64,000 nucleotides of DNA from Haliscomenobacter hydrossis DSM 1100. GTDB lineage: Bacteria; Bacteroidota; Bacteroidia; Chitinophagales; Saprospiraceae. Shown here piece after piece: positions 1 through 64,000 of this stretch. The translations under genes and the position numbers were made by a program. The notes under the pieces are model-generated. The model was not told the DNA's origin. It searched no databases and saw only the letters and a list, made by a program, of their open reading frames with translations. The number at the start of each line of letters is the position of its first letter. Positions within the stretch are counted from its first letter, which is position 1. The stretch is from NCBI RefSeq assembly GCF_000212735.1, contig NC_015510.1:6263001-6327000 (forward strand), read 5' to 3'.

Positions 1-396
1 TCGGAAATTTCATTGGATGGACAGGCATTCGCTTCCTGGCAAAAATTAAAGGAACAATATGGATTGTATGAGCACAATCCGCTGCAAAGTTTTTTGGCAA
101 CGGATGATCATACCCAGTTGTGGTTCAAGAATTTTGTTCAATTCTTTGAAGGAAAAAACGGGCGTTCTTCGGGGGATAAAATAAAAGAATTGATCATCGA
201 AACGAGGTTGAAAAAAGCATTAGAAACTTTAGCTGATGCTGCACCTCCTAGTTTGAAGAATGACTGCATCGCCCTTTTGAGCAGGCTAAACACCTTGGAG
301 CACAAAGAAATCAACAATACCATCAGTACTGCCGATGCAGGCCTTGAAAGAGCACAAATCATAGATGCTGCGCTAAAATGTTGCGACTTACTTTAA
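1..396 (+). CDS. 3' end of a gene with an EAD11-like C-terminal domain (5' partial)
   Basis: The frame is open to the window edge (codons TCG GAA ATT TCA precede the TTG at 13), so this is the tail of a longer gene, not a 127-residue protein. Counting from that TTG, residues 57-124 (from DKIKELI to AALKCCD) match in pattern a small all-helical domain: LKKALE, then LLSRLNTLE, then ADAGLERAQI. The same pattern (LKEALG, LQSRFNGLE, ADAGVERARI) occurs in the TIR protein at 47199-48176. I read both as effector-associated domain 11, a homotypic adaptor domain of Bacteroidota conflict systems; that assignment is by pattern recall. The residues before it (LYEHNPLQSFLATDDHTQLW) are not recognised. What the missing N-terminus encodes cannot be seen. 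Confidence 0.6.
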   Translation, partial: SEISLDGQAFASWQKLKEQYGLYEHNPLQSFLATDDHTQLWFKNFVQFFEGKNGRSSGDKIKELIIETRLKKALETLADAAPPSLKNDCIALLSRLNTLEHKEINNTISTADAGLERAQIIDAALKCCDLL

Positions 397-454
397 GTTG
401 GAGCAAAGGCACATGTTTACTTGCACATCGTATTCCTTCCATCCAGGATTCCTA

Positions 455-958
455 TCACCCATGCAAAAACCCCTCCACCGCATGCGCCAATTTTCTGAAA
501 TTGGCCGGAATGATGTTTCCAATAACCGCCTCAATGCCCTGTTGCAATACGCCGATCGTTCCGCCATTCCACTGGAGATTGCCTTGAACACTCAGTCGGC
601 AGCCTCTGCCACCAAGGGCTGGTTCAAACAAGGTCACTCCGGTGCAATCCATTTTTTCTTTAAAATAATGCGAATGGATGACCCAGTGGCAAGTGCGGCT
701 AGAGGTTTTCCACACCGCAGTATCGGTCCATGTCAACATGTCGGGTTGGATCATACTTTTTAAAAAATCGGGTAACATGGGCTTCGCTTTCCAGACGTTG
801 GTGATGACCACCTCGCTCGCTTCCGAAACTTGCCGTTCTTGCAGCTGAATAGATTCGATGTCGTCTACTTGGAATGCTATTTCCGACAATTGGTTTTGCA
901 TGGCCTCCCATACGGGTTCCAGCGGATGTTTGATGATGACTACGGTGTTGATCTGCAT
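455..958 (-). CDS. SRPBCC-like (START-fold) protein, 167 aa
   Basis: A cytosolic protein with no signal peptide. The opening strand followed by a helix starting HPLEPVWEAM is the typical beginning of the SRPBCC/polyketide-cyclase fold, and the C-terminal amphipathic helix (ANFRKLAHAVEGF) is the typical long closing helix. The fold usually binds a hydrophobic ligand in its central cavity; the ligand here is unknown. The mid-part (TWTDTAVWKTSSRTCHWVIHS) is the core sheet. It lies downstream of, and on the same strand as, the long operon ending at 1164, but a hairpin repeat (1003-1150) sits between them, so co-transcription is uncertain. The DUF362 protein of that operon also carries an SRPBCC-like half, which makes a functional link plausible. 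The family call is by fold pattern only. Confidence 0.55.
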   Translation of the reverse strand: MQINTVVIIKHPLEPVWEAMQNQLSEIAFQVDDIESIQLQERQVSEASEVVITNVWKAKPMLPDFLKSMIQPDMLTWTDTAVWKTSSRTCHWVIHSHYFKEKMDCTGVTLFEPALGGRGCRLSVQGNLQWNGGTIGVLQQGIEAVIGNIIPANFRKLAHAVEGFLHG

Positions 959-1002
959 GTGTTTGTGGCGAAGACAACCATCTTCTGGTTTTGTAAGCGT
1001 TT

Positions 1003-1150
1003 AGCACCCGCCTGAGGCGGATTTTTTTTCACCACAGATTCACACAGATTTGCACAGATTTTTTGTCATATCCATAAAATCTGTGTAAATCTGTGTGAAT
1101 CCGTGGTGACATTCTCTTTATCGATTTCCGCCGCAGGCGGGGTGTTCAGC
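1003..1150. repeat. Nested hairpin repeat (CACAGATT type) with GC-rich outer arms
   Basis: The inner arms are short direct repeats of about 10 bp (CACAGATTCA, CACAGATTTG, CACAGATTTT) mirrored by AATCTGTGTAA and ATCTGTGTGAATC, ending in CACCA and TGGTG. The outer arms pair CACCCGCCTGAGGCGGA with the complement of TCCGCCGCAGGCGGGGTG. It separates the SDR gene stop from the SRPBCC gene start. A close relative lies at 48190-48290, including the GCCGCGGGCGG outer part. Confidence 0.8.
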
Positions 1151-1163
1151 TTTTACTGGTTTT

Positions 1164-2210
1164 TTATGGATGAAGCGCGCGGTATTCAAAAACTTCCTTC
1201 GACAATTGCAGGCTTGCCCTTACCGAAGCAGGAATATGTGTTGATGCAACCAGCCAGGAAATGGCTTTGACCAATGCTGCTTTTGTCGGGATGGGTTTGT
1301 ACCCGAGTCGAGCGGCTTTTTCATGGCTGTACCAATAATAATTGCCCACCATCCGGGCTTGCTCCCGGGTAGAGGCGGGCCTTTGTTGGGTCAAAAATCC
1401 CAGGGCCTCGTGGAAGATGGACCCCAAATAAGCCGAGGTGTGGTAGGCCTTGAGGTAGGGTCCCGGCAGGCCACAAAGTTGAGAAATTAGTTTATGTACT
1501 TCGGCCCACTCCAAATTTTCGCTGCCGAGGATATAACGTTCCCCACTTTTGCCTTTTTCGGCCAGCAGGATATGCCCCGCAGCCACATCGCTTACGGCCA
1601 CCATGTTGCAGCCACCAATCCAGGTGGTTTTAAAGGGATCTTGGAGGTAACTGACGATGGCGTGATTGCTTTCCGTGAGGCCGTAATCATTGCCCCCCAC
1701 CGTGAGGGTAGGGTGTACGGTAACGAGATCCAGACCCAATTGGGCGGCGTATTCAACAGCGGTTGATTCCTGCATTTTTTTGGCCATCACGTACGCGGTG
1801 GCGTCGTCCAGGGTGTCGGTAGACAACTCGTCGCGGATGTTTTTTTTGGCGTCAGCGCCCAGGGTGACGGAAGATGAAGTAAGGATCACCCGCTTGACCC
1901 GGGCTTTGGAAGCCGCCTCCAGTACATGGATGATGCCTCGTTTGGCCTCGTTGATGAGCTCATGGGCAGGGGTGCCGGAATAGGCAAATACGCCGGCCAC
2001 ATGAAATAGAAAATCACAGCCCTGCGCAGCCTTTTCCAGGGTTTCAGCTTGCAGGATATCCCCATAACAAATGTCCACCTCAAGTTTGGCCAGGCTGCGC
2101 AAATCAGAAGTCGTACGTACCAGGGCTTTAACAGCGTAACCTTTGTCGTGCAATGCTTGACAAAGATGACATCCAATAAATCCGTTTGCGCCCGTGACGA
2201 GAACTTGCAT
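1164..2210 (-). CDS. NAD(P)-dependent extended SDR (epimerase/dehydratase family)
   Basis: A 348-residue extended short-chain dehydrogenase. TGANGFIG at residues 6-13 is the nucleotide-binding loop. TSSS at 111-114 and Y140-x3-K144 (YVMAK) give the Ser-Tyr-Lys catalytic set, and TVHPTLTVG corresponds to the conserved substrate-side loop. The overall style resembles the hopanoid-associated sugar epimerase/dihydroflavonol reductase/3-beta-hydroxysteroid dehydrogenase branch, so the substrate could be a sugar nucleotide or a polycyclic lipid alcohol; the sequence does not decide. It is the last gene of the compact minus-strand operon beginning at 8441, starting 14 bp after the DUF362 gene stop. 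ATG at 2210 starts directly at the Rossmann strand, so the start is secure. No signal peptide. Confidence 0.85.
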
Positions 2211-2224
2211 GCGAGTTGGGTTTT

Positions 2225-4360
2225 TTATTTGGGATTCAACAATTGAATGTCTTTGCCAATGGCCGTCATCAATTCACCCACAAAACGCGCGGCCGCATCC
2301 TGGCTGGTATTCCCGGTTTTTGCCGCAACGAAATGCCGAAAACCGTGTTCATCCGCGGCTATTTCAGAAAAACCGGGGAGTGCATTGGCCTGATTGATCC
2401 AGTTTTTGTAAAGATTGACCAGCATTAAAAACAAGTCCTTGAGTTGTTCCGCCTCGCTGGGCAATCCGACTACATTTTCTTCCCCGAATGTTTGGTCCAA
2501 GGTTTTGCCAATAAAAGGGAAACGACCTTCGTAAGCCGCTTCAAAATTGGCGATGGTTCGGGAAAAAAACTGGTTGTAAGCATCCGAAACCAGGGTTTCT
2601 TTTACGTCCGCTAAATAGTCGAGGTTGAACACTTGCCAAAAAAGTGGGAGCGCAAACTTTTGGCGGGCCACGATGACGATCCGCACGCCACCGGGATCAC
2701 GGGCAAAGGAAACCAACCCATCATCATAATCTGCCGATTGATTGGCACTGTACATCGAGCGCCAGTAATTGTGCTGCTGATCAGGGTCATATTTGATGCG
2801 TTCAATTTTATCCACATCAATGTGTTTGCCTCCAAACAGGACCATCCAGTTGGGCTGGGGCAGGTAAATGTCTCGCTCAGCTTGATGAATTACGCGACCC
2901 TGTTCATCCCTGGTTACGGTGACTCTGGTCCCGCCAATGTTGTCGTACATCATTTGAACGGCTTGACAGATGTCGACCTTTTTGATGAAATCATCGTAAG
3001 GAACCGGAATGATGCGGACGTATTCAAATATGACCGAGCCGTCGATGTACCTCCGGCGCAAGCCATTTCGGTCGGTCGGCGTATGTTGCAGGATCGTCTG
3101 TAGGGGGAGGATGTAATCTTCAATTTCTTCAAAAGTGGAAAAACTGATTTGCTCCAGGTTGATGTTCAAACGGGAATCGATCCGGTTCAAACGATCTTTG
3201 TCAAACATGATTTGCCATCCTTTACGGAAACTTTCGAGGTTGGCCAGCGCATTGTTGATCACAATCAAACCCCAATACGCGGCGGGGTTTTGATCGAGGT
3301 GTTGCAAACGGGTTGAAAAAATGCTGTTCAACTGCTGGTCGAAGATGTTTTTAAAGGGAAACAGCTCTGTATTGACTGCTTGGATACATACTTTGGCAAA
3401 CCTTTGAGCCAGGGGGGACTGGTTGCGCTTTTGGGCGGATTCCCGCAGGTGGATGGGCACGTTTTTCCAACCCGGGTAAGGCGATAAATCTCCTTTGATG
3501 GTATACTTTACGGGCAAACCAACTTGTCGAAAAACAGTGGCATTTACGTTCGACAAATAGGGGTCAAGCCCCATTTTTAAAGCCGCAATCCAATCCGCCA
3601 ACAACAAATCTGCGGAGGCTATGAAGGTATGGGTAGCTAAGGGATTACTTTGGGTGTTGCCCAGATAGCCGTGGTTGCTCTGCCAGGCGTCTACGATTGT
3701 GAAATGGATTTTGCTGTGCAGGTAAAGGTCCAGAGCCACTTCTTCTTTTTTCAGCCGATGCTGGTAGTGGAATGTTTTGGCCCGCAGGGGCAAACTGGCC
3801 AGGAGGTTGTGCAATCCCAGGGCGTAAGCTTGTTCCTCGTCGGTTTTATTTTTACAAAAAATGATGCGAAAATGAGCGCTTTGCCAATGCGTGGACAAGG
3901 AAGTCCCCGCCAAAATACTCCCTGCGGGAAAACCGCCATCGTCGAGGGATTCACTCAAATTTAAGACATCATACGGGTGCCCTCGATCGGTCGTGAAGCG
4001 GTATCCGCCCAGGTCGGCTAAGGACAACACGTCGCGGTTTTCCAACCAAAGTGCCGTATCGTTTTCGGCATTCGCAAGCACCACATTGGGATAACCTTGC
4101 TCCTGTAACAAATCGATCAATGCTTCAACAACTTGGGGGTCTGTACCAGTATTGCCCCGGTAGTCGAACAGTTCAAAATCCGGATGAATGAGGATCCGAA
4201 AATCTGCTTTTTCAAGTTTGAGGCTTTGCCTTTCCCGTTCAATGGTTTCAATAAAATTGGCCTGCACCAGGGTTTCACCCAACACAGATTTGACCGCAAC
4301 ATCCCCGCTGTGCGCAGTGCAAATACCGACCGAAGGAGTGATGTCGCTGCGTTCAATCAT
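2225..4360 (-). CDS. DUF362-domain protein with C-terminal SRPBCC-like half
   Basis: About 711 residues. The first 300 or so match the DUF362 layout: a strand with a Pro (RILIHPDFELFDY), the GNTGTDPQVVEALI helix, an acidic/aromatic strand, a conserved lysine segment (IFCKNKT), an AKTFHYQH stretch, HFTIVDAW and a DPYLSN region. The cysteine clusters of ferredoxin-fused DUF362 proteins are absent. The C-terminal half (from about residue 440) has a long mixed sheet (SVIFEYVRIIPVPYDD, RVTVTRDEQGRVI, GGVRIVIVARQKFALPLFWQV) that looks like an SRPBCC/START fold; this second call is tentative. I chose the ATG at 4360 (MIERSD) over 4387 because it overlaps the upstream gene by only 8 bp. No export signal. 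Enzymatic role unknown; the neighbours suggest a cytosolic assembly handling a hydrophobic compound. Confidence 0.7.
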   Translation of the reverse strand: MIERSDITPSVGICTAHSGDVAVKSVLGETLVQANFIETIERERQSLKLEKADFRILIHPDFELFDYRGNTGTDPQVVEALIDLLQEQGYPNVVLANAENDTALWLENRDVLSLADLGGYRFTTDRGHPYDVLNLSESLDDGGFPAGSILAGTSLSTHWQSAHFRIIFCKNKTDEEQAYALGLHNLLASLPLRAKTFHYQHRLKKEEVALDLYLHSKIHFTIVDAWQSNHGYLGNTQSNPLATHTFIASADLLLADWIAALKMGLDPYLSNVNATVFRQVGLPVKYTIKGDLSPYPGWKNVPIHLRESAQKRNQSPLAQRFAKVCIQAVNTELFPFKNIFDQQLNSIFSTRLQHLDQNPAAYWGLIVINNALANLESFRKGWQIMFDKDRLNRIDSRLNINLEQISFSTFEEIEDYILPLQTILQHTPTDRNGLRRRYIDGSVIFEYVRIIPVPYDDFIKKVDICQAVQMMYDNIGGTRVTVTRDEQGRVIHQAERDIYLPQPNWMVLFGGKHIDVDKIERIKYDPDQQHNYWRSMYSANQSADYDDGLVSFARDPGGVRIVIVARQKFALPLFWQVFNLDYLADVKETLVSDAYNQFFSRTIANFEAAYEGRFPFIGKTLDQTFGEENVVGLPSEAEQLKDLFLMLVNLYKNWINQANALPGFSEIAADEHGFRHFVAAKTGNTSQDAAARFVGELMTAIGKDIQLLNPK

Positions 4361-5618
4361 CCCCCACAATTTTAGTGGTGAAACCATCTTCCTGAGCCGG
4401 GCTTACCAAATAGCTGTGGTGAAAGCCCAGGCGGGGGTCGCCCAATTTTCCAACGTAGGGCACGTATCCCTGAATGTCGGGCATGGGAACCCGCAGTCGC
4501 GTGGTAAGGGAAGGATAATCGTATACCGTGATGTGGTTCAGCCCCCGGTTGGCCGTGAACAACAAACTTTGGTTTTTTGACAACTGGCAGGCGTGTACCG
4601 AATCCATCAACCTGAACCTGCTGACCCGCAGTGCCCCCATCAAATGTTGATTGGACGAAAACAGGTTCCCGCGTACCAAAGAATCGTACACGGTGGTGGC
4701 CATGGTGCGTTTGTGGTTGAGGGTTTCGAGAAGGGCGGGTTTTTCGTCAATCATTCTAAATTTCGAAAAACTTTTCAAATCAATAAAAACGATGGTATGG
4801 CTGCCCCCGTTGCAAAAAATCAGTTCGGTATCGGAGATGGTTACATCCGAATTGATGTGCGCCGGAATTTCCCGGCCACAGGTCCAGTGGCGGACTACCC
4901 GCTTTTCTTTGGCATCAATTTCAAAGGCGTATTCTTTAAAAAAAGCCATGGCCCATTGGTGGTAGTCCTGATGGTTCTGGGGCAAAACCCGGAAAGACAC
5001 CGCATAAAACAGGTCTTTTTTGGGATGCTGCACGATGTGCCAACAAGTAGCCGGAAGTTCAATGCGGGTGGCCTCTCCGGTCTCCATGTCCCAAACCCCA
5101 ACCATTTTGGCTTCGCCATTGCGGCCAAAAGAGGGATTATCCATCGAACCATAACAAAGGTAACGACCCGAAGCGCTGAATTTCATGCTGTGTGGCAGCA
5201 TGATTTTGTGCGGCCCCAACTTGCGGCCTTTGTCCAGGTGATTGATGTTGAACTGGTAAAAATAATCGCCCACCGCCGCAATGAACTCCTGGTCGTTGAT
5301 CCAAACAACGTGGGTACTACCGTAGATGCTGGTGTCATTTTTTTCGTAGAACAAGGTGGATTGTCGCTGTAATTCCTCCAGCGTAAAAGGGTCATACAAC
5401 ATCAGGTGTTGGCCGGTGGTACCGAGGTAGCCGTAATTGCCATTGGGGCTGATGTGTACGGCGTGTCCTCCGGCCAGTCCGTTGAAATATTTGATTTTGA
5501 AAGCGAAGGTATTGTCCACTGGATCGAATAAAAAACAACATACGCCGGCCATGCCTTCTAACCCGTTTATTCCGTTGCCGTCCAGGGCAATATGAAAAGC
5601 ATATGGGTATTTTTTCAT
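4353..5618 (-). CDS. Cytosolic beta-propeller protein, function unknown
   Basis: 421 residues without a signal peptide, made of repeated four-strand blades: HAVHISPNGNYGYLGTT, HSMKFSASGRYLCYGS, HIVQHPKKDLFYAVSF, HACQLSKNQSLLFTANRG. The pattern (H-x-x-x-x-S/P-x-G/N-x-x-hydrophobic) is that of YVTN/WD-like propellers. Many blades start with a histidine, and the motif GGHAVHI near residue 50 could bind a metal, although no enzyme family is recognised. Similar propellers are known as carotenoid oxygenases, lactonases and selenium-binding-type proteins; none fits well enough to name. It is the fifth gene of the operon, starting 17 bp after the preceding stop and overlapping the next gene by 8 bp, so translation is probably coupled. 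Confidence 0.7.
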   Translation of the reverse strand: MKKYPYAFHIALDGNGINGLEGMAGVCCFLFDPVDNTFAFKIKYFNGLAGGHAVHISPNGNYGYLGTTGQHLMLYDPFTLEELQRQSTLFYEKNDTSIYGSTHVVWINDQEFIAAVGDYFYQFNINHLDKGRKLGPHKIMLPHSMKFSASGRYLCYGSMDNPSFGRNGEAKMVGVWDMETGEATRIELPATCWHIVQHPKKDLFYAVSFRVLPQNHQDYHQWAMAFFKEYAFEIDAKEKRVVRHWTCGREIPAHINSDVTISDTELIFCNGGSHTIVFIDLKSFSKFRMIDEKPALLETLNHKRTMATTVYDSLVRGNLFSSNQHLMGALRVSRFRLMDSVHACQLSKNQSLLFTANRGLNHITVYDYPSLTTRLRVPMPDIQGYVPYVGKLGDPRLGFHHSYLVSPAQEDGFTTKIVGDD

Positions 5619-5635
5619 AATGTCCGAGGGGTACT

Positions 5636-6373
5636 TTAGCTTTTTTTCACTTTAGTTTTTTTCACGGACAAACCTTCTCCACGAGGTTTTGAGCTGCGCG
5701 ATGTGGCTCGTCGGGGTGCAGGTTTGGGAGGGTTTTCTTCCTGTGGTTTTTCTACTGGGATCTGTTGACTTTGCACGGATAAAATCAGGTCAAAAATGGA
5801 ATTTTTATAGCCATTGATCACGATGGTGGTCTTGTAGTGACCCGGATTTGCATCAGCAGGAACACTGACATACATTTGGGCCTCTACTTCTTCATTCGGC
5901 AAAAGCACAAAGGTTTCAGGGGTGAAGCGGAGGTAAAAAGCGACTGGATTACCCCTCAGAACATCCGTAAATCCGTTGGATTCCAGGCGGCAGTTGTACT
6001 GCAGATTGTCGTTGCTCCGCAAACGAATGAGCATGACCGCGGTTTCTCCCGGAACCCCTTGCAGGAACATTTCCTTGCGTTTTTCCTGCACGATGGGCGC
6101 TTCCTCAAAAACCTCGGTTTTGCTTTTTGTATTTTCAAAGGAAAGGTCGTACAGGCTTTCGGCGTACTTGATCTGCAATTGCACCCAGTGTTTCCAGGAG
6201 TCGGCGAGGGTGTCTACAATTCCATCGACGGATACGCCACTTTTTTGGCTGGTATAGAACTGTTGCCAGGTTATGGCCATGTCTTTCCAGTAGGTTGTGC
6301 TTGCCTCGACGGATTTTTTTACCACCCGATCGAGGTTTTTTAATAGGTCTTCAGGTTTGCCGAATTCTGCCAT
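5636..6373 (-). CDS. Phasin-like helical plus Ig-like protein with basic tail
   Basis: 245 residues in three parts. Residues 1-95 are amphipathic helices rich in Trp, Tyr and Gln (TYWKDMAITWQQFYT, SWKHWVQLQIKYAESLY), like phasins or the PhaE subunit that coat polyhydroxyalkanoate granules. Residues about 100-205 form a seven-strand Ig-like domain (ETAVMLIRLRSND, PVAFYLRFTPETFVLLPNEE, GHYKTTIVINGYKN). Residues 210-245 are a Pro/Ala/Lys/Arg tail (KPAPRRATSRSSKPRG, VKKTKVKKS), as seen in nucleoid-binding phasins. It shares this architecture with the next upstream gene (6412-7083), so the two are probably divergent paralogues. No signal peptide. The phasin comparison rests on composition and pattern, not on a database hit. 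Confidence 0.6.
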   Translation of the reverse strand: MAEFGKPEDLLKNLDRVVKKSVEASTTYWKDMAITWQQFYTSQKSGVSVDGIVDTLADSWKHWVQLQIKYAESLYDLSFENTKSKTEVFEEAPIVQEKRKEMFLQGVPGETAVMLIRLRSNDNLQYNCRLESNGFTDVLRGNPVAFYLRFTPETFVLLPNEEVEAQMYVSVPADANPGHYKTTIVINGYKNSIFDLILSVQSQQIPVEKPQEENPPKPAPRRATSRSSKPRGEGLSVKKTKVKKS

Positions 6374-6411
6374 AAGAGAAAATCTTGTGGAATAAAAAAT
6401 GGATTGTGGTA

Positions 6412-7083
6412 TCAGCCTTGATCACCAGCTCTGCGCCCGGGTTGTTGTTCGCAGTAAAAATGATCTTGCCAACTGCTCCAACGCATTAAATAGTGTTTTT
6501 CATCGAGCGGACGCACTTCAATGGTTGAATTGAGGGAAACCATTTTAAGGGTAAAACACACGTTTTGATTGACCTTGTCTTCTCGAATCACAATGTTTGC
6601 CGAGTACGTTTCCCCACGATTAAAGCCCTCTTGCAGATTGAGGGTCATCTTTACAGTAATGGCCTGGCCTGGCTCTAGACTGATCTGGGAGGTATCCAGG
6701 GAGGGTTGAGCAGGAGTTGGCTTACCCTGTTCGTCAACGAGTGGGCGAATCCCGATTTGATAGGTACGGCTTTTGCCACAAGTGTTTTTGATGCTAAAGG
6801 GCACAACGATTATTTCTCCGGGGGAGGCTTCGCGATGAATTTCCGCCAGGCAATGGGGTGGGCATTTTGGTTCAGGTGGACAAACGGATGAAGAGCGACC
6901 ACAATCCTGATTGGCCTTATTGTAATCGACCACCAGACTGCTCCATTGATCCGCCATGCGCAAGTTGTTTTGCATCAGTTGTTCCCACGCTGATTCATAC
7001 ATTCCCGTAAATGAACGTGCCATTCTCATCCATTCATTGGCATTGGAAAACAACATATTTTGAGCATTTTTTAACTGATCCAT
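6412..7083 (-). CDS. Phasin-like helical plus Ig-like protein
   Basis: 223 residues. The N-terminal 55 form helices with the phasin look (MDQLKNAQNMLFSNANEWMR, TGMYESAWEQLMQNNLRMAD). A short Cys/Pro linker follows (CGRSSSVCPPEPKCPPHCL, four Cys in 19 residues, possibly a metal site or disulphide knot). The Ig-like domain comes after it (ASPGEIIVVPFSIKNTCG, SLEPGQAITVKMTLNLQ, NQNVCFTLKMVSL). The paired sequence PGEIIVVPFSIKN is typical of the first strands of cytosolic Ig-like/COG1470-type domains. The sister gene at 5636-6373 has the same order of parts plus a basic tail. It follows the Ig-protein gene by 39 bp. No export signal. Role inferred: a structural coat or scaffold protein. Confidence 0.6.
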   Translation of the reverse strand: MDQLKNAQNMLFSNANEWMRMARSFTGMYESAWEQLMQNNLRMADQWSSLVVDYNKANQDCGRSSSVCPPEPKCPPHCLAEIHREASPGEIIVVPFSIKNTCGKSRTYQIGIRPLVDEQGKPTPAQPSLDTSQISLEPGQAITVKMTLNLQEGFNRGETYSANIVIREDKVNQNVCFTLKMVSLNSTIEVRPLDEKHYLMRWSSWQDHFYCEQQPGRRAGDQG

Positions 7084-7122
7084 TGGTTATGTTTTTAGAA
7101 TTAAGTATTGGTTGACAGCTGC

Positions 7123-7914
7123 TCAGGCTCTTTTTTTCGGAGTTTTAGCGGTAGGTTTTGGTCCAGGTACGATGATGTAACTCAGCAATTGATCCAGGAT
7201 GCGCAAATCGCCTTCGTATTCGCGATTTGGATTGATGTCTTTGGGTAACGTAAATTCAAGATGCAACACGATGGACGAACCCGGCTCCAACACTTTGCCT
7301 GCTTCAGCGATGCGTACTTCCACCCAGTCGGTCAGGTCGTTTTTAAGCCCTTTCAGGAATTCATCCATCGTGGCTTTGGAGTCACCATCCGGCGTTTTTT
7401 TTAGTGCGTTGGTCAAGTTGCGACAGATGAGGTCCATGTCCAGGGTCATGTTGTGGCGGACAACGGGAATTGAAAATGCAACATTGCCTTTATTGACCAG
7501 GATGATTTCTTTTTTGTGTTTCATTCCCGGTGCAATGCCTACAAAAGTAAGGTTTGCCGGAATGAGTTCTATTTCCAGGGTTTCTTGTACAATGAGGGTG
7601 AGGTCTTTTTCTTGCCCACCAACGAACACTTTATGCTGGTAGGTTCCCGGAGCGGTAAAAGTCGGCAGCGACAAATTGAGTCTTTGTCTCCGGTTTTCTC
7701 CAGCAGACAGTGGAGCATTGATGGTGATTCCTGCTTGTTGTATCACCTGACGGCTCAATGATTTTATCGGCAAATCCGTCACCATTACGGCTTCAGCAAG
7801 ATTGTTGGCCAGGGTGATGCTGCCCCTTAACTTTGCAGGTGGCCCACTCAAAATGATCTCATCGTCGTAGCAATGAATCTGTTCATGCTGCTCTTGGGAA
7901 GTAATTTTTATCAT
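7123..7914 (-). CDS. Two-domain Ig-like protein with basic C-terminus
   Basis: 263 residues without a signal peptide. Two all-beta domains are visible. Residues about 20-110 contain LRGSITLANNLAEAVMV and GTYQHKVFVGGQEKDLTLIV. Residues about 113-250 contain LTFVGIAPGMKHKKEIILVN, SSIVLHLEFTLPKDINP and YEGDLRILDQLLSYIIV. Both have the Ig-like/COG1470 flavour also found in the two downstream phasin-like proteins. A helical insertion (CRNLTNALKKTPDGDS through DEFLKGLKNDLTDWV) sits in the second domain. The end is GPKPTAKTPKKRA, a basic tail like that of the 5636-6373 protein. Its ATG overlaps the stop of the first operon gene by 4 bp (ATGA), indicating coupled translation. Function unknown; probably structural. 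Confidence 0.6.
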   Translation of the reverse strand: MIKITSQEQHEQIHCYDDEIILSGPPAKLRGSITLANNLAEAVMVTDLPIKSLSRQVIQQAGITINAPLSAGENRRQRLNLSLPTFTAPGTYQHKVFVGGQEKDLTLIVQETLEIELIPANLTFVGIAPGMKHKKEIILVNKGNVAFSIPVVRHNMTLDMDLICRNLTNALKKTPDGDSKATMDEFLKGLKNDLTDWVEVRIAEAGKVLEPGSSIVLHLEFTLPKDINPNREYEGDLRILDQLLSYIIVPGPKPTAKTPKKRA

Positions 7915-8441
7915 GAGTGGGCGGGGTTAGTGGGATCATTAGGATGAGACGAAGGAGTTCGGGGAAAAGGACGGGTGTCTGGCTCGCAACAAGAAATTTC
8001 ACAACGCTCGTAAGCGTTGGGCACATAAGGCTCGGTGATGACCTGAGACTCCCCACTGGTGCAGATGTTAAACACCTCAATGCCAAGCAATTTGAAACTG
8101 ACCTGGTTGTAATTCGGGATGCGCACCCTGATCTCGGGCGTGAGCAAGTCTTTGAGGTCTTGTTTGCTAAAGTTAGGCAGATTGAGCAGTTCCACCTGTG
8201 ATACAATGGGTTTGTCCTTATTGCCTTGTATGGTGGTAGTAATAGGTTTTGCTTCGTTGCCCTGAATCGTAGTGGTTATGGGTTGGTTTGGATCTCCCAG
8301 AATCAGCGAAGCGACTGGTTGATTTTTGTCGCCAATTACTTTGGTTGTCACTTCAACTGGAGTCATGATAATGTTCAGACCATTATCAAAATCCAGGTGA
8401 TGGGTATAATCATTTGGAATTTTGATGGAAGGAGAAGCCAT
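7911..8441 (-). CDS. Protein with four tandem 12-residue beta repeats, operon leader gene
   Basis: 176 residues, no signal peptide. Residues 37-84 are four 12-residue repeats with the consensus G-[DN]-x-x-[QK]-P-[IV]-x-x-x-[IV]-x: GDKNQPVASLIL, GDPNQPITTTIQ, GNEAKPITTTIQ, GNKDKPIVSQVE. This regularity suggests a short beta-solenoid or stacked hairpins. After it come a helix (FSKQDLKDLLTPEIRVRIP), a beta segment (VSFKLLGIEVFNI) and a Cys/Pro-rich end (CEISCCEPDTRPFPR). No family is recognised. It is the first gene of the operon: a good Bacteroidota-type promoter lies 22-52 bp upstream, and the next gene overlaps its stop by 4 bp. Confidence 0.6.
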   Translation of the reverse strand: MASPSIKIPNDYTHHLDFDNGLNIIMTPVEVTTKVIGDKNQPVASLILGDPNQPITTTIQGNEAKPITTTIQGNKDKPIVSQVELLNLPNFSKQDLKDLLTPEIRVRIPNYNQVSFKLLGIEVFNICTSGESQVITEPYVPNAYERCEISCCEPDTRPFPRTPSSHPNDPTNPAHS

Positions 8442-8462
8442 AGATCAGGTTTTAGGTTTTTA

Positions 8463-8493
8463 CAAATTTAAGGGTATTTAGCTTGAAAATCAA
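8463..8493 (-). promoter_or_regulatory. Predicted promoter of the 8441-1164 operon
   Basis: On the minus strand a perfect TAAATTTG (-7 box, TAnnTTTG) reads from 8470 to 8463. A TTG (-33 element) ends 20 bp upstream (8493-8491). The expected transcript start is about 8456, 15 bp before the ATG at 8441. This matches the Bacteroidota primary-sigma consensus and is the best promoter seen in the window. Confidence 0.5.
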
Positions 8494-8559
8494 TGGCTAC
8501 GTAGAATTTCACCTGGTTTTGCCTGAATTAAAGTAAGACACATGCGGTTTTGAACTGGT

Positions 8560-8973
8560 TTATTTCGTGCTCCCCTCCACCACTTTTTCATACTCCTCAT
8601 CATTTGGCTCCCACAGCTCAATTTTATTCCCCTCCGCATCCAGGATGTGGACGAACTTGCCGTAGTCAAAGGTCTCGATTTCATCCAGCACCGTCACGCC
8701 TTCCTGCTTCAGGATTTCCACCAGCGCGGTGATGTTTTCCACCCGGTAATTGAGCATAAACTCCTTGGTCGAAGGCAAAAAATACTCCGTCGTTTCCGCA
8801 AAAGGACTCCATTGGGTGTAGCCTTTTTTGTCGGGTTCGTCACTGCTGCGCCATTCAAAGCTAGTCCCCCATTGATCGGTATCGAAGCCCAGGTGGGTCT
8901 TATACCATTCCTTCATTTGATTGGGGTCTTTGCATTTGAAGAAGATCCCTCCGATGCCGGTTACACGTTTCAT
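8560..8973 (-). CDS. VOC (glyoxalase/bleomycin-resistance fold) family protein
   Basis: 137 residues from the ATG at 8973; a longer reading to 9048 adds only a repeat-derived leader. The two betaalphabetabetabeta modules are visible. The first has GIGGIFFKCKDPNQMKEWY and LGFDTD. The second has LNYRVENITALVEILKQEG, VLDEIETFDYGKFVHILDAE and GNKIELWEP. The final E in KIELWEP is the usual metal ligand of the second module; a matching ligand in the first module is not obvious. The insert TQWSPFAETTEYF is typical of the uncharacterised glyoxalase-like subgroup. Substrate unknown. It is transcribed toward the big operon but has its own position after a hairpin at 9001-9070. Confidence 0.85.
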   Translation of the reverse strand: MKRVTGIGGIFFKCKDPNQMKEWYKTHLGFDTDQWGTSFEWRSSDEPDKKGYTQWSPFAETTEYFLPSTKEFMLNYRVENITALVEILKQEGVTVLDEIETFDYGKFVHILDAEGNKIELWEPNDEEYEKVVEGSTK

Positions 8974-9000
8974 GTTAATTTTTTTTTGAAAATATATTAG

Positions 9001-9070
9001 CCGCAAATTGCACAAATTTTCACAAAACAAATGAAATTTATGAGTCATTTACTTTGTGAAAATTTGTGGC
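9001..9070. repeat. Hairpin repeat (CACAAATTTTCAC type)
   Basis: The left arm CACAAATTTTCACAAA and the right arm TTTGTGAAAATTTGTG are perfect complements around a 27-bp loop. It lies between the ankyrin-protein gene stop and the VOC gene start, with the same architecture as the other intergenic hairpins of the window but a different sequence. Confidence 0.75.
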
Positions 9071-9109
9071 AAAAACATGTCGCTTTCGGCTTGATTGTGT
9101 GGCTGCGAG

Positions 9110-9634
9110 TTATTTGTCCTTAAACGTCTTGATGAATTCTTCCGTCAAGCCTTTTCCTTGCAAAAAATCATACAACTCCTGCGCAGGTTCGCCCCCTTTT
9201 TTGGCGTGGTGTAACAGTGTAAACCCATGCGGACCGATGGCATGGAGCGCTTGCGGATAAAAGTCAATCAAGGATTTGACCAGGGCAGTTTGCCCCAGTA
9301 AGGCCAGCACAAAAATATCGAACCTCGCCCCTTTTTCGATCATAAATTTGACCTGATCAATATAGCCCATGTGCGCCATGGCCCCGATGCTCGTTTCAAA
9401 ATCGCCGTCCTTCCAATCTACCGTCGCGTTGAGCAAATGAGGGTATTCGGTCAACAGGGCTTGCACCCTGGCAAAATCGTTGTGCGATTTGAGTACAAAT
9501 TCTTTAACGATGGCCAGATCGATGGGTTCAGCCCCTTGATTGTCCACTGCCGTAGCCTGAACGAAAGAAGGAACCATTAGGCCAGTTGAAGCGGCCAAAG
9601 ACGTGCGGATGAAATCTTTTCTGGATACTTGCAT
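9110..9634 (-). CDS. Exported ankyrin-repeat protein
   Basis: 174 residues. The N-terminus SRKDFIRTSLAASTGLMVPS resembles a Tat-type signal (R-K rather than R-R, then F-I and an Ala/Leu/Ser hydrophobic stretch ending VQATA), so export to the periplasm is likely. The mature part has three degenerate ankyrin units: FARVQALLTEYPHLLNA, GAMAHMGYIDQVKFMIEKGA and FTLLHHAKKGGEPAQELYDF. Such small exported ankyrin proteins are common in Saprospiria and usually have no known partner. It ends 40 bp before the hairpin at 9001-9070. I see no catalytic motif. Confidence 0.75.
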   Translation of the reverse strand: MQVSRKDFIRTSLAASTGLMVPSFVQATAVDNQGAEPIDLAIVKEFVLKSHNDFARVQALLTEYPHLLNATVDWKDGDFETSIGAMAHMGYIDQVKFMIEKGARFDIFVLALLGQTALVKSLIDFYPQALHAIGPHGFTLLHHAKKGGEPAQELYDFLQGKGLTEEFIKTFKDK

Positions 9635-9761
9635 AATGCCGTTGTTTTAGTCCTTGCTTCGCAAAAGAAGCAAAGTGGTGATGTTTTTGTCGAGACAAAA
9701 CAAGGCAGAGCGCAGCATGAAGTGGGAAAAAATCGTCGGGAGAAAGGGAAATCCGATGGGA

Positions 9762-10862
9762 TTATACCTTTTTTTCGCTGCCCTGACGGTAGGCAGAAGG
9801 AGTAATTCCCGTCATTTTTTTGAAAGCCAGGTTGAAGGCATTTTTGGTGCCAAACCCCACCTGGTAAGCAATTTCAATGGCATTCAATTCCTGTTTACGG
9901 GTGTTGGCCAGCAGTTCCTGTGCCGCTTTTACCCGGTATTCATTGACGAAGTCCGCAAAACTTTTGCCCGCTTGTTCGTTGATGGCTTGTGACACGTGGT
10001 GGCGCTGGGCTTTGAGTTTTCGCGCCAGCAAATCCAGGGAAAGCTCGCTGTCGCAAAACAGGCGCTCTTTTTCCATCAATTCGCTGATGCGCCGAAACAA
10101 GGCCAACGAGTTTTCAACACCTAGTGCCGAATTGCGGTATTTGATGGGTTTAATGGCCTCTTGTAGTGGTATCCCGGCAAAAACTCTGGGCTCGATGTAG
10201 CCCAACCAGGCCACGAGGTAAATAAAAAAAGTCAGGCTCACTGCATCAAGTTGCCGCCATTGCGGAGCATGTAAGCCCACAACATGCGAAAGCCGGTAGT
10301 ACAAAAAGGTCAATACAATGCCCCAATAAGCATTAACCAGCCACACGCTCCAACGTTTCAGTTCCTGGTTTTTTTGGACATGAGGTTTTAGCATGGTTTT
10401 CATCCAAATGCCATAAGTGATCATTTGGATAAATACAGGCACTAAATACCAATGGTCCAGCGGCCATTCGGGAATCCACCTCAGGTATACTGTTAAAAAG
10501 GAATAGAACCTCAAATAAAAAGGCAGTAGCAAAAAAGTAGTCAATACAAAAGGGACTGCGTGCCAAAGCACTTTTTGCACATTCATTTTTTGGCGTTCAA
10601 ACGTCGCCGTGAAATACAAAAACAGCAGCGGTCCATAACAAAGCTGGAGCGGATAACTGATGACTTTAAAGCCCGGCACCCGATCCATCACATGCATCCA
10701 CCACAGCGCCCACTCCACCAAAGTGACCACCAGCAACAACATCAACGAACCCAACAAACGATTGGGGATGCGATTTTCTCGGAAGGAAAAAAGCAAAACA
10801 GCCAACAAAAGCCCTTGAGCGGCTGCAACTATAGCTGCGATTGCCCAAAAATGGAGCGTCAT
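9762..10862 (-). CDS. AraC-family transcriptional regulator with N-terminal membrane domain
   Basis: 366 residues from the ATG at 10862 (MTLHFWAIAAIVAAAQ). The apparent extension to 10922 is read from the insertion sequence upstream and is not real. Seven or so membrane segments fill residues 1-230, for example LLLAVLLFSF, LLGSLMLLLVVTLVEWALWW and VVGLHAP before FFIYLVAWLGYI. A linker and a C-terminal AraC DNA-binding domain follow: LSLDLLARKLKAQRHHVSQA, then IEIAYQVGFGTKNAFNLAFK, then MTGITPSAYR. This layout is that of the membrane-anchored AraC regulators common in Bacteroidota. An IS5-type element is inserted 37 bp before the start codon, so its native promoter is cut away or replaced. Confidence 0.85.
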   Translation of the reverse strand: MTLHFWAIAAIVAAAQGLLLAVLLFSFRENRIPNRLLGSLMLLLVVTLVEWALWWMHVMDRVPGFKVISYPLQLCYGPLLFLYFTATFERQKMNVQKVLWHAVPFVLTTFLLLPFYLRFYSFLTVYLRWIPEWPLDHWYLVPVFIQMITYGIWMKTMLKPHVQKNQELKRWSVWLVNAYWGIVLTFLYYRLSHVVGLHAPQWRQLDAVSLTFFIYLVAWLGYIEPRVFAGIPLQEAIKPIKYRNSALGVENSLALFRRISELMEKERLFCDSELSLDLLARKLKAQRHHVSQAINEQAGKSFADFVNEYRVKAAQELLANTRKQELNAIEIAYQVGFGTKNAFNLAFKKMTGITPSAYRQGSEKKV

Positions 10863-10899
10863 AGTGGGTGATTTTTGAGCAAAAAATTGAGTATACTTG

Positions 10900-12017
10900 G
10901 GCGTTGTTGCATGAATCTCCACTAAAAAAATAGGCTGATCCGGTTAAATTTGCTTTTGCGAAGAACAACCCAACCCAACCAGCCCATGTCAAAGGTAACT
11001 AAAGCAGATCAGGGAAGCAATAAGCCAAAGCAAAAATACCAGATTGAAAACTGGTCAAGCTACAATCAGAGCTTAGTTAATCGAGGCAATATCACCTTAT
11101 ACATCTCGGACGCAGCCATAAAAAGTTGGAATGAGACTGGCCCCAAAGCACGTGGCGGGCAATATGTATACAGTGATATATGCATAGAAACGATCTTCAT
11201 GCTCAAGACGGTATTCAAGTTGGCGTATCGTCAAGCCACCGGTTTTACTCAAAGTCTGTTGGTAATAATGGGTTGTAAAGAACTTAAAGTACCTTGTTAC
11301 ACCCAAGTGAGCCGTCGGGTCAAGGAACTGGATATTCAACCTATGGTCATCAAAACAAAAGGCTCTATCACTATTGCCATCGATTCTACCGGGATCAAAG
11401 TGTTTGGGGAAGGAGAATGGAAAGTACGCAAACATGGGTATTCCAAGCGTCGAACCTGGCGTAAGCTGCACTTGGGTGTTGACCCTCAAACTGGCTATAT
11501 CCATTGCCATACCTTAACCCTTAATGACATTGATGATGGTTCCCAACTCAAAGATTTGATTGGACAGATCAAGCCTAAAGTCAAAGAAGGATACCTCGAT
11601 GGAGCCTACGACCACTTTGAATGCTGGGAAACTTTGATTAAGCAACAAATCAATCCGGTCATTCCCCCACGTGCCGATGCTGTGATTTGGTATGCCAAGG
11701 AGCCTGGTGATTCCCCCTACTACCCTCGAAATATGGCCATCGAACGGATCCATGAAGTAGATCGGGCAAACTGGAAAAAGGAGAGTAATTACCATCGACG
11801 AAGTTTAGCCGAGACTACCATGTTCCGTTTCAAAACGATCCACGGCCCCAGCTTTTTCTCCCGAAAATTTGAAACCCAGCAAAAAGAAACCAATATAAAA
11901 ATTAAGCTCCTCAATATCATGACAGCCCAAGGTATGCCTGTTTCTAAACCGAAAATGACTGCTTAGCTTGCCTAGCAACGGTCTTAGATATTGGCTTTTT
12001 ATTCATGCAACAACGCC
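10900..12017 (+). mobile_element. Complete IS5-family insertion sequence (IS903-like), 1118 bp
   Basis: The ends are 17-bp perfect inverted repeats GGCGTTGTTGCATGAAT. A 9-bp direct target duplication GTATACTTG is found at 10891-10899 and 12018-12026. One transposase gene fills the element. A 9-bp duplication is what the IS903 group of IS5 produces. The intact duplication and intact gene point to a recent insertion between the divergent AraC-regulator and DPP-IV genes. Confidence 0.95.
10986..11966 (+). CDS. IS5-family DDE transposase
   Basis: 326 residues from the ATG at 10986; a TTG start at 10950 would add an unlikely 12-residue leader. The N-terminus IENWSSYNQSLVNRGNITLYI is the IS903/IS1112-type opening. 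The DDE residues are visible: D in IAIDSTGIKV, D in GYLDGAYD, and the signature Y-x2-R-x3-E-x6-K in YHRRSLAETTMFRFK, which fits the consensus exactly. GEGEWKVRKHGYSKRRTWRK is the conserved block after the first Asp. Length and motifs are complete, so the enzyme is probably active. It cuts and joins the 17-bp inverted repeats at 10900 and 12017. Confidence 0.95.
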   Translation: MSKVTKADQGSNKPKQKYQIENWSSYNQSLVNRGNITLYISDAAIKSWNETGPKARGGQYVYSDICIETIFMLKTVFKLAYRQATGFTQSLLVIMGCKELKVPCYTQVSRRVKELDIQPMVIKTKGSITIAIDSTGIKVFGEGEWKVRKHGYSKRRTWRKLHLGVDPQTGYIHCHTLTLNDIDDGSQLKDLIGQIKPKVKEGYLDGAYDHFECWETLIKQQINPVIPPRADAVIWYAKEPGDSPYYPRNMAIERIHEVDRANWKKESNYHRRSLAETTMFRFKTIHGPSFFSRKFETQQKETNIKIKLLNIMTAQGMPVSKPKMTA

Positions 12018-12098
12018 GTATACTTGTCGTAAAATAAGGAGTTTTATTCAAAAAAACACTTTGGAATGAAACTTCCTGGCAACAAATACCTAATCTTT

Positions 12099-12106
12099 TA
12101 CTTTTG
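12099..12106 (+). promoter_or_regulatory. Putative -7 box of the DPP-IV gene
   Basis: TACTTTTG fits TAnnTTTG and lies 14 bp before the ATG at 12121. No convincing -33 element is seen at the usual distance, and the IS insertion ends 81 bp upstream, outside this core. Confidence 0.35.
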
Positions 12107-12120
12107 AAACCAATAAAACC

Positions 12121-14379
12121 ATGTTGAAAAAACTACTCGTCTTGATTGTTTTTTTCTCGATGTTTACTACGGCGTATGCCCAACCAATCACCAAAGCCGA
12201 CTACCAACGCGCCGTATCCTTCCTCTGGAGCAACCTGAGCAACAAAGTAGTATTCAACGACAACATTCAGCCCATCTGGGCACAAGACAGCTCGGGCGTC
12301 GCCTTCGTCCAGCAGCACAAATCCGGTAAAACCTACCACAAAGTGAGCCGGCAAAGCAAAAAAATCGAACCCTGGTTTGACCAGGATCGTTTGGCCAAAG
12401 CGCTGGCTGAAGCTGCCAAAACAGAAGTCAACGCCCAGGACCTGCCCATCCAAAACCTGCGCTACAAGGATGCCCAACATCTCGGATTCAACCACCGGGG
12501 CACCGCTTATGAACTCGACCTCAATACCTATACTTTGACGGATGTGACTCGCCCTTTTTTCAATCCATTGCAATCCAAATCTCCCGATGGCAAGTGGATT
12601 GCTTACACTGAAAATTACAACTTGTACATCAAGTCAACAGCGGATGCTTCCATTGTACAATTGAGCGAAAATGGCGAACGTTTTTATGAATACGGCACTT
12701 CCTACGGCTGGTCGGACATCATCGAAGGTGAAAATGGCGAACGGCCCCAGCGGCTGTCGGTCAGGTGGTCGCCCGATTCCAAATGGATCCAGACCTACAT
12801 TACCGACATGCGGGTTGCTAAAAAAATGTACCTGCTGGATTGGAGCCAAGATGATTTGTACAAACCCAAACTCCTGAGTTATTACCGAGGTTCACCCGGC
12901 GATACGGATATGGTGCGCATGATTCCGGTTTTTTACAACATAAAAACGGGAGAGGAATACGTAAAAGCGCATTTACAAAGTACCCACACCAACCCCATCC
13001 AATATGAGTGGTCCAAAACCAGCGGCGTGGTGTATCAGGAAAATGCCATACGTGGCTACCAAGCCGTAGAATTGCACCGCTGCGACCTCAACAAAAAATC
13101 CGAAGAACTGCTGTACCGCGAAACCAGCGCCACCAACATCGACAATTACAACTCCGAAATCATCGAAGAATGGGGCAAAGTATTGATCACCTCGGAACGC
13201 GATGGCTGGAAGCAGTTGTATTTGCTCGACTTGAAAGATAAATCCTTACAAGCACTGACCAAAGGGGCGTATTTCATCAACCAGGTTTTGCATATTGACA
13301 TCCCCAAACGTTTCATTTTATTCAGCGCTTCGGGCAAAGAAGCTGGCCGCAATCCCTACTACCAGCATTTGTACAAACTGACATTGGCCACGGGAAAAGT
13401 AGAGTTGTTGACGCCCGAAAACGCCAACCACGATGTGTCCGTCTCCCCGGATGGAGGTTTTTTTACCGACAATATTTCGACGCTCAATCAGCCTACCCGT
13501 ACCCTTTTAAAAGAGGCTTCCCCCAAAGCTTTGAATCTGGAACTGCTCAAAGCCGATGTACGTGGCCTGGATTCCCTGGGCTGCAAATTGCCGGAGCCGT
13601 TTACCGCCATAGGGAGAGATGGCAAAACCACCATTTACGGGGCTATTTGGAAACCCAGCAAGTTTGATCCCGGTAAAAAATACCCGATCATCGACCAGTC
13701 TTACACGGGGCCGCACACCAATATGTTCCCGCGCAATTTCAGCTCCGCGATGTCCAGGTCCAATCAGGCGCTGGCCGAATTGGGCTTCATCGTCATTACC
13801 GTAGATGGCCTGGGAACTGCCGGAAGATCCAAGGCCTTCCACAACGTATCCTATAAAAACATGGGCAAAAACCTGGAGGATCACCGCCTGGCCATCTTAC
13901 AACTGGGGCGCAAAAATGCCTGGATGGATACTACCCGGGTAGGTATTTTTGGCCACTCTGCGGGCGGGTATGACGCAGGGCACGCGGTGCTGGAATACCC
14001 GGATTTTTACAAGGTAGCTGTAGCCAGTTCTGCCGACCACGACTTCAGGATGGAAAAGGACTGGTGGCCTGAGATGTACATGGGCTGGCCGGTAGATTCA
14101 ACTTACCACCAGGTGTCCAACATCACGATGGCGGGCAACCTGAAAGGAAAGTTGCTGATCACCCACGGCGGCATTGATGAAAACGTGAATCCCTCGGCTA
14201 CCTTCAAACTGGCGGAAGCGCTGATCCGGGCGAATAAGGAATTTGACATGTTGATTTTGCCGAGCCAAAAGCACGGCTACCAGGGCATTTACAACGATTA
14301 TTTCACCAAAAAGCGCTGGAATTATTTTGTGGAGCATTTGCTGGGGGTGGAGCCGATTTGGGAGTTTGAGTTGAGGTAG
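12121..14379 (+). CDS. S9 family peptidase (dipeptidyl-peptidase IV-like), secreted
   Basis: 752 residues with a signal peptide (KKLLVLIVFFSMFTTAYA, cleavage near residue 20). The N-terminal 480 residues are a DPP-IV-type beta-propeller (SPDGKWIAYTENYNLYIK, WSPDSKWIQTYITDMR, ERDGWKQLYLLDL). The C-terminal 250 are the alpha/beta-hydrolase peptidase domain. The catalytic triad is visible: Ser613 in GHSAGG, Asp686 in HGGIDENV, His718 in QKHGY. The family removes X-Pro or X-Ala dipeptides from peptide N-termini in the periplasm. The double-glutamate anchor of true DPP-IV is not obvious, though RFYEYGTSYGW and the following IIEGENGE occupy that region, so the exact specificity is open. Single-gene unit, closed by the hairpin at 14412-14514. 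Confidence 0.9.
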   Translation: MLKKLLVLIVFFSMFTTAYAQPITKADYQRAVSFLWSNLSNKVVFNDNIQPIWAQDSSGVAFVQQHKSGKTYHKVSRQSKKIEPWFDQDRLAKALAEAAKTEVNAQDLPIQNLRYKDAQHLGFNHRGTAYELDLNTYTLTDVTRPFFNPLQSKSPDGKWIAYTENYNLYIKSTADASIVQLSENGERFYEYGTSYGWSDIIEGENGERPQRLSVRWSPDSKWIQTYITDMRVAKKMYLLDWSQDDLYKPKLLSYYRGSPGDTDMVRMIPVFYNIKTGEEYVKAHLQSTHTNPIQYEWSKTSGVVYQENAIRGYQAVELHRCDLNKKSEELLYRETSATNIDNYNSEIIEEWGKVLITSERDGWKQLYLLDLKDKSLQALTKGAYFINQVLHIDIPKRFILFSASGKEAGRNPYYQHLYKLTLATGKVELLTPENANHDVSVSPDGGFFTDNISTLNQPTRTLLKEASPKALNLELLKADVRGLDSLGCKLPEPFTAIGRDGKTTIYGAIWKPSKFDPGKKYPIIDQSYTGPHTNMFPRNFSSAMSRSNQALAELGFIVITVDGLGTAGRSKAFHNVSYKNMGKNLEDHRLAILQLGRKNAWMDTTRVGIFGHSAGGYDAGHAVLEYPDFYKVAVASSADHDFRMEKDWWPEMYMGWPVDSTYHQVSNITMAGNLKGKLLITHGGIDENVNPSATFKLAEALIRANKEFDMLILPSQKHGYQGIYNDYFTKKRWNYFVEHLLGVEPIWEFELR

Positions 14380-14411
14380 GACTCCGCCTGCGGCGGTGGG
14401 GAACAGGATTT

Positions 14412-14514
14412 TTTTAACACAAAGGACACAAAGGCTGCACAAAGGGCACAAAGTCAGGCGTTGACGAGGCGTTGCTTGTGCCCTTTGTGCAGCCTTTGTG
14501 TCCTTTGTGTTAAA
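14412..14514. repeat. Near-perfect hairpin repeat (ACACAAAGG type) between convergent genes
   Basis: About 39-bp arms are fully complementary. They are built from direct repeats AACACAAAGG, ACACAAAGG, CACAAAGGG, GCACAA, with a loop near 14454-14473. A GC palindrome (CCGCCTGCGGCGG) precedes it at 14383. It lies between the stops of the DPP-IV and nucleoside-hydrolase genes, so it could serve as a two-way terminator. Confidence 0.85.
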
Positions 14515-14535
14515 TTATGTCGCTTTGGCCTCCAT

Positions 14536-15489
14536 TCAATTTCGCCCCATGTTCTGCAACAAATACCCTTTCATCGCCCGATTGATGAACTCATTCGTGT
14601 TGATGTACACCCCCACCTCAGCATTGGGTGTTTTGGTTTCATCCACTTTGGTAAAACCCTTGTCGTCCACGCTGACATGGACTTTTTTGGTTTTAAACAG
14701 CTCGGGATACAGCAGCATCCCAATGGCCACCGGGTCGAAGAGGGTAGGGGTTTCGTTGCCCCATAGCACGTACAAGCCAGAAATCGCATTGGTCAGGGGC
14801 GATTGGCGCATGAGGAGGATGTCGCGTTTGGCTTTGTCCAGCTTGACAAACGCGGTGATGTCCAGGCCAGCGTACACGATGTCTGCACCCGAATTGACAA
14901 ACTTCTTGGCCGCCTCAATGTCACATTTTACGTTCCATTCCGCTTCCGGGGTCGGATACCCACCGTAACTCACATAAAACGAGCCGAACATGGCGTAGAT
15001 CTTTTTGGCCATCTTCAAAGCATTGGGGTCTTTTTGGAGCACATCGGCCATGTTGGTGACCGGGCCAACGGAGATGATGACGACCTCGTTCGGGTATTTT
15101 TTGAGGTTTTCGATGATAAAGTCCGCGGCAGATTGTTTGCTGGGCTGGAGTTTTTCAAATCCTTTGGCCCAATAAAACTGCTCGGCGTACCAATTGGCCC
15201 GTTCGCTGCTGGCCGAAGTATTGCGCCCCAAAACCACGGGGATCTTATCCTGGCCGGTTTCGTGCAGCATTTTGAGGGCTACTCTGGCTCGGTCGTCGGT
15301 ACGGCCATAACAGGTGGTGATGCCCAAAATGTCGAGTTTGTCCTGATTGGTCAGCAGGAGCGCCAGGGCAAAAGCGTCGTCGATGTCGTCGCCGAGGTCG
15401 CAATCGAAAATGACTTTTTGACGGGTGGTGTTTTGGGCTTGAGCAGAAAGTGCAAAGAGTAAAAAAAGGAATAGCGTAAAATGCTTCAT
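14536..15489 (-). CDS. Secreted nucleoside hydrolase (IUNH family)
   Basis: 317 residues with a signal peptide (FTLFLFLLFALSAQAQ). DCDLGDDIDDAFALALLL is the family's calcium-binding DxDxxxDD motif. The other conserved sites are present: GITTCYGRTDDRAR, a VSVGP-like segment (IISVGPVTNMADV), EWNVKCDIEAAKK (the N and D that bind ribose and calcium) and LFDPVAIGML. The family hydrolyses the N-glycosidic bond of ribonucleosides. Here it would act in the periplasm, in salvage of nucleosides or of related ribosides. The usual catalytic His region is replaced by WGNETPTLFDP, so specificity is uncertain. It lies downstream of the hybrid two-component gene on the same strand, separated by a hairpin. 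Confidence 0.85.
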   Translation of the reverse strand: MKHFTLFLFLLFALSAQAQNTTRQKVIFDCDLGDDIDDAFALALLLTNQDKLDILGITTCYGRTDDRARVALKMLHETGQDKIPVVLGRNTSASSERANWYAEQFYWAKGFEKLQPSKQSAADFIIENLKKYPNEVVIISVGPVTNMADVLQKDPNALKMAKKIYAMFGSFYVSYGGYPTPEAEWNVKCDIEAAKKFVNSGADIVYAGLDITAFVKLDKAKRDILLMRQSPLTNAISGLYVLWGNETPTLFDPVAIGMLLYPELFKTKKVHVSVDDKGFTKVDETKTPNAEVGVYINTNEFINRAMKGYLLQNMGRN

Positions 15490-15510
15490 GATGAGGTAGG
15501 ATTTATTTAT

Positions 15511-15592
15511 TTCACCCGCAGATCGCGCAGATTTCCGCAGATTTTTTGAAAAATAATACTATCTGTGAAAATCTGTGCGATCTGCTGGCGAA
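15511..15592. repeat. Hairpin repeat (CGCAGAT type)
   Basis: The left arm CCGCAGATCGCGCAGATTT with a further CCGCAGATTTTTT is mirrored by ATCTGTGAAAATCTGTGCGA and TCTGCTGGCGAA, imperfectly. It fills the gap between the regulator gene stop and the nucleoside-hydrolase start. Confidence 0.7.
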
Positions 15593-15596
15593 AACA

Positions 15597-18500
15597 TCAA
15601 ATTACGCTCATGGTTTTCCCGCGCCACTCCACAGGCGTTATCCCAAATTCCTGCTTAAAAACTCTGGCAAAATAACTGGGGTCACTAAAACCACAGTCGT
15701 AAGCGACGGCAGTAATGCTCAGTTCAGGATCACGCAACAAAATTTTGGCGTGATTCAAACGAATGCTGCGGATGAACTGATTGGGCGAAAAACCCGTGAG
15801 CGCCTCCAGCTTCCGTTGCAACTGGCGTTGACTCAAATGGATGGCTTTGCACAATTGCTCTACACTAAAGGTGTGATCCGACAAATTGGCCTCAATACAT
15901 TCCCGAATTTTTTGCACAAAACTGTCTTCACTTTTTTCCAGAGCTGGTTCTTCCAGCGCTGCAAGCTTTCGCAAACCGAAAGCTTGCAGGTAATGCTGCT
16001 TCAATTTTTCCCGCAATTCCAATAGTTTTTTGATGCGCAGCCGCAGCTCCTCTGGCTGGAAAGGTTTTTCCAAGTACGCATCTGCACCGCGATCCAGACC
16101 AGTCAATTTGCTTTCAAAATCGGCTTTGGCCGTCAGTAAAATGATCGGGATATGGCTGCTGCGCTCGTCGTTGCGCAAGTGTTGACACAAGGTAAAGCCA
16201 TCCATGCGCGGCATCATCACGTCGCTGATGATCAGATCGGGGATGAGCTCGGTGGCTTTGTCAAATCCCTCCAGGCCGTCTTTGGCAAATTCCAGTCGGT
16301 ACTCTGGCAAACAGGAATGGAGGTAGGCGGCCACATCGGGGTTGTCTTCTACCAATAAAATCAATTGTCGGTAAGTCGTTTCTAGCGGAGTGGGCGTTGC
16401 GAGCTGCGGATTTGCTGTTGCTGCCCAGGACCCTGCCCAGGCATCAGGCAATCCTTCTGCAATGGTTTCAGCAGCCAATTGGAGCGGTAAAAGCACCGTG
16501 AATTCTGCACCTTTGTTGCTACCGGTTACCGGACTTTTTACCCGAATTTCTCCTTGCAACAAATTGACCAGTTCTTTGGTCAGCGCCAGACCAATCCCTG
16601 CACCTTCACCTTGCCGCGTAGGGCTGTCGTCAACCTGGTAAAAACGGTCGAAAATATGCGGCAACTGCTGTTCAGGAATGCCGATGCCCGTGTCTTTGAC
16701 GGTTATTTGTAAAAAGGGTTTTTCGTTTTGGAAACTGCGGTCGATGGACAGATAGATATTGCCAGATTCCGGGGTGAATTTCAAGGCATTGGACAATAAA
16801 TTGGAAACGATTTGCCGCAGTTTTTCCGGGTCATAAACACAATCCAACTCCTGCAAGGTGGACAAAAAATGCAATTGTTTTTGTTGGCTTTCGGCCAGTG
16901 AATGGAAGGATTCAACCATGTAGCGCAAAAACGCGATGACATCGCCCTGGATAAAGCGCAAGGCCATTTTACCACTTTCCAATCTGGACAAATCGAGCAT
17001 TTCATTGACCAATTGTAAGAGTTGTTGCCCATTGCGCAGGATCATCTCCTGCTTGAAGGCCAGATTTTCGCTGGGTTTTTCCAGGGTTTGTTGCGCCATC
17101 CCCAGGATCACGGTAAGGGGCGTGCGGAACTCGTGGGTGATGTTGGTGTACAAACGGGTTTTGGCGGTATCCAGTTCTTTGATGCGGGTTGCTTCACGGG
17201 TTTCGTAGGCCAGTTGAGCCTTTAGTTTTTCGCGATTGAGGTAAAAATGGAAGAGCGCCCTACCGGCAACCGTGAGCAGCAACAAATAACCTAAATAGGC
17301 CCACCTGGAACGCCACCAGGGCGGCAGTATTTTAATGTTGAGTTTTGCTACGTGGGGGCTCCAGATGCCTCGACTATTGCTCCCTTGCACCCGAAAGGTG
17401 TAACTCCCCGGAGGAAGGTGCAAGTAAGTTGCCGAACGTCGAGTGCCCGCCTCGATCCAGTCGGGATCAGCCCCGACCAGTTGGTAACGGTACTTGTTGA
17501 ACATCGATCCAGTATAATCGAGTGCGGCGTATTCCAGACTAAGGATATCCTGCAAGTGGTTCAACGTGATGCGCTCAGTGGTTTCGATGCTGGTGTGTAA
17601 AACTCCGGTGTCATCCCCAACCATGACGGGGTGGTTGTTGACAGAAATGTTGGTGATGAAAATCCGGGGTTGGTAATCGCGACCTAACATTGACTTGGGG
17701 TCAAAAACATTGAACCCGTTTACGCCACCGAAAGCCAGCTCGCCATTGGGAAATTTGGCTAAAGCCCCAGTATTGAATTCCTGGTGTTGCAAACCATCCG
17801 CTGTGCTAAAACTCCGAATGGTAAACTGTGGTTTTTGTGACTTGTCCTTTAAAGGGATGTGTTGACTCAGGCAAAAAATACCCCGGTTGGTACTGCCCCA
17901 CAAGTTTCCCTGCGCATCGGCCAGTAGGCCATAAACGACATTGTTGGGCAAGCCATCCGCCGTGCTCAAGTGTAGGAAATCTCCCGTTTTTTTGTCCAAC
18001 CGATTTAAGCCTACCCTTGTACAAATCCAAAGGTAACGCTGGGGATCGAGGGGATCGTCCAGAAAGCCCGTCACGTAGTTGTAACTAAGCGAATTGCGCT
18101 CATTCGGCTTGTTTCTGTACCAATGAAAATGAGGCTTAGTTTTGGAGAAATCCGCTTTAACAAACCCCTCCAGGGTCCCGATCCAGATCAGGCCGTCGCT
18201 TCCCTCGTACAGCGCAATAGACAGGGAATGATGCTGCATGGGTCTTGCCGGATCGGCAAAATTATACATTTCCACCTGATTGGTTCGGGGGTCAACGCGA
18301 GCCAGTGCTCCTTCTAAACCAGCCAGCCAGACATTGCCCTGCTGGTCTTCCAGGATCGGCTGTTTTTCTGCAAAAACGGCAGCGGTGATGGGGATATGGG
18401 TAGGGGTGCCGCCCGCCCGAAAACGAACGAGATCGGTGTTCGTCAAGGCCCAATGTTCAGCCGAGCGGGTGATCAATACATTGCTGACCTGGGAGGAAAT

Positions 18501-19757
18501 TGCACCCAGGCCATTCACTTTTAGGGCGTTGCCGCGCAGTTGGTACCAAAGCTTGCGGTAGGAATCAAGGTAAACCGAACCGTCGGGCGCTGGAATGATT
18601 CGACGGATGCTGATGCCCTCGGCATACTGTCGAAATTTATGCTGGTCAGGGTTGAACTTGTAGACACCATAATCATGTGTGCCCACTAACACCATGCCAG
18701 AGCGGTCGATGGCTAATGAAGTTAAAGGCGCGTTTAAATCCAGGGCGAGCACTTTTGACTGAAACCGATCTATTTTTTGCTCTTGGATAAGCGTATTTAA
18801 AGGAGTCTTTAATAGGGAAAAAAAAGGCTCCTCATGCCATTTTAATGGTTTACCGGGCTTCCATTGCCGCAGATCGAGACCATACAAACGGTTGCCTTTG
18901 ATCAACCACAGCTTTCCATCGGGGGCAACTTGTAGGTCAAGCACCTGGCTCAAGTTCTCAAAGAGTGGTGCAGCGCGTTTCCCATCCCAATGAAAAGGGG
19001 AATGGTTTTGGTCGCTGGCCCACAAAGTGCCATCGGAATTGGGGCAGGCTACTTCGAACGAATAGCCCTCAATGGCTTTGCGTAGCTGAAAGGTTTGAGG
19101 ATCAAGCTGATAGATGCGCCGGTCATCACCGCCCATCCAAACCCGGCCCTGGCTGTCTTTGGCAATCCCTGTCACATTAAGATTGTGGGGCAAGGTTAGC
19201 CGGCGTATTTTAGGCGGCGTATTTTTTTCAAAAAAATCATCGGCAAGTCCAATTACATTCAAGTCCGCAGCATCGGCAGCAACCAGGATATTACCCGCAG
19301 CATCTTCAGCAATGCAGCGTATCTGATTGCTGGACAAGCTCAAAGGGTCATTAGACCGGTATTGAATCCGTTGAAAACGCCCCGTTTTTTTATCGTAAAC
19401 ATTCAGTCCTTCATTGTCAGTTACGATCCAAATCCGGCCTTTGTGGTCCTCAAACAATTTCAGGATGCTATTGCTGGAAAGGGAATGTGGATCGTAAGTG
19501 TCATTGGTGAATACTTTGAGGTTGTACCCATCGAAGCGGTTGAGTCCGTCTTTGGTACCAAACCAAAGGAAACCTTCGCGGTCTTGCAAAATGTCGTAAA
19601 TCATGCCCTGGGAAAGCCCCTGCTGAATGGAAATGGATTCAAATGGAACTTGGGCAAAGCCTTGGACTGGCCTAATCAACACGATGAGCAGCATCCATAC
19701 CATGCACAGTACGGAACTTCGGCGGGAGACAGTAAGCGGTGTTTTGGGTTGTTTCAT
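15597..19757 (-). CDS. Hybrid two-component system regulator (HTCS), one-component sensor-kinase-regulator
   Basis: 1386 residues from the ATG at 19757 (MKQPKTPLTV); nine residues further upstream are less likely. Order: signal/anchor helix (residues 15-35); a 700-residue periplasmic propeller pair of Reg_prop units (GLSQGMIYDILQDREGFLWF, GRIWIVTDNEGLNVYD, GLIWIGTLEG); a Y_Y_Y domain (YRYQLVGADPDWIEAG, HLPPGSYTFRVQGSN); a membrane helix (WAYLGYLLLLTVAGRALFHF). Then come HisKA (ITHEFRTPLTVILG, phospho-His), HATPase (NLLSNALKFT, DTGIGIPE, GAGIGLALT), a receiver (LVEDNPDV, SDVMMPRMDG, LLTAKAD, EKPF) and an AraC helix-turn-helix (LSQRQLQRKLEALTGFS, AVAYDCGFSDPSYFARVFK). All catalytic residues are present. 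Such proteins sense a glycan fragment or metabolite and regulate nearby genes; the candidate target array is at 19844-19920. Confidence 0.95.
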   Translation of the reverse strand: MKQPKTPLTVSRRSSVLCMVWMLLIVLIRPVQGFAQVPFESISIQQGLSQGMIYDILQDREGFLWFGTKDGLNRFDGYNLKVFTNDTYDPHSLSSNSILKLFEDHKGRIWIVTDNEGLNVYDKKTGRFQRIQYRSNDPLSLSSNQIRCIAEDAAGNILVAADAADLNVIGLADDFFEKNTPPKIRRLTLPHNLNVTGIAKDSQGRVWMGGDDRRIYQLDPQTFQLRKAIEGYSFEVACPNSDGTLWASDQNHSPFHWDGKRAAPLFENLSQVLDLQVAPDGKLWLIKGNRLYGLDLRQWKPGKPLKWHEEPFFSLLKTPLNTLIQEQKIDRFQSKVLALDLNAPLTSLAIDRSGMVLVGTHDYGVYKFNPDQHKFRQYAEGISIRRIIPAPDGSVYLDSYRKLWYQLRGNALKVNGLGAISSQVSNVLITRSAEHWALTNTDLVRFRAGGTPTHIPITAAVFAEKQPILEDQQGNVWLAGLEGALARVDPRTNQVEMYNFADPARPMQHHSLSIALYEGSDGLIWIGTLEGFVKADFSKTKPHFHWYRNKPNERNSLSYNYVTGFLDDPLDPQRYLWICTRVGLNRLDKKTGDFLHLSTADGLPNNVVYGLLADAQGNLWGSTNRGIFCLSQHIPLKDKSQKPQFTIRSFSTADGLQHQEFNTGALAKFPNGELAFGGVNGFNVFDPKSMLGRDYQPRIFITNISVNNHPVMVGDDTGVLHTSIETTERITLNHLQDILSLEYAALDYTGSMFNKYRYQLVGADPDWIEAGTRRSATYLHLPPGSYTFRVQGSNSRGIWSPHVAKLNIKILPPWWRSRWAYLGYLLLLTVAGRALFHFYLNREKLKAQLAYETREATRIKELDTAKTRLYTNITHEFRTPLTVILGMAQQTLEKPSENLAFKQEMILRNGQQLLQLVNEMLDLSRLESGKMALRFIQGDVIAFLRYMVESFHSLAESQQKQLHFLSTLQELDCVYDPEKLRQIVSNLLSNALKFTPESGNIYLSIDRSFQNEKPFLQITVKDTGIGIPEQQLPHIFDRFYQVDDSPTRQGEGAGIGLALTKELVNLLQGEIRVKSPVTGSNKGAEFTVLLPLQLAAETIAEGLPDAWAGSWAATANPQLATPTPLETTYRQLILLVEDNPDVAAYLHSCLPEYRLEFAKDGLEGFDKATELIPDLIISDVMMPRMDGFTLCQHLRNDERSSHIPIILLTAKADFESKLTGLDRGADAYLEKPFQPEELRLRIKKLLELREKLKQHYLQAFGLRKLAALEEPALEKSEDSFVQKIRECIEANLSDHTFSVEQLCKAIHLSQRQLQRKLEALTGFSPNQFIRSIRLNHAKILLRDPELSITAVAYDCGFSDPSYFARVFKQEFGITPVEWRGKTMSVI

Positions 19758-19843
19758 GGCAAAGTAAAATGGGTCATAGTACAACGTAGAAGACTAGGTG
19801 TTGTGCCTAATTGGCTGGCAAAAAATTGCAGAAAGTCCAAAAA

Positions 19844-19920
19844 ATCCTGGCAATGTCCAGCAAATCCTGCCCATTGACCAAAACATCCTGCAAGTTGTCT
19901 GAAAAATGCAAGATTGTCAA
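19844..19920. promoter_or_regulatory. Array of about 21-bp direct repeats, candidate operator
   Basis: The motif ATCCTG occurs at 19844, 19864 and 19885, spacing 20 and 21 bp. A second element of type CAAnnTTGTC follows each (GGCAATGTCC, CCCATTGACC, GCAAGTTGTC) and once more at about 19910 (GCAAGATTGTC). Two helical turns per unit suits the two-helix AraC-type DNA-binding domain of the adjacent HTCS regulator. The array sits in the divergent gap between that gene and the TonB-C gene. Confidence 0.45.
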
Positions 19921-19973
19921 GAGGCCAGCCTTCACCTTTGTACCCGCATTTTTTCACTAAAACCCGACTTATT

Positions 19974-20435
19974 ATGAGAAAATTTTTTTTGCTCTTGGCG
20001 TTTGCCTTTTCACTCTTTTACCCCCTTAGCAAAGGGCAGGATTTTATTCCATTGCTACCTGAATCATACGCTAGAAGCTGTAGCTGCCAGCCCATCCACC
20101 AGGAAGTTTCCAGGGATTCACTGAACATTGATTTAGCAGCAGGTCAGCATCCGCCGCGATTTGAAGATTGGGACAATTATGTAAAAGGCAAGTCCATTTA
20201 CCCACAATTGGCTCGGGAAAACGGCATCGAAGGCACGGTCAGCGTGTTGGTCTATGTGTCCGAAAAAGGCCAGGTGACCAAAGCCCGGTTGCTCAAAGGG
20301 CTCGGTTTTGGCTGTGATGAGGCGGCGATAAACCTGGTTTATGCCATGCCCTGCTGGACTCCAGCATCCAATTATGGGATTCCCGTAAAAGGGAAAAAGG
20401 TGCTCGACATTAGTTTTAGGTTAACCCATGAATAG
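19974..20435 (+). CDS. Periplasmic TonB C-terminal domain protein
   Basis: 153 residues from the ATG at 19974. The start at 19914 would put a charged leader before the signal peptide RKFFLLLAFAFSLFYPLSKG. The mature part ends in a TonB_C domain: YPQLARENGIEGTVSVLVYV, SEKGQVTKARLLKGLGFGCD, EAAINLVYAM, KKVLDISFRL. Normal TonB proteins have a membrane anchor and a Pro-rich linker; both are missing and a cleavable signal is present. Such lone periplasmic TonB-C proteins occur in Bacteroidota and their role is unclear; they may act as outer-membrane or envelope interaction modules. CSCQPIHQEV after the signal gives two Cys that may form a disulphide. Confidence 0.8.
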   Translation: MRKFFLLLAFAFSLFYPLSKGQDFIPLLPESYARSCSCQPIHQEVSRDSLNIDLAAGQHPPRFEDWDNYVKGKSIYPQLARENGIEGTVSVLVYVSEKGQVTKARLLKGLGFGCDEAAINLVYAMPCWTPASNYGIPVKGKKVLDISFRLTHE

Positions 20436-20525
20436 TCGCGTCATGAACGCTTTTTGCGGAGTACCCATGGCCCTCGGGCTGTGGGTAGCTTCGATTTACT
20501 CAATCAATAGTCAAATCAACAGTCA

Positions 20526-21605
20526 ATGCAAAAATTCATACTACTGGCGAGCATCCTGGCTTTCCTCCTTTGTAACTGTTCCAAAGAAACATTTGAAGTA
20601 GATACTGCCTCAAAAACCTTTTTCCATGTAAAAAATGGGGACTACCTCATTCCGGTACTGCTCCGTGGCAACACGGCCAGCAAAAAAATCATCCTGTACG
20701 TTCAAGGTGGCCCCGCTGGCAATACCCTAGATTTTGCCACGGTAGATTATCCCGAATGGAAAAACACGCTGGAAAAAGATTACGCCATTGCCTATTACGA
20801 ACAAAGGGGCACCGGAAACCGCCAGGGAAATTTTGACTTTGGCCAGAACATCCTGCAGACTTACATCGAAGACCTGCATAAGGTTGCCGCATTTTTAAAA
20901 AAGGCCTATGGTGCTGAAATCATCATGATGGGCCACAGCTTTGGAGGTGGTTTGACCTTGCGGTACATGATTGAATATGGGCAATCTGGAATCCCTCAAA
21001 AATACATCGCGCTGAATGCGCCCGTAACCACCGATGTCAGTACGGCCAGCCTGCGCTGGCAATTCCGCCGAGCGTTTCTGTTCAATACCGCGAAGTTGGA
21101 GATCAGTCGAAACCGAAAGGTCGAGCGCTGGAACGAGGTATTGCAGTGGTTGGAAAAAACGCCCGTGATCGAAAGAATACCCGGAGATGCCCCTTTTCAA
21201 CTGATGCAGCAATGGAATGAATACGTGGAAGAATTGGTTTATCCCAACTATCCTGAAAAAACCGTGCAGGTCCGAGACTATTTAAAAGCTTTCTTTTTTT
21301 CTCCTTACAACCCCATTCCGGCTTACCTCCGCAAGGATTTTGAGGACAAGGGAATTGGCAGCCTCATTTTGCAAGAAGAAGAGAATTATGTACTGATCAA
21401 TCGTTTGGCTAAAATTGACCAGCAAGCAGTTTTGCTCATCACGGGCCGCTACGACGACATCTGTGTGCCGGAAGAACTGAGCTACGTTTTTGAAAAAATC
21501 CCTTCTCCTAAAAAACAACTCAAAATCATCGATGAAGCTGGGCATGATTCATTTTTGCACCGTGCTTCTGAATTCAATCAAACCCTTAAAGCCTTCATCC
21601 AATGA
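20526..21605 (+). CDS. Alpha/beta hydrolase lipoprotein (proline iminopeptidase-like)
   Basis: 359 residues. The N-terminus ends LLCNCSKE, consistent with a lipoprotein Cys followed by the S-K-E of Bacteroidota surface lipoproteins, though the residue before Cys18 (Asn) is unusual. The alpha/beta-hydrolase motifs are clear: VQGGPAGNTL (oxyanion HGGPG loop), YYEQRGTGNR (DQRG-type loop), GHSFGGG with Ser138, GRYDDICVP with the acid, and EAGHDSFLH with the His. The HGGPG and DQRG elements are those of the prolyl aminopeptidase (S33) branch, so release of N-terminal residues from peptides is likely, but esterase activity is possible. Its stop overlaps the next ATG by 4 bp. Confidence 0.85.
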   Translation: MQKFILLASILAFLLCNCSKETFEVDTASKTFFHVKNGDYLIPVLLRGNTASKKIILYVQGGPAGNTLDFATVDYPEWKNTLEKDYAIAYYEQRGTGNRQGNFDFGQNILQTYIEDLHKVAAFLKKAYGAEIIMMGHSFGGGLTLRYMIEYGQSGIPQKYIALNAPVTTDVSTASLRWQFRRAFLFNTAKLEISRNRKVERWNEVLQWLEKTPVIERIPGDAPFQLMQQWNEYVEELVYPNYPEKTVQVRDYLKAFFFSPYNPIPAYLRKDFEDKGIGSLILQEEENYVLINRLAKIDQQAVLLITGRYDDICVPEELSYVFEKIPSPKKQLKIIDEAGHDSFLHRASEFNQTLKAFIQ

Positions 21606-22174
21606 AACACCTGATTGTAATTGCATTTTTGGCCACCGCGGGTGTACTTGGAGCTCAAAGTGCCATTTCGCTGGCTTATTTTGGTGAAACGATCACCCAC
21701 CCTGGACTAAAAGTAGGCGTCAGCTTCCCTTTGTATCAATGGGAGCAACATAAAATGCGGCGCAATGGCCAGGAAAAATTGCTGGATAAAAGGATCGACT
21801 TGAGCCCGCAGCTGGGGTTTTATTACCACCAGGATTACCAAACCGGGCTTTTTGTGTTGCCCGAGCTCAGCTGCATCCGGCAAAATGCCAAGGGAAATTA
21901 TACTGCGTTGGGCATTGGCGCAGGATATATGCACACTCGGGTGCCTCGGGTGTACGATTTTGATGCAAGCGGCGAAATCGAGCAAATTGGCGCGGGCTAC
22001 CATTATTTCATCAGCAATTACTTTGCAACTTTTGGCAAAGACCTTAGTGTGAAAAAAGGAATCCCCTTGTCTATATACGCCAAACCGCAGTTGATGCATG
22101 CAGTGCCCAATGCCGGCAAAGGCATCTGGTATTTTGCTTTAGAACTTGGCTTAAGTGTTAAAATGAGCGAGTAG
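21602..22174 (+). CDS. Small outer-membrane beta-barrel-like protein, unknown function
   Basis: 190 residues with a signal peptide (KHLIVIAFLATAGVLGAQ). The rest alternates polar and hydrophobic residues with frequent aromatic girdle positions: SAISLAYFGETITHPGLKVGVSF, LSPQLGFYYHQDYQTGLFVL, YTALGIGAGYMHTRVP and WYFALELGLSVKM. A small 8-strand barrel is plausible. Start is fixed by the ATGA overlap with the hydrolase gene, so the two are co-transcribed and probably translationally coupled. No family is recognised. Confidence 0.65.
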   Translation: MKHLIVIAFLATAGVLGAQSAISLAYFGETITHPGLKVGVSFPLYQWEQHKMRRNGQEKLLDKRIDLSPQLGFYYHQDYQTGLFVLPELSCIRQNAKGNYTALGIGAGYMHTRVPRVYDFDASGEIEQIGAGYHYFISNYFATFGKDLSVKKGIPLSIYAKPQLMHAVPNAGKGIWYFALELGLSVKMSE

Positions 22175-22258
22175 TATCAACTTGGAGCTTGCTGTCCCTG
22201 CCTCTTTTACTCAGCCCTATTCGCCAATGTTGGGGGCAGGGTGGCAAGCCTTTTATTA

Positions 22259-22438
22259 GACTTGTTGCGACGAGAGACTGCTGGGCTGAAAAATGGTCTT
22301 TTTTCCCTGCTTTTCGTTTATTTTTTCGTCCATAGCGCTGTCCTGTCCCGATTTATCGGGGTATACACTCTAAAATAAGCCTCAATCAGGAAAAAAATCC
22401 CTTATTTTTCATCACAAGCGCTCTCGTCGCAACAAGTC
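22259..22438. mobile_element. 180-bp MITE-like element, copy 1
   Basis: 18-bp perfect terminal inverted repeats GACTTGTTGCGACGAGAG are flanked by TA on both sides (22257-22258 and 22439-22440). There is no reading frame. An inner palindrome (CCTGTCCCGATTTATCGGGG) marks the centre. It matches a second 180-bp element at 48321-48500 along its whole length with only scattered differences. Its right end is 5 bp from the stop codon of the GMC gene. Confidence 0.85.
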
Positions 22439-22442
22439 TATT

Positions 22443-24161
22443 CTACAAATTCCGCTTCTTCAACTCCTCCACCGCATTATTCGCTGCCCGCGCTGTAATC
22501 GCCATAAAGGTCAGCGAGGGGTTCTGTGTCGAGTTGCTGGTCATGCAGGCACCATCCGTGACGAACACGTTTTTGCAAGCGTGCAGTTGGTTCCATTTGT
22601 TGAGCAGAGAGGTTTTTGGGTCTTTGCCCATGCGTACCCCGCCCATCTCGTGGATGTCCAGCCCAGGAGCCTTATTCGGATTATCGTGGGTGCGGATATT
22701 GGTGAAACCGGCCGCCGTGTACATCTCCGTGAGTTGTTCGTGGAAATCCTTGATCATCTTTTCGTCGTTGTCGTCGTAGGCGACGGAGACTTTGAGGAGC
22801 GGAACGCCCCAGGCGTCGGTTTGTTTGTCGTCGAGCGCCACATAGTTGCTCTCCTTCGGAATGGTTTCGCCCATCATGTGCGAGCCTACGCGCCAGTTGC
22901 CGAATTTTCGGTTGGACAGGCTGGTTTTTAAATCCTCACCAATGCCGGAAGTATCATTGTAGGTCATGCGGCTGGCGCTGAACCCGGCGGCGTACCCGCG
23001 CAAAAAGTCGGTTTCCTGCTTGAACACGTTGCGGAAGCGCGGGATGTAGCTGCCATTGGGTCGGCTGCCCGCCGTGGTGCTGTCCAACATACCTTCGTAC
23101 TCTGCGGACATGGTGGTGCGGAAGTTGTGGAACGCGATGTATTTGCCCAAAAGCCCATTGTCGTTGCCCAAACCATTGGGGAAACGGGTAGACTTGGAGT
23201 TCAACAGAATGAGGTTGGTATTGATCGTGGCGGCGTTGACGAAGATGATTTTGGCGTAGTACTCCGTCATCTGTTTGGTGTTGGCATCTACTACACGTAC
23301 ACCCGTCGCCTTGTTTTTCTTTTCGTCAAAAATGATCGAATGCACCACCGAGTCGGGCTGCAAGGTCAATTTCCCGGTTTGTCTCGCCCAGGGAATGGTC
23401 GAGGAGTTGCTGCTAAAATACCCGCCAAAAGGACACCCGCGCTCACAGATGTTGCGGTGCTGGCATTTGCCCCGTCCCTGCTGCAAATGGATGGGTTGTG
23501 GCTGAGTCAGGTGCGCACAGCGGCCAATGATGATGGGTCGAGCGCCGTTGTACTTTTTAGCCATGACATCCGTGAAGTGTTTTTCCACGCAAGACTGCTC
23601 GTGTGGGGGCAAAAACTCACCGTCGGGTAATTGGGCCAAACCATCCTTATTGCCAGAGATGCCGGCAAAAATCTCCACGTAGCTGTACCAAGGTGCCAAT
23701 TCCGCATATGTGATGGGCCATTCCACCGCAAATCCATCACGGGCGGGGCCATCGAAGTCGTATTGCGACCAGCGCTGCGTACCCCGCGCCCACATCAGCG
23801 ACTTGCCGCCTACCTGATAACCCCGAATCCAGTCGAAGGGCTTTTCCTGGATGTAAGGATGCTCAGCATCTTTGACAAAAAAGTGCGCCGAGGTCTCATT
23901 GAACGCATAACAACGACTGGCGACGGGATTGGCATCCCGCATTTCCTTGGTGATTTGTCCGCCGTGTTTAAACTCCCAGGGGTTCATATTGGTAGTGGGG
24001 TAATCTTTAATGTGCTCTACGTTGGGGCCGCGCTCCAGCAAGAGGGTCTTCAAGCCTTTGCCCGTCAATTCTTTGGCCGACCATCCTCCGCTGATGCCGG
24101 AGCCAATCACAATGGCGTCGAAACTGCGCTTTTTGATGGAATCTATGTTTAGGTTTTGCAT
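22443..24161 (-). CDS. GMC-family FAD-dependent oxidoreductase
   Basis: 572 residues. IGSGISGGWSAKEL (residues 19-30) is the FAD-binding loop with LLLERG after it. QVGGKSLMWARGTQRW is the GMC N-terminal motif, and HEMGGVRMGKDP plus NSTQNPSLTFMAITARAA form the C-terminal domain with the catalytic His and Asn. ICERGCPFGGYFS carries a Cys pair typical of the gluconate/glucoside dehydrogenase branch. It oxidises an alcohol or sugar hydroxyl. The upstream gene (24319-24828) encodes its small subunit. No signal peptide is seen, so it is probably exported by piggy-back with the Tat-targeted small subunit. Stop codon is TAG at 22443, next to the MITE. Confidence 0.9.
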   Translation of the reverse strand: MQNLNIDSIKKRSFDAIVIGSGISGGWSAKELTGKGLKTLLLERGPNVEHIKDYPTTNMNPWEFKHGGQITKEMRDANPVASRCYAFNETSAHFFVKDAEHPYIQEKPFDWIRGYQVGGKSLMWARGTQRWSQYDFDGPARDGFAVEWPITYAELAPWYSYVEIFAGISGNKDGLAQLPDGEFLPPHEQSCVEKHFTDVMAKKYNGARPIIIGRCAHLTQPQPIHLQQGRGKCQHRNICERGCPFGGYFSSNSSTIPWARQTGKLTLQPDSVVHSIIFDEKKNKATGVRVVDANTKQMTEYYAKIIFVNAATINTNLILLNSKSTRFPNGLGNDNGLLGKYIAFHNFRTTMSAEYEGMLDSTTAGSRPNGSYIPRFRNVFKQETDFLRGYAAGFSASRMTYNDTSGIGEDLKTSLSNRKFGNWRVGSHMMGETIPKESNYVALDDKQTDAWGVPLLKVSVAYDDNDEKMIKDFHEQLTEMYTAAGFTNIRTHDNPNKAPGLDIHEMGGVRMGKDPKTSLLNKWNQLHACKNVFVTDGACMTSNSTQNPSLTFMAITARAANNAVEELKKRNL

Positions 24162-24190
24162 TGCTTGCGTCTGATTTGGGTGAAAAAAAT

Positions 24191-24323
24191 GTTGAGGGAA
24201 GTTGAGGAGGTTGAGAAGGTTTAGGAGGTTGAGAAGGTTTAGGCTACCGCAGCGACTTGGACGAGGGCATTGTCAAAATCGCTGCGGTAGCCTCAACCTT
24301 CTCAACCTCCTCAACTTCTCAAC
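24191..24323. repeat. Hairpin repeat (GTTGAGAAGG type) with CTACCGCAGCGA core
   Basis: Left arm units GTTGAGGAGG, TTGAGAAGGTTTAG repeat twice and then GGCTACCGCAGCGA. The right arm TCGCTGCGGTAGCCTCAACC plus TTCTCAACCTCCTCAACTTC mirrors them. It lies between the small-subunit gene and the GMC gene inside one operon, and the stop codon of the former is in the right arm. The inner CTACCGCAGCGA/TCGCTGCGGTAG is identical in the hairpin at 26163-26414. Confidence 0.8.
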
Positions 24324-24828
24324 CAACTGGCACACAGCCCTTGTAAAACCCTGGCACCATGTTGTACTTCGCAATGTTGACCAGGTAATACTCGGAGTTG
24401 GTGTACCCGCGGATCGTCAGGTTTTTGACCAGGCCGATGAAGGGCTTCGTGGCGGCATCATTGCTCATTTGGAGCAATAAATCGGTGCGCTGTTTGGCAT
24501 CGCATTGCACAAAAGGTTTGTTGTTGGCTTTGAGGGCCAGCTCTTCGGTTTTTAACAAGCCTTGTTTAAAGGTGTTTTTGGCGGTATCGTCGTAGCAGTC
24601 CTGAATCATGCGTTGTACAAACTGCTGCACTTTGAGTGATTTTGCTCCCGGCGTGTTGGTTTCCGGGATGAAGGTTTCCACAATTTCGGCCAATAAAATT
24701 TCATCGTTGAGGGCCAGTAAAGTACTGTTGCCAATGGAATCGGGTGTCCAGCTGTTTGCCCAGGCTGGAAGTGCTACCAAGCCGCCGAGAGCCACTCCAA
24801 GGCTTTTCATTGCAGCGCGTCTTTTCAT
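24319..24828 (-). CDS. Gluconate 2-dehydrogenase subunit 3 family protein
   Basis: 169 residues from the ATG at 24828 (MKRRAAMKSLG), a Tat-type signal: R-R followed by AAMKSLGVALGGLVALPAWA. The mature part is the small helical subunit: EILLAEIVETFIPETNTPGA, VQQFVQRMIQDCYDD, and NLTIRGYTNSEYYLVNI with a Gly/Val-rich end PGFYKGC. In this family the small subunit escorts and anchors the GMC flavoprotein in the periplasm. It lies immediately upstream of that gene, across a 157-bp gap filled by a hairpin. The start at 24900 would add residues before the twin-Arg and is not favoured. Confidence 0.85.
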   Translation of the reverse strand: MKRRAAMKSLGVALGGLVALPAWANSWTPDSIGNSTLLALNDEILLAEIVETFIPETNTPGAKSLKVQQFVQRMIQDCYDDTAKNTFKQGLLKTEELALKANNKPFVQCDAKQRTDLLLQMSNDAATKPFIGLVKNLTIRGYTNSEYYLVNIAKYNMVPGFYKGCVPVG

Positions 24829-24963
24829 GGTGTAGGTTTTTAAAGTAATAGGAACAAGTCGAATGAAAGAATCAGTGCGATTCTCAGCGGGAAGGTACAA
24901 AAAGATAGAATTCTAGCTAAGTTTTTGAGGTGTAATCCACGAGGGACCAGTGGGTGACATCTC

Positions 24964-24998
24964 AAAAAACTGTGGAGATGAACTCCCACACAGTTTTT
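24964..24998 (-). terminator. Stem-loop terminator after the putative zinc peptidase gene
   Basis: AAAAACTGTG and CACAGTTTTT pair as a stem with an added GAG/CTC step around a short loop. On the minus strand the run of T follows the stem, 3 bp after the stop of the 25001-26137 gene. Confidence 0.55.
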
Positions 24999-25000
24999 AC

Positions 25001-26137
25001 CTACTTCAAGGCCATCCATTCTCTAGCTTTCGCCTGAATCTCCGGCCAGTTTTTGATCATTTTTGCTTCCCGCAAGGCCTGATCACGCTCCGATTTGCTC
25101 ATGTTCAGGTAGGCTTTGGCCAGGTCGTAAGGCGTTTTGCCCTGTTCCATGGCTTCGATGTTGACACCGAGTCGGTCGAGGATGTAAATGGCACCCGGCC
25201 CGGTTCCATAATACACCGACTGGCCCATCATGCCTCTGACCTCGGCTTTGGTTTCGATCGAAAACTCAAAAATGGAATAGCTGAAATGGACGGGCGTGGT
25301 GGATTTGGTGAAGAACTGCAGGTTGCCCATCGTTTCGATGTACTTGGGTGAACCCTCCATTTGTTCCTGGTACAATTCATGGTTGCGGATGAGCTGATCG
25401 GGCGTGGGGTCTAGTTCCATTTCTTTGCTGCGGATGGCCACGTATTGGCGCAAAATCTGCTTTAAAGCGGAAAGTTCGCTGGGGTAGCTGGGCAATTCTT
25501 TCATGATTTCCTGGCATAGGATTTGGAGTTCCAATAACTCCACGGTCAGGGGGAAATTGTCAAAATCCTGCTTGGAATCGGGCACATTCTCCCAATTGTC
25601 CTGATAGCGGTGAAACAATTCATGGGTGGAAAAAGACACCGCCCGGGAGGTGTCGCCCGAGCCTTCGGACAGGTCGTCGGAATAAGCCTGGAGGTAATAG
25701 TTGTTGCCCGCGATGTCGAAAGTAAATTCAAAGGTGCCATTGCCCTCGGGGCCGAAGACGAGATCGTGGGCCTCTTTCATGCGCAGGTCGTAGCGGTAAA
25801 TCACCAGCCCTTTGCCTTCTTGTGCATCTAGCCGGATCGCTCCTTTGGGTGGGGTAGGCGGATTGATCACAAAAGCGCGGTCGGGGCCTTTTTCGGTAAA
25901 ATGCACGAGGTATTGGCGATAGGTATGATAGGCATATCCCTTCCAGATTTCATCTTTGGCATAAATGTCGCCCAGGCCCTTGATGTGGCTGAAGAGGAGT
26001 TCATCCACGGGTTTGGCGAGTTCGGCATTGCGGACTACTGGGTCGGATTGGCTGCACTTTTCCGCACTGCTCAAGATGCACGCACTGAAAAACAGGAAAA
26101 TAATGAAGCTGAATGGGTTTGATTTGGCGTGGGTCAT
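25001..26137 (-). CDS. Putative exported zinc metallopeptidase (HExxH), uncharacterised
   Basis: 378 residues. The N-terminus NPFSFIIFLFFSACILSSAEKC is a signal peptide; FFSAC could be a weak lipobox. Residues about 170-180 read STHELFHRYQDNW, an HExxH motif in the context of a gluzincin or similar metallopeptidase. A likely third ligand is not clear: PLTVELLELQILCQE and GTGPGAIYILDRLG lie downstream. A C-terminal ankyrin-like stretch (KTPYDLAKAYLNMSKSERDQ) closes the protein. No named family is recognised. It stands alone between the terminator at 24964 and the nested hairpin at 26163. Confidence 0.55.
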   Translation of the reverse strand: MTHAKSNPFSFIIFLFFSACILSSAEKCSQSDPVVRNAELAKPVDELLFSHIKGLGDIYAKDEIWKGYAYHTYRQYLVHFTEKGPDRAFVINPPTPPKGAIRLDAQEGKGLVIYRYDLRMKEAHDLVFGPEGNGTFEFTFDIAGNNYYLQAYSDDLSEGSGDTSRAVSFSTHELFHRYQDNWENVPDSKQDFDNFPLTVELLELQILCQEIMKELPSYPSELSALKQILRQYVAIRSKEMELDPTPDQLIRNHELYQEQMEGSPKYIETMGNLQFFTKSTTPVHFSYSIFEFSIETKAEVRGMMGQSVYYGTGPGAIYILDRLGVNIEAMEQGKTPYDLAKAYLNMSKSERDQALREAKMIKNWPEIQAKAREWMALK

Positions 26138-26162
26138 TTGTTGAATTTTATTGAAATGTACA

Positions 26163-26414
26163 AGACTTGAGGCGAGTTGATGATCAAGCCATTGATGATT
26201 TTCTTTTTTTGAGTTCCGAGTTCCGAATACATGACTTACGATTTTTGAAGTGAGCTACCGCAGCGAATTAGACACAACCTTGGCCTAAGTCGCTGCGGTA
26301 GCTCACTTCAAAACTCATGTTCTCATGTATTCGGAACTCGGAACTCAAAAAAGCCTTAAGCCAAAATTATCAGATATTGTATCAATTTCTTGATAATCAA
26401 CTCGCCTCAAGTCT
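26163..26414. repeat. Triple nested hairpin, 252 bp, possibly MITE-like
   Basis: Outer arms are GACTTGAGGCGAGTTGATGA and its near complement ending CTCGCCTCAAGTC. Middle arms are GAGTTCCGAGTTCCGAATAC and GTATTCGGAACTCGGAACTC. Inner arms are GAAGTGAGCTACCGCAGCGA and TCGCTGCGGTAGCTCACTTC. The outer end begins GACTTG, like the 180-bp MITEs. It fills the 356-bp gap between the metallopeptidase and DoxX genes. Confidence 0.8.
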
Positions 26415-26493
26415 ACAATAATTTTACCTCATGTCAAATATGGTTATGCGGCAATGTTGTACCTTTAACTTTTGCGAATAAATACCTCAAACC

Positions 26494-26910
26494 ATGTACT
26501 CCTTTTTCTCTCCTTCGCCCATCTATCTCGATACCATACTTGCCATCCTGCGCATCACCCTGGGCTTGCTGATGGTTTATCACGGTTTGGAGGTGTTCGA
26601 CGCAGAACTGATGACGGGCTATCAGGGTTGGGATGCTTTTAAAGGGCCACTGGCAAAATTGATGGTGTATGCCGGAAAGTCATCAGAACTAATTTCCGGG
26701 ATTTTGCTGACGCTCGGTTTATTCACGCGCGTTGGGGCTTTACTTTGTATCGGTACCCTGGCGTATGTGACCTTCTTTGTGGGCCAGGGAAGATTTTGGT
26801 ACGAAGAGCAGCATCCGTTTATGTTTGTGCTGTTTGGAGTGCTGTTTTTGTTTAGTGGTGCGGGGAAGTGGAGCTTGGACGGGTGGTGGTTTGGGGTGAA
26901 GAAAATTTAA
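26494..26910 (+). CDS. DoxX family membrane protein
   Basis: 138 residues with four membrane segments: TILAILRITLGLLMVYHGLE, ELISGILLTLGLFTRVGALL, IGTLAYVTFFVGQGRF and PFMFVLFGVLFLFSGAGKWS. These match the DoxX/SURF4-like layout, including the G-rich first segment, the GLFTRVGAL loop and FSGAGKWSLDG at the end. DoxX proteins are linked to thiol/redox protection or to quinol-oxidase-like functions, with the exact role unclear. A single-gene unit with hairpins on both sides; a run AACTTTTG lies 20-27 bp before the start and may be its -7 region. Confidence 0.85.
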   Translation: MYSFFSPSPIYLDTILAILRITLGLLMVYHGLEVFDAELMTGYQGWDAFKGPLAKLMVYAGKSSELISGILLTLGLFTRVGALLCIGTLAYVTFFVGQGRFWYEEQHPFMFVLFGVLFLFSGAGKWSLDGWWFGVKKI

Positions 26911-26930
26911 GCAACCAGCCAGCGGCGTAA

Positions 26931-27033
26931 TGGAACGGATTTAACGGATGAGAACGGATTTCTTCCGCCTGCGGCGGATAAGGACAAGCCGAAGGCGAGT
27001 CAAAATCCGTTCTCATCCGTTAAATCCGTTCCA
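26931..27033. repeat. Perfect-arm hairpin repeat (AACGGATT type)
   Basis: 30-bp arms (TGGAACGGATTTAACGGATG plus AGAACGGATT and the exact complement) surround a loop containing CCGCCTGCGGCGG and CCGAAGGCG. It follows the DoxX stop by 21 bp and lies between convergent genes. Confidence 0.85.
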
Positions 27034-27206
27034 TCCGTTTTCCAATTGCGTCGCTTTTAGAAAAAAGAGGCGAAGCCTCAAAAAGTGCGAAGCGCATAAA
27101 CGTAGTGGTCGTCGTGTATGTCATGGTTAAATTAAAGCAGTGAAGCTGCAAAAAAATGCTTGGTATTTCTAACTGCTCATGGCTATAGTTTATGCATCCA
27201 ACATCC

Positions 27207-29915
27207 CTAAAACTCAAACACATACTCCCCACTCCCCACTTCAACAACCACCCCCTTCGCCGAATTCTTCGCATTCGCCACCGGGTTTCCACCTTCCCGA
27301 ACCGCGCTCGCATCTTTCGTCGGTAGCGTCACCGTGGCCGTAGTATTCGCCGGAATTTTGACCGTCAGTTTGATCTTTTCTCCTTGGCGTTCCCAACCAG
27401 AGACAATCTCGCCGTAGCTGCTTTGGAAGCTTGCTTTGGCAAAGCTCAGTTTAGGCGTAGGCTGCGGTTGGATCAGGATGTGTTTATAAGCCACTTGCCC
27501 AATCTCCAGGCCAGCAGTTACGCGGTACATCCAGTCTCCGATGGCCCCGTAGGCGTAGTGGTTGAAGGAGTTCATGCCCGCGTCCTGGAAGCTGCTGTCG
27601 GGCTTGATGCCGTCCCAGCGCTCCCAGATGGTGGTTGCGCCCATTTTGACCGGGTACAACCAGGAAGGATAAGACTCCTGAAACAAGAGATCGTAGGCCA
27701 CGTCGGTATGCCCATTGTCCGACAAAACATGGCAGAGATGTGGCGTGCCCAAAAAACCCGTAGACAAGTGGTTGCCGCGTGACTTGATGTCGCGTACCAA
27801 CTGCGCGGTAGCCGCAGCCCGGTTTTTTTCTTCAAACAAATTGAAATTCAAACCCAGCACGTACGACGTTTGGGAATCCGAAATGGTACGCCCCGAAGCC
27901 GCCACGTATTCGTGGTTGAAGGCTTTTTTGATTTTGTCGAACAAGGCTGCATATTTGGCTTCATCCGTTTTTTTGCCCAAAACCTGGGCTGTTTTGCGTA
28001 GAATCTCGACTGAGTTGGCGTAGAAAGCTGTGGCGATGTAATCCGGATCGGTGTAGCCGCTTTTTTCGGTAGGGTTACTGATTTGAGCTTGATAAAACAG
28101 CCAGTCGCCAAAGTGGGGTCCCCCTTTCCAAAGGCCGTCGGGGGCCTTGGTTGTGATCCAGGCTACCCATTTTTCCATGGAGTTGTACTGCCGTTCCAGC
28201 AGGCGTTGGTCGCCGTACACCTGGTACAGGTTCCAGGGCGCAATGGTGCACACGTCGCCCCAACCAGAAGAGCCAGTGATGTTCTTCTTTTCTTTGCGTT
28301 GCAGCACATCGGGGATGACGTGGGGCACGCCGCCGTTTTCACCCTGATCGGCAATCAGGTCATTCAGCCATTTGTTGAAAAAGCCCGCCACCTGATAGTT
28401 GTAGGCGGCAGTGCGGGAGAAGGCCTGCGCATCACCCGTCCAGCCCAGGCGTTCGTCGCGTTGGGGGCAGTCGGTGGGCACATCCAAAAAGTTGCCGCGT
28501 TGGCCCCACTGGATGTTGCTTTGCAATTGGTTCAGGAGAGGGTTGGAACAAGTAAAATCCCCGGTCTTCTTGATGTCGCTGTGGATCACCACAGCGGTAA
28601 AGTTTTCGGCGCTCAAGTTACCGGGATAGTTGATGATTTTGATGTAGCGAAAACCCATGAAGGTAAAATGCGGTTCAAAAGTCTCTTCTCCAACTCCTTT
28701 GAGGGTGTAATTCAATTCACACTTGGCGTGGCGCAGGTTGGTCGTATAAAAATTGCCTTTTTTATCCAATACTTCGGCGTGTTGGATGGTCACCGTCGTT
28801 CCGGCTGGGCCCGTGACTTTGAAGCGGATCCATCCGGTGATGTTTTGTCCAAAATCGATGACTTTGTCCCCCTGTGGCGTGGTAATGATTTTTTGGGGCT
28901 TGAGTTCCTGAATGCGTCGAACCGGTGGTCCCTGAGGTGCGATGAGGTTGTTTTTAGGAAAACTAACCACGTTTACCGCCCACCAGCCCTTATCGTCAAA
29001 GCCTGGTTTGGACCAATTGGGGATTTCCATGCGGGCATCATAGGTTTCACCATTGTACAAATCGGCCATACGAATGGCACTATTGTTTTGCGCTTTCCAG
29101 GAAGCATCGGTACCTATGATCTGTTGAGAACCATCCGTGTAAGTGACGACCAATTGTGCCAGTAGCCCCAACTTTTCTCCATATACATTGCGGTTGTCTT
29201 CCCAGGCGAGATAACCCCGGTACCAGCCGTCGCCGAGTACAGCCCCGATGGCGTTGGCACCCGGAGTGAGCAGGTTGCTCACATCATACACGAAGTACTG
29301 CAAGTGATCCTGATAGGCGGTCCATCCAGGCGTAAACAGATCTTCGCCCACTTTTTTTCCGTTGATGACCATAAAATTGAGGCCATGGCTGGTGGCGTAT
29401 AGGCGGGCAGACTGGATTTTTTTGCGCAAGCTGAATTCCTTACGCGTCAATGGAGGTGGGGGCATCGATTTGGTATTGACCGTCAATTCCGGCTCAATCC
29501 AGGAAGCCTTCCAATCCTCGGGATTGAGTAGCCCCATTTCCCACCAGGCGGCTTCACTCCAGAGGGATTCGTTATTTTGGTTGTCCCAGACCTTGACCTG
29601 CCAGTAATAACGTTTGGCACTTTGCAGCGCTGGTCCGGCGTATTCCTGGAGAATAGATTGGGCGGAAGGTATTTTTCCCGAATCCCAAATCAGGCTTTTT
29701 TTGCCAAAATCTGCCGTACTCGCTACCCGGATTTGGTAGGCGGTTTGCAGGATGTTCCGTTGTGGACTGTTCAGTTTCCAACTCAGGCGGGGTTTTTTGG
29801 CATCCAATGGCATGGGGTTGACGAGGTGTTCACAAGTCAGGCTGTTGACGGCCACCTGGGCATGTGCGCTGACAGTAAGCCCCAATAGAATAAGTAGTAG
29901 ATAGAGCGATCTCAT
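27207..29915 (-). CDS. Secreted alpha-L-rhamnosidase (GH78)
   Basis: 902 residues with a signal peptide (SLYLLLILLGLTVSAHAQ). The domains follow GH78 order: an N-terminal Fn3-like region (LVNPMPLDAKKPRLSWKL, YQIRVAST, SAKRYYWQVKVWD), a carbohydrate-binding beta domain (SARLYATSHGLNFMVINGKK, GDGWYRGYLAW), another beta sandwich (VIDFGQNITGWIRFKV, FTFMGFRYIKI), the (alpha/alpha)6 catalytic barrel with CPQRDERLGWTGDAQAF, FFNKWLNDLIADQ and GDWLFYQ, and a C-terminal beta domain (LKLTVKIPANTTATVTLP-like). The acidic residues in RDERLGWTGD are the catalytic region. It releases L-rhamnose from plant or bacterial glycans in the periplasm; the sugar is then handled by the genes at 30688-33302. Confidence 0.92.
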   Translation of the reverse strand: MRSLYLLLILLGLTVSAHAQVAVNSLTCEHLVNPMPLDAKKPRLSWKLNSPQRNILQTAYQIRVASTADFGKKSLIWDSGKIPSAQSILQEYAGPALQSAKRYYWQVKVWDNQNNESLWSEAAWWEMGLLNPEDWKASWIEPELTVNTKSMPPPPLTRKEFSLRKKIQSARLYATSHGLNFMVINGKKVGEDLFTPGWTAYQDHLQYFVYDVSNLLTPGANAIGAVLGDGWYRGYLAWEDNRNVYGEKLGLLAQLVVTYTDGSQQIIGTDASWKAQNNSAIRMADLYNGETYDARMEIPNWSKPGFDDKGWWAVNVVSFPKNNLIAPQGPPVRRIQELKPQKIITTPQGDKVIDFGQNITGWIRFKVTGPAGTTVTIQHAEVLDKKGNFYTTNLRHAKCELNYTLKGVGEETFEPHFTFMGFRYIKIINYPGNLSAENFTAVVIHSDIKKTGDFTCSNPLLNQLQSNIQWGQRGNFLDVPTDCPQRDERLGWTGDAQAFSRTAAYNYQVAGFFNKWLNDLIADQGENGGVPHVIPDVLQRKEKKNITGSSGWGDVCTIAPWNLYQVYGDQRLLERQYNSMEKWVAWITTKAPDGLWKGGPHFGDWLFYQAQISNPTEKSGYTDPDYIATAFYANSVEILRKTAQVLGKKTDEAKYAALFDKIKKAFNHEYVAASGRTISDSQTSYVLGLNFNLFEEKNRAAATAQLVRDIKSRGNHLSTGFLGTPHLCHVLSDNGHTDVAYDLLFQESYPSWLYPVKMGATTIWERWDGIKPDSSFQDAGMNSFNHYAYGAIGDWMYRVTAGLEIGQVAYKHILIQPQPTPKLSFAKASFQSSYGEIVSGWERQGEKIKLTVKIPANTTATVTLPTKDASAVREGGNPVANAKNSAKGVVVEVGSGEYVFEF

Positions 29916-29987
29916 GTTTTGAAAAAGGTTTATGGTTGTGTAAGTTGTATCTTCGCGCCAATAAAGTAAGCAAAAAGGCTGGATAAA

Positions 29988-30596
29988 ATGGACATCATTT
30001 ACTTTTTCGAACTCCTGGGGACTTTTGTATTTGCCATCAGCGGAATGGCGAGTGCTGCGGAAAAAAAATTCGACATCTTTGGCGGGGCCATTATCGGTTG
30101 GGCTACTGCTGTGGGCGGTGGCACCATTCGGGATGTGATGATCGGTCGACTCCCCGTAGGGTGGATGCGGGACACCAATTTTTTGTTCGCCATCCTCGCC
30201 GCCCTGCCCGTGGTTTATTTTTTTCGCAAAACCATTTTGCGTTTTCCCCGCACCTTTTTGTGGTTCGATAGTTTGGGCATTGGTTTATTCACGGTTTTGG
30301 GTCTAGAAAGAACCCTTGCCTTGGGGCTTGATCCAGCCGTGGCAGTGGTTATGGGGGCCGTTTCCGCTACTTTTGGCGGGGTACTTCGCGACTTGTTGTG
30401 CAACGAAATTCCACTCTTGTTTCAGCCCAAAACTGAATTGTATGTCACCGTGTGTTTATTGGGTGGGTTGTTCTATTTGTTCCTGGGGTTATTTGGGCTC
30501 GATTACCGCTGGAAAATGATCATCACCATCCTTGTGGTGTTTAGCCTTCGGCAGTTGGCGGTGAGTTACCAGTGGCGCTTGCCTACGATCAAGTAA
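29988..30596 (+). CDS. Trimeric intracellular cation channel (TRIC/UPF0126) family protein
   Basis: 202 residues with about seven membrane segments in two related halves: ELLGTFVFAISGMASA with GGGTIRDVMIG, then FTVLGLERTLALGLDPAV with GGVLRDLLCNEIP. The doubled GGxxRD signature identifies the YicG/UPF0126 group, which forms TRIC-type potassium-permeable channels; in bacteria some are proposed to move glycine. The gene points opposite to the rhamnosidase, with the box TATCTTCG at 29949-29956 resembling a -7 element. It is inserted between the two parts of the rhamnose gene set and probably unrelated to it. Confidence 0.88.
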   Translation: MDIIYFFELLGTFVFAISGMASAAEKKFDIFGGAIIGWATAVGGGTIRDVMIGRLPVGWMRDTNFLFAILAALPVVYFFRKTILRFPRTFLWFDSLGIGLFTVLGLERTLALGLDPAVAVVMGAVSATFGGVLRDLLCNEIPLLFQPKTELYVTVCLLGGLFYLFLGLFGLDYRWKMIITILVVFSLRQLAVSYQWRLPTIK

Positions 30597-30597
30597 A

Positions 30598-30689
30598 GGG
30601 TTCGGGGGTTCGAAGTTCGTAGGTTCGAGGGTTCGTAGGTTCGGGGGTTCGAAGCAACAAACCCCCGAACCTACGAACCCCCGAACCCT
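30598..30689. terminator. Hairpin repeat (GGTTCGGGGG type) abutting two convergent stop codons
   Basis: Left arm GGGTTCGGGGGTTCGAAG plus repeated TTCGTAGGTTCG units. Right arm CCCCCGAACCTACGAACC then CCCGAACCCT. It begins 2 bp after the TRIC stop and its last bases are part of the kinase stop codon (TAG at 30688-30690), so it fits a bidirectional terminator. Related words recur at 46146-46186 (CCCGAACCCTCGAACCCCCG). Confidence 0.6.
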
Positions 30690-32025
30690 AAGTAAACAGC
30701 GGCTTCGACTGTGGATAAGCCTGCCCGTTCTTCAAATGCATCAGTGCCCCCAAGGCAGTAGCCTGATGGAACTCCAATGCTTCAATTTTTTTAGCGGGAA
30801 AATCGGCAGCCAGCATGTTCATGAAGAGGGGATTTTTGGCAAAACCACCATCGACAAAGAGTGTGGGAACTCCATTGTCCACCAATTGAATGGATTGTTT
30901 CAATAAGTTCATCAAACCGCGCATCAGGCTGTGGTAGGCACTGATTGCGTCGGGGCAAACGCTGAAATCCCAGGTTTCATTCTGAATGCCGGGAACTGGG
31001 CCTGTGCCTTGCATACCGGCCGGGACAAATCCCGCTTGGATGCTCACTTCTTCCCCCCCGCTGATTTTTTGGTAAAAATCAGCGCTGACTCCATAATGTT
31101 TGGCGATGCGCTCGACCTGGTGATCGTGTTCACGGCCAAAAAAGATGCGCGAGGCTTTTACCGGATTGCCCTTGGGCGTGAGGAAGGCCAAACAATCGCA
31201 ACGCAGGGCATCGGTACTCAAGTGTGCATCGTTGAATGGGTTGAGGTTGATGCACCAGGTACCGGTCGACAGCAACAAAAACGGCTCTTTTTCCTTGAGC
31301 AAATAAGGCAATAATGCCGCCGAGCTATCGTGTAAACCTACCCCCACCATGATGCCGTCCAGAACAGTAGCAATGGAGTCTTTGGTGATCGGGGCAAGTT
31401 TTTCCTCCAATCCCCAACGTTTGACCCAGGGATGGTAAGCTCCGGTCTGAAAATCCCACAAGGCGGTATGGCAACCAATGGAAGTATAATCGCTGAATTT
31501 TTCACCCGATATCAAGTACGAAAGGTACTGCGGCAAGTGTAGGCTGGTTTTGATGCTGGCAAACACTTCGGGTTGGGTTTTGGCTAACCAATACAACTGC
31601 AAACCCGAGTTGAGCATACCCATAGAGGGTGAACAAGTAGCAGCGGCAAAAGCCTCGGGTGACTGGCCGTCCTGAGCAGCGATCTCGGCATAAAAAGCGT
31701 TCAGCAACGCTGGCGAAAGTGGTTTGAGGTAGTTGTAGAGGGGAAGTATGGTTTGCCCTTGGGCATCCAGATGCACAAAACTTGCGCCATAGCCGCTGAA
31801 GTTGACCCCCTTGAGCAACAAATCGGAGCGTTGGCGCAGGTTGTCCCAATGACCGAGCAGCCAGTCGTTGAGTTGCTGCAGGTTGTCGCAAGGAAAACCA
31901 TCATCGTCTACCGATTCTGGAAAAGCCTGGCTGTGCGCTTCGATGGGGTGAAATTCCTCATCGAAGAGCAGCAGTTTTTTATTGGTTTTTCCTACATCAA
32001 AAATCGCAAAAGCCGTTGTTTTCAT
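30688..32025 (-). CDS. FGGY-family carbohydrate kinase, probable L-rhamnulokinase
   Basis: 445 residues. The FGGY layout is clear: IFDVGKTNKKLLLFD (first phosphate loop), NFSGYGASFVHLDAQG, a central YLSYLISGEKFSDYTSIG segment, VGVGLHDSSAALLPYL (the conserved D as base), LLSTGTWCINLNPF (second phosphate loop), VDGGFAKNPLFMNML and ALGALMHL at the end. It overlaps the isomerase gene by 4 bp (ATGA), so the two are translated together. Next to an L-rhamnose isomerase and a rhamnosidase, the likely reaction is ATP-dependent phosphorylation of L-rhamnulose to the 1-phosphate. L-fuculokinase-like activity is a less likely alternative. No aldolase gene (RhaD) is in the window. Confidence 0.85.
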   Translation of the reverse strand: MKTTAFAIFDVGKTNKKLLLFDEEFHPIEAHSQAFPESVDDDGFPCDNLQQLNDWLLGHWDNLRQRSDLLLKGVNFSGYGASFVHLDAQGQTILPLYNYLKPLSPALLNAFYAEIAAQDGQSPEAFAAATCSPSMGMLNSGLQLYWLAKTQPEVFASIKTSLHLPQYLSYLISGEKFSDYTSIGCHTALWDFQTGAYHPWVKRWGLEEKLAPITKDSIATVLDGIMVGVGLHDSSAALLPYLLKEKEPFLLLSTGTWCINLNPFNDAHLSTDALRCDCLAFLTPKGNPVKASRIFFGREHDHQVERIAKHYGVSADFYQKISGGEEVSIQAGFVPAGMQGTGPVPGIQNETWDFSVCPDAISAYHSLMRGLMNLLKQSIQLVDNGVPTLFVDGGFAKNPLFMNMLAADFPAKKIEALEFHQATALGALMHLKNGQAYPQSKPLFT

Positions 32026-33302
32026 AATCCCGTTGCGGTACTGAATTTACCTCTTTTTTCAATCAAACTGGCCCGTATATGTGCTGCACGGTAGGCAGCA
32101 AGGGGATCGATGGCACCGCCGTCCAGCCGCATCGCTTCGGCTACCAGGGGCCGTACGTCGGTCAAAAAAGCATCGCGCAACAACTCTTCAGCCTGTACCA
32201 CATCGTTTTCTTCCTGTGCCTGGCTGAGGGCAGCGCGGTCAACCAGCAGTGCCCGAGCATAAGCCGCCAGAATCCCGTTTACCGATTGCAACAAATCTTC
32301 AATGGGATCTTTGGTATTGTGGCTGGCGTCGATCATCCAGGCAATGTCGGGGTTTTTAACCGCAGGGTCATTCATGCCATCCACCAGTTCATTGAAAATC
32401 AGGAACAATTGGAAGGGTTTGATGCTGCCCGTGGTCAGGTCGTCGTCGCCGTACATGGAGCCATTGAAGTGAAAGCCCCCCAAACGGCCGAAATGCATCA
32501 GGCGGCCTACAATTTGCTCGATGTTGGTGTTGGGCAAGTGGTGGCCCAGATCGACCAATACCTGTGCGTTTTTGCCCACATACTGACACAAGGCATACGA
32601 AGTCCCCCAATCCGGGATGATCATGGAGTAAAAATTGGGCTCGTAGGGCTTGTATTCGATGAGCATGGTCCAGTCCGGGGGCATGGCGCTGTAGATGTCC
32701 GCCAGTGACTCCGCAGTGCGTTGATAGGCTTTGCGCAAGTGGTGTTGCCCCGGAAAGTTGGAGCCATCGGCGAGCCAAACGGTCAATACTTTGGCATCCA
32801 GTTGTTTACCGTGTTCTACACACTGGATGTTGTGCTCAATGGCTTGTTGGCGCACGGCGTTTTCGGTGTGGCAGAGTGAGCCATATTTGTAGCTGTGGAT
32901 CTGGTCTTTTTGGTCCTGGAAGGTATTGGAGTTGACCGAGTCGATGGTCAGCCCGTGTTGGGTCAGCAGTTGTTTGAGTGCGGGTACGTCTTTGGGAATG
33001 TCCCAGGGAATGTGCAGCGAAATGGAATTGGCTGAGCGGTTGAGCTGGTGGATCAGGCCCACATCTTCGATTTTTTCTTCCAAACTGCGGGGTTCGCCCC
33101 CGATGCTGAAACGCCCAAAACGGGTGCCCCCTGTACCGAGTGCCCAACTGGGGATGGCGATTTGAAAAGCGCGGATTTGTTCAATGATTTGTCGGGGATT
33201 AAAACCTTTGCGTTCTAGGACACCCTCAATGAACTGCAAACGGGTTTCGTGTTCAGGGGCTTGTGCCTGGTTATGGTATTGGATTTGCTCGTGTGCGATC
33301 AT
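32022..33302 (-). CDS. rhaI: L-rhamnose isomerase (RhaI type)
   Basis: 426 residues of the TIM-barrel rhamnose isomerase/sugar isomerase group, the Pseudomonas stutzeri-like family rather than E. coli RhaA. Visible sites: IPSWALGTGGTRFGRF, SLHIPWDIPKDVPAL, VLTVWLADGSNFPGQ, MLIEYKPYEPNFYSMII (a metal-binding Glu), VLVDLGHHLPNTNIEQI (Asp and His ligands), GGFHFNGSMYGDDDLTTGS (His and Asp) and IAWMIDASHNTKDPIEDL (Asp ligand). It interconverts L-rhamnose and L-rhamnulose with two divalent metals. First gene of a two-gene operon with the kinase. The minus-strand TTAATTTG near 33345 resembles a -7 promoter box. Confidence 0.88.
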   Translation of the reverse strand: MIAHEQIQYHNQAQAPEHETRLQFIEGVLERKGFNPRQIIEQIRAFQIAIPSWALGTGGTRFGRFSIGGEPRSLEEKIEDVGLIHQLNRSANSISLHIPWDIPKDVPALKQLLTQHGLTIDSVNSNTFQDQKDQIHSYKYGSLCHTENAVRQQAIEHNIQCVEHGKQLDAKVLTVWLADGSNFPGQHHLRKAYQRTAESLADIYSAMPPDWTMLIEYKPYEPNFYSMIIPDWGTSYALCQYVGKNAQVLVDLGHHLPNTNIEQIVGRLMHFGRLGGFHFNGSMYGDDDLTTGSIKPFQLFLIFNELVDGMNDPAVKNPDIAWMIDASHNTKDPIEDLLQSVNGILAAYARALLVDRAALSQAQEENDVVQAEELLRDAFLTDVRPLVAEAMRLDGGAIDPLAAYRAAHIRASLIEKRGKFSTATGL

Positions 33303-33491
33303 GGACGTATAGGTTGAATTGTTTTCTAAAGATAAGCTTTACAAATTAAATGAAAGTGTGGGGGAGCGGTATCCTGTGCTCTCCTGTTTAATTTTGCAAG
33401 CGGGGGATACACGTATTAGTGGAAATTTTTGTTTAGTTTTAAACGTTGGCAATTTAACAAAAAGCGGAATATTACCATAGACACTTGTATC

Positions 33492-34766
33492 ATGCAGACA
33501 CCTGTCATCATCATCATCATCGGGCTTTTTATTTTCTGGGGACACTACCTCAGTGGGGTGTTTGAACGCAGAAGTATTCCCGATGTATTGGGTTTGATGT
33601 TGATTGGGATGTTGTTGGGGCCAGTTTTTCACCTGGTAGAACCGGGGTCATTTGGGAGTTTTGGCTCTTTGTTCAGCAACCTCGTGCTCATTTTTATTCT
33701 ATTTGAAAGTGGGACAGATCTGAAAATATCGGAGGTACAGTCTTCTTTTAAAGAATCAGCGGGGATAACTACCCTCGGCTTTTTGGTCACCTGGGCAACG
33801 ATTTCCATCATGTGCCTGTTCATTTTTAAGTTGCCCTTTTTGAGTTGCCTGTTCATCGGGTCCACTTTGGGTGGTACTTCCTCGGCGGTGGTGGTCGGCT
33901 TGGTGAAAAAAATTGCAGTCCGACCTAAGACGGCGACTACGCTGATCATGGAATCTGCCGAAACGGATGTTTTTACGTTGGCGATTCCTCTTAGCATCTT
34001 AGGCTTGATGATTACGGGAAACATGGACCCCAGCATCGTAGTCGCTCAATTCATTGCGTCGTTGGTAGTGGCCTTACTCATTGGCATTGGCGGCGCTTTT
34101 TTGTGGTCATTCATTCTCAATAAAACGCCCAACCTCAAAACTACCAAGTTTTCTACACCTGCCTTCCTGTTTATCCTGTATGGACTTACCGAATATTTGA
34201 ATTTCAGCGGCCCGATCACTGCCTTGTCTTTTGGCATTGCCATTGGCAACCTTCAGTATTTTGAACCCAAAATACTGGAAAGAATCATTCCCAATCAAAG
34301 CATTGTCTTACCTCAGGGGGAGAAAGATTTTTTCAGTGAACTGGTTTTTTTACTGCGGACTTTCTTTTTTGTGTTCATTGGCATCAGCGTACAGATCAAC
34401 CGCCTGGATTGGCTAATGTGGGGCGCAATCATTACCCTGACAGTTTTTGCCGCGAGAATCATTGCAGTAATACTCATTGTGGCCAGAGACACCCCCTTGC
34501 TCGATAAGGCCGTGATGTCCATTATGGTGCCAAAGGGATTAGGTGCCGCTGTAATTGCTACTCTACCTTTGCAGCGTGCCCACCCGGATGGGGTCATTAT
34601 TCAATCGGTCTGTTTTGCGGTTATTCTTTTTAGTACGTTGTATTGTGTAGGACTGTTTTTTTTGACCAAAACCGGGATCAGTTTGCCGGTTTACCGCCTG
34701 GTGTTTGGGCGGGATAAATTAACAGTTCAAGAGGAGGCTTTGGAGCAACGTGGAACCGAAATATAA
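33492..34766 (+). CDS. Cation:proton antiporter (Na+/H+ exchanger family)
   Basis: 424 residues from the ATG at 33492 (MQTPVIIIIIGLFIFWG); the longer frame from 33429 adds a soluble, charged leader. About 12-13 membrane segments. Typical features: PDVLGLMLIGMLLGP in TM2, LVLIFILFESGTDLKI with an FESG acidic site, GSTLGGTSSAVVVGLV, MESAETDVFTLAIPLSI with the E-x-x-x-D pair in the ion-binding helix, and VPKGLGAAVIATLPL. It exchanges Na+ or K+ for H+ at the inner membrane. No RCK/TrkA tail is present, unlike the antiporter at 61036-62517. Single gene unit. Confidence 0.85.
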   Translation: MQTPVIIIIIGLFIFWGHYLSGVFERRSIPDVLGLMLIGMLLGPVFHLVEPGSFGSFGSLFSNLVLIFILFESGTDLKISEVQSSFKESAGITTLGFLVTWATISIMCLFIFKLPFLSCLFIGSTLGGTSSAVVVGLVKKIAVRPKTATTLIMESAETDVFTLAIPLSILGLMITGNMDPSIVVAQFIASLVVALLIGIGGAFLWSFILNKTPNLKTTKFSTPAFLFILYGLTEYLNFSGPITALSFGIAIGNLQYFEPKILERIIPNQSIVLPQGEKDFFSELVFLLRTFFFVFIGISVQINRLDWLMWGAIITLTVFAARIIAVILIVARDTPLLDKAVMSIMVPKGLGAAVIATLPLQRAHPDGVIIQSVCFAVILFSTLYCVGLFFLTKTGISLPVYRLVFGRDKLTVQEEALEQRGTEI

Positions 34767-34774
34767 ATTGACAC

Positions 34775-34848
34775 CGAAATTGAGTCATTCCAGCTTCACT
34801 GCAATCGCTTCTCAGTCCCCCCCTATGGATGCCGTACAGGACATTTTT
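34775..34848 (-). pseudogene. Duplicated 3' fragment of the 35433-36239 gene
   Basis: This stretch matches 35424-35495, the end of the propeller gene, at roughly three-quarters of positions. Read on the minus strand it encodes KNVLYGIHRG and then falls out of frame at a run of C. The live gene ends KNVLYGIHRGNREVIALKLE. It has no start or function of its own. Confidence 0.65.
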
Positions 34849-34879
34849 ACTTGTGGCAAACCCTTGCTCTAGCCAGGCT

Positions 34880-35323
34880 TCATAAGTTCTTTTTGATTTT
34901 TGAAATCGTTTTACCCACAGATTTAGTGGGTTTATCCATGTCTGCAATGGCGAAGTTGATGGCCGCTTGAATCAAGTCTTTTACCTGGCTGTTTCGATAA
35001 TCGCTTGGATTTGCAACAGGGATGTGTCTGATCAAATTTCCGGTTCCGGTCAATAGTTGGTGCGGGTCAGCAAGCAAAGTTCCTTTGTTGAACCCCAGGT
35101 TTACGTGGTTGGTGTAGATGGGCAACATACAAAATGCATCCGACAGTTTTTCGGAAATGGAAAAAACAGCGGTCAAGGCATGGGTATGGTACAGCAATTC
35201 GTTGCTGTCGGGATATATGTCGAGTATGAATGCCCTCAGGTCTTTAAAAAGGTCGATTAAGGGTTGGTTTTTAAATTCCAGGAGTTGGAGGAAGTCGGGG
35301 TGGATGTGGCGGGGGTGATTCAT
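34880..35323 (-). CDS. DUF1801 domain protein
   Basis: 147 residues, cytosolic. Matches the DUF1801 (YdhG-like) fold pattern: FKDLRAFILDIYPDSNELLYH, a hydrophobic core strand (HALTAVFSIS), IYTNHVNLGFNKGTLLADPH and LLTGTGNLIRHIPVAN. The C-terminal tail KSVGKTISKIKKNL is basic. The biochemical role of the family is unknown. The gene sits between two copies of the 3' end of the neighbouring propeller gene (34775-34848 and 35424-35495), as if inserted into, or duplicated together with, that locus. Confidence 0.85.
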   Translation of the reverse strand: MNHPRHIHPDFLQLLEFKNQPLIDLFKDLRAFILDIYPDSNELLYHTHALTAVFSISEKLSDAFCMLPIYTNHVNLGFNKGTLLADPHQLLTGTGNLIRHIPVANPSDYRNSQVKDLIQAAINFAIADMDKPTKSVGKTISKIKKNL

Positions 35324-35432
35324 GCGTGTGGTTTATAGGTTTGATTGGGGTTCCAGGTCCAAAACTACTTTAATACTTTCACAATGGTCATTGTTTACTT
35401 GAAAGTTGGCAGAATTAGACTCAGAAATTGAG

Positions 35433-36239
35433 TTACTCCAACTTCAGTGCAATCACTTCTCGGTTTCCACGGTGAATGCCGTACAGCACATTTTTCTGGA
35501 ATCGATCAATGGCAATACCTTGCCCTTGGAACGGCACCGAAATGGTTTTGAGCCATTCCAATTCATAACCAATCTTAGGAATGCGCAAAATGTACAGTTC
35601 CAAATCATGGTGCGGGCTACAATACAGTAAGCCATCTTTGTTGAAGGTGCCACCGGAAAGGTTCATTGGGCGCAGGCGTTCCACAAGTGTTTTGGGTAAA
35701 ATCCAGCTGGCAGTACGCCGCCATTCCGCGTCGAATTGCACGAGTGTACTATAGGCGACTCCTTTACCGGGCTCACCTCCATCATTTTCGTATTGGGCAA
35801 AATAGGCGTACCAATGCCCTTGGTACCAGTCCAGCCAGGTACAAGAACCTTCGTAAATGCCGAAGCTATGGTTGCCGATGTGCTGGAGTGTTTTGGGGTC
35901 AAAAATTTCCACCGAACTGGCCATGGGCTTTTCTGGGTAATTGGAATTGACGCAGTAGAGTTTGCCTTGGATGACGATCCCGCTGTTGAGGTGTTTAAGC
36001 GGGCCAGACCAGGTGGCGATACTGTCTTGGCTGGTTTTGCGGTATTTGACAATCCGTGCATTGGAAATTGCATAAAAATGCAGGCTATCGACGGCGACGG
36101 CCTGGGTGGCGTGGCGGGATTTGACGCGGAAAAGTTCGGTGGAGGTTTGGGCAAGGCTGGAAATGGTGATGAAGGCAAATAGGATCAGGCTGAGTAGGAA
36201 TTTTAGTAGCAACAAGCTGTTGTTTTGTTTTGGTGTCAT
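35433..36239 (-). CDS. Secreted beta-propeller protein, unknown function
   Basis: 268 residues from the ATG at 36239 (MTPKQNNSLLLLKFLLSLIL). The signal peptide runs to about ISSLAQ. The mature part is a small propeller: ATQAVAVDSLHFYAISNARI, LNSGIVIQGKLYCVNSN, MASSVEIFDPKTLQHIG, CTWLDWYQGHWYAYFAQYE, GGTFNKDGLLYCSPHHDLEL and GIAIDRFQKNVLYGIHRG. The blades are like those of extracellular or periplasmic binding propellers; no active site is recognised. A damaged copy of its last 25 codons lies 600 bp downstream on the other side of the DUF1801 gene. Confidence 0.7.
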   Translation of the reverse strand: MTPKQNNSLLLLKFLLSLILFAFITISSLAQTSTELFRVKSRHATQAVAVDSLHFYAISNARIVKYRKTSQDSIATWSGPLKHLNSGIVIQGKLYCVNSNYPEKPMASSVEIFDPKTLQHIGNHSFGIYEGSCTWLDWYQGHWYAYFAQYENDGGEPGKGVAYSTLVQFDAEWRRTASWILPKTLVERLRPMNLSGGTFNKDGLLYCSPHHDLELYILRIPKIGYELEWLKTISVPFQGQGIAIDRFQKNVLYGIHRGNREVIALKLE

Positions 36240-36300
36240 GGGTTCTTTTTTTGAAATCGTTTTGAATAAGGCTCGTCGAATATTACGCAAAGGTTGTTGC

Positions 36301-36902
36301 TTATTCCCTGGAAAAAGAATACAATACTACTTTTACCAATTTTCCTGCCCGAAATATAAGGAACCATCTTCGACCTTCTCCTTCATGTTTGGAGGACATG
36401 AGCTCAAAATGACCAGACCATTCATTCCCACTAAGTTCTATAAGGTGACAAGACTCAGGGAAGAGCGTGCAAATTTTTTGCGGGTTCATGTGTCCTTTTA
36501 AGGTAATTTGGGGGAACACTAACTCAATTGGTGTACTTTCAAAGTGAATAGTATTTAGAACAATTTTCCCTTCCATCTCATCAAACGTTGTTCGCCCATA
36601 AGTCCATCTCCTGATTATAGAAGTTGTATCTTCAATCAAATAAGGCAGTATTACATCCTTCTGATTGATGATTGTTTTTTGATCCGGTTCCCCAAGTAAA
36701 TTGAGAATAGCTTCTCTTTTGGCCACTAAAGGAATTTTGCCATTGATTAGAATCGAATCGCGATCCAGTACCTCCTTGCGCCACTTTCGGACATCTACTT
36801 TACCAGCGCAATCCTCATAGACTACAGTGGCTGGTTTTGTCACTTTATCACAGGAAACGGTAACAAGAAAAAAAAACTGAACAAAATTAGAATCATTCGC
36901 AT
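36301..36902 (-). CDS. Putative lipoprotein with out-of-frame signal peptide (poly-T tract)
   Basis: The long open frame (to 36942) has only a TTG start and an odd N-terminus. In the shifted frame, ATG at 36902 begins MRMILILFSFF, a good signal peptide. Adding one T to the run of nine T (plus-strand A9 at 36868-36876) would fuse it to FLVTVSCDKVTKPATV, a proper lipobox (V-S-C). So the gene is either phase-variable, recently broken or affected by a sequencing error. The body (DVRKWRKEVLDRDSILING, EAILNLLGEPDQKTI, EDTTSIIRRWTYGRTTFD) contains an SmpA/BamE-like LLGEPD element, a fold used by small envelope lipoproteins, but the family call is weak. Low-GC region. Confidence 0.5.
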
Positions 36903-37160
36903 AGGTTACTTTTTTAGCATCAGCGTCTCTCCGATAGTTCAAGTCTCACCCGTTTGCACTTAAAGCTGTACCAGCGGCAGCACGATGTTTTGGGTTGGAT
37001 TAGAAGACTTGGGCTAGCGGCTGGGGCAGTTGCTTGAGGTGGTGGATTCTTTGGGGGAGTTGTTGTGAAAAGTTAAATTTTATTGGTGTGGAACTTTTTA
37101 TTTGACATTATAGTTTTGAATCAGATAAAAATTAGTTTTTTAATTTAAACTTGATTCAAA

Positions 37161-37835
37161 ATGAATAACGAAGTACAAGAATTTGAAGTATTGAAAAAAA
37201 TCAATGAGCTTGAATCTACAAAAAGGCAGTTTACCCAGTTCTATGAACGGTGGAATGAGAAATGTAAAGACTATGAAGATGAAAGACTTTCTGATTTTTA
37301 CGATCTTTTCTTTTCACGTTTTGTGACGTACAATGCTCTTTACAATGTAATTGTCCTGAACAAGGAGAAAATGGGGATTTTAGAGAAAAAAAAGAAAAAT
37401 GGGCAGATAGTAGATCGTGGGGATAAAGAAAAGGCAGTTAATTGTATGGTAAATGAACTATCAAGAGGAAATAGCCAGCTTCAGAAATTTTTCGCAGAAA
37501 CTGAGATCGTTTTTAATATCAAGAAACTCGAAGAGATGCTTGATGAAAAAGGATTTGGCGTGTCTTTCAGAGGAGGGGAGCATAGCCCTAAAGAAGACAA
37601 AAAAATTTTAGACAACCTAAAAAGTAGTAATCTGAAAAGAAGGATGGAAGGCGTTTTAACATTTTTATACCAAGTTAGATGCAACCTGTTTCATGGAGCT
37701 AAGGGGTATGAAAATCAGCAAATTCAGGTCTTGAAAACATTAAACGTGATCCTAGAAAAAATCGTAGAAATTCTGTTCGAAAGATTTCAAAGATTTATTG
37801 AAGCTGAAATTGAAATGTTAGAACAAAAAATTTGA
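37161..37835 (+). CDS. HEPN-like protein (R-x4-H motif), function unknown
   Basis: 224 residues, all-helical and Lys/Glu rich, with no signal peptide. Near the C-terminus VRCNLFHGAKG carries R173-x4-H178, the active-site pattern of HEPN nucleases (RxxxxH) in the ApeA-like context of an LFHG end. N-terminal helices (FEVLKKINELESTKRQFTQFY) and FSRFVTYNALYNVIV resemble the HEPN helical core. If active it would cleave RNA as a toxin or defence effector. It stands next to a PIN toxin-antitoxin pair in an A/T-rich stretch unlike its neighbours, which suggests acquisition. No antitoxin partner (such as MNT) is adjacent on its strand. Confidence 0.6.
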   Translation: MNNEVQEFEVLKKINELESTKRQFTQFYERWNEKCKDYEDERLSDFYDLFFSRFVTYNALYNVIVLNKEKMGILEKKKKNGQIVDRGDKEKAVNCMVNELSRGNSQLQKFFAETEIVFNIKKLEEMLDEKGFGVSFRGGEHSPKEDKKILDNLKSSNLKRRMEGVLTFLYQVRCNLFHGAKGYENQQIQVLKTLNVILEKIVEILFERFQRFIEAEIEMLEQKI

Positions 37836-37898
37836 TTCAATAGCTTCACCACAAATTAATTTTCCTGGCTTCTTTCTTGAAGCTGGGAAATGAATAAA

Positions 37899-38306
37899 TT
37901 AAGCGTTCATTTCAAGTTCAAAAATAGTAGTATCAACCACTCGAATAAAGGGGAATTCATTAGGCTTTAATAATCTGAAATCCTTGTCATGGCTTACAAT
38001 AAAACTAGCATTAGCCGCAATCGCGCAATCGACGAACTTATTATCATCCTCATCCTTAAGTAGATGAAACTTGTAATAGGTGGTAATCCATTCGACGTTT
38101 GGCAAATTTTCAATCGTTCCGAGAACACTTTCGCTAACCAAAACACCCATGTGCTGATCAATGATTTCTGCATATTCGGCAAGAATATCAGTAGTCACGC
38201 AAAGAACGTACTGCCCGTCAAGTAGCCCTTTGAAAACCCAATGAAGTTTAGAGCGATTTGAGATGGAAACCAGCAATACGTTGGTATCTAAAACAACCTT
38301 TTTCAA
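37899..38306 (-). CDS. PIN-domain toxin of a type II toxin-antitoxin system
   Basis: 135 residues. The PIN nuclease acidic residues are visible: LDTNVLL (first Asp), DILAEYAEII (Glu), LKDEDDNKFVDCAIAA (Asp) and VSHDKDFRLL (Asp). It belongs to the COG1569-like group that cuts RNA with Mg2+. The gene starts 3 bp after the stop of the antitoxin gene, the usual antitoxin-first order. Expected to be kept silent by the antitoxin and by autoregulation of the pair. Confidence 0.88.
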   Translation of the reverse strand: MKKVVLDTNVLLVSISNRSKLHWVFKGLLDGQYVLCVTTDILAEYAEIIDQHMGVLVSESVLGTIENLPNVEWITTYYKFHLLKDEDDNKFVDCAIAANASFIVSHDKDFRLLKPNEFPFIRVVDTTIFELEMNA

Positions 38307-38309
38307 CTT

Positions 38310-38534
38310 TTAATTACTTTTTTTTCTCATTTTGGTTTCTAACATCCGATCAACATCTTCGTCCGTCCATTCTTTTTTATCCCATGCCTCATTGGCTAGT
38401 TGAATGGCACGTTGAGCGAAGAATTGGGCTAAAATTTTACGCAGCTCCAGTATTTCACTCTCAGATAATTGATGTGAAAAAGTTTTGAGTAACTCTAATT
38501 GAACATTGCTTAATGGCTGTTTTAAGACTTCCAT
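38310..38534 (-). CDS. Antitoxin partner of the PIN toxin
   Basis: 74 residues, helical: LSNVQLELLKTFSHQLSESE, ILELRKILAQFFAQRAIQLA and a charged C-terminal tail (WDKKEWTDEDVDRMLETK) that would wrap the toxin. It resembles the small antitoxins usually paired with COG1569-type PIN toxins. It precedes the toxin by 3 bp. A DNA-binding fold is not obvious by eye. Confidence 0.75.
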   Translation of the reverse strand: MEVLKQPLSNVQLELLKTFSHQLSESEILELRKILAQFFAQRAIQLANEAWDKKEWTDEDVDRMLETKMRKKSN

Positions 38535-38601
38535 TTGTTATTTTTTTAATGAACACAAGATAATAAAAATCTAATAGCGAAGCAATCAAAACTTTCCCAG
38601 C

Positions 38602-39318
38602 TCACCGCCCCTCCATCACCTTTAAAAACGCCTCCTTATACATCCGCCCAATCGGCAACTCCATTTTTTGAATCTCCACATCATGCGCAGTATACGCCTC
38701 GATTTTGTCAATGGCCACCACAAAAGACTTGTGGATGCGCACAAAACGTTCGGCGGGCAATTCATTGAAAAAATTCCCGATCGAAGTTTTGGTCATGATT
38801 TTTTGATCCTTGAGCACAATTTTGACGTAGTCCTTCACGCCCTCCACGTACAGGATATCGTCGATGGCCACTTTGATGGTTTTGCGCTCGGCTTTGACCA
38901 GTAAAAAAGCATGGTCATGCACAGGCAGAACTGGAGCAACTACCGGTATCGGCGTATGGGCCAATTTTTGCTCCAAAAACTTGTCAATCGCCTTGATGAA
39001 CCGTTTGAACGGAATCGGTTTGACCAGATAATCGAGCACATTCAATTCAAAACCTTCCACGGCGTATTCCCGATAGGCCGTAGTGATGATGATGGCGGGT
39101 TTGTTTTGGATGGATTCGATGAGTTCCAGCCCGGTGATTTCGGGCATTTGAATGTCGAGGAAGATCAAATCGGGTTGGAGGATTTTGATTTGACTCAATG
39201 CTTCAAGCGGCTCGGTGGATTTGCCACAAACCTCAAACTGCTTAAACTTGGCCAGGTGTTGCTCAATCACGTTCAAAGCCAGGGGTTCGTCGTCCACGAT
39301 GTAACATTTGAACTTCAT
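38602..39318 (-). CDS. LytTR-family response regulator
   Basis: 238 residues. Receiver domain: CYIVDDEPLALNVIEQ (acidic pocket), PDLIFLDIQMPEITG (phospho-Asp), IIITTAYREYAVEG (Thr) and YLVKPIPFKRF (Lys). LytTR DNA-binding domain: FLLVKAERKTIKVAIDDILYVEG, VKIVLKDQKIMTKTSI and RIHKSFVVAIDKIEAYTAHD. It pairs with the LytS-like kinase 145 bp upstream. A MITE-like element fills the gap, so the operon mRNA carries its folded hairpin between the two coding regions. Confidence 0.93.
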   Translation of the reverse strand: MKFKCYIVDDEPLALNVIEQHLAKFKQFEVCGKSTEPLEALSQIKILQPDLIFLDIQMPEITGLELIESIQNKPAIIITTAYREYAVEGFELNVLDYLVKPIPFKRFIKAIDKFLEQKLAHTPIPVVAPVLPVHDHAFLLVKAERKTIKVAIDDILYVEGVKDYVKIVLKDQKIMTKTSIGNFFNELPAERFVRIHKSFVVAIDKIEAYTAHDVEIQKMELPIGRMYKEAFLKVMEGR

Positions 39319-39336
39319 CTGCCTTAAAATTTGATA

Positions 39337-39494
39337 GACTTTATGAACAGAACGTGCTTGAGACAGAACGGAGGGATTTTTTAACTGATTGAGGCTTATT
39401 TTTGAGTGCGTAGCAGCGCTACGGACGAAAAAATAGCCGATAAGCAGTCAAAAAAGACCCCGTTATGGCCGAGCGACGTTTTGTTCATAAAGTC
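39337..39494. mobile_element. 158-bp MITE-like element, diverged copy 3
   Basis: The terminal inverted repeats are GACTTTATGAACAGAACGT and, at the other end, the complement of GACTTTATGAACAAAACGT (one mismatch), with TA on both sides (39335-39336, 39495-39496). The interior matches the reverse complement of copy 1 over the words CTGATTGAGGCTTATTTT and GCGCTACGGACGAAAAAATA. The right end lies within the histidine kinase gene and supplies its last codons and stop. Confidence 0.75.
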
Positions 39495-40458
39495 TAATGC
39501 TCAATTCCACTTGATACTGTTCCTCGGTATTGCTGATCAGCAGTTGATGCCGTCCGGGATACAGCAAGTTAAGCCTTTTTTGGATGTTTTGGAGGCCCAG
39601 TCCGCCGCTGCCATTTTGTGGAGCTTTACCCTTTTTTTTGCTGTTGCTCATCTTGAACAGCAATTGCTGGTGGTCAGAGTGCAGGTAAATGTCTACATGA
39701 AAAACGCCGTCCTGAGCCACACCTCCGTGTTTGAAGCAGTTTTCCGCAAAAGGTAGCAGGATGAGTGGGGTTACATTGATGGCATCGTTTTGCACTACGA
39801 TATCGGAGCTGATGTGCAGTTTTTCACCATAACGCAATTGCTCCAAGCCGAGGTAATTTTCCAGCAGTTGTACCTCTTTGGCCAGTGGCACGGTATCCAG
39901 ACTGGCGCGGTACACCAAATAATCCAACAACTCGGTGAGCTTTAAGATGCTGTCGGCGGTCAGGTCGGATTTGGACAGGGCCAGGCTGTAAATGTTGTTG
40001 AGCGAATTGAACAAAAAATGGGGATGCAACTGCCCTTTGAGCAATTTGATTTCGGCTTCCGCTCGGGCTTTGATTAGTTCTTCATTCAGCTTTTGTTTGC
40101 GCCGGTAATCGCCAATGATGTAAATGCACACCGCCAGGGCGATGATGGAGTAGTCGCGAATGATGTTTTTGAGCATCTTATGCACTGGTACGGGATAATA
40201 CTGCTCCGAGCGCAGATAATTGACCACTTCCTGCCACTTGATGCGGAAATAAAATACAACCATCGCCACAACTACACACCATAGCAGGAACCAAAACCAC
40301 TTTTGGGGCACCAAATACCGCGGCACAATAAACCAAGCGATAAAATAGGTGGCAATCATCAAAATGGGTAGCGGCAATAGGGTGGCGCGCAAAAAACTTG
40401 GCCATTCACTAGGGTACTGATGGACTAAATTGGCAAAATACTCAGATACCACGTACAA
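39463..40458 (-). CDS. LytS-type sensor histidine kinase, both ends altered by repeats
   Basis: 331 residues from TTG 40458, the first usable codon. Upstream the frame stays open to a TAG at 40619 and reads GIDYSLLLTHTLFW, clearly part of the first membrane helix, with no ATG, so the true start is missing or non-standard. Membrane helices: LPLPILMIATYFIAWFIV, FWFLLWCVVVAMVVFYF and SIIALAVCIYII. The kinase core has QLHPHFLFNSLNNIYSLAL (His_kinase phospho-His), LLENYLGLEQLRYGEKL, LILLPFAENCFKHG and GGLGLQNIQKRL. The C-terminal residues LYEQNVARP are encoded by the MITE end at 39463-39494. It should phosphorylate the adjacent LytTR regulator. Confidence 0.85.
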   Translation of the reverse strand: MYVVSEYFANLVHQYPSEWPSFLRATLLPLPILMIATYFIAWFIVPRYLVPQKWFWFLLWCVVVAMVVFYFRIKWQEVVNYLRSEQYYPVPVHKMLKNIIRDYSIIALAVCIYIIGDYRRKQKLNEELIKARAEAEIKLLKGQLHPHFLFNSLNNIYSLALSKSDLTADSILKLTELLDYLVYRASLDTVPLAKEVQLLENYLGLEQLRYGEKLHISSDIVVQNDAINVTPLILLPFAENCFKHGGVAQDGVFHVDIYLHSDHQQLLFKMSNSKKKGKAPQNGSGGLGLQNIQKRLNLLYPGRHQLLISNTEEQYQVELSIRLYEQNVARP

Positions 40459-40553
40459 TACCCAGAAGAGGGTATGGGTGAGGAGCAGGGAGTAATCGAT
40501 CCCTTTGACTGCTGGTCGAGTTGTTGGTATCGTTTCGATGGCGCTGGTTTTTA

Positions 40554-40701
40554 AAGAAGTTGAAATGTTGAAATGTTGAAGGGTTGAAATGAGGTTTAAA
40601 AGTAGTTTAGTAAGACCATTCTAGGTGTTGCACAAAATCGTCTTTAGAACTATCCTACTCTTCAACTTCTCTTCAACATTTCAACACTTCAACCTTTCAA
40701 C
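40554..40701. repeat. Hairpin repeat (GTTGAAATG type)
   Basis: Left arm units GTTGAAATGTTGAAATG and TTGAAGGGTTGAAATG; right arm CTTCAACATTTCAACACTTC and AACCTTTCAACTT. The loop of about 80 bp contains no gene. It sits exactly where the start of the histidine kinase would be expected. Confidence 0.75.
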
Positions 40702-40903
40702 TTTATCCGGCTTAAAATACGGGGAATTTGTTGGAAATTTTGCTTCAAAGTAGAGCAAAATGCCATCCCGGTAGAGCAACGACTGGTTGTTGAACCAAAA
40801 GTTGGTATTCATCTGAATCCAGTTGTTGCTATCCCAAATTGCGGCATTGGTATACCTTCTGAATTTGACCTTGGGAAGGGCTGTAGATTTGAACCCATCA
40901 TTA
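40681..40903 (-). pseudogene. Decayed coding fragment
   Basis: The minus strand is open from a TGA near 40903 to a TGA at 40681-40683 and reads like real protein: KVKFRRYTNAAIWDSNNW, IQMNTNFWFNNQSLLYRDG, ILLYFEAKFPTNSPYFKPDK. No ATG is near its front and the hairpin arm gives its last residues. It looks like the tail of a lost gene cut off by the repeat; the family is not recognised. Together with the hairpin it accounts for most of the 465-bp gap between the kinase gene and 40924. Confidence 0.4.
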
Positions 40904-40923
40904 CTTCACCAAAACTTGGAATC

Positions 40924-41346
40924 ATGAAAAATCTAAAAAGTTTATTGTTGTCCGCATTTGTAATCATGGGGATGTGTTCTTTTGTAGCAGCGCCCAATCC
41001 TGAAGCGGCGGCTGAGCTGCCCGGTGGCGCTTTCCTGACCATCGCGGGCAAATTTGGTGGTGACATCAGCAAAAAAGAAATTCTGGCCAACAAAGAACTA
41101 GGAGTAGATGGTTGTGCGGTGGGTTCCCGCATTTTTACCTACAGTATTGACATCAACAAAGGGGGAACCATCAGCAGCTTCAAAGCCGAGACCAATATTT
41201 TATCGAAAGAAATGTTGGCCAAAATGAAGGAATTGAACACAGGCGATTCTTTTGAATTCAAAAAAATCAAGGCGTATTTGCCGAATGGAAAAGACATGGT
41301 AGATGTACACAGCAAGAAGTTTGTGGTAGTGGTTGATCCAGTGTAA
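40924..41346 (+). CDS. Exported protein with a GldM C-terminal-like domain
   Basis: 140 residues with a signal peptide (SLLLSAFVIMGMCSFVAA). The mature domain reads KFGGDISKKEILANKELGVD, VGSRIFTYSIDINKGGTIS, LSKEMLAKMKELNTGDSFEF and IKAYLPNGKD. This is the pattern of the last domain of GldM, the periplasmic part of the type IX secretion/gliding motor, also found as a stand-alone module. Here the motor's transmembrane part is missing, so the protein is not GldM itself. Its partner is unknown. The fold call is by pattern only. Confidence 0.6.
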   Translation: MKNLKSLLLSAFVIMGMCSFVAAPNPEAAAELPGGAFLTIAGKFGGDISKKEILANKELGVDGCAVGSRIFTYSIDINKGGTISSFKAETNILSKEMLAKMKELNTGDSFEFKKIKAYLPNGKDMVDVHSKKFVVVVDPV

Positions 41347-41445
41347 TGAATGACGAATGCGAGAATGACGATTGACGAATACCCGGTCACTGAGCGGAGC
41401 CGAAGTGCGGGGTATTCGTCAATCGTCATTCTCGCATTCGTCATT
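41347..41445. repeat. Hairpin repeat (AATGACGAAT type) between convergent genes
   Basis: Arms of about 36 bp: AATGACGAATGCGAGAATGA then CGATTGACGAATAC, mirrored by GTATTCGTCAATCGTCATTC then TCGCATTCGTCATT. Loop about 25 bp. It starts at the stop codon of the GldM-like gene and ends 6 bp before the stop of the UbiB-like gene. Confidence 0.85.
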
Positions 41446-41450
41446 TCCCC

Positions 41451-43118
41451 TTATCCCATATCCTTAAAAATCCGCCCCCCACGTCGCCAGGCCCGTACAA
41501 ACAACCACCCGAATACCGCCGCTGCGCCATAGGCATACTGCGCTGATCGCGGCTCCCCAATCCGCAAAAACCATTGCGCCAAGACCACCGCTGCCAAGGC
41601 CAGCAGCGCCATCAACCACTGCCGAGCCGCCAAATACAACAACCTTGCTCCATCCCGGATATCCGGTGTGCGCACTTCCAGTTGGCCTTTATTGGCTTTT
41701 TGCAGGGTTTTGAGCAAGTCATCGGGGAGGGCGAGTAGATTCACCAAGGTGCCTTGTACCAGATTGCGTACAAAACCCAACCAGCCGCCCTGCTGGTTTT
41801 GCACCAACTCCTGCGCGTAAGGCCGTACTACCTCCAAGGGATTGAGCGTGGGATCGAGGGTGTTGCACAAACCCAGCAAGAGCGTCAGCGCCCGATTGAG
41901 TAGGACCCAATCCTTCGGCACCAACACCGTGCCCGTAATGCCGCTGATGCCAATTTCCTGGATCAGGGACACCATGCTGTTGTTGAAAGGATTGACTTCG
42001 ATGTCTTTAAAATTCAGCCCTTCCAGTTTGACTTCGTGTTGCAGGAAGTTGCGCATGGCGCTGATCATCTTTTCGGCCATTTGTTCGGCTTCGCGGCCTT
42101 CGGCCAAAAAACCCATCAGGCGTACCGCTTCGACGATGCCCTGCGTATCGTTTTTGACCGCCGATTCGATCAATTTGGGAATACCCTCTTTGAGCGCGGG
42201 GCTGAGTTGCCCGGTGGCCCCAAAATCGAGCAGCACCAAGGTGCCGTTGGCTTGCACCAGGATATTGCCGGGATGGGGATCGGCGTGGTAAAAACCGTCC
42301 TTGAGCACCATCTTGCTGTACGCCCGCAACAAAGTGCTGGCCAGCGCCCGGCGATCCAGTTTCCAGGCGTCAATTTGTTCCAGGTTCGATATTTTGACCC
42401 CATCGTGCCAGGTGCTGGTCATCACGCGGGTAGCCGAGTAGGCGGGGTGGATCAGGGGGATTTCCAAACCCGCTTCGGCTTGCAAGTTGACCCGGATTTT
42501 TTCCATCGCCGCCGCCTCATTCACAAAATCCAACTCTTCTTCAATCATCAATTTGACCTGGGTGTACACATAGTCCATGCCCTTGATGTTGTAAAACCAG
42601 GCGCTGACCTGGATCAAACGGCGGATGATTTCCAGGTCGATGCGGGCGATGGCCTCGATGCCCATGTGTTGCACCTTAACCACCACTTCGGTGCCGTCTT
42701 TGAGCTGGGCGCGGTGCGCCTGCCCGATGGAGGCGGCAGCCAGAGGTACTTCATCAAAGCGTGCAAACAAATCCTCCGGGGCCTTACCCAATTCGCTCAC
42801 AATGCGTTCGCGCACCTGCGCATAGGGGCGTGCCGGGATTTTATCCTGTAATTCCTCCAGGGGTTTTTGAAAGGTTTCTGGCAAAAAATTACTGAGGATC
42901 GACAACATCTGTCCGATCTTGATGAACAGACCGTCCAGCTCCAAAATGGCGCGTTTGACCCGCTCAGCGTTGCGCACGTGCAGCTTCTCGATGCGCAGAT
43001 CGGAATAGCGCTGCCCAAAGATGCGTTTGCCCAACAACAAAAAAGCGTAGCTGAGCATGACCTGGGCGGCGGTGCGGTAGGCTTTGCGGAAACGGCGAGC
43101 GCCAGACAGATTTTTCAT
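41451..43118 (-). CDS. ABC1/UbiB (AarF) family atypical kinase
   Basis: 555 residues. The ADCK/UbiB hallmarks are present: the KxGQ motif in GLFIKIGQMLS, an Ala-rich loop in PLAAASIGQAHRAQL in place of the Gly-rich loop, VVVKVQHMGIE (Lys), EEELDFVNEAAAME (ExD), HADPHPGNILV (catalytic loop) and LLDFGATGQL (DFG). Two hydrophobic C-terminal segments (WLMALLALAAVVLAQWFL, YAYGAAAVFGWLFV) anchor it in the membrane. The family supports quinone and isoprenoid lipid metabolism, probably as an ATPase that extracts lipid intermediates. No ubi or men genes are nearby. Confidence 0.9.
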   Translation of the reverse strand: MKNLSGARRFRKAYRTAAQVMLSYAFLLLGKRIFGQRYSDLRIEKLHVRNAERVKRAILELDGLFIKIGQMLSILSNFLPETFQKPLEELQDKIPARPYAQVRERIVSELGKAPEDLFARFDEVPLAAASIGQAHRAQLKDGTEVVVKVQHMGIEAIARIDLEIIRRLIQVSAWFYNIKGMDYVYTQVKLMIEEELDFVNEAAAMEKIRVNLQAEAGLEIPLIHPAYSATRVMTSTWHDGVKISNLEQIDAWKLDRRALASTLLRAYSKMVLKDGFYHADPHPGNILVQANGTLVLLDFGATGQLSPALKEGIPKLIESAVKNDTQGIVEAVRLMGFLAEGREAEQMAEKMISAMRNFLQHEVKLEGLNFKDIEVNPFNNSMVSLIQEIGISGITGTVLVPKDWVLLNRALTLLLGLCNTLDPTLNPLEVVRPYAQELVQNQQGGWLGFVRNLVQGTLVNLLALPDDLLKTLQKANKGQLEVRTPDIRDGARLLYLAARQWLMALLALAAVVLAQWFLRIGEPRSAQYAYGAAAVFGWLFVRAWRRGGRIFKDMG

Positions 43119-43130
43119 AGTTTTAAGGTC

Positions 43131-43170
43131 TTAGGGTCTTAGGGTTTTGGGTTTTAGGGTTTTAGGGTTC
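43131..43170. repeat. Tandem TTTTAGGG-like repeats
   Basis: Five or so units of 8-10 bp (TCTTAGGGTCTTAGGG, TTTTGGG, TTTTAGGGTTTTAGGG) lie just upstream of the UbiB-like gene start. They resemble one arm of the intergenic hairpins, but no opposing arm is present in the 140-bp gap. Confidence 0.6.
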
Positions 43171-43260
43171 CGTAGTGCAAGATTACAGTAAAATATCGAA
43201 GGAACATTCCTTGCTCTACCCCCCTTTTTCGAAAATTTCAAACTTTCGGGAAGTTCAAGT

Positions 43261-44424
43261 TTACCCATTCACCCCAAATACCAATCGCGTCACTTTCCAG
43301 CGTTTGATCAAAAACTCATACAGCACCCAACACAATCCAAAAGTCCCTACAGCCAAACTCAAAAACTTCAATTCCGGCGACCATAACCAATTGGTCATTG
43401 GATAAGCAAGGCTGATAATCACACTTTGGTGCAAGATGTAAAAAGGATAAACAGCCCGGTTGGCATAGCTCAAAACCACACTTGGACGATTCAGGTAGTG
43501 GTTCGCAAAACCAAAAATAGCCACCAGCATACTCCAGCTATAGGAGGTATTTAAAAACTCATACAAGGCTTCCAAACTTGCGGTCCATTTTACCTCCGGC
43601 AACCAAAAGCCAAAAGTTAGTATCAAACCCAAACCAATCGCCATCACCAAAGCCCCAACTCGCCAATGGGTCATCGTTTTTCGAAATCCATCCTGTGTAC
43701 CCAGCACAAAACCCAGAATAAAAAGCGAAAAGGAATGAAAATGGTTCTCCCAATCCCAAATCAAGTTATGTGTGGTCGGAAAGTCGATCACAAAATTGGC
43801 CGCCCAATGCCAGAGCACTACAGGAAAGAACAACCAAAGTGGGTTTTGGGCTTTCTCCGCCAAATACGCCGTTAGTTTTTGGCCTCCTGCACTGCGCAGC
43901 CAACCCCAAAGCGGAATCCCGATTAAACTATACACCAAAATATACGGTAAGTACCACAGATGGTGCCAGCTGAAATTTCCTTCCGGATAAGGTTGGAATT
44001 GAAAAACGGTAGCCCAAAATTCCAGGTAATTGTAAGTTTCACCTTGGGTCAATCGTTCAAAATAAATCTGTGGCGGCACGACGACCAACATGCCAAATAA
44101 CAAGGGAATGCCCAAGCGTTTCAATCGATCCAGTGCGAAGGCTCCCGAACTGCGTTTGCGCAGCAAAAATTGAATGCTCATGCCCGAAATCAAAAACAGT
44201 AAAGGCATCCGCCAACGGTTGAGCCAGAGCATCGGGAGTTCCATCCATTCAGCCAGTACATTGTTTTTGATGTGCCAATCCCAGGAAACAAAAAACATCC
44301 CGGTATGGTACAAAATCAATAAGGTGAAGGCGATTACGCGCAGCCAGTCCAGGTCGTAGCGGCGGGTACTCGCGGTGCTGCCGCTTGGTGCTTGGGTGGG
44401 TGTTTCTAAAATTTGTTGGTGCAT
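43261..44424 (-). CDS. Acyltransferase 3 family membrane protein
   Basis: 387 residues from the ATG at 44424 (MHQQILETPT); the frame further upstream (to 44562) is a non-membrane extension with poor start context. About ten membrane segments. YDLDWLRVIAFTLLILYHTG with the D-W-L-R and the active-site His in LYHTG is the family opening, and RWRMPLLFLISG is the conserved second segment with its Arg. FSWHHLWYLPYILVYS and YPFYILHQSVIISLAYP complete the set. The family transfers acyl or succinyl groups to periplasmic glucans, lipids or surface sugars (OpgC-like); the acceptor is unknown. Confidence 0.88.
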   Translation of the reverse strand: MHQQILETPTQAPSGSTASTRRYDLDWLRVIAFTLLILYHTGMFFVSWDWHIKNNVLAEWMELPMLWLNRWRMPLLFLISGMSIQFLLRKRSSGAFALDRLKRLGIPLLFGMLVVVPPQIYFERLTQGETYNYLEFWATVFQFQPYPEGNFSWHHLWYLPYILVYSLIGIPLWGWLRSAGGQKLTAYLAEKAQNPLWLFFPVVLWHWAANFVIDFPTTHNLIWDWENHFHSFSLFILGFVLGTQDGFRKTMTHWRVGALVMAIGLGLILTFGFWLPEVKWTASLEALYEFLNTSYSWSMLVAIFGFANHYLNRPSVVLSYANRAVYPFYILHQSVIISLAYPMTNWLWSPELKFLSLAVGTFGLCWVLYEFLIKRWKVTRLVFGVNG

Positions 44425-44548
44425 GTTCTTTTTTTCTGCAAACCTCGCTGAAACCTGGGCATAGTAGTGAATGTGCTCGTTGGCGAGATGTACGCGACAG
44501 ATGGGAAGTACAATTTCCCAAGGCCATAACTTCTGAGATTCCATAAAT

Positions 44549-45700
44549 TTATTCCAAGCCACTCCGCCACGTTGTAGGCGTCATACCCGTTTGTTTTTTG
44601 AAAGCCGCATTGAATGCTGACTTGGACAAATACCCCACCCGCTCGGCAATGTCTTCGATGGTCAATTCGCGGGTATCCGGGTGGCGCAATAGCGCTTGAG
44701 CCTCTGCAATGCGGTACTGCGCCGTCAATTCAAAAAAACTGAGGCCCAAACGCTCGTTGAGGGTTTGAGTCAGGTGATGTGGCTGAATTTTTAACAACTT
44801 GGCCAAACTTTGCAAAGAGAAGCCCGGTTGCAAGTAAGGCTTTTGTTGCTCCATCAGCGTCCGCAACCGTTGGGCAATGTCTGTCTGGTCATTGTCTTGT
44901 AGGGAAGAGCGGTTGTAGCGGACTTTTTCCGGTTGCAATTGATCGAACAGTGCCGTTCGGCGCAGCATGGTTCCCATAATCAGGTACATGCTCAGGGAAA
45001 TAAAACTGGCGATGATGTGGTCGCCACGGTCGTCATCGTTGTATATTTTGGTAAAAAGCAAAACCACCAGGATCACCACACTGATCAGCACAATACCTCT
45101 CGACCAGCTCAAGCGAGAATTGCTGGTAGCCCAAAATGAAAGTTGAGCTTTGCGAAAGGCCTGTACCAGCACCCATGCTGACAACCCAACATAAACTGCC
45201 CCCTGAATGATCATACTTTCATCTAGCCATTCTTGCAAAATAAATCGCCACCTCATCCCCCTATAGTCGAGAGATAGTTCAGCCAATTCTGGATGCCAGG
45301 CATCAATGTTGCTGTTGTATTTGTAGGGAATAGGCAAGGAGTACAGAGCAAAGCAGGAATACAAAAAATAGATTCCCGCTGGGGCAAAGTGCAGCCAGGT
45401 GAAGCGTCCACTTTTTTCGCCCAAATAGGCCTGTAAGGCCAGGTAAAGTGCGGGAGCAAAAACAAAATTGCCGGGTTCGGAAAAATCAACCAGCCACAAG
45501 GTTTGAAACATCAAATTGGAATAGCCCAACCATACGTCAAACACCAAAATACTCATGACCAATAGCGTCAGGCCAAAATACCGATTGGCGAGCTCCTTTT
45601 GCCGCAAAAAGAAATAAGACAGAAACAGCCCTTGGGCAATCCCCAGCAAGATAAATAGCACAAAAAGATCGGCGCGGAAAGGAGGAAAAGAGTTGGGCAT
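44549..45700 (-). CDS. AraC-family regulator with N-terminal membrane domain
   Basis: 383 residues. Seven membrane segments in residues 1-245 (LFVLFILLGIAQGLFLSYFF, GLTLLVMSILVFDVWLGY, LVISVVILVVLLF-like stretches). The C-terminal AraC domain has FSLQSLAKLLKIQPHHLTQT, LNERLGLSFFELTAQYR, IEDIAERVGYLSKSAFNAAF and KKQTGMTPTTWR. Same class as the regulator at 9762-10862, but the two differ in sequence. The acyltransferase gene lies next on the same strand (125 bp), and may be its target. Signal and genes controlled are unknown. Confidence 0.88.
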   Translation of the reverse strand: MPNSFPPFRADLFVLFILLGIAQGLFLSYFFLRQKELANRYFGLTLLVMSILVFDVWLGYSNLMFQTLWLVDFSEPGNFVFAPALYLALQAYLGEKSGRFTWLHFAPAGIYFLYSCFALYSLPIPYKYNSNIDAWHPELAELSLDYRGMRWRFILQEWLDESMIIQGAVYVGLSAWVLVQAFRKAQLSFWATSNSRLSWSRGIVLISVVILVVLLFTKIYNDDDRGDHIIASFISLSMYLIMGTMLRRTALFDQLQPEKVRYNRSSLQDNDQTDIAQRLRTLMEQQKPYLQPGFSLQSLAKLLKIQPHHLTQTLNERLGLSFFELTAQYRIAEAQALLRHPDTRELTIEDIAERVGYLSKSAFNAAFKKQTGMTPTTWRSGLE

Positions 45701-45786
45701 AGGGTGATGGTCATTTCGTGGGGAAATTTACAACAGAATTCTTTTTCAAAAGGAAGAATATTGATGGTAGTAACTCGCATTACGCA

Positions 45787-46041
45787 TTTTTCACCGCAGA
45801 GTAAATGAGTAAACGCGGAGTTCCGCAGAGTTTTAGTTTTAAGGAGTTTGCCACCTGCGGTGGCTGGAAAACGTGCTCCAAGAAGATATTGCTAAAAATC
45901 AAGACAATAGGGCTTAAAAGGGTAACGAACCAACCTTTAGCAATAGCGACCTCTGTGGCCTCTCCGCACCACAGGTGCCCCTAAAAAACTCCGCGAAACT
46001 CCGCGAAACTCCGCGTGCACTCATTTACTCTGCGGTAAAAA
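45787..46041. repeat. Long hairpin repeat (ACTCCGCG type)
   Basis: Left arm CACCGCAGAGTAAATGAGTA then AACGCGGAGTTCCGCAGAG. Right arm has three ACTCCGCG units and ends CACTCATTTACTCTGCGGT. An inner pair CCACCTGCGGTGG / CCACAGGTG and a TTGCTAAA/TTTAGCAA pair add further folding. It fills most of the 482-bp gap between the regulator and esterase genes; the remaining stretch to 46182 holds only a CCCGAACCC word cluster. Confidence 0.75.
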
Positions 46042-46182
46042 CTACGGCTAAATTGAAATTGCTGTTTGTCTCAGTAAGACACACTTTTTCTTGTACCAAA
46101 TGAGGGCTAGGAACCGATCTGCTTAATGAGCGTACTTAAACAATCTCAGTCGAACTCCCGAACCCTCGAACCCCCGAACCCC

Positions 46183-47037
46183 CTAATACTTAATCACCTT
46201 CTGAAAAAACCGCAAATGATTCGGCAGCGCCCCCTGCCAATACTCCCAGGTATGCGCCCCCGGCCGTTCGGTGTATTCATGCGGGGTTTGGTTGTACACC
46301 AGGCGGCGGTGCAACTCCCGATTGGGTTCGATCAAAAAATCGTCGACCCCACAGTCGAAAATGATGGCCAGGCCATTGTCTTTCATTTTATCGGTCATGT
46401 TGACTACCGAGTTGTTGCGGTAAAAGGCGGGGTTATCTTGTTTCGGTGGCCAGAGGTTCGCCTGTCGTTCGGCGATGGCCTTGCGGCGCTCGGGCGGAAC
46501 ATTCCAGTGGTCGGTATCGATGTCGACCGCGCCGCTCATGCTGCCCACCGCACAAAACAAAGCGGGGTTGCGGGTGGCCAAATACAAGGCGCCATGCCCG
46601 CCCATGCTCAAGCCCGCGATGACCCGCGATTTGCGGTCATTGATGCTGCGGTAGGTGGCGTCCACTTTGGGAATCACCTCCTTGATGATGAAACTTTCGT
46701 AGTGGCTGGCGGGGTTGATCGGGCTGTCGAGATAATACCCGCCAATGCCGCCTTCTGGTAAGACAAAAATAATATTGAACTCATCGCACAAACGGTGTAC
46801 GAGGGTTTTATCGGGCGTTTGCATCAGCCAATCGCTGAACTTGCCGTAGCCGCCGTGCAGGAGGTACAGGGTAGGGTAGCGGTTTTGGCCAGTTTGGTAG
46901 CCTTTGGGCGTGACTACCGCGATTTTGACCTTGCGCTGGAGGTAGGTGCTGGTGATTTCAACGGTGTCGACTTGGGCGGCGGTAGCGCTGAAGCTGAGGC
47001 CGAGGAGGCAGCTGAAAAGGAGGCAGATTTTGTACAT
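46183..47037 (-). CDS. Secreted esterase (esterase D/feruloyl-esterase-like alpha/beta hydrolase)
   Basis: 284 residues with a signal peptide (KICLLFSCLLGLSFSATA). Pattern of the putative esterase family: YPTLYLLHGGYGKFSDW (oxyanion HGG), FVLPEGGIGGYYLDSP, EVIPKVDATYRSINDR, AGLSMGGHGALYLA (nucleophile Ser), IFDCGVDDFLIEPNREL (acid) and RPGAHTWEYWQGALPNHLRF (His). All catalytic positions are present. Members cleave feruloyl, acetyl or mycolyl-type esters; substrate here unknown. Monocistronic, divergent from the EAD11-TIR gene with a 160-bp gap. Confidence 0.88.
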   Translation of the reverse strand: MYKICLLFSCLLGLSFSATAAQVDTVEITSTYLQRKVKIAVVTPKGYQTGQNRYPTLYLLHGGYGKFSDWLMQTPDKTLVHRLCDEFNIIFVLPEGGIGGYYLDSPINPASHYESFIIKEVIPKVDATYRSINDRKSRVIAGLSMGGHGALYLATRNPALFCAVGSMSGAVDIDTDHWNVPPERRKAIAERQANLWPPKQDNPAFYRNNSVVNMTDKMKDNGLAIIFDCGVDDFLIEPNRELHRRLVYNQTPHEYTERPGAHTWEYWQGALPNHLRFFQKVIKY

Positions 47038-47198
47038 GGATGCCTGGTGGTTTGGCCGCTGGGCGGCAGGTTGATAGAAAGGAGTAAATGTAGGATTTTT
47101 TAGGTTTTGTAAGTGTAGGTGTTTTGCGATGGGTGGATATTTTTAATTCCACCCACAAAATCTTTATCTTCGCCTTCAACAAAAAACTCCATACCCAC

Positions 47199-48176
47199 AT
47201 GCACGGCATCGACAAAGAAATCGAAGGTCTCAAGACAAAGCTCAATTTATTGATCGACAAAAAGAACCGCCTGGATTTGGCATTGGTAGATGCCTACGAT
47301 GAGGAAAAGAAATTTGCGCTAAAGCGGCAAGTTGAAGGACTGGAAAATGAGATCAAAGCGGTAAGAGAACGTATTAAAGATTTGGAACAGCAAATCCAAG
47401 CTGGTCCAGTCACCCCTCCCAAGGCCACTACCCCCCAAACTCCCCAAAACAAAGACGCACTCCTGGCCCTCATCAGCGACGGGCACCTAAAGGAAGCCCT
47501 GGGCTATTTGAGCACTTTGCTCCCCGCCCGCGAGCGCAACGACCTCGTTTTACTGCAATCCCGCTTCAATGGCCTGGAGCGCAACATCAACAGTGGGATC
47601 ATGTTGCAAGCTGATGCCGGGGTGGAACGGGCCCGCATCACCGCCGCAACTTTGGCCATGTGCGACCGGGTAGAAGATGGTGCTTTTGCGGCCTTGCCCA
47701 AAACCAACCCCACCAGCATGGATTCCCCCAAAGTAGCTACCCACAGCGGCAAAAAGATCTTTTTTTCTTACTCGCAATACGATCGCCCCTACCTGGATCA
47801 ACTGCTGCGCCACATGGCGGGCCTGCGCCGTCAGGGCAAAATTGCGCCCTGGAACGATCAGGACATCCTCCCCGGTGAAGAATGGGACGATGCCATCAAA
47901 AATGAGCTCGCCACGGCGGACATCATTTTACTGCTGATCAGTTCGGATTTTTTGGCCACCGACTACATCTGGAAAGTAGAAATCGCTACGGCGATGGAGC
48001 GCCATGAACGCAAAGAAGCGCGGGTGATCCCGGTGTTCATTCGCAATTGTGATTGGAGCGGGATGCCGTTTAGCAAACTCAATGGGCTGCCTTCCAAGGC
48101 CAAACCGGTTAGCTCCTACGCCGATCGGGACGAGGCTTGGGTGGAGGTGGTGAAGGGGATTGAGCGCGTGTTGTAA
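47199..48176 (+). CDS. Coiled-coil/EAD11-like/TIR domain protein, predicted conflict-system effector
   Basis: 325 residues from the ATG at 47199. Residues 1-68 are a charged coiled coil (DKEIEGLKTKLNLLIDKKN, EGLENEIKAVRERIKDLEQQ). Residues 85-158 form the EAD11-like adaptor (DALLALISDGHLKEALGYLS, LQSRFNGLERNINSG, ADAGVERARI). Residues 184-325 are a TIR domain: KKIFFSYSQYDRPYLDQLL, WNDQDILPGEEWDDAIKNEL, DIILLLISSDFLATDYIWKV with Glu261 as the probable NADase residue, and ARVIPVFIRNCDW. Such proteins are predicted effectors recruited through homotypic EAD contacts in Bacteroidota immunity or cell-death networks. The tail gene at 1-396 has the same EAD type. A -7-like box TATCTTCG lies at 47165-47172. 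Confidence 0.85.
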   Translation: MHGIDKEIEGLKTKLNLLIDKKNRLDLALVDAYDEEKKFALKRQVEGLENEIKAVRERIKDLEQQIQAGPVTPPKATTPQTPQNKDALLALISDGHLKEALGYLSTLLPARERNDLVLLQSRFNGLERNINSGIMLQADAGVERARITAATLAMCDRVEDGAFAALPKTNPTSMDSPKVATHSGKKIFFSYSQYDRPYLDQLLRHMAGLRRQGKIAPWNDQDILPGEEWDDAIKNELATADIILLLISSDFLATDYIWKVEIATAMERHERKEARVIPVFIRNCDWSGMPFSKLNGLPSKAKPVSSYADRDEAWVEVVKGIERVL

Positions 48177-48189
48177 CAACAGTGTTCAG

Positions 48190-48259
48190 CACAGATTCGC
48201 ACAGATTAACACAGATTTCTATTGCCCTAATCTATGTTAATCCGTGTTAATCCGTGGTG
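48190..48259. repeat. Hairpin repeat (CACAGATT type), relative of 1003-1150
   Basis: Left arm CACAGATTCGCACAGATT and AACACAGATTT; right arm AATCTATGTTAATCCGTG then TTAATCCGTGGTG. It follows the TIR gene stop by 13 bp. GCCGCGGGCGG at about 48281 matches the GC outer arm of the relative. Confidence 0.8.
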
Positions 48260-48320
48260 AAACTATCTTTACCAATTTCCGCCGCGGGCGGGGGTAAACT
48301 TTTTCAAACTGAGGATATTA

Positions 48321-48500
48321 GACTTGTTGCGACGGGAGACTGCTTGGCTCAAAAATGGTCTTTTTTCCCTGCTTTTCGTTTATTTTTTCGTCCGTAGCGC
48401 AGTCCTGTCCCGATTCATCGGGGTACGCACTCTAAAATAAGCCTCAATCAGGAAAAAAATCCCCTGTTTTTGATCTCAAGCGCTCCCATCGCAACAAGTC
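48321..48500. mobile_element. 180-bp MITE-like element, copy 2
   Basis: The same length and orientation as copy 1 (22259-22438), with TA flanks at 48319-48320 and 48501-48502. Inverted ends GACTTGTTGCGACGGGAG and the complement of GACTTGTTGCGATGGGAG differ by one base. The inner palindrome reads CCTGTCCCGATTCATCGGGG. The right end is 12 bp from the stop codon of the hydrolase gene. Confidence 0.85.
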
Positions 48501-48512
48501 TATTTAATTCCC

Positions 48513-50309
48513 CTAAGGCTTTTTGACCTTCAACTCCGCAAAAACTTTATCGAACAACTTCAGATCATAGTTGTGATCCTTGAAGTAGGTATAATCATCC
48601 TGCATCAATTTCTCAAAACTCAAATCGGGCCTGACCATCTTCTTTTGATGCGCTTTATAAATGGCCAGGGCGCTTTTGTAATCGTTGTTGAATAAGTACA
48701 AATGCGCCATGTTAACCGCCATGTTGAGGTCTTCCGGGTACAATTGCACCCCGCGCTTGAAATAGGCCAATGATTCCTGGTATTTTTTAAGCTCGAAAAA
48801 ATACCAGCCAATTTCTCCAAACAAAGGGTTCGCCAACTTGAGGGTATCCAGATCGCCGATTTTTTTGGAAAGGGGGTATTCTTTATCCCCTACGGTGCGG
48901 GTGTAGCCCAGGATGTTTCCTTTATCGTCTTTGATGAATTCTTTTACGGCTTGGAATTCTTCGTTGAAAAAACGAGTGGGGGAGGTATAATACATCTTTG
49001 CATAGGTGCCACCCGTAAAAAAATGGTACTCCTCGTCTTTTTTGCCAACCGCCGCCCAGGAATCATCATACAAATAAAGGCCTTCGTAGGTTTTGATCAC
49101 ATTGTCGGAAACCGGGATACTGGTTTTTCGCTGTGGCTCGCGGTAAAAATTCTTCCAGTTGTAGGCTTTGGCCACGCTTTGGATCACTTCGTACAATAAT
49201 CTTCCATTTTCATTATTCAGGAAAATGGCCACGCCGTAACCTCCTTCGAGACTGCCATAAAATTGGCCACAAAAACCGTCATTGCCAGCGCCATGTTCAA
49301 AGTACCTGGCTCCGTCGAGGTTCGCAATAAAAGTACCCATAGCGGTTGGGCCGTTGTTGTAAGGTGTTAAATGCAGTTTCACCATTTCCGGGCTCAATAC
49401 TTTGGAGGTTTTGCCTTGCTGGGCCAATTGCATGTCGATGATGTACTGACAAAGGTCACTGGGCGTCATCCACAAACCCGCTGCGGCCTGCTCCGGGTAA
49501 ACATGGAATTTACCTGCAATCGGGGTGCCATCCGGGCGGTAGGCAGAGGCAGCCAAGTGACGTTTATCTTTAGAGAGCGGCTGGGCGTAAGTGCTGTTGA
49601 CCATGCCGATGGGCTTCAACACGTTTTCGTACATCCAGGCATCGTAAGCTTGCCCGGTAATGTCGGTCAGGATGACTTGCGAAATAGTGGTACCGCCACC
49701 CGAATATTGAAACTTCAAGTCGGGTTCAAACAAACTGCGCACTACAGGTGTAACCGCCGGAGATTTTCCGTCCAATACCTCGAACACCGTGGGCGTAGGG
49801 CCATTGATGTTGTGCCCCGGGAAACCGTGTGTGGATAGCCCTCCGGTATGGCTCAGCAGATGTGCCAGGGTTATTTTTTTGCCTTTTGACAAGGAATCGT
49901 AAGGGAATTTCCAGGATTTTAAGTAGGTATTGATGTCGGTATAGAGGTCGAGTTTTTTATCCTGCGCCAGTTTCAAAATGCCTAAGGCGTTCAATGTTTT
50001 GCTGATGGAACCGGGTTCAAATAAGGTTTCGGGCGTTACGGGTCTTTTCTCGGCTTCATCCGCCCAGCCATAACCTTTTGCCCAGGCGATTTTGTAGTCC
50101 TGAATGACGGCGATGCTCAAACCTTTTACCTTGTATTTGGCCATCCGTTCGAGGATGGTGTTGGGGCGAGCATCGTTGACGACCAGGTTTCCGGTGATGT
50201 TGTTCTCCACCTCTTTGATCTTGTCGAGGGTCTCCTGGGAGTAATTGCTTTGGGCAAAAACAGTTGCGCTAAAGAGCAACAGAACAATGGATAAAATAGT
50301 GGTTTTCAT
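48513..50309 (-). CDS. Secreted serine hydrolase (beta-lactamase class C fold) with C-terminal TPR-like tail
   Basis: 598 residues with a signal peptide (TTILSIVLLLFSATVFAQ). Catalytic SxxK is S101-ISK-K104 in FEPGSISKTLNAL; the second motif is YSGGG near residue 203 and the HxG-type triad is EHGAGNDG. The C-terminal 230 residues hold a beta domain (IKTYEGLYLYDDSWAAVG) and TPR-like helices (GEIGWYFFELKKYQESLAYF, YPEDLNMAVNMAHLYLFNND). It acts in the periplasm on a peptide or ester; D-aminopeptidase or esterase roles are usual for such proteins. A MITE-like element starts 17 bp before its start codon, inside the expected promoter. Confidence 0.85.
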   Translation of the reverse strand: MKTTILSIVLLLFSATVFAQSNYSQETLDKIKEVENNITGNLVVNDARPNTILERMAKYKVKGLSIAVIQDYKIAWAKGYGWADEAEKRPVTPETLFEPGSISKTLNALGILKLAQDKKLDLYTDINTYLKSWKFPYDSLSKGKKITLAHLLSHTGGLSTHGFPGHNINGPTPTVFEVLDGKSPAVTPVVRSLFEPDLKFQYSGGGTTISQVILTDITGQAYDAWMYENVLKPIGMVNSTYAQPLSKDKRHLAASAYRPDGTPIAGKFHVYPEQAAAGLWMTPSDLCQYIIDMQLAQQGKTSKVLSPEMVKLHLTPYNNGPTAMGTFIANLDGARYFEHGAGNDGFCGQFYGSLEGGYGVAIFLNNENGRLLYEVIQSVAKAYNWKNFYREPQRKTSIPVSDNVIKTYEGLYLYDDSWAAVGKKDEEYHFFTGGTYAKMYYTSPTRFFNEEFQAVKEFIKDDKGNILGYTRTVGDKEYPLSKKIGDLDTLKLANPLFGEIGWYFFELKKYQESLAYFKRGVQLYPEDLNMAVNMAHLYLFNNDYKSALAIYKAHQKKMVRPDLSFEKLMQDDYTYFKDHNYDLKLFDKVFAELKVKKP

Positions 50310-50325
50310 GGTGTGGATGATTTTA

Positions 50326-50504
50326 GAGCTTGTTTAAGTTTTTTGGGCGGAAGCGAAAACGAGACCATTTTTGTCTAAATGAGGCACGAAAAGCGGAGTT
50401 TATCCCGACAAGCCGGGACAGAACAGCGCGTTGAGCATTTTCGGAACGAAATTTAGGCAAAAATGGGCTGTTTGTAGCCCGAACAAAAAATATAAACAAG
50501 CTCT
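50326..50504. mobile_element. 179-bp MITE-like element related to the 180-bp family
   Basis: The ends pair as GAGCTTGTTTA and its complement, then imperfectly through AGTTTTTTGG and ACAAAAAATAT. Flanks are TA and TT. The centre contains TTTATCCCGACAAGCCGGGA next to CAGAACAGCGCG, similar to the GTCCTGTCCCGATTTATCGG centre of copies 1 and 2. It occupies the upstream region of the 48513-50309 gene. Confidence 0.6.
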
Positions 50505-50604
50505 TGACCCACAACGTACGGCGATTTGGGGAGAGGAGGTGTTATGGAGTTGTGAAAGAGGGGAATTATGGGATAAATTTTATTAGACGTTATGAGTTTG
50601 TAGT

Positions 50605-50722
50605 GGGGCAAAAATAAGTGTTTCATTTTCTCGGAGCCAAAGGATTAGATAAGAAACTTGAAATGAACCGTTTACTCATCTAATCCTTTGGCAAAATGAA
50701 ACACTTATTTTTTTATCGCCCC
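50605..50722. repeat. Hairpin repeat covering the 3' end of the DUF5990 gene
   Basis: Left arm GGGGCAAAAATAAGTGTTTC and GCCAAAGGATTAGAT; right arm ATCTAATCCTTTGGCAAAA and TGAAACACTTATTTTTTTAT then CGCCCC. The stop codon of the gene ending at 50713 lies within the right arm; the hairpin may be its terminator. Confidence 0.8.
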
Positions 50723-51159
50723 GTTGGGCTCAAATGCCAACCAGGGAAAGGTTTTACAGTTGCACAATTTGGACCGCCGTCTTTGCCTGTTCCTGGAACT
50801 TTCGTTTCCAGAACGAGGGAAGCATCAGTCAATAGTTGTTGGATTGTTTCAGCTGAAATGTCTCTCAAAGGGATTTTCAAGCGACGAGTCCAGACCGAAT
50901 CGAATTGACCCGCGGCCGTTCCGATGTCAACATAAATGAAACGTTCGCTCGACGGTCCATGAACATACGGGCCTTTGAAATCAGGCAAAGAGACCTGGTT
51001 TTCTTTTACTGAAATTTTAAATTCAAAGCATAAATCCTCCTTGCCTGATCTTTGCTTTAAAATTGTTTCGTAGTTGTTTCCACTGCCTTTTTGAATGCCA
51101 AAGTCAACTCCCGGGGGAGGACTTTCCAAAATAATTCTGATGGGTAGTTCTTGATTCAT
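50713..51159 (-). CDS. DUF5990-like protein
   Basis: 148 residues, cytosolic. The start LPIRIILESPPPGVDFGIQK and the segments RSGKEDLCFEFKISV, GPYVHGPSSERFIYVDIG, AGQFDSVWTRRLKIPLRDIS and TKVPGTGKDGGPNCATVKPF fit the DUF5990 pattern, including the GTGKDGGP loop. The family has no known function. It lies 43 bp downstream of the small Cys protein gene on the same strand. Confidence 0.75.
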   Translation of the reverse strand: MNQELPIRIILESPPPGVDFGIQKGSGNNYETILKQRSGKEDLCFEFKISVKENQVSLPDFKGPYVHGPSSERFIYVDIGTAAGQFDSVWTRRLKIPLRDISAETIQQLLTDASLVLETKVPGTGKDGGPNCATVKPFPGWHLSPTGR

Positions 51160-51202
51160 TTTATTAGGTGTTAAAGGCAGAATTCTGCCTGTATTTAAAG
51201 GT

Positions 51203-51412
51203 TTAGCTGGGATCTTTCCGCTCCTGCAGCGCCTTGTTGTGCTTATAGATCAGTTCCAGGCATTTGCGGCAGGTTACCGCCGCCCAATCTTCGGTAGCAA
51301 TCCCTTCTGCCTCCGCCCGATGTGCGGCTTCCTTGTCACGGGAATTGCACAGCACCATTCCATTTTCATCGAGGGCATGCAAGTCGCGTTTTTGTCTTTT
51401 GTCTTTGATCAT
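51203..51412 (-). CDS. Small Cys-containing protein, unknown
   Basis: 69 residues from the ATG at 51412; the longer frame to 51553 runs into the repeat at 51441-51555 and is unlikely. HALDENGMVLCNSRDKEA, GIATEDWAAVTCRKCLELI has C-x2-C plus an earlier Cys, like a small zinc-binding module without a fourth clear ligand. I do not know its role. Confidence 0.6.
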   Translation of the reverse strand: MIKDKRQKRDLHALDENGMVLCNSRDKEAAHRAEAEGIATEDWAAVTCRKCLELIYKHNKALQERKDPS

Positions 51413-51440
51413 TTGAGCTTGGTTGAGGGCATTATGGCCA

Positions 51441-51555
51441 ACGCGCTGGGGCTTTGCGAAGTTCCGAAAAAAATGGAGGGAAGGGAAGGTTATTTTTGGG
51501 TGTGGCAAAACTGGAGTTGTACGAAGGGCGAGTAAAATGAGGACTTTGTGCAATT
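51441..51555. repeat. Degenerate repeat, relative of 63343-63455
   Basis: Shares CGCGCTGnGGCTTnGCGAAG, TTCnGAAAAA, ATGGAGnGnAGG and then GGCGA and ACTTTGTnCAA with the stretch near the end of the window. It occupies the upstream side of the small Cys protein gene within the 289-bp gap to the Uma2 gene. Confidence 0.55.
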
Positions 51556-51701
51556 TGTGGCTACACTTTCACATAATTGTTGGAGCAGTGAGGTTGATGA
51601 CCAAACGAATTGTAGGTCGGCATTTCAAGTGCCACCCCGACACAAGTTCACAATATTGCTTCCAAAGCTTTTTTTATTTAATTTGCGTCAAATTGACAAC
51701 C

Positions 51702-52277
51702 ATGACAATTGCGACAAGTCGGTACAGCATTGAGGATTACCTGGAAATGGAATCCACTAGCCTCACCAAACACGAATATTGGAATGGGAAAATCTGGGAA
51801 ATGGCGGGAGGAAGTGATGTGCACAACGAAATCTGCGCACGCATCATCATTGAAATGGGTAAGGCGTTGGAAGCGCGCAACCTGGCTTTCAAGATATACA
51901 CCAGCGACATGAAGGTCTGGATTGAAAAGCACCACCGCTTTGTATATCCTGATGCGGTGGCTATTGCCGACAAACCTAGCTACTACGAAAACCGCCGAGA
52001 CATCATCACCAATCCCTTATTGGTGGTAGAAGTTTCTTCGGACGGTACCGAAGCATATGATCTCTCTTCCAAATTTGAACAGTACCGCAGCATTCCTACT
52101 TTTAAAGAATACCTCATCATCAGCCAAACCGAACGCATGGTCACGCGGTACTTTCGAGAAAAAGAAAACCTCTGGAGCATGACGGATTACGTTGGGCAAG
52201 ATGCACTGATCCCCTTGCAGTCAATGGGTGCGGAGATTCCTTTGAAAGGTATTTATTGGGGGGTGGACGTACAGTAA
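51702..52277 (+). CDS. Uma2-family (DUF820) endonuclease-like protein
   Basis: 191 residues from the ATG at 51702; a frame reaching 51423 reads through repeat DNA and is not used. Features of the PD-(D/E)xK-like Uma2 group: YSIEDYLEMESTSLTKHEYW, NGKIWEMAGGSDVHNEICARI, FVYPDAVAIADKP (Asp), NPLLVVEVSSDGTEAYDLSSK (the E-V-x-S with a later Lys), and KFEQYRSIPTFKEYLIIS. The Pro-Asp and E-V-S-S parts hold the predicted metal and catalytic residues. Such genes are numerous in cyanobacteria and Saprospiria, and their true activity is still unclear. Confidence 0.88.
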   Translation: MTIATSRYSIEDYLEMESTSLTKHEYWNGKIWEMAGGSDVHNEICARIIIEMGKALEARNLAFKIYTSDMKVWIEKHHRFVYPDAVAIADKPSYYENRRDIITNPLLVVEVSSDGTEAYDLSSKFEQYRSIPTFKEYLIISQTERMVTRYFREKENLWSMTDYVGQDALIPLQSMGAEIPLKGIYWGVDVQ

Positions 52278-52399
52278 CGTTTATCCCCTTCACCCCCCTT
52301 CCGCAATCTCCTTCAACAATTTCAATGTCGGGTTTTCTTCGCCCTGAGGTTCTTATCATTATGAAGCCCAGATTTTCCACCACGCTGAGATTTCCTAGT

Positions 52400-53731
52400 T
52401 TACAATGGCATCGGCTGTAAAACGGTTTTTTCCCAATCAGCATACTTTTTTTTCAAGCGCTTAAAAATAATTTCTTCCTTTGCTTTAAGGTCATTTTTCT
52501 CTTCTTGGTCAGCAATCAGATTAAAGAGATATTCCCCTTTTTCATCCTGCAAATATTTCCAGTCGCCCATTCTGATGGCTTTTTGTTTGAGTCGTTGAAA
52601 TGTCCGCCAGTAAATGGTACGTGGTATGATTTTTTTATCCCCTGTCAAAATGGGCAGCAGGTCTATTCCGTCTAAAGGGAAGTTTTTGTCCATTTTAGCG
52701 CCTCCCGCTGATAGAATGGTTTTTGTCCAGTCCATCGTAATGGCGACTTGTTGAGTACTGCTGCCGGCAGTAATCTTACCTGGCCACTTAACAATGGCGG
52801 GCACCCTGATTCCGCCTTCCCATAATGCACCTTTGGCCTTCGCCAGACCACCATTGTCTGAGTATTTTTCTCCTCCGTTGTCGTTTGTGAAAATGACAAT
52901 GGTTTGGTTGGACAACTGTTCTTCGTCCAAGGTCTTGATGATCTCTCCGATGCCTTCATCCAGTCTGTTCATCATGGCAGCATAAACAGCTGCAGAACCT
53001 CCAATTCTTAAATCCACCGAATCCACATAAGGTTTGTCATTTGGTCCTTGCCATGGCCAGTGAGCCGCATTGTAAGTGAGTGTCAGGAAAAAAGGTTTGT
53101 TGTGTTTTTGTTTGAGAAAAGTGACTGCTTTTTGAGTAAACAAATCGGTCAGATACCCTTCAGGATATACCGCTTGATCATTTTCATACAGGTCATGTAT
53201 TCGCCTTCCGGCGGGGCCAGTCTTGTGTGAGATATAGTCCGCTGCACCACTGTGAATCCCGAAAAAATAATCAAATCCGTTTTTAACCGGGCTATTTTGG
53301 GGAAGAAAACCCAAATGCCACTTTCCGATCAATGCAGTTTCATAACCGCTTGCCCTCATTAAAGTAGCTACTGATGGAAATGCTGCCGTCAATCCAACCG
53401 TACTGTCTCTTTTCGATGGCGTAAGGGGCTCCATTAAACCGACCGGAGTTCTGGCCGGGTAACGCCCGGTCATGAATGCCGTACGGGTTGGAGTACAGAG
53501 TGGTGCTGCGGAATAAGCATTGACAAATTTTATGCCTTGTGCGGCCAATTTGTCGATGTTGGGGGTTAAAAAGTCCTTGCGACCATACCCACTCAAATCC
53601 CCATAACCCAGGTCATCCGTCATGATGTAAATGATGTTCGGATGTTGAGCGTGGACAGTTGAATAAACCATAAATGTAAGTACAAAAAGTGGCAGGCACT
53701 TTTTTACATACTGTTGAGTTAAATAATACAT
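52400..53731 (-). CDS. Secreted sulfatase (S1 family)
   Basis: 443 residues with a signal peptide (KKCLPLFVLTFMVYSTVHA). NIIYIMTDDLGYGDLSGYG supplies the Asp pair (39-40) for calcium. The maturation motif C79-TPTR83 is C-x-P-x-R, in which Cys becomes formylglycine. GKWHLGF and HWPWQGPN carry the active-site Lys and His, and TNDNGGEK gives the D-N calcium ligands. It removes sulfate esters from a sulfated glycan or steroid in the periplasm. A formylglycine-generating (anaerobic or FGE) enzyme gene is not in the window. Monocistronic, with no PUL genes beside it. Confidence 0.92.
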   Translation of the reverse strand: MYYLTQQYVKKCLPLFVLTFMVYSTVHAQHPNIIYIMTDDLGYGDLSGYGRKDFLTPNIDKLAAQGIKFVNAYSAAPLCTPTRTAFMTGRYPARTPVGLMEPLTPSKRDSTVGLTAAFPSVATLMRASGYETALIGKWHLGFLPQNSPVKNGFDYFFGIHSGAADYISHKTGPAGRRIHDLYENDQAVYPEGYLTDLFTQKAVTFLKQKHNKPFFLTLTYNAAHWPWQGPNDKPYVDSVDLRIGGSAAVYAAMMNRLDEGIGEIIKTLDEEQLSNQTIVIFTNDNGGEKYSDNGGLAKAKGALWEGGIRVPAIVKWPGKITAGSSTQQVAITMDWTKTILSAGGAKMDKNFPLDGIDLLPILTGDKKIIPRTIYWRTFQRLKQKAIRMGDWKYLQDEKGEYLFNLIADQEEKNDLKAKEEIIFKRLKKKYADWEKTVLQPMPL

Positions 53732-53772
53732 AATCGGTTTTTTATATTGTGATTGCCATTTAAATTGACCAC

Positions 53773-54141
53773 TTACCCCGCCTGACGCAATATCTTCTCC
53801 ATCTTCCGACCTTTCGCCAACTCATCCACCAACTTATCCAGATACCGCACCTGCCGCGTCAAAGGATTCTCGATGTCCTCGATGCGATACCCACAGATTA
53901 GTCCGGTGATGAGTGGAGCATTGGGATGTAGTGAAGCCTGTTGGAAGAATGTTTCAAACGTTACCTTTTTTTGGATGAGTTCTTGTAGCTTCTGGTCATC
54001 GAAGCCGGTTAACCAGGTGATGACCTGATGCAATTCTGCTTTGGTTCTACCTTTCTTCTCCACTTTGGTGAGGTACATGGGGTAAACCGAAGCGAAGGTC
54101 ATGTTTGCCATCCGCTGATGGTGTGTGTCGGAAATTCCCAT
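53773..54141 (-). CDS. DUF2200 family protein
   Basis: 122 residues, cytosolic. MANMTFASVYPMYLTKVEKK, GRTKAELHQVITWLTGFDDQ, LITGLICGYRIEDIENPLTR and YLDKLVDELAKGRKMEKIL match the DUF2200 pattern, a small helical protein. Function unknown. It starts 21 bp after the stop of the rifampin ADP-ribosyltransferase gene, so the two may be co-transcribed. Confidence 0.88.
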   Translation of the reverse strand: MGISDTHHQRMANMTFASVYPMYLTKVEKKGRTKAELHQVITWLTGFDDQKLQELIQKKVTFETFFQQASLHPNAPLITGLICGYRIEDIENPLTRQVRYLDKLVDELAKGRKMEKILRQAG

Positions 54142-54162
54142 ACCTTGTATTTTAGCACTTGT

Positions 54163-54606
54163 TTAGTCCTCGATTGCTTCAATTCCTTGTTCCTTAAGGC
54201 GTTCCAGGTTGTCTTTCATTGCTTTGAGTTGCTCGGGGGAGTGCCCTTGCCATGCTGTAAGCGCTCCTATGACCCTGAACGGATGCAGCGAGCGGTATGA
54301 TTTTGTTGGATTACCAGGGAATTTTTTGTCCGTCAAATTGGGGTCGTCCTCAATTGGCCCGGTTGGTTCTACGATATAAATTCTTTCCTGTCCTTCGCCA
54401 AGGGCAAGTTCCGCGCCCCAAATCGCAGCATCCAAGGTGGCGGTCAGGTAGATGTATTTTGCTTTGTTTCTTTGCCCATAGTTTGAATTAAAGCCGGGTT
54501 CAATCAGGTCTCCCGGTTTCAGATCGGCCTTGGTGCCGTGGTAGAATTGCTGCGAGGTGAGGTCGTTGGTAGTGGCAGCCTTGTCTTCACTTTTGTTGGT
54601 GTCCAT
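54163..54606 (-). CDS. arr: NAD+-rifampin ADP-ribosyltransferase (Arr family)
   Basis: 147 residues from the ATG at 54606 (MDTNKSED); a frame to 54693 has an extra 29 residues and overlaps the upstream gene. The Arr signature is clear: FYHGTKADLKPGDLIEPGFN, KYIYLTATLDAAIWGAELAL, ERIYIVEPTGPIEDDPNLTD, KKFPGNPTKSYRS. It transfers ADP-ribose from NAD to rifamycins and so inactivates them. Arr homologues occur in many environmental genomes, and this one is likely intrinsic. Expressed with DUF2200. Confidence 0.9.
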   Translation of the reverse strand: MDTNKSEDKAATTNDLTSQQFYHGTKADLKPGDLIEPGFNSNYGQRNKAKYIYLTATLDAAIWGAELALGEGQERIYIVEPTGPIEDDPNLTDKKFPGNPTKSYRSLHPFRVIGALTAWQGHSPEQLKAMKDNLERLKEQGIEAIED

Positions 54607-54674
54607 GTCGTTGTGTTGTTGGTGAATACCTTTGTACAACGGTACGGGCTTCACATTCGTATTCAAATTACCGG

Positions 54675-55862
54675 TTAAATATGTGCGCTGCAATAATTTG
54701 AAAAAATGTCAATGGCCTCATACAATTCAAATCCAATGCCTTGGGCAAGTTGATTTGGTTCGGTCATACTGTGCGTTAAAAATACAGCAATCGTTTTTTT
54801 TATGGGGTCTGCAGACCACCAACCACCATATGCACCGGGCCAACCAACCGCACCGATTGAGCCCGCACAAGGAATTGATCCATATTGGGTTTCTTTCATT
54901 ACCACAGCAAGCCCCAAACCAAAGCCGTAATGTTCTTTAAAGATTGGCGTACCCATTAAAGTTGACTGTTCTCTTTGAGCAGCGGTCAATTGGTTGGAAC
55001 ACATCAAGTCAATGGTTTCCGGTTTTAAAATTTGAATGCCATTGGAACTTCCTTTTTGTACAAAAAGGGTGGCAAATTTCAAATAGTCGCCGATGGTTGA
55101 CCAAAGCCCCCCACTGCCTGATTCAAATTCTAAACCGCTGGGGCGTTCTTTAAAAGCCATGTTTAAGGGAACGGTTGCAAGGTTTACCAAATCACCCGAT
55201 TCGTCATACCCAATATTTGCGGCACATCTGCTTTTTTTGTGGGTGGGAACCTCAAAAAAGGTATCGGTCATGGCCAATGGACGGAATATTTTTTCTTCCA
55301 TTACTTTACCCAGGGGTTTTCCTTCGATGGTTGAAATGAGCATCCCCAATAAATCGGTTGATTTGCCGTAATTGAACAGTTCACCCGGCTGATTGACCAA
55401 GGGTAAACTCGCCAATCCATTGATCCATTGTTCATTGGTCAATTCCGAATCAATGTCGCCGCCTAAAACCCTACGGTAGTCCGCTCGAAGTTTTCCCTGC
55501 TGGAATTCACTATACGTAAAGCCTGCGCGATGGGTGAGTAAATCCAGGATGGTAATGAGTTGCTGGGCATCTTCGAATTCTCCATGCTGGTTTTTTAGGA
55601 CTTTCATGTTCCTAAACTGCGGGAACCATTTGGTGATCGGATCATCCAATTCTAATTTCTGCTCTTCCCATAAAATCATTGCGAGGACCGAAGTAATGGG
55701 TTTGGTCATGGACGCAATTCTGAAAAGGGTATCAATGGTCATTGGTTCGCGGGTCTCCAAATTCTTGTATCCGGAACTTTCCTGGTATACAACTTGCCCA
55801 TCTTTCCAAAGCATGCAGTTGAGGCCGCCCAGTTTTTTATTGTCGAGTAGTTTTTTGAACAT
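54675..55862 (-). CDS. Serine hydrolase (beta-lactamase class C/EstB-like), cytosolic
   Basis: 395 residues without a signal peptide. S51-MTK-K54 (RIASMTKPITSVLAM) is the SxxK motif. NYGKSTDLLGMLI carries the Tyr at the second motif, with GK in place of the usual S-N. GGWWSADPIKK stands where HxG or KTG would be. This is the EstB/PBP-like esterase type. Substrate unknown. It starts the arr-DUF2200 direction on the minus strand, 68 bp upstream of arr. Confidence 0.85.
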   Translation of the reverse strand: MFKKLLDNKKLGGLNCMLWKDGQVVYQESSGYKNLETREPMTIDTLFRIASMTKPITSVLAMILWEEQKLELDDPITKWFPQFRNMKVLKNQHGEFEDAQQLITILDLLTHRAGFTYSEFQQGKLRADYRRVLGGDIDSELTNEQWINGLASLPLVNQPGELFNYGKSTDLLGMLISTIEGKPLGKVMEEKIFRPLAMTDTFFEVPTHKKSRCAANIGYDESGDLVNLATVPLNMAFKERPSGLEFESGSGGLWSTIGDYLKFATLFVQKGSSNGIQILKPETIDLMCSNQLTAAQREQSTLMGTPIFKEHYGFGLGLAVVMKETQYGSIPCAGSIGAVGWPGAYGGWWSADPIKKTIAVFLTHSMTEPNQLAQGIGFELYEAIDIFSNYCSAHI

Positions 55863-56045
55863 TTCTGCTTAGGTGTTGGTAGTCCTTTGGATTTTTTTGC
55901 CCGATCTGCTAACACGCGGCGGTTTTGGGAAGTTCCTTAGCCCTTGTTTAATTGGTAACGAAGCACGGTCACCCCAGATTCATATGGGGTGGCACGGAGA
56001 TGCGCATTTGTAATTTCAATTTTCTCATTTTCTGGTTGTTTTTAC

Positions 56046-56063
56046 AAAAATAGCGCTATTTTT
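56046..56063. terminator. Perfect 18-bp palindrome in the 55863-56147 gap
   Basis: AAAAATAGCGCTATTTTT reads the same on both strands and ends in a T run (8 T) on the plus strand. It could end transcription in either direction. The rest of the 285-bp gap shows a small stem (CACCCCAGATTCATATGGGGTG) and no gene. Confidence 0.4.
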
Positions 56064-56147
56064 TTGTGGCTAAAGTCGGCGAATGCGACATTGTGGGGGG
56101 GATTTGCGACAAGAAGTGTGGTCTTTGATGCCTTACTGCTTAGGGTT

Positions 56148-56843
56148 TTAGAAAGATTTTTTAGTTCGGATCAAATCAACACCAAGCGAAATCAACCATA
56201 CCAGCCATAAGGTACTACCAACAAAACCAGCCATGTCCCAAACTGGAAATGAAGGGATTACGGTGGCGAATAGTTCTGCTTGTGCAAAGAGGTAGACGAA
56301 GGAAGAACCATAACCCAACCAGTTTATCCACACCGGAACTAATTTGTTCACTTGTAAAACTCTGGTAATTCCAATGACCCAAATGATGGTAAATAGTTGC
56401 CCTAAGTGTTCCCCTAAAACAACGCCACCGTACTGATGCACGACCTGAAACATCGCCTTTGCAATTTCTTTGGTGGTGTCGTTGCCCAAGTAATAATTAC
56501 TCGCGAGTATAGGTACAACAAATGTCCACCGAAGTAGCCCTATCATTTGCACAACAAGCCCAATGATGCCGATGGTGGTTAACCAGCTCACTGAGACTGA
56601 TTTATTCTCAAGTTTCATACCTAATTGCTTATAGGCAACCAACATGGGTAGGCCTAGTATGGCAAAAAGCCACCAGGTCAAAATCAGCGTATTACCGCCT
56701 TGATGGAATTTTGTTAAGACCAAACCAACATCTTGCCTCAAAATATCGGGGTAGTCAAATGTGATGTTTAAGATGGTGTAAGGAATGAAGACCCCCAATG
56801 CTCCAAGGATGAAGAGCAATCCGGTTATTTTAGTTGTTTTCAT
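56148..56843 (-). CDS. DUF4386-like membrane protein
   Basis: 231 residues from the ATG at 56843 (MKTTKITGLLFILGALGVF); the open frame further upstream is a shadow of the next gene. About six membrane segments: ITGLLFILGALGVFIPYTIL, LILTWWLFAILGLPMLVAY, TTIGIIGLVVQMIGLLRW, LGQLFTIIWVIGITRVLQ, GYGSSFVYLFAQAELFATVI and GSTLWLVWLISLGVDLI. The pattern is that of DUF4386 proteins of unknown function. Same strand as the genes around it, 56 bp after the OMP gene. Confidence 0.6.
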   Translation of the reverse strand: MKTTKITGLLFILGALGVFIPYTILNITFDYPDILRQDVGLVLTKFHQGGNTLILTWWLFAILGLPMLVAYKQLGMKLENKSVSVSWLTTIGIIGLVVQMIGLLRWTFVVPILASNYYLGNDTTKEIAKAMFQVVHQYGGVVLGEHLGQLFTIIWVIGITRVLQVNKLVPVWINWLGYGSSFVYLFAQAELFATVIPSFPVWDMAGFVGSTLWLVWLISLGVDLIRTKKSF

Positions 56844-56899
56844 GATAGCGAGTTTTTCACGCAGCGCATTTTGGACTTTGCGTGTTGAAATACCGTTGA

Positions 56900-57355
56900 T
56901 TAAAATTTGATTGAGTAACCAATACTTGGGGTGGGATTGATTTTTAGGTCTTGTCCTTCCGCCGCTAAAGCGATTACGCCCAACCGAAAGTTCAGGCCCT
57001 TCCAAACCACAAATCTTGCACCTGCTTCAAATGCTATTGCGTTTTGGTCTTTGTAGTCACGGGTTAACCCACGCAGGTAAGAAGAACCGATGTAAAAGGA
57101 AGAGGGGATTTCTTTTTTGCCCCAGGGCAAGAACCAATAAGACACCCCTGCTTTTAAAAACTCGGTGGTTACACCACTGGTGAAATTGGTGGGATAGTAT
57201 CCAGCGTGAATGGATACTTGTTTGCGGTGGTATTCCAATCCAATGGATGGATTTCGGAAGGCATTGATGCTTAATTGGTTTTTAGGAAACTTGTCCTGAG
57301 CTTGGGTAAGGCCCGCCACAAAAAGCAGCAGCACTACGAGAATTTGCTTTTTCAT
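56900..57355 (-). CDS. Small outer-membrane beta-barrel-like protein
   Basis: 151 residues with a signal peptide (KKQILVVLLLFVAGLTQAQ). LSINAFRNPSIGLEYHRKQV, SIHAGYYPTNFTSG, FLKAGVSYWFLPWGKKE, SFYIGSSYLRGLTRDY and FEAGARFVVWKGLNFRLGV are alternating strands of a small barrel, ending SIGYSIKF with the terminal Phe that many outer-membrane proteins have. Role unknown. Confidence 0.65.
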   Translation of the reverse strand: MKKQILVVLLLFVAGLTQAQDKFPKNQLSINAFRNPSIGLEYHRKQVSIHAGYYPTNFTSGVTTEFLKAGVSYWFLPWGKKEIPSSFYIGSSYLRGLTRDYKDQNAIAFEAGARFVVWKGLNFRLGVIALAAEGQDLKINPTPSIGYSIKF

Positions 57356-57441
57356 CTTTTGTGATTTTTAAATTTGATGATGCAAAATTCGGTAGTGCGG
57401 AAGCAAGTCTACTAGACATATGTCCTGAAATGAAAATGAGC

Positions 57442-58005
57442 TTAAACTTTTGCTCTTAGGCGGCTCAAATGCCTTGGAGTCATACCCAACATAGATGCAA
57501 TGTATTGTAAAGGAACTTGCTGCAGTAAGGCTGGTTCTTCTTTTAACAATTTTTCATAGCGCTGTTCAGCGGTTAAGGTAATGAGGTCAAATTTGCCTTT
57601 ATCGATGCAACAAATCTGCCACTCCAGTATCCCGATGTAAAAGTCCTTAAAGCTTGGAACTTCATTTTTCAACTGCGTTAAATCATCTTTGGATATGGTC
57701 CAAATTTTGGAATGGGTTAAAGCCCTGATGTTTTCACGTGCAGGTATTTCGTTCAAAAAGCTCAATAAAGAGGCAACAAAGGTATTGGGCAATGAGATGT
57801 AAGTGGTTCGTTCTTCTCCATTCGTATCCAGGGAATAGTATTGCAACTGTCCACTTTCTAAAAAAGCAAGCGATTTTGATACTTTCTCTGCCTTTACGAA
57901 GAAGTCGCCTTTATTGAGCTCCACGGGCTTAAATGCAGACGCAATTTTTGGGGCTTCATCGTCGGCAAAGCCAACACTTTGAAAGTATTTTATGAAGTTA
58001 TCCAT
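57442..58005 (-). CDS. Crp/Fnr-family transcriptional regulator
   Basis: 187 residues from the ATG at 58005 (MDNFIKYFQSV). Cyclic-nucleotide-binding fold: PVELNKGDFFVKAEKVSKSL, FLESGQLQYYSLDTNGEERT, YISLPNTFVASLLSFLN. C-terminal helix-turn-helix: EERY-like linker (LTAEQRYEKLLKEEPALLQQ), then VPLQYIASMLGMTPRHLSRL. The Arg-Ser pair that binds cAMP in Crp is not evident, and there is no Fe-S Cys set, so a different or no ligand is likely. Such regulators in Bacteroidota often lie next to small membrane-protein genes, as here. Confidence 0.88.
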   Translation of the reverse strand: MDNFIKYFQSVGFADDEAPKIASAFKPVELNKGDFFVKAEKVSKSLAFLESGQLQYYSLDTNGEERTTYISLPNTFVASLLSFLNEIPARENIRALTHSKIWTISKDDLTQLKNEVPSFKDFYIGILEWQICCIDKGKFDLITLTAEQRYEKLLKEEPALLQQVPLQYIASMLGMTPRHLSRLRAKV

Positions 58006-58027
58006 AGGTCGACGGTTTGGAAGTGTA

Positions 58028-58582
58028 TCAACTAATTGCGTTTTTCTGTTTGTCATATCTGAAAAGTACATAGACACCCGTGCCAAAAACCATTTCAATG
58101 ATGCCACAAGTCAATGCAGAAGTAAAATCCCCTGCACCCATGCTAAAAAGACCATAAGCACTTAATCCCAATAATGCTCCCAAGCCCCAATACAGGCGCA
58201 TGCCATAAATACTTGCAAAAGTTAGGTATCGCCCCGCAATAATCATCATCATGCCCTGAAAAAACCATTCGGTCTTAATGAAAGATAAACCATAGGCTAA
58301 TGGGATGCACATAATCATCCAAATTGTACCTTCCATGGCCAGGTTGCCTAGTGGGTTAGCTTTGTCGTGACCGCCTCTGTGCCCCAATAATTTTTCAATT
58401 AGTGTTCCTAAGGGGTAAATAAACATCCCCCCAATAATTAGCGTCCATATCGCCTGTTGGGACGAATAAAAATACACAGTCAAACAAGAAACAAACCAAA
58501 CCAACCCGGACACAATAATTCCAATTGAGCCATAGGCATAGCCGTCTCTCATATCCTGTTGAGCATCTTGCAAATTTTGCAT
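58028..58582 (-). CDS. Six-helix membrane protein, unknown (possibly DUF7010-like)
   Basis: 184 residues with six hydrophobic segments: GSIGIIVSGLVWFVSCLTVYF, AIWTLIIGGMFIYPLGTLI, GTIWMIMCIPLAYGLSFI, FFQGMMMIIAGRYLTFASI, LYWGLGALLGLSAYGLFSM and IEMVFGTGVYVLF. The loop HRGGHDKANPLGNLA between TM2 and TM3 is charged. The DUF7010 label is a weak recall. It precedes the Crp/Fnr regulator by 22 bp, so they probably share an mRNA. Confidence 0.6.
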   Translation of the reverse strand: MQNLQDAQQDMRDGYAYGSIGIIVSGLVWFVSCLTVYFYSSQQAIWTLIIGGMFIYPLGTLIEKLLGHRGGHDKANPLGNLAMEGTIWMIMCIPLAYGLSFIKTEWFFQGMMMIIAGRYLTFASIYGMRLYWGLGALLGLSAYGLFSMGAGDFTSALTCGIIEMVFGTGVYVLFRYDKQKNAIS

Positions 58583-58629
58583 AGTAATATTTTTTTGGTT
58601 TCGAGGAGGTTTTGATTTAAGTCGGAAGA

Positions 58630-58920
58630 CTAGGCGTTCGCTGTCCTTAAGCGATACTTTTCCGGCTTGGTCCCTGTTCTTTCAATCATTTTTCTTGCTT
58701 CCAAATCCAATTTTACCGTCTCTCCATACCATTGCACTCCACCTTCAAAGGTGTCTTTTACATGGGCATACAATTGCTCCATCAATTCCGTATGCGTCAG
58801 CTCGGATTGGCTTAAAATGGATAAAATCTGCTCCTTGATCACCGCGTATTTTTCCAGGGCAATACGTTTATTCGTCTTGCCTGGAATAGGATGCAGGGTT
58901 TGTATTTGTTCTTCTTTCAT
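58630..58920 (-). CDS. Small winged-helix-like protein (DUF6958-like)
   Basis: 96 residues: ALEKYAVIKEQILSILSQSE, LTHTELMEQLYAHVKDTF, WYGETVKLDLEARKMIERTG and PEKYRL. The arrangement of helices followed by a beta wing (ARKMIERTGTKPEKYRLRT) suggests a small winged-helix fold. The DUF6958 assignment is tentative. It precedes the six-helix membrane protein by 47 bp and follows the M1 peptidase stop by 6 bp. Confidence 0.6.
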   Translation of the reverse strand: MKEEQIQTLHPIPGKTNKRIALEKYAVIKEQILSILSQSELTHTELMEQLYAHVKDTFEGGVQWYGETVKLDLEARKMIERTGTKPEKYRLRTANA

Positions 58921-58926
58921 GGTTGC

Positions 58927-60942
58927 TTAATTCTGCACCCAAACGTTGTCCGCAGCATTGGCATCCGGAAAACGGCCGTGTGGATCGAAGGTGATCTTTT
59001 TGATCTTGCGTTTGCCAAAATCCATGACGGCATCAAACGTGCGCTGGCCGTCAAACCAAACTGATACCGGCCAGGTAACCTCGGCTGTAGTGGCATCAAT
59101 CATTTTGGCGTTGGACAAGGTTTTAATGGCCGGGCCTTCTGCTTCAAACTCCACCTTGAGCACTACCGGTGAGGGCATCTGTCCGGCCTGCTGAACCTTT
59201 ACGGTTGTTTTGCCACCGCTGGTTTTTACCTCTTTGATCGATCCATCAACAGCTTCCGTGGTCCACAACCAGTAGTACCAGAACCATTCCAGATCTTGCC
59301 CCAATTCATTGTTCATAAAGAAAATATAATCCCAGGGTGAGGGGTGCTTGTAGGCCCAGGCTGCGGTGTATTTTTTCATGGCATTGATCACCGCCTGATC
59401 TCCTACAATTCCGCCCAGCATGGAGAGCATCAAGGGCGCTTTGCTGTAGGTTTGAAATCCATAGCCACTGCCCGCGTCATTGGCGCTCCACATCATCGGC
59501 GCTTCATTTTCGCTGCCGCTCATTCGGCCATAACTTTGGCCCAGGCCATCCAGATTATAGGGCTTTCCCTGGTTGTCGGCGGCAGAGAGGATGTTCATGT
59601 ACTGGTTGAAGCCCTCGTCCATCCAACCGTAGCGCGTTTCATTGGTACCCAGCATCATCGGCCACCACTGGTGTGCCGTTTCATGATCCGCCGCACCCTG
59701 GTTCGAGTTGATGACCATCGGGTATTCCATACCCGCGCTGGGGCCATCTTGCAGGGTCAGTTGAGGGAAGGGATAGGGTGCCCAAAGCTGGGAGTAAAAC
59801 TCCAGGGCATGGCGGGTAATTTTGCCAGCGCGTTCAAAGAGTTTGGCTCTTTCGGGCAGATAAACCATATGAATCGGAACGGGGCCTTTGCCGGGAATGT
59901 TTGCGCGGGTGGCCTTCCAGACAAAGTGCCTGGCTGTAGCCCAGGCAAAATCATTCACCTTGTCGGCCACAAAATGCCAGGTCAGTTTGTCGCCTGGTGC
60001 AGTGGCCTGCCCGGGGCCTTTTTCCGTTTCACCCACAATGGTCACCTCTTCATCTGAGTTGAGCACTGTGGACAAGCGTTGCCTGGCGCTTGCCGTCAAC
60101 ACCTCGTTGGGGTTTTGCAAAACCCCTGTACCACTAACAATCCAACCTCCAGGTACGGTGATTGACACGTCAAATTTGCCGAAGTTGTTGTAAAATTCTG
60201 ATGGCCCCAGGTAAGGGCTGGTCTCCCAGCCACGCAGGTCATCATATTTGGCGAGGCGGGGGTACCATTGGGTAGGTTGAAACAGTTTGCTGTCAAATCG
60301 CTGCGTCATGCGATGACCTCGCCCATTGGGGCCGCCGGGCAATTTGGTGTGCCATTCTATTTCCAACTCTGCCGTCGTTCCGGCTTTAATCGGATCGACC
60401 AGATTGATGGTTGCCACCGTTTGCGTAAGGCCAAAAATGCTCACTTTTGCGGCTGTACCATTGCCAGCATTGCCAGCAGGGCGACCCATCGCGGGAGCTG
60501 CCTTCAGATCCGCCGCCTGACCTGCTACCTTCAAGCTGGTCAAAACCATGCCATCGGTGGCTTCAGCGGGTACGGATGCACCACGCTGGGCTTCCGGGCG
60601 AAAGAGGTTGTGATCAAGGCGTAGTACGATCGTTTTTAGGTCGTCTTTGCTGTTGTTGTGCAGGATGATTTTTTCCGATCCGGTGATGGTTTGGGTGGCA
60701 GTATCGAGGCTGGCTTGAATGGTGTAGTCGGCTTCCAATTGCCAATAGTTTGGCCCAGGTTTGCCTGAAAAGTCGCGTGTACCCGCCTGAAAGGCTTTGC
60801 GGATGGTGTTGGTCATCGGTACATCGTGCCGAATCGAACGTTGGGACGTTTCAATGGTTTTGCGAATCGGAAGCTTGTTTTGTTGGGCGGATGCAGCGGT
60901 GATGCTGACCAGGAGGAGCAGAAGGGTGAATCGAATGAGCAT
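58927..60942 (-). CDS. M1 family aminopeptidase, secreted
   Basis: 671 residues with a signal peptide (RFTLLLLLVSITAASAQQ). N-terminal beta sandwich (YTIQASLDTATQTITGSEKI, DLKTIVLRLDHNLFRPEAQR). Catalytic domain: GMEYPMVINSNQ (the GxMEN-type loop), HETAHQWWPMMLG near residues 420-425 (HExxH zinc motif) and WMDEGFNQYMN (third ligand Glu). The C-terminal domain is short (VKVQQAGQMPSPVVLKVEF). It removes N-terminal residues from peptides in the periplasm. The insert GAPAMGRPAGNAGNGTAA-like region is low complexity. It is the first gene of the minus-strand run that ends at 56148. Confidence 0.92.
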   Translation of the reverse strand: MLIRFTLLLLLVSITAASAQQNKLPIRKTIETSQRSIRHDVPMTNTIRKAFQAGTRDFSGKPGPNYWQLEADYTIQASLDTATQTITGSEKIILHNNSKDDLKTIVLRLDHNLFRPEAQRGASVPAEATDGMVLTSLKVAGQAADLKAAPAMGRPAGNAGNGTAAKVSIFGLTQTVATINLVDPIKAGTTAELEIEWHTKLPGGPNGRGHRMTQRFDSKLFQPTQWYPRLAKYDDLRGWETSPYLGPSEFYNNFGKFDVSITVPGGWIVSGTGVLQNPNEVLTASARQRLSTVLNSDEEVTIVGETEKGPGQATAPGDKLTWHFVADKVNDFAWATARHFVWKATRANIPGKGPVPIHMVYLPERAKLFERAGKITRHALEFYSQLWAPYPFPQLTLQDGPSAGMEYPMVINSNQGAADHETAHQWWPMMLGTNETRYGWMDEGFNQYMNILSAADNQGKPYNLDGLGQSYGRMSGSENEAPMMWSANDAGSGYGFQTYSKAPLMLSMLGGIVGDQAVINAMKKYTAAWAYKHPSPWDYIFFMNNELGQDLEWFWYYWLWTTEAVDGSIKEVKTSGGKTTVKVQQAGQMPSPVVLKVEFEAEGPAIKTLSNAKMIDATTAEVTWPVSVWFDGQRTFDAVMDFGKRKIKKITFDPHGRFPDANAADNVWVQN

Positions 60943-61035
60943 GGTTAGTGTGTGGTTAGGAGATTTGGCTAAATAGAGATTGCTAACTTAATCATAATTG
61001 TTGGTAACGGGGTGAATAAATCATTTTTCATTGCG

Positions 61036-62517
61036 CTAAGCTTTTTCCATCTGCAATGGTTTGCTTAGACAATCATTTACTTGAGCAAAATCTTCCTGAC
61101 TGTCGGCAAGCACCATCAATATATCTTTTGCTTCAATTTCGGTTGAACCGCCCGGTCGAATGTATTCACCATTGCGCCTGATCATGACAATGAAAGCGGA
61201 TGTTGGAAAATTCAAATCCACGATTCTTTTGTTTACTGCATAAAAGTTGGGCAAAATTTCGATTTCTTGCGAGACGGATTTCGGAAGCTCCAGAATAAGT
61301 TTATCAATTTCCGTTAACGGTTTTACGGTTTCGGGTAGAGCAACCTTGAGCCATTTTGCCACGATGGATAAAGTTGTTCCCTGAATCAGCACCGAGGTAA
61401 CCGAAATAAAAAATACAATATTGAAAATCATATTTGCTTTATCAATTCCAGCCAATAGGGGATAGGTAGCAAACACGATGGGAACAGCCCCACGCAAACC
61501 AACCCAAGAAATATAAAATCGCCTTCTGAGTTCCATTTTGAAAAACACCAAACTGAGAAAAACACTTACCGGTCGGGCTACCACAATCAGGAACAATGAA
61601 ATCATTAAACCAATACCCATATAGGGAAAGACCTGAGAAGGGAAAACAAGGAGGCCCAAGGTCAGGAACAAAACTATTTGCATCAGCCAGGCCAAGCCGT
61701 CATACATTCTAAAAATGGTTTTTTTATGAATGAGGTCTTGATTACCCAAATAAACCGCACAAATGTAAATGGCCAAAAAACCGTTCCCGCCCACAACGTC
61801 GGTAGCGGAAAAGGTAATGAACATCAGCGCGATAACCAACACCGGATAAAGCCCATCAAAGTCGAGTTTGATGTTGTTGATGATGAATTTACTTAACCTC
61901 CCAAAGGTAAGTCCGGCAATTCCACCCAAAATCATTTGTTGGAAAAACAAGGGAATAATCGAAACTAAACTCTTATCTTGGTTAATGACCAAGGTCAGAA
62001 ATGCAAGCGTCAGCACATAGGCCATCGGGTCGTTACTTCCACTTTCTAACTCTAAGGTGGGTCTTAGGTTGAACTTTAAAGCCAGACTTTTTGAGCGTAA
62101 AATGGAAAATACGGCTGCTACGTCGGTGGAGGAAACAATAGAGCCCAATAGCATACTTTCGTAAACCGTAAAGTCGGTAACATACCAAACGAAAGTTCCA
62201 AGTGTCACGGCAGTCAGCAATACGCCCAATGTGGATAAAACAATTCCTTCGGTGAGAACTGGTTTTACCGAAGCCCAATGGGTATCCAGTCCACCCGAAA
62301 ACAAAATAAAGTTAAGTGAAACAATACCAATGAATTGTGCGATTTTTGGGTTGTCAAATTGAATGCCGCCAATGCCGTCAGAGCCTGCCAGCATCCCGAT
62401 TGCTAAAAAGAGCAATAAAGTAGGGACGCCAAATTTGTATGAAGTTTTACCTACAATAATGCTTACAAATAGCAATATCGAACCAACCAAAAGTATATTT
62501 TCAATTGTTAGATTCAT
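61036..62517 (-). CDS. K+/H+ antiporter with TrkA-C domain (NhaP2/CvrA-like)
   Basis: 493 residues, about 13 membrane segments, then a cytosolic RCK-C tail. Features: FGVPTLLLFLAIGMLAGSDG, FILFSGGLDTHWASVKPVL (acidic site), SSTDVAAVFSILRSK, LELESGSNDPMAYVLTL (the E-x-x-x-N-D ion-binding pair), and WVGLRGAVPIVFATYPLLAG. The tail (FNFPTSAFIVMIRRNGEYIRPGG-like, DILMVLADSQEDFAQ) is TrkA-C, which senses nucleotides or ions. It exports K+ (or Na+) for H+. It differs from the antiporter at 33492-34766 by having this tail. Confidence 0.9.
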   Translation of the reverse strand: MNLTIENILLVGSILLFVSIIVGKTSYKFGVPTLLLFLAIGMLAGSDGIGGIQFDNPKIAQFIGIVSLNFILFSGGLDTHWASVKPVLTEGIVLSTLGVLLTAVTLGTFVWYVTDFTVYESMLLGSIVSSTDVAAVFSILRSKSLALKFNLRPTLELESGSNDPMAYVLTLAFLTLVINQDKSLVSIIPLFFQQMILGGIAGLTFGRLSKFIINNIKLDFDGLYPVLVIALMFITFSATDVVGGNGFLAIYICAVYLGNQDLIHKKTIFRMYDGLAWLMQIVLFLTLGLLVFPSQVFPYMGIGLMISLFLIVVARPVSVFLSLVFFKMELRRRFYISWVGLRGAVPIVFATYPLLAGIDKANMIFNIVFFISVTSVLIQGTTLSIVAKWLKVALPETVKPLTEIDKLILELPKSVSQEIEILPNFYAVNKRIVDLNFPTSAFIVMIRRNGEYIRPGGSTEIEAKDILMVLADSQEDFAQVNDCLSKPLQMEKA

Positions 62518-62560
62518 TATTTTTTCTTATATCTGTTTGTGCAAAGATACCTTATTACTG

Positions 62561-63313
62561 TTATTCCTCCTTTTTCTGTAAGTTTATCTTGTGAGCAACG
62601 GTAAACCTTAAAATGTCCCGGTTGTAAAAATCGCCATTTGGTCTTTGTTGAAACCAATTCAAATACCCAACTTCAAAGCTTAAATTTTGTGAAATGTCAT
62701 ATCCTATGCCAGTATAGATCCTATTCTGTTCAAATACATTTTTAGAAATTTTATTGCCCGCATTCAAATGTATCTCGTCACTGACTTTGAGTTTCAGGAA
62801 TCTTTTATCCGCTATTTTATACAATGGTATTGTTGCTTGTAGCCTGTAACGAAGCCGGAAATTGCCAAAGTCAAATCCATCTTCCAGCGCTGTTCTTTTC
62901 GAGTTTGTGTTGTGGAAAAACCGGGCTTCCGCTCGATATCTATGGTCAATAGTTACTTTCCCTAGTTTTTGTTTGTAGGCAAATTCCAGGTGGGGCCTGA
63001 GTTCAGGAACCGTCAACTTATCCACTGCGTTTGGGTCGTTTGGATTTTGAAGAAACAAGCACATCCCCAAAGATGTCTCCCATCCGCTTGTACCCAACAA
63101 GCGATGAAGGTGAGTTCTGATTAAAAATTGATGTTGTGCAGTCGGGGTAATGTAATGGCGCTCTTGAAGCTCATTTTGAAAATACCATTTTTTATTGATT
63201 TCAAAAGTTGTAAATAATCCATACCACACTAAGTCCTGGTTTGTACTATTTTTTTGCCCGTAGCTATAATTTGCTGCCATGATTAAAAGGGCAATGCTTA
63301 CTACTTTTCTCAT
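62561..63313 (-). CDS. DUF2490 outer-membrane protein
   Basis: 250 residues from the ATG at 63313 (MRKVVSIALLIMAANYSYG) with a signal peptide. LVWYGLFTTFEINKKWYFQN, ELQERHYITPTAQHQFLIRT, RPHLEFAYKQKLGKVTIDHR, NFRLRYRLQATIPL, FLKLKVSDEIHLNAG and YTGIGYDISQNLSFEVGYLN are alternating strands of a porin-like barrel, and NRDILRFTVAHKI ends the protein. The pattern is DUF2490, an outer-membrane family of unknown function. It lies 44 bp upstream of the antiporter gene on the same strand. Confidence 0.8.
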   Translation of the reverse strand: MRKVVSIALLIMAANYSYGQKNSTNQDLVWYGLFTTFEINKKWYFQNELQERHYITPTAQHQFLIRTHLHRLLGTSGWETSLGMCLFLQNPNDPNAVDKLTVPELRPHLEFAYKQKLGKVTIDHRYRAEARFFHNTNSKRTALEDGFDFGNFRLRYRLQATIPLYKIADKRFLKLKVSDEIHLNAGNKISKNVFEQNRIYTGIGYDISQNLSFEVGYLNWFQQRPNGDFYNRDILRFTVAHKINLQKKEE

Positions 63314-63342
63314 GCTGATTTTATGTCCGTTATCATAACCGC

Positions 63343-63455
63343 TCACGCGCTGCGGCTTGGCGAAGTTCTGAAAAAGAATGGAGTGGAGGAAGTTTTTCGG
63401 AACTTCGCAAAGCTGCGGGTGTATAAAAGGCGACCGGAGGGAGAACTTTGTACAA
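63343..63455. repeat. Hairpin repeat, relative of 51441-51555
   Basis: Arms CGCTGCGGCTTGGCGAAG with TTCTGAAAAA and TTTTTCGGAACTTCGCAAAG then CTGCGG. The left half and tail words are shared with the degenerate copy at 51441-51555. It lies upstream of the DUF2490 gene and just before the stop of the last gene. Confidence 0.65.
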
Positions 63456-63468
63456 GATCAGGGCTTTC

Positions 63469-63957
63469 TTATGTCGAAGGGTTTGGCTGATTATTTGAAT
63501 GATTCACTACTTTATATAACATTATAAAATTTATTATAGCCATTAACAACATGGGAATCCTTCTATAAATAAAATCAGTTGAAATAAGCCGTTCAATCAA
63601 TTCTAAAGAAAATTTTTTATCAAGCTCAACTTGAATAGGGATTTGAATAGTGATAGTTGAGACAAGGGTAATTAAATTAAAAAATAATGCTAACAAAACC
63701 AGCCACTTGGGTATAACCATCGGCCGAAACCAAAATAATAAAATCTGAGGGATGAAGGATAAAAAAAAGAAAACAACAAATAGCGGAATAATTAGCGTAC
63801 TATCAATTTGATGAAATTTAGGAAATTCATTTGCACCGACCGCACGCCATGTCCTGTAAGCAACCAAGGAATTTACTATACCTCCACCAAAAACATAGAA
63901 GGCTAGCAGAATATATACTGAGAATACAACCGTTGAAACTTTGTTCTTATTAGTCAT
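63469..63957 (-). CDS. Four-helix membrane protein, unknown
   Basis: 162 residues with four membrane segments: VVFSVYILLAFYVFGGGIVN, IIPLFVVFFFLSFIPQILLF, VLLALFFNLITLVSTITIQI and PMLLMAIINFIMLYKVVNHS. The short periplasmic stretch RTWRAVGANEFPKFHQ follows the first. No known family. A/T-rich compared with the neighbouring genes. The start ATG at 63957 is complete within the window, but what lies upstream is not visible. Confidence 0.6.
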   Translation of the reverse strand: MTNKNKVSTVVFSVYILLAFYVFGGGIVNSLVAYRTWRAVGANEFPKFHQIDSTLIIPLFVVFFFLSFIPQILLFWFRPMVIPKWLVLLALFFNLITLVSTITIQIPIQVELDKKFSLELIERLISTDFIYRRIPMLLMAIINFIMLYKVVNHSNNQPNPST

Positions 63958-64000
63958 TTTATGATTTTTAACGCAGCTTGGTAAAGATAAACCAGGAGTA

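Follow-up and report, generated by a model that had tools for sequence, protein, structure and literature searches.

Several described systems resemble parts of the locus reported here. PHA granules (carbonosomes) combine PhaC/PhaE with phasins; a synthase is required for such a granule, and its known proteins do not include propellers, DUF362 proteins, or START-like proteins. Among the propellers with an axial metal, NosZ holds a copper cluster with seven histidines at comparable propeller places, and carotenoid oxygenases and SBP56/methanethiol oxidase are further axial-metal propellers. Proteins of the SDR and SRPBCC types are usually cytosolic. In the LarA superfamily, LarC is needed for the nickel-pincer cofactor. 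According to an excerpt of PMC11770544, DUF362 and the DUF2088 of LarA belong to the same Pfam clan, CL0471.

Here, we describe a set of eight genes of Haliscomenobacter hydrossis DSM 1100 that has likenesses to each of these systems. A literature search found no description of such a gene set. Its chemistry may still be of a known kind.

Arrangement of the locus

The window, that is, the whole 64,000-base stretch that was analyzed, lies on an 8,371,686-base contig of the H. hydrossis DSM 1100 genome (8,771,651 bases, 4 contigs). A compact operon of seven minus-strand genes had been predicted at 1164–8441, and all seven open reading frames are present with the gaps of 14–39 bp and the overlaps of 4 and 8 bp that had been claimed (Table 1). 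They are named g1 to g7 in the order of transcription, and the SRPBCC-like gene downstream of them is named g0. The genes g1 and g2 overlap by 4 bp, and gaps of 39, 38, 17, and 14 bp separate g2–g3, g3–g4, g4–g5, and g6–g7, respectively. The overlap of g5 and g6 is 8 bp if g6 starts at 4360, and 35 bp with the upstream ATG at 4387, while the distance between g7 and g0 is 205 bp. The GC content of the eight genes (46.5–52.9%) is near that of the window (47.3%). No signal peptide was noticed in g0–g7, as judged by eye only, and none of g0–g5 (6 of the 8 proteins) passed a curated Pfam cut-off.

Table 1. Positions and main characteristics of the features of the gene set in the window
Feature	Position	Strand	Length (aa)	Description
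-7 box	8463..8470	-		TAAATTTG; may be a -7 box of the Bacteroidota type, lying 21 bp upstream of the ATG of g1
g1	7911..8441	-	176	Scaffold candidate; beta-type GD/GN-x-KP-(I/V) repeats; conserved C-terminal part ending CExxCCEPDTRPFP
g2	7123..7914	-	263	Probably two Ig-like domains; Pfam matches below cut-off only
g3	6412..7083	-	223	Amphipathic N-terminal helices; invariant C-PP-C-PP-C motif; fn3/Ig-like domain
g4	5636..6373	-	245	Phasin-like N-terminal helices; Ig-like domain; basic tail
g5	4353..5618	-	421	Beta-propeller; in-register ring H52 H103 H143 H194 S257 H342 H401, plus H400
g6	2225..4360	-	711	DUF362 (residues 56–260) and START/SRPBCC-like domain, probably at about 434–610
g7	1164..2210	-	348	Extended SDR; Ser112–114, Tyr140, and Lys144 unchanged in all 4 aligned proteins
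g0	455..958	-	167	SRPBCC-like; DUF2505 E 3.4e-4, below cut-off

The original prediction placed these genes behind one good promoter, which was not borne out by a sigma-70 scan (16 sites, 13.6 expected). The sequence TANNTTTG, a possible Bacteroidota-type -7 box, is found 21–23 bp before the g1 ATG in three of the five g5-carrying genomes compared (the window genome, L003, and L004), and is absent upstream of g1 in L015 and L016. A fuller Bacteroidota promoter pattern matched four times elsewhere, with 2.46 matches expected, and the -7 box site of g1 was not among them.

About 2.5 kb upstream of g1, at 10950–11966 on the plus strand, is a transposase-like ORF (IS5-type by eye). At the beginning of the window, positions 1–396 belong to an 844-aa gene (L002:12863-15397, plus strand), which by eye has leucine-rich repeats and a Roc/GTPase-like part, and whose C-terminal stretch resembles, also by eye, one in a TIR-like gene at 47124–48176 of the window. 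Two adjoining and similar genes, formylglycine-generating-enzyme-like by eye and perhaps the result of a duplication, are at L002:10171-11034 and L002:11517-12263 (plus strand).

Distribution, co-occurrence, and descent

A g5 profile search of 398 genomes of the family revealed six carriers in five genera of the Saprospiraceae, namely the window genome (G000), G475, G538, G548, G572, and G616; a seventh row (G002; 20.8 bits, three internal stops) was dropped. When g5 was used as a single-sequence query, no match beyond the window's own copy was obtained in 60 relatives or in 395 genomes of the phylum, the window genome being included in both. A g6 pattern scan of the genome contig collection, which requires identity over stretches of 8 residues and would overlook remote relatives, found two Saprospiraceae MAGs, both with g1–g7 in the same order and both among the six carriers. 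The searches covered Bacteroidota, and this one scan reached beyond them, so the limit to the family is given as seen in that range. On plasmids, neither g5 nor g6 had a match in 72,556 records, from which those of the window genome were possibly excluded.

All six carriers have g5, g7, and g0, and in five of them g1–g4 were found, g3 included (a second G572 row of the g3 search, with 20.8 bits and inside g4, was dropped). Four congeners lack g5, g0, and g3. In the 398 family genomes, the g6 profile matched five of the six carriers and one further protein, in G516, which was dropped because its match (32.2 bits, residues 50–268 only) was taken as another DUF362 protein. No g6 was seen in G475, where g5 lies 135 bases from the end of its contig and the g7 match lies 174 bases from the beginning of another. 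The gene g0 is next after g7 in five carriers, overlapping it in G572 and G538, and is on a different contig in G616. In G538, no g1–g4 were found beside g5; between g5 and g6 is an ORF of 118 aa (L014:936-1292, minus strand), whose helical product is basic near its N-terminus and which gave weak Pfam matches only (DUF6781, E 0.0065). The continuity of the operon over the contig ends in G538 and G475 was deduced from gene order. As for g1, it had no match in 295 other Bacteroidota genomes, a sample in which the other five carriers were not represented.

The recurrence of the genes as a set, which the original prediction had named as its own test, was thus found in five genera, and because other genomes repeat the order of these genes, the operon is more than a chance arrangement. 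That the genes are kept together in relatives held across the five genera, with the exceptions of G538, without g1–g4 beside g5, and of G616, with g0 elsewhere. The downstream SRPBCC-like gene had been placed outside the operon; it is present and co-occurs with the set, and g0 belongs to the set as its eighth member. The eight genes form a rare but coherent set, in which g5, g6, g7, and g0 are the core and g1–g4 the more variable part. The operons L003 and L004, of one genus, are flanked by different neighbor genes, so the position of the locus in the genome is not conserved.

Because four congeners are without g5, a recent horizontal gain by H. hydrossis was considered. The tree of the concatenated core, ((G572,G475),(G538,(G000,(G616,G548)))), had 100/100 on all inner branches, and the GyrA tree had the same branching order, with 73/79 to 82/88 on the deep branches and 58/29 for G548 and G616; in these data, g6 of G475 is absent, g6 of G538 was joined from pieces on two contigs, and G572 is represented by an incomplete GyrA. 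A recent gain was rejected on the agreement of the two trees and the GC content of the eight genes, near that of the window. No sign of a recent transfer was observed, and old inheritance with many losses fits the distribution.

The propeller protein g5

The prediction of a beta-propeller agreed with the AlphaFold2 model of g5 (mean pLDDT 64.9, moderate; pTM 0.73), which contains the propeller only and no cupredoxin domain, and with Foldseek, in which propeller proteins lead the 50 matches listed (best E 2.4e-11, 8–13% identity), Bacteroides surface-lipoprotein propellers among them. In Pfam, g5 gave weak WD40-type matches only.

The original prediction had no mention of a histidine ring or of the conservation of g5. 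Five residues before the strand-A turn, blades 1–7 carry H-H-H-H-S-H-H, that is, histidine in six of the seven blades at one register and serine in blade 5. All seven positions are invariant in the six proteins, whose alignment has 259 invariant columns, and H400, adjoining H401, is likewise invariant. This register was set on strand-A turn residues after the histidines had been seen, which is partly offset by shuffling, as none of 20,000 shuffles reached six histidines (the next best register has one), and by an ORF control, as the register motif has seven to eight copies in the six full-length g5 and six in four g5 fragments, against at most four copies per ORF in 278 other ORFs of at least 200 codons. 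Between carriers, the identity of g5 is 75.4–94.6%, compared with 65.7–85.3% for GyrA, and is higher in all 15 pairs. The conservation of g1 is similar to that of GyrA, and the remaining genes of the set are less conserved.

As in NosZ and other axial-metal propellers, inner-strand histidines are found in most blades of g5, with one HH pair; unlike NosZ, g5 has no cupredoxin domain, and no homology between the two is detectable. The window genome has a NosZ gene (L083:1009-3060, minus strand; PF18764, 111 bits) with stretches similar by eye to the histidine stretches of g5. Against this one sequence, hhalign gave a probability of 1.3% and no alignment for g5, and PF18764 had no match for g5 in the Pfam scans. 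Also without a match among the six g5 members, at E up to 1, were the Pfam models of carotenoid oxygenases and SBP56. Since g5 neither aligns with NosZ nor matches these models, metal binding is proposed from the register. The protein may function in the manner of an axial-metal propeller, and it is placed in no known family.

Enzyme-like and ligand-pocket proteins

Both parts of the predicted fusion of DUF362 with an SRPBCC-like domain in g6 were recovered. DUF362 (PF04015) scored 53.9 bits against a cut-off of 24. The model of g6 is poor overall (mean pLDDT 47.6), and the Foldseek matches listed for it are, by their titles, of the START, Bet v 1, PYL, and PRELID types; 27 of them had an E of 0.001 or better, the best among those listed had an E of 9.7e-5, and the best target TM was 0.65. 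The range given for this domain in Table 1 was read from the order of strands and helices in the model and not from the Foldseek alignment. According to the model, part of g6 carries a helix-grip (START/SRPBCC-like) fold. The g6 domain is thus like START/SRPBCC proteins by fold, and g0 is weakly so by sequence (DUF2505, 21.2 bits; cut-off 26.9). The difference from these proteins is the fusion to DUF362 in a protein of this length, and no Pfam SRPBCC model passed its cut-off.

The assignment of g7 as an extended SDR was confirmed by PF01370 (101.8 bits; cut-off 20.9) and by the Ser/Tyr-x3-Lys residues, which are present and kept in all the proteins aligned. It is similar to HpnA-like and DFR-like extended SDRs along nearly its whole length, but differs in falling below the cut-off of all 25 NCBIfam models listed; against the HpnA "sugar epimerase" it scored 244.5 bits, with a cut-off of 367.65.

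Although the DUF362 of g6 is allied to the LarA superfamily by clan (CL0471, in the excerpt of PMC11770544), LarC is missing in all six carriers, and the control matched in 6 of 14 genomes; LarA-type nickel chemistry was rejected as unlikely on this ground. Anti-phage defense was also rejected, since none of the eight proteins matched PADLOC with an E better than 0.0077, and six proteins of the set gave nothing under E 0.059 with phage families. In the PDB, no sequence relatives of g6, g5, and g3 were found beyond one row at E 0.82, and the best matches of g4 and g0 had an E of 0.01 (to a designed protein) and 0.62, respectively.

Scaffold-like proteins g1–g4

Beta repeats, Ig-like domains, phasin-like helices, and basic tails had been predicted for these four proteins. 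The layout of helices followed by an Ig-like domain was found in g3 and g4, but the phasin and Ig matches are below cut-off and a basic tail is clear in g4 only. The profiles of g3 and g4 matched each other in hhalign with a probability of 96% (E 1.4e-9, 169 columns), and in 10 of 10 proteins their helical N-terminal part has a hydrophobic moment above that of the rest of the protein. For the window proteins, the Pfam matches, all below cut-off, were fn3_5 (E 0.012) for g3 and NPCBM_assoc (E 0.0018) and Phasin_2 (E 0.062) for g4. Weak Phasin_2 matches were obtained for two of the five g4 proteins, the best being that of L004 (E 0.011, 16.4 bits; cut-off 24.9). No match to g1 was found in Pfam or NCBIfam; its C-terminal part is 69–86% identical between carriers (alignment of five), and the cysteine motifs of g1 and g3 are invariant. 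In L015 and L016, g2 has 143 and 146 aa, the length of one domain, and its first half has a weak hhalign match to g4 (62%).

Discussion

Our tentative explanation is that the eight genes encode an enzyme assembly that is held on a scaffold in the cytosol, contains a propeller with a bound metal, and modifies a hydrophobic compound. Because the gene set, the folds, and the conserved residues are what was observed, and we infer the rest, we consider it possible rather than probable. The core would be the g5 propeller, whose histidine-lined channel would probably hold a metal ion or cluster. A small hydrophobic molecule would be held out by the START-type pockets of g6 and g0 and altered chemically by the propeller, the DUF362 domain, or both, and the SDR g7, at some point in this putative order of steps, would reduce or oxidize a carbonyl or hydroxyl on it. 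The g1–g4 proteins would form a scaffold or surface layer, with amphipathic helices that may attach to one another or to a hydrophobic surface, while the Ig-like domains and the cysteine motifs of g1 and g3 may link the parts. In favor of the assembly we counted the co-occurrence and order of the genes, their close or overlapping spacing, the histidine ring and the constraint on g5, the START-type matches of g6, the SDR residues, the layout of g3 and g4, and the helical ORF between g5 and g6 in G538, where g1–g4 are missing. Against it count the failure of g5 to align with NosZ or to match the other axial-metal models, the choice of the register after the histidines had been noticed, the poor g6 model and the moderate g5 model, and the finding that no gene making a particular hydrophobic compound adjoins the set.

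The helical proteins could instead belong to the coat of a non-PHA inclusion, g3 and g4 covering a lipid, wax, carotenoid, or other hydrophobic body with g5–g7 and g0 as surface enzymes. The amphipathic helices, the basic tail of g4, the weak Phasin_2 matches, and the G538 ORF agree with this, as does the production of intracellular carotenoids by H. hydrossis mentioned in a part of PMC3156403. However, the phasin matches are below cut-off, the set has no polymer or droplet synthase, and the congeners, in which one would also expect carotenoid or lipid bodies, are without the set; we regard such a coat as rather unlikely. A granule of PHA type, with g3 and g4 as phasins and the rest modifying PHA or its precursors, is not supported. 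The set is like a carbonosome in having amphipathic helical proteins, one of them basic-tailed, beside metabolic enzymes, but the helices are fused to Ig-like domains and four of the six carriers have no PHA synthase. Class III PhaC was found in 39 of the 398 family genomes, these being the carriers G548 and G616, where it has a PhaE-like partner, and 37 of the 392 non-carriers; G000 (H. hydrossis), G475, G538, and G572 had no match, and PF07167 agreed for ten genomes. In addition, according to PMC9304909, Haliscomenobacter is proposed to store carbohydrate and not PHA. The PHA granule was therefore rejected for the window genome, and for the set it is extremely unlikely. The class III phaC genes of G616 and G548 (L017:31-2463 and L018:10-2463; TIGR01836, about 442 bits) adjoin phaE-like genes, for which PF09712 was just under its cut-off in L017, and both phaE-like proteins have a basic C-terminal tail.

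The extreme conservation of g5, above that of GyrA, would fit a structural hub equally well. The propeller and the helix-Ig proteins would then make up a cytoskeletal, nucleoid- or cell-shape-related body with the enzymes as minor partners, a picture to which the Ig, repeat, and helical proteins and the basic tail of g4 are suited. Three of the four core genes, however, look enzymatic or ligand-binding, the core exists without g1–g4 in G538, and the histidine ring is invariant, which makes a hub quite unlikely. Action outside the cytosol, in the envelope or sheath, is very unlikely, since no signal peptide was seen by eye, SDR and SRPBCC-type proteins are usually cytosolic, and the congeners are without the set. 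It would have in its favor the Bacteroides propellers among the g5 matches listed, the resemblance of g7 to HpnA, and the sheath of H. hydrossis itself, described in a part of PMC3156403.

Returning to the assembly built on a metal-binding propeller, a bolder version of it is a new class of cytosolic metalloenzyme complex, in which a NosZ-like axial propeller with seven histidines, DUF362-START and SDR partners, and a helix-Ig scaffold together perform, in a few Saprospiraceae, an undescribed redox reaction on a hydrophobic metabolite. We find this version doubtful, including its corollary that the NosZ-like site would be of independent origin or of very deep descent. If the histidine ring of g5 binds metal, it would be an axial-metal propeller without sequence relation to the NosZ compared, and a coat, if there is one, would point to a granule or metabolon that lacks any known polymer synthase. 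The metal content of g5, the ligand of g0 and g6, and the partners of g3 and g4 are the handles that the set offers. In it, the uncharacterized family DUF362 is joined by a lipid-pocket-type domain, a reductase, and a propeller more conserved than DNA gyrase.
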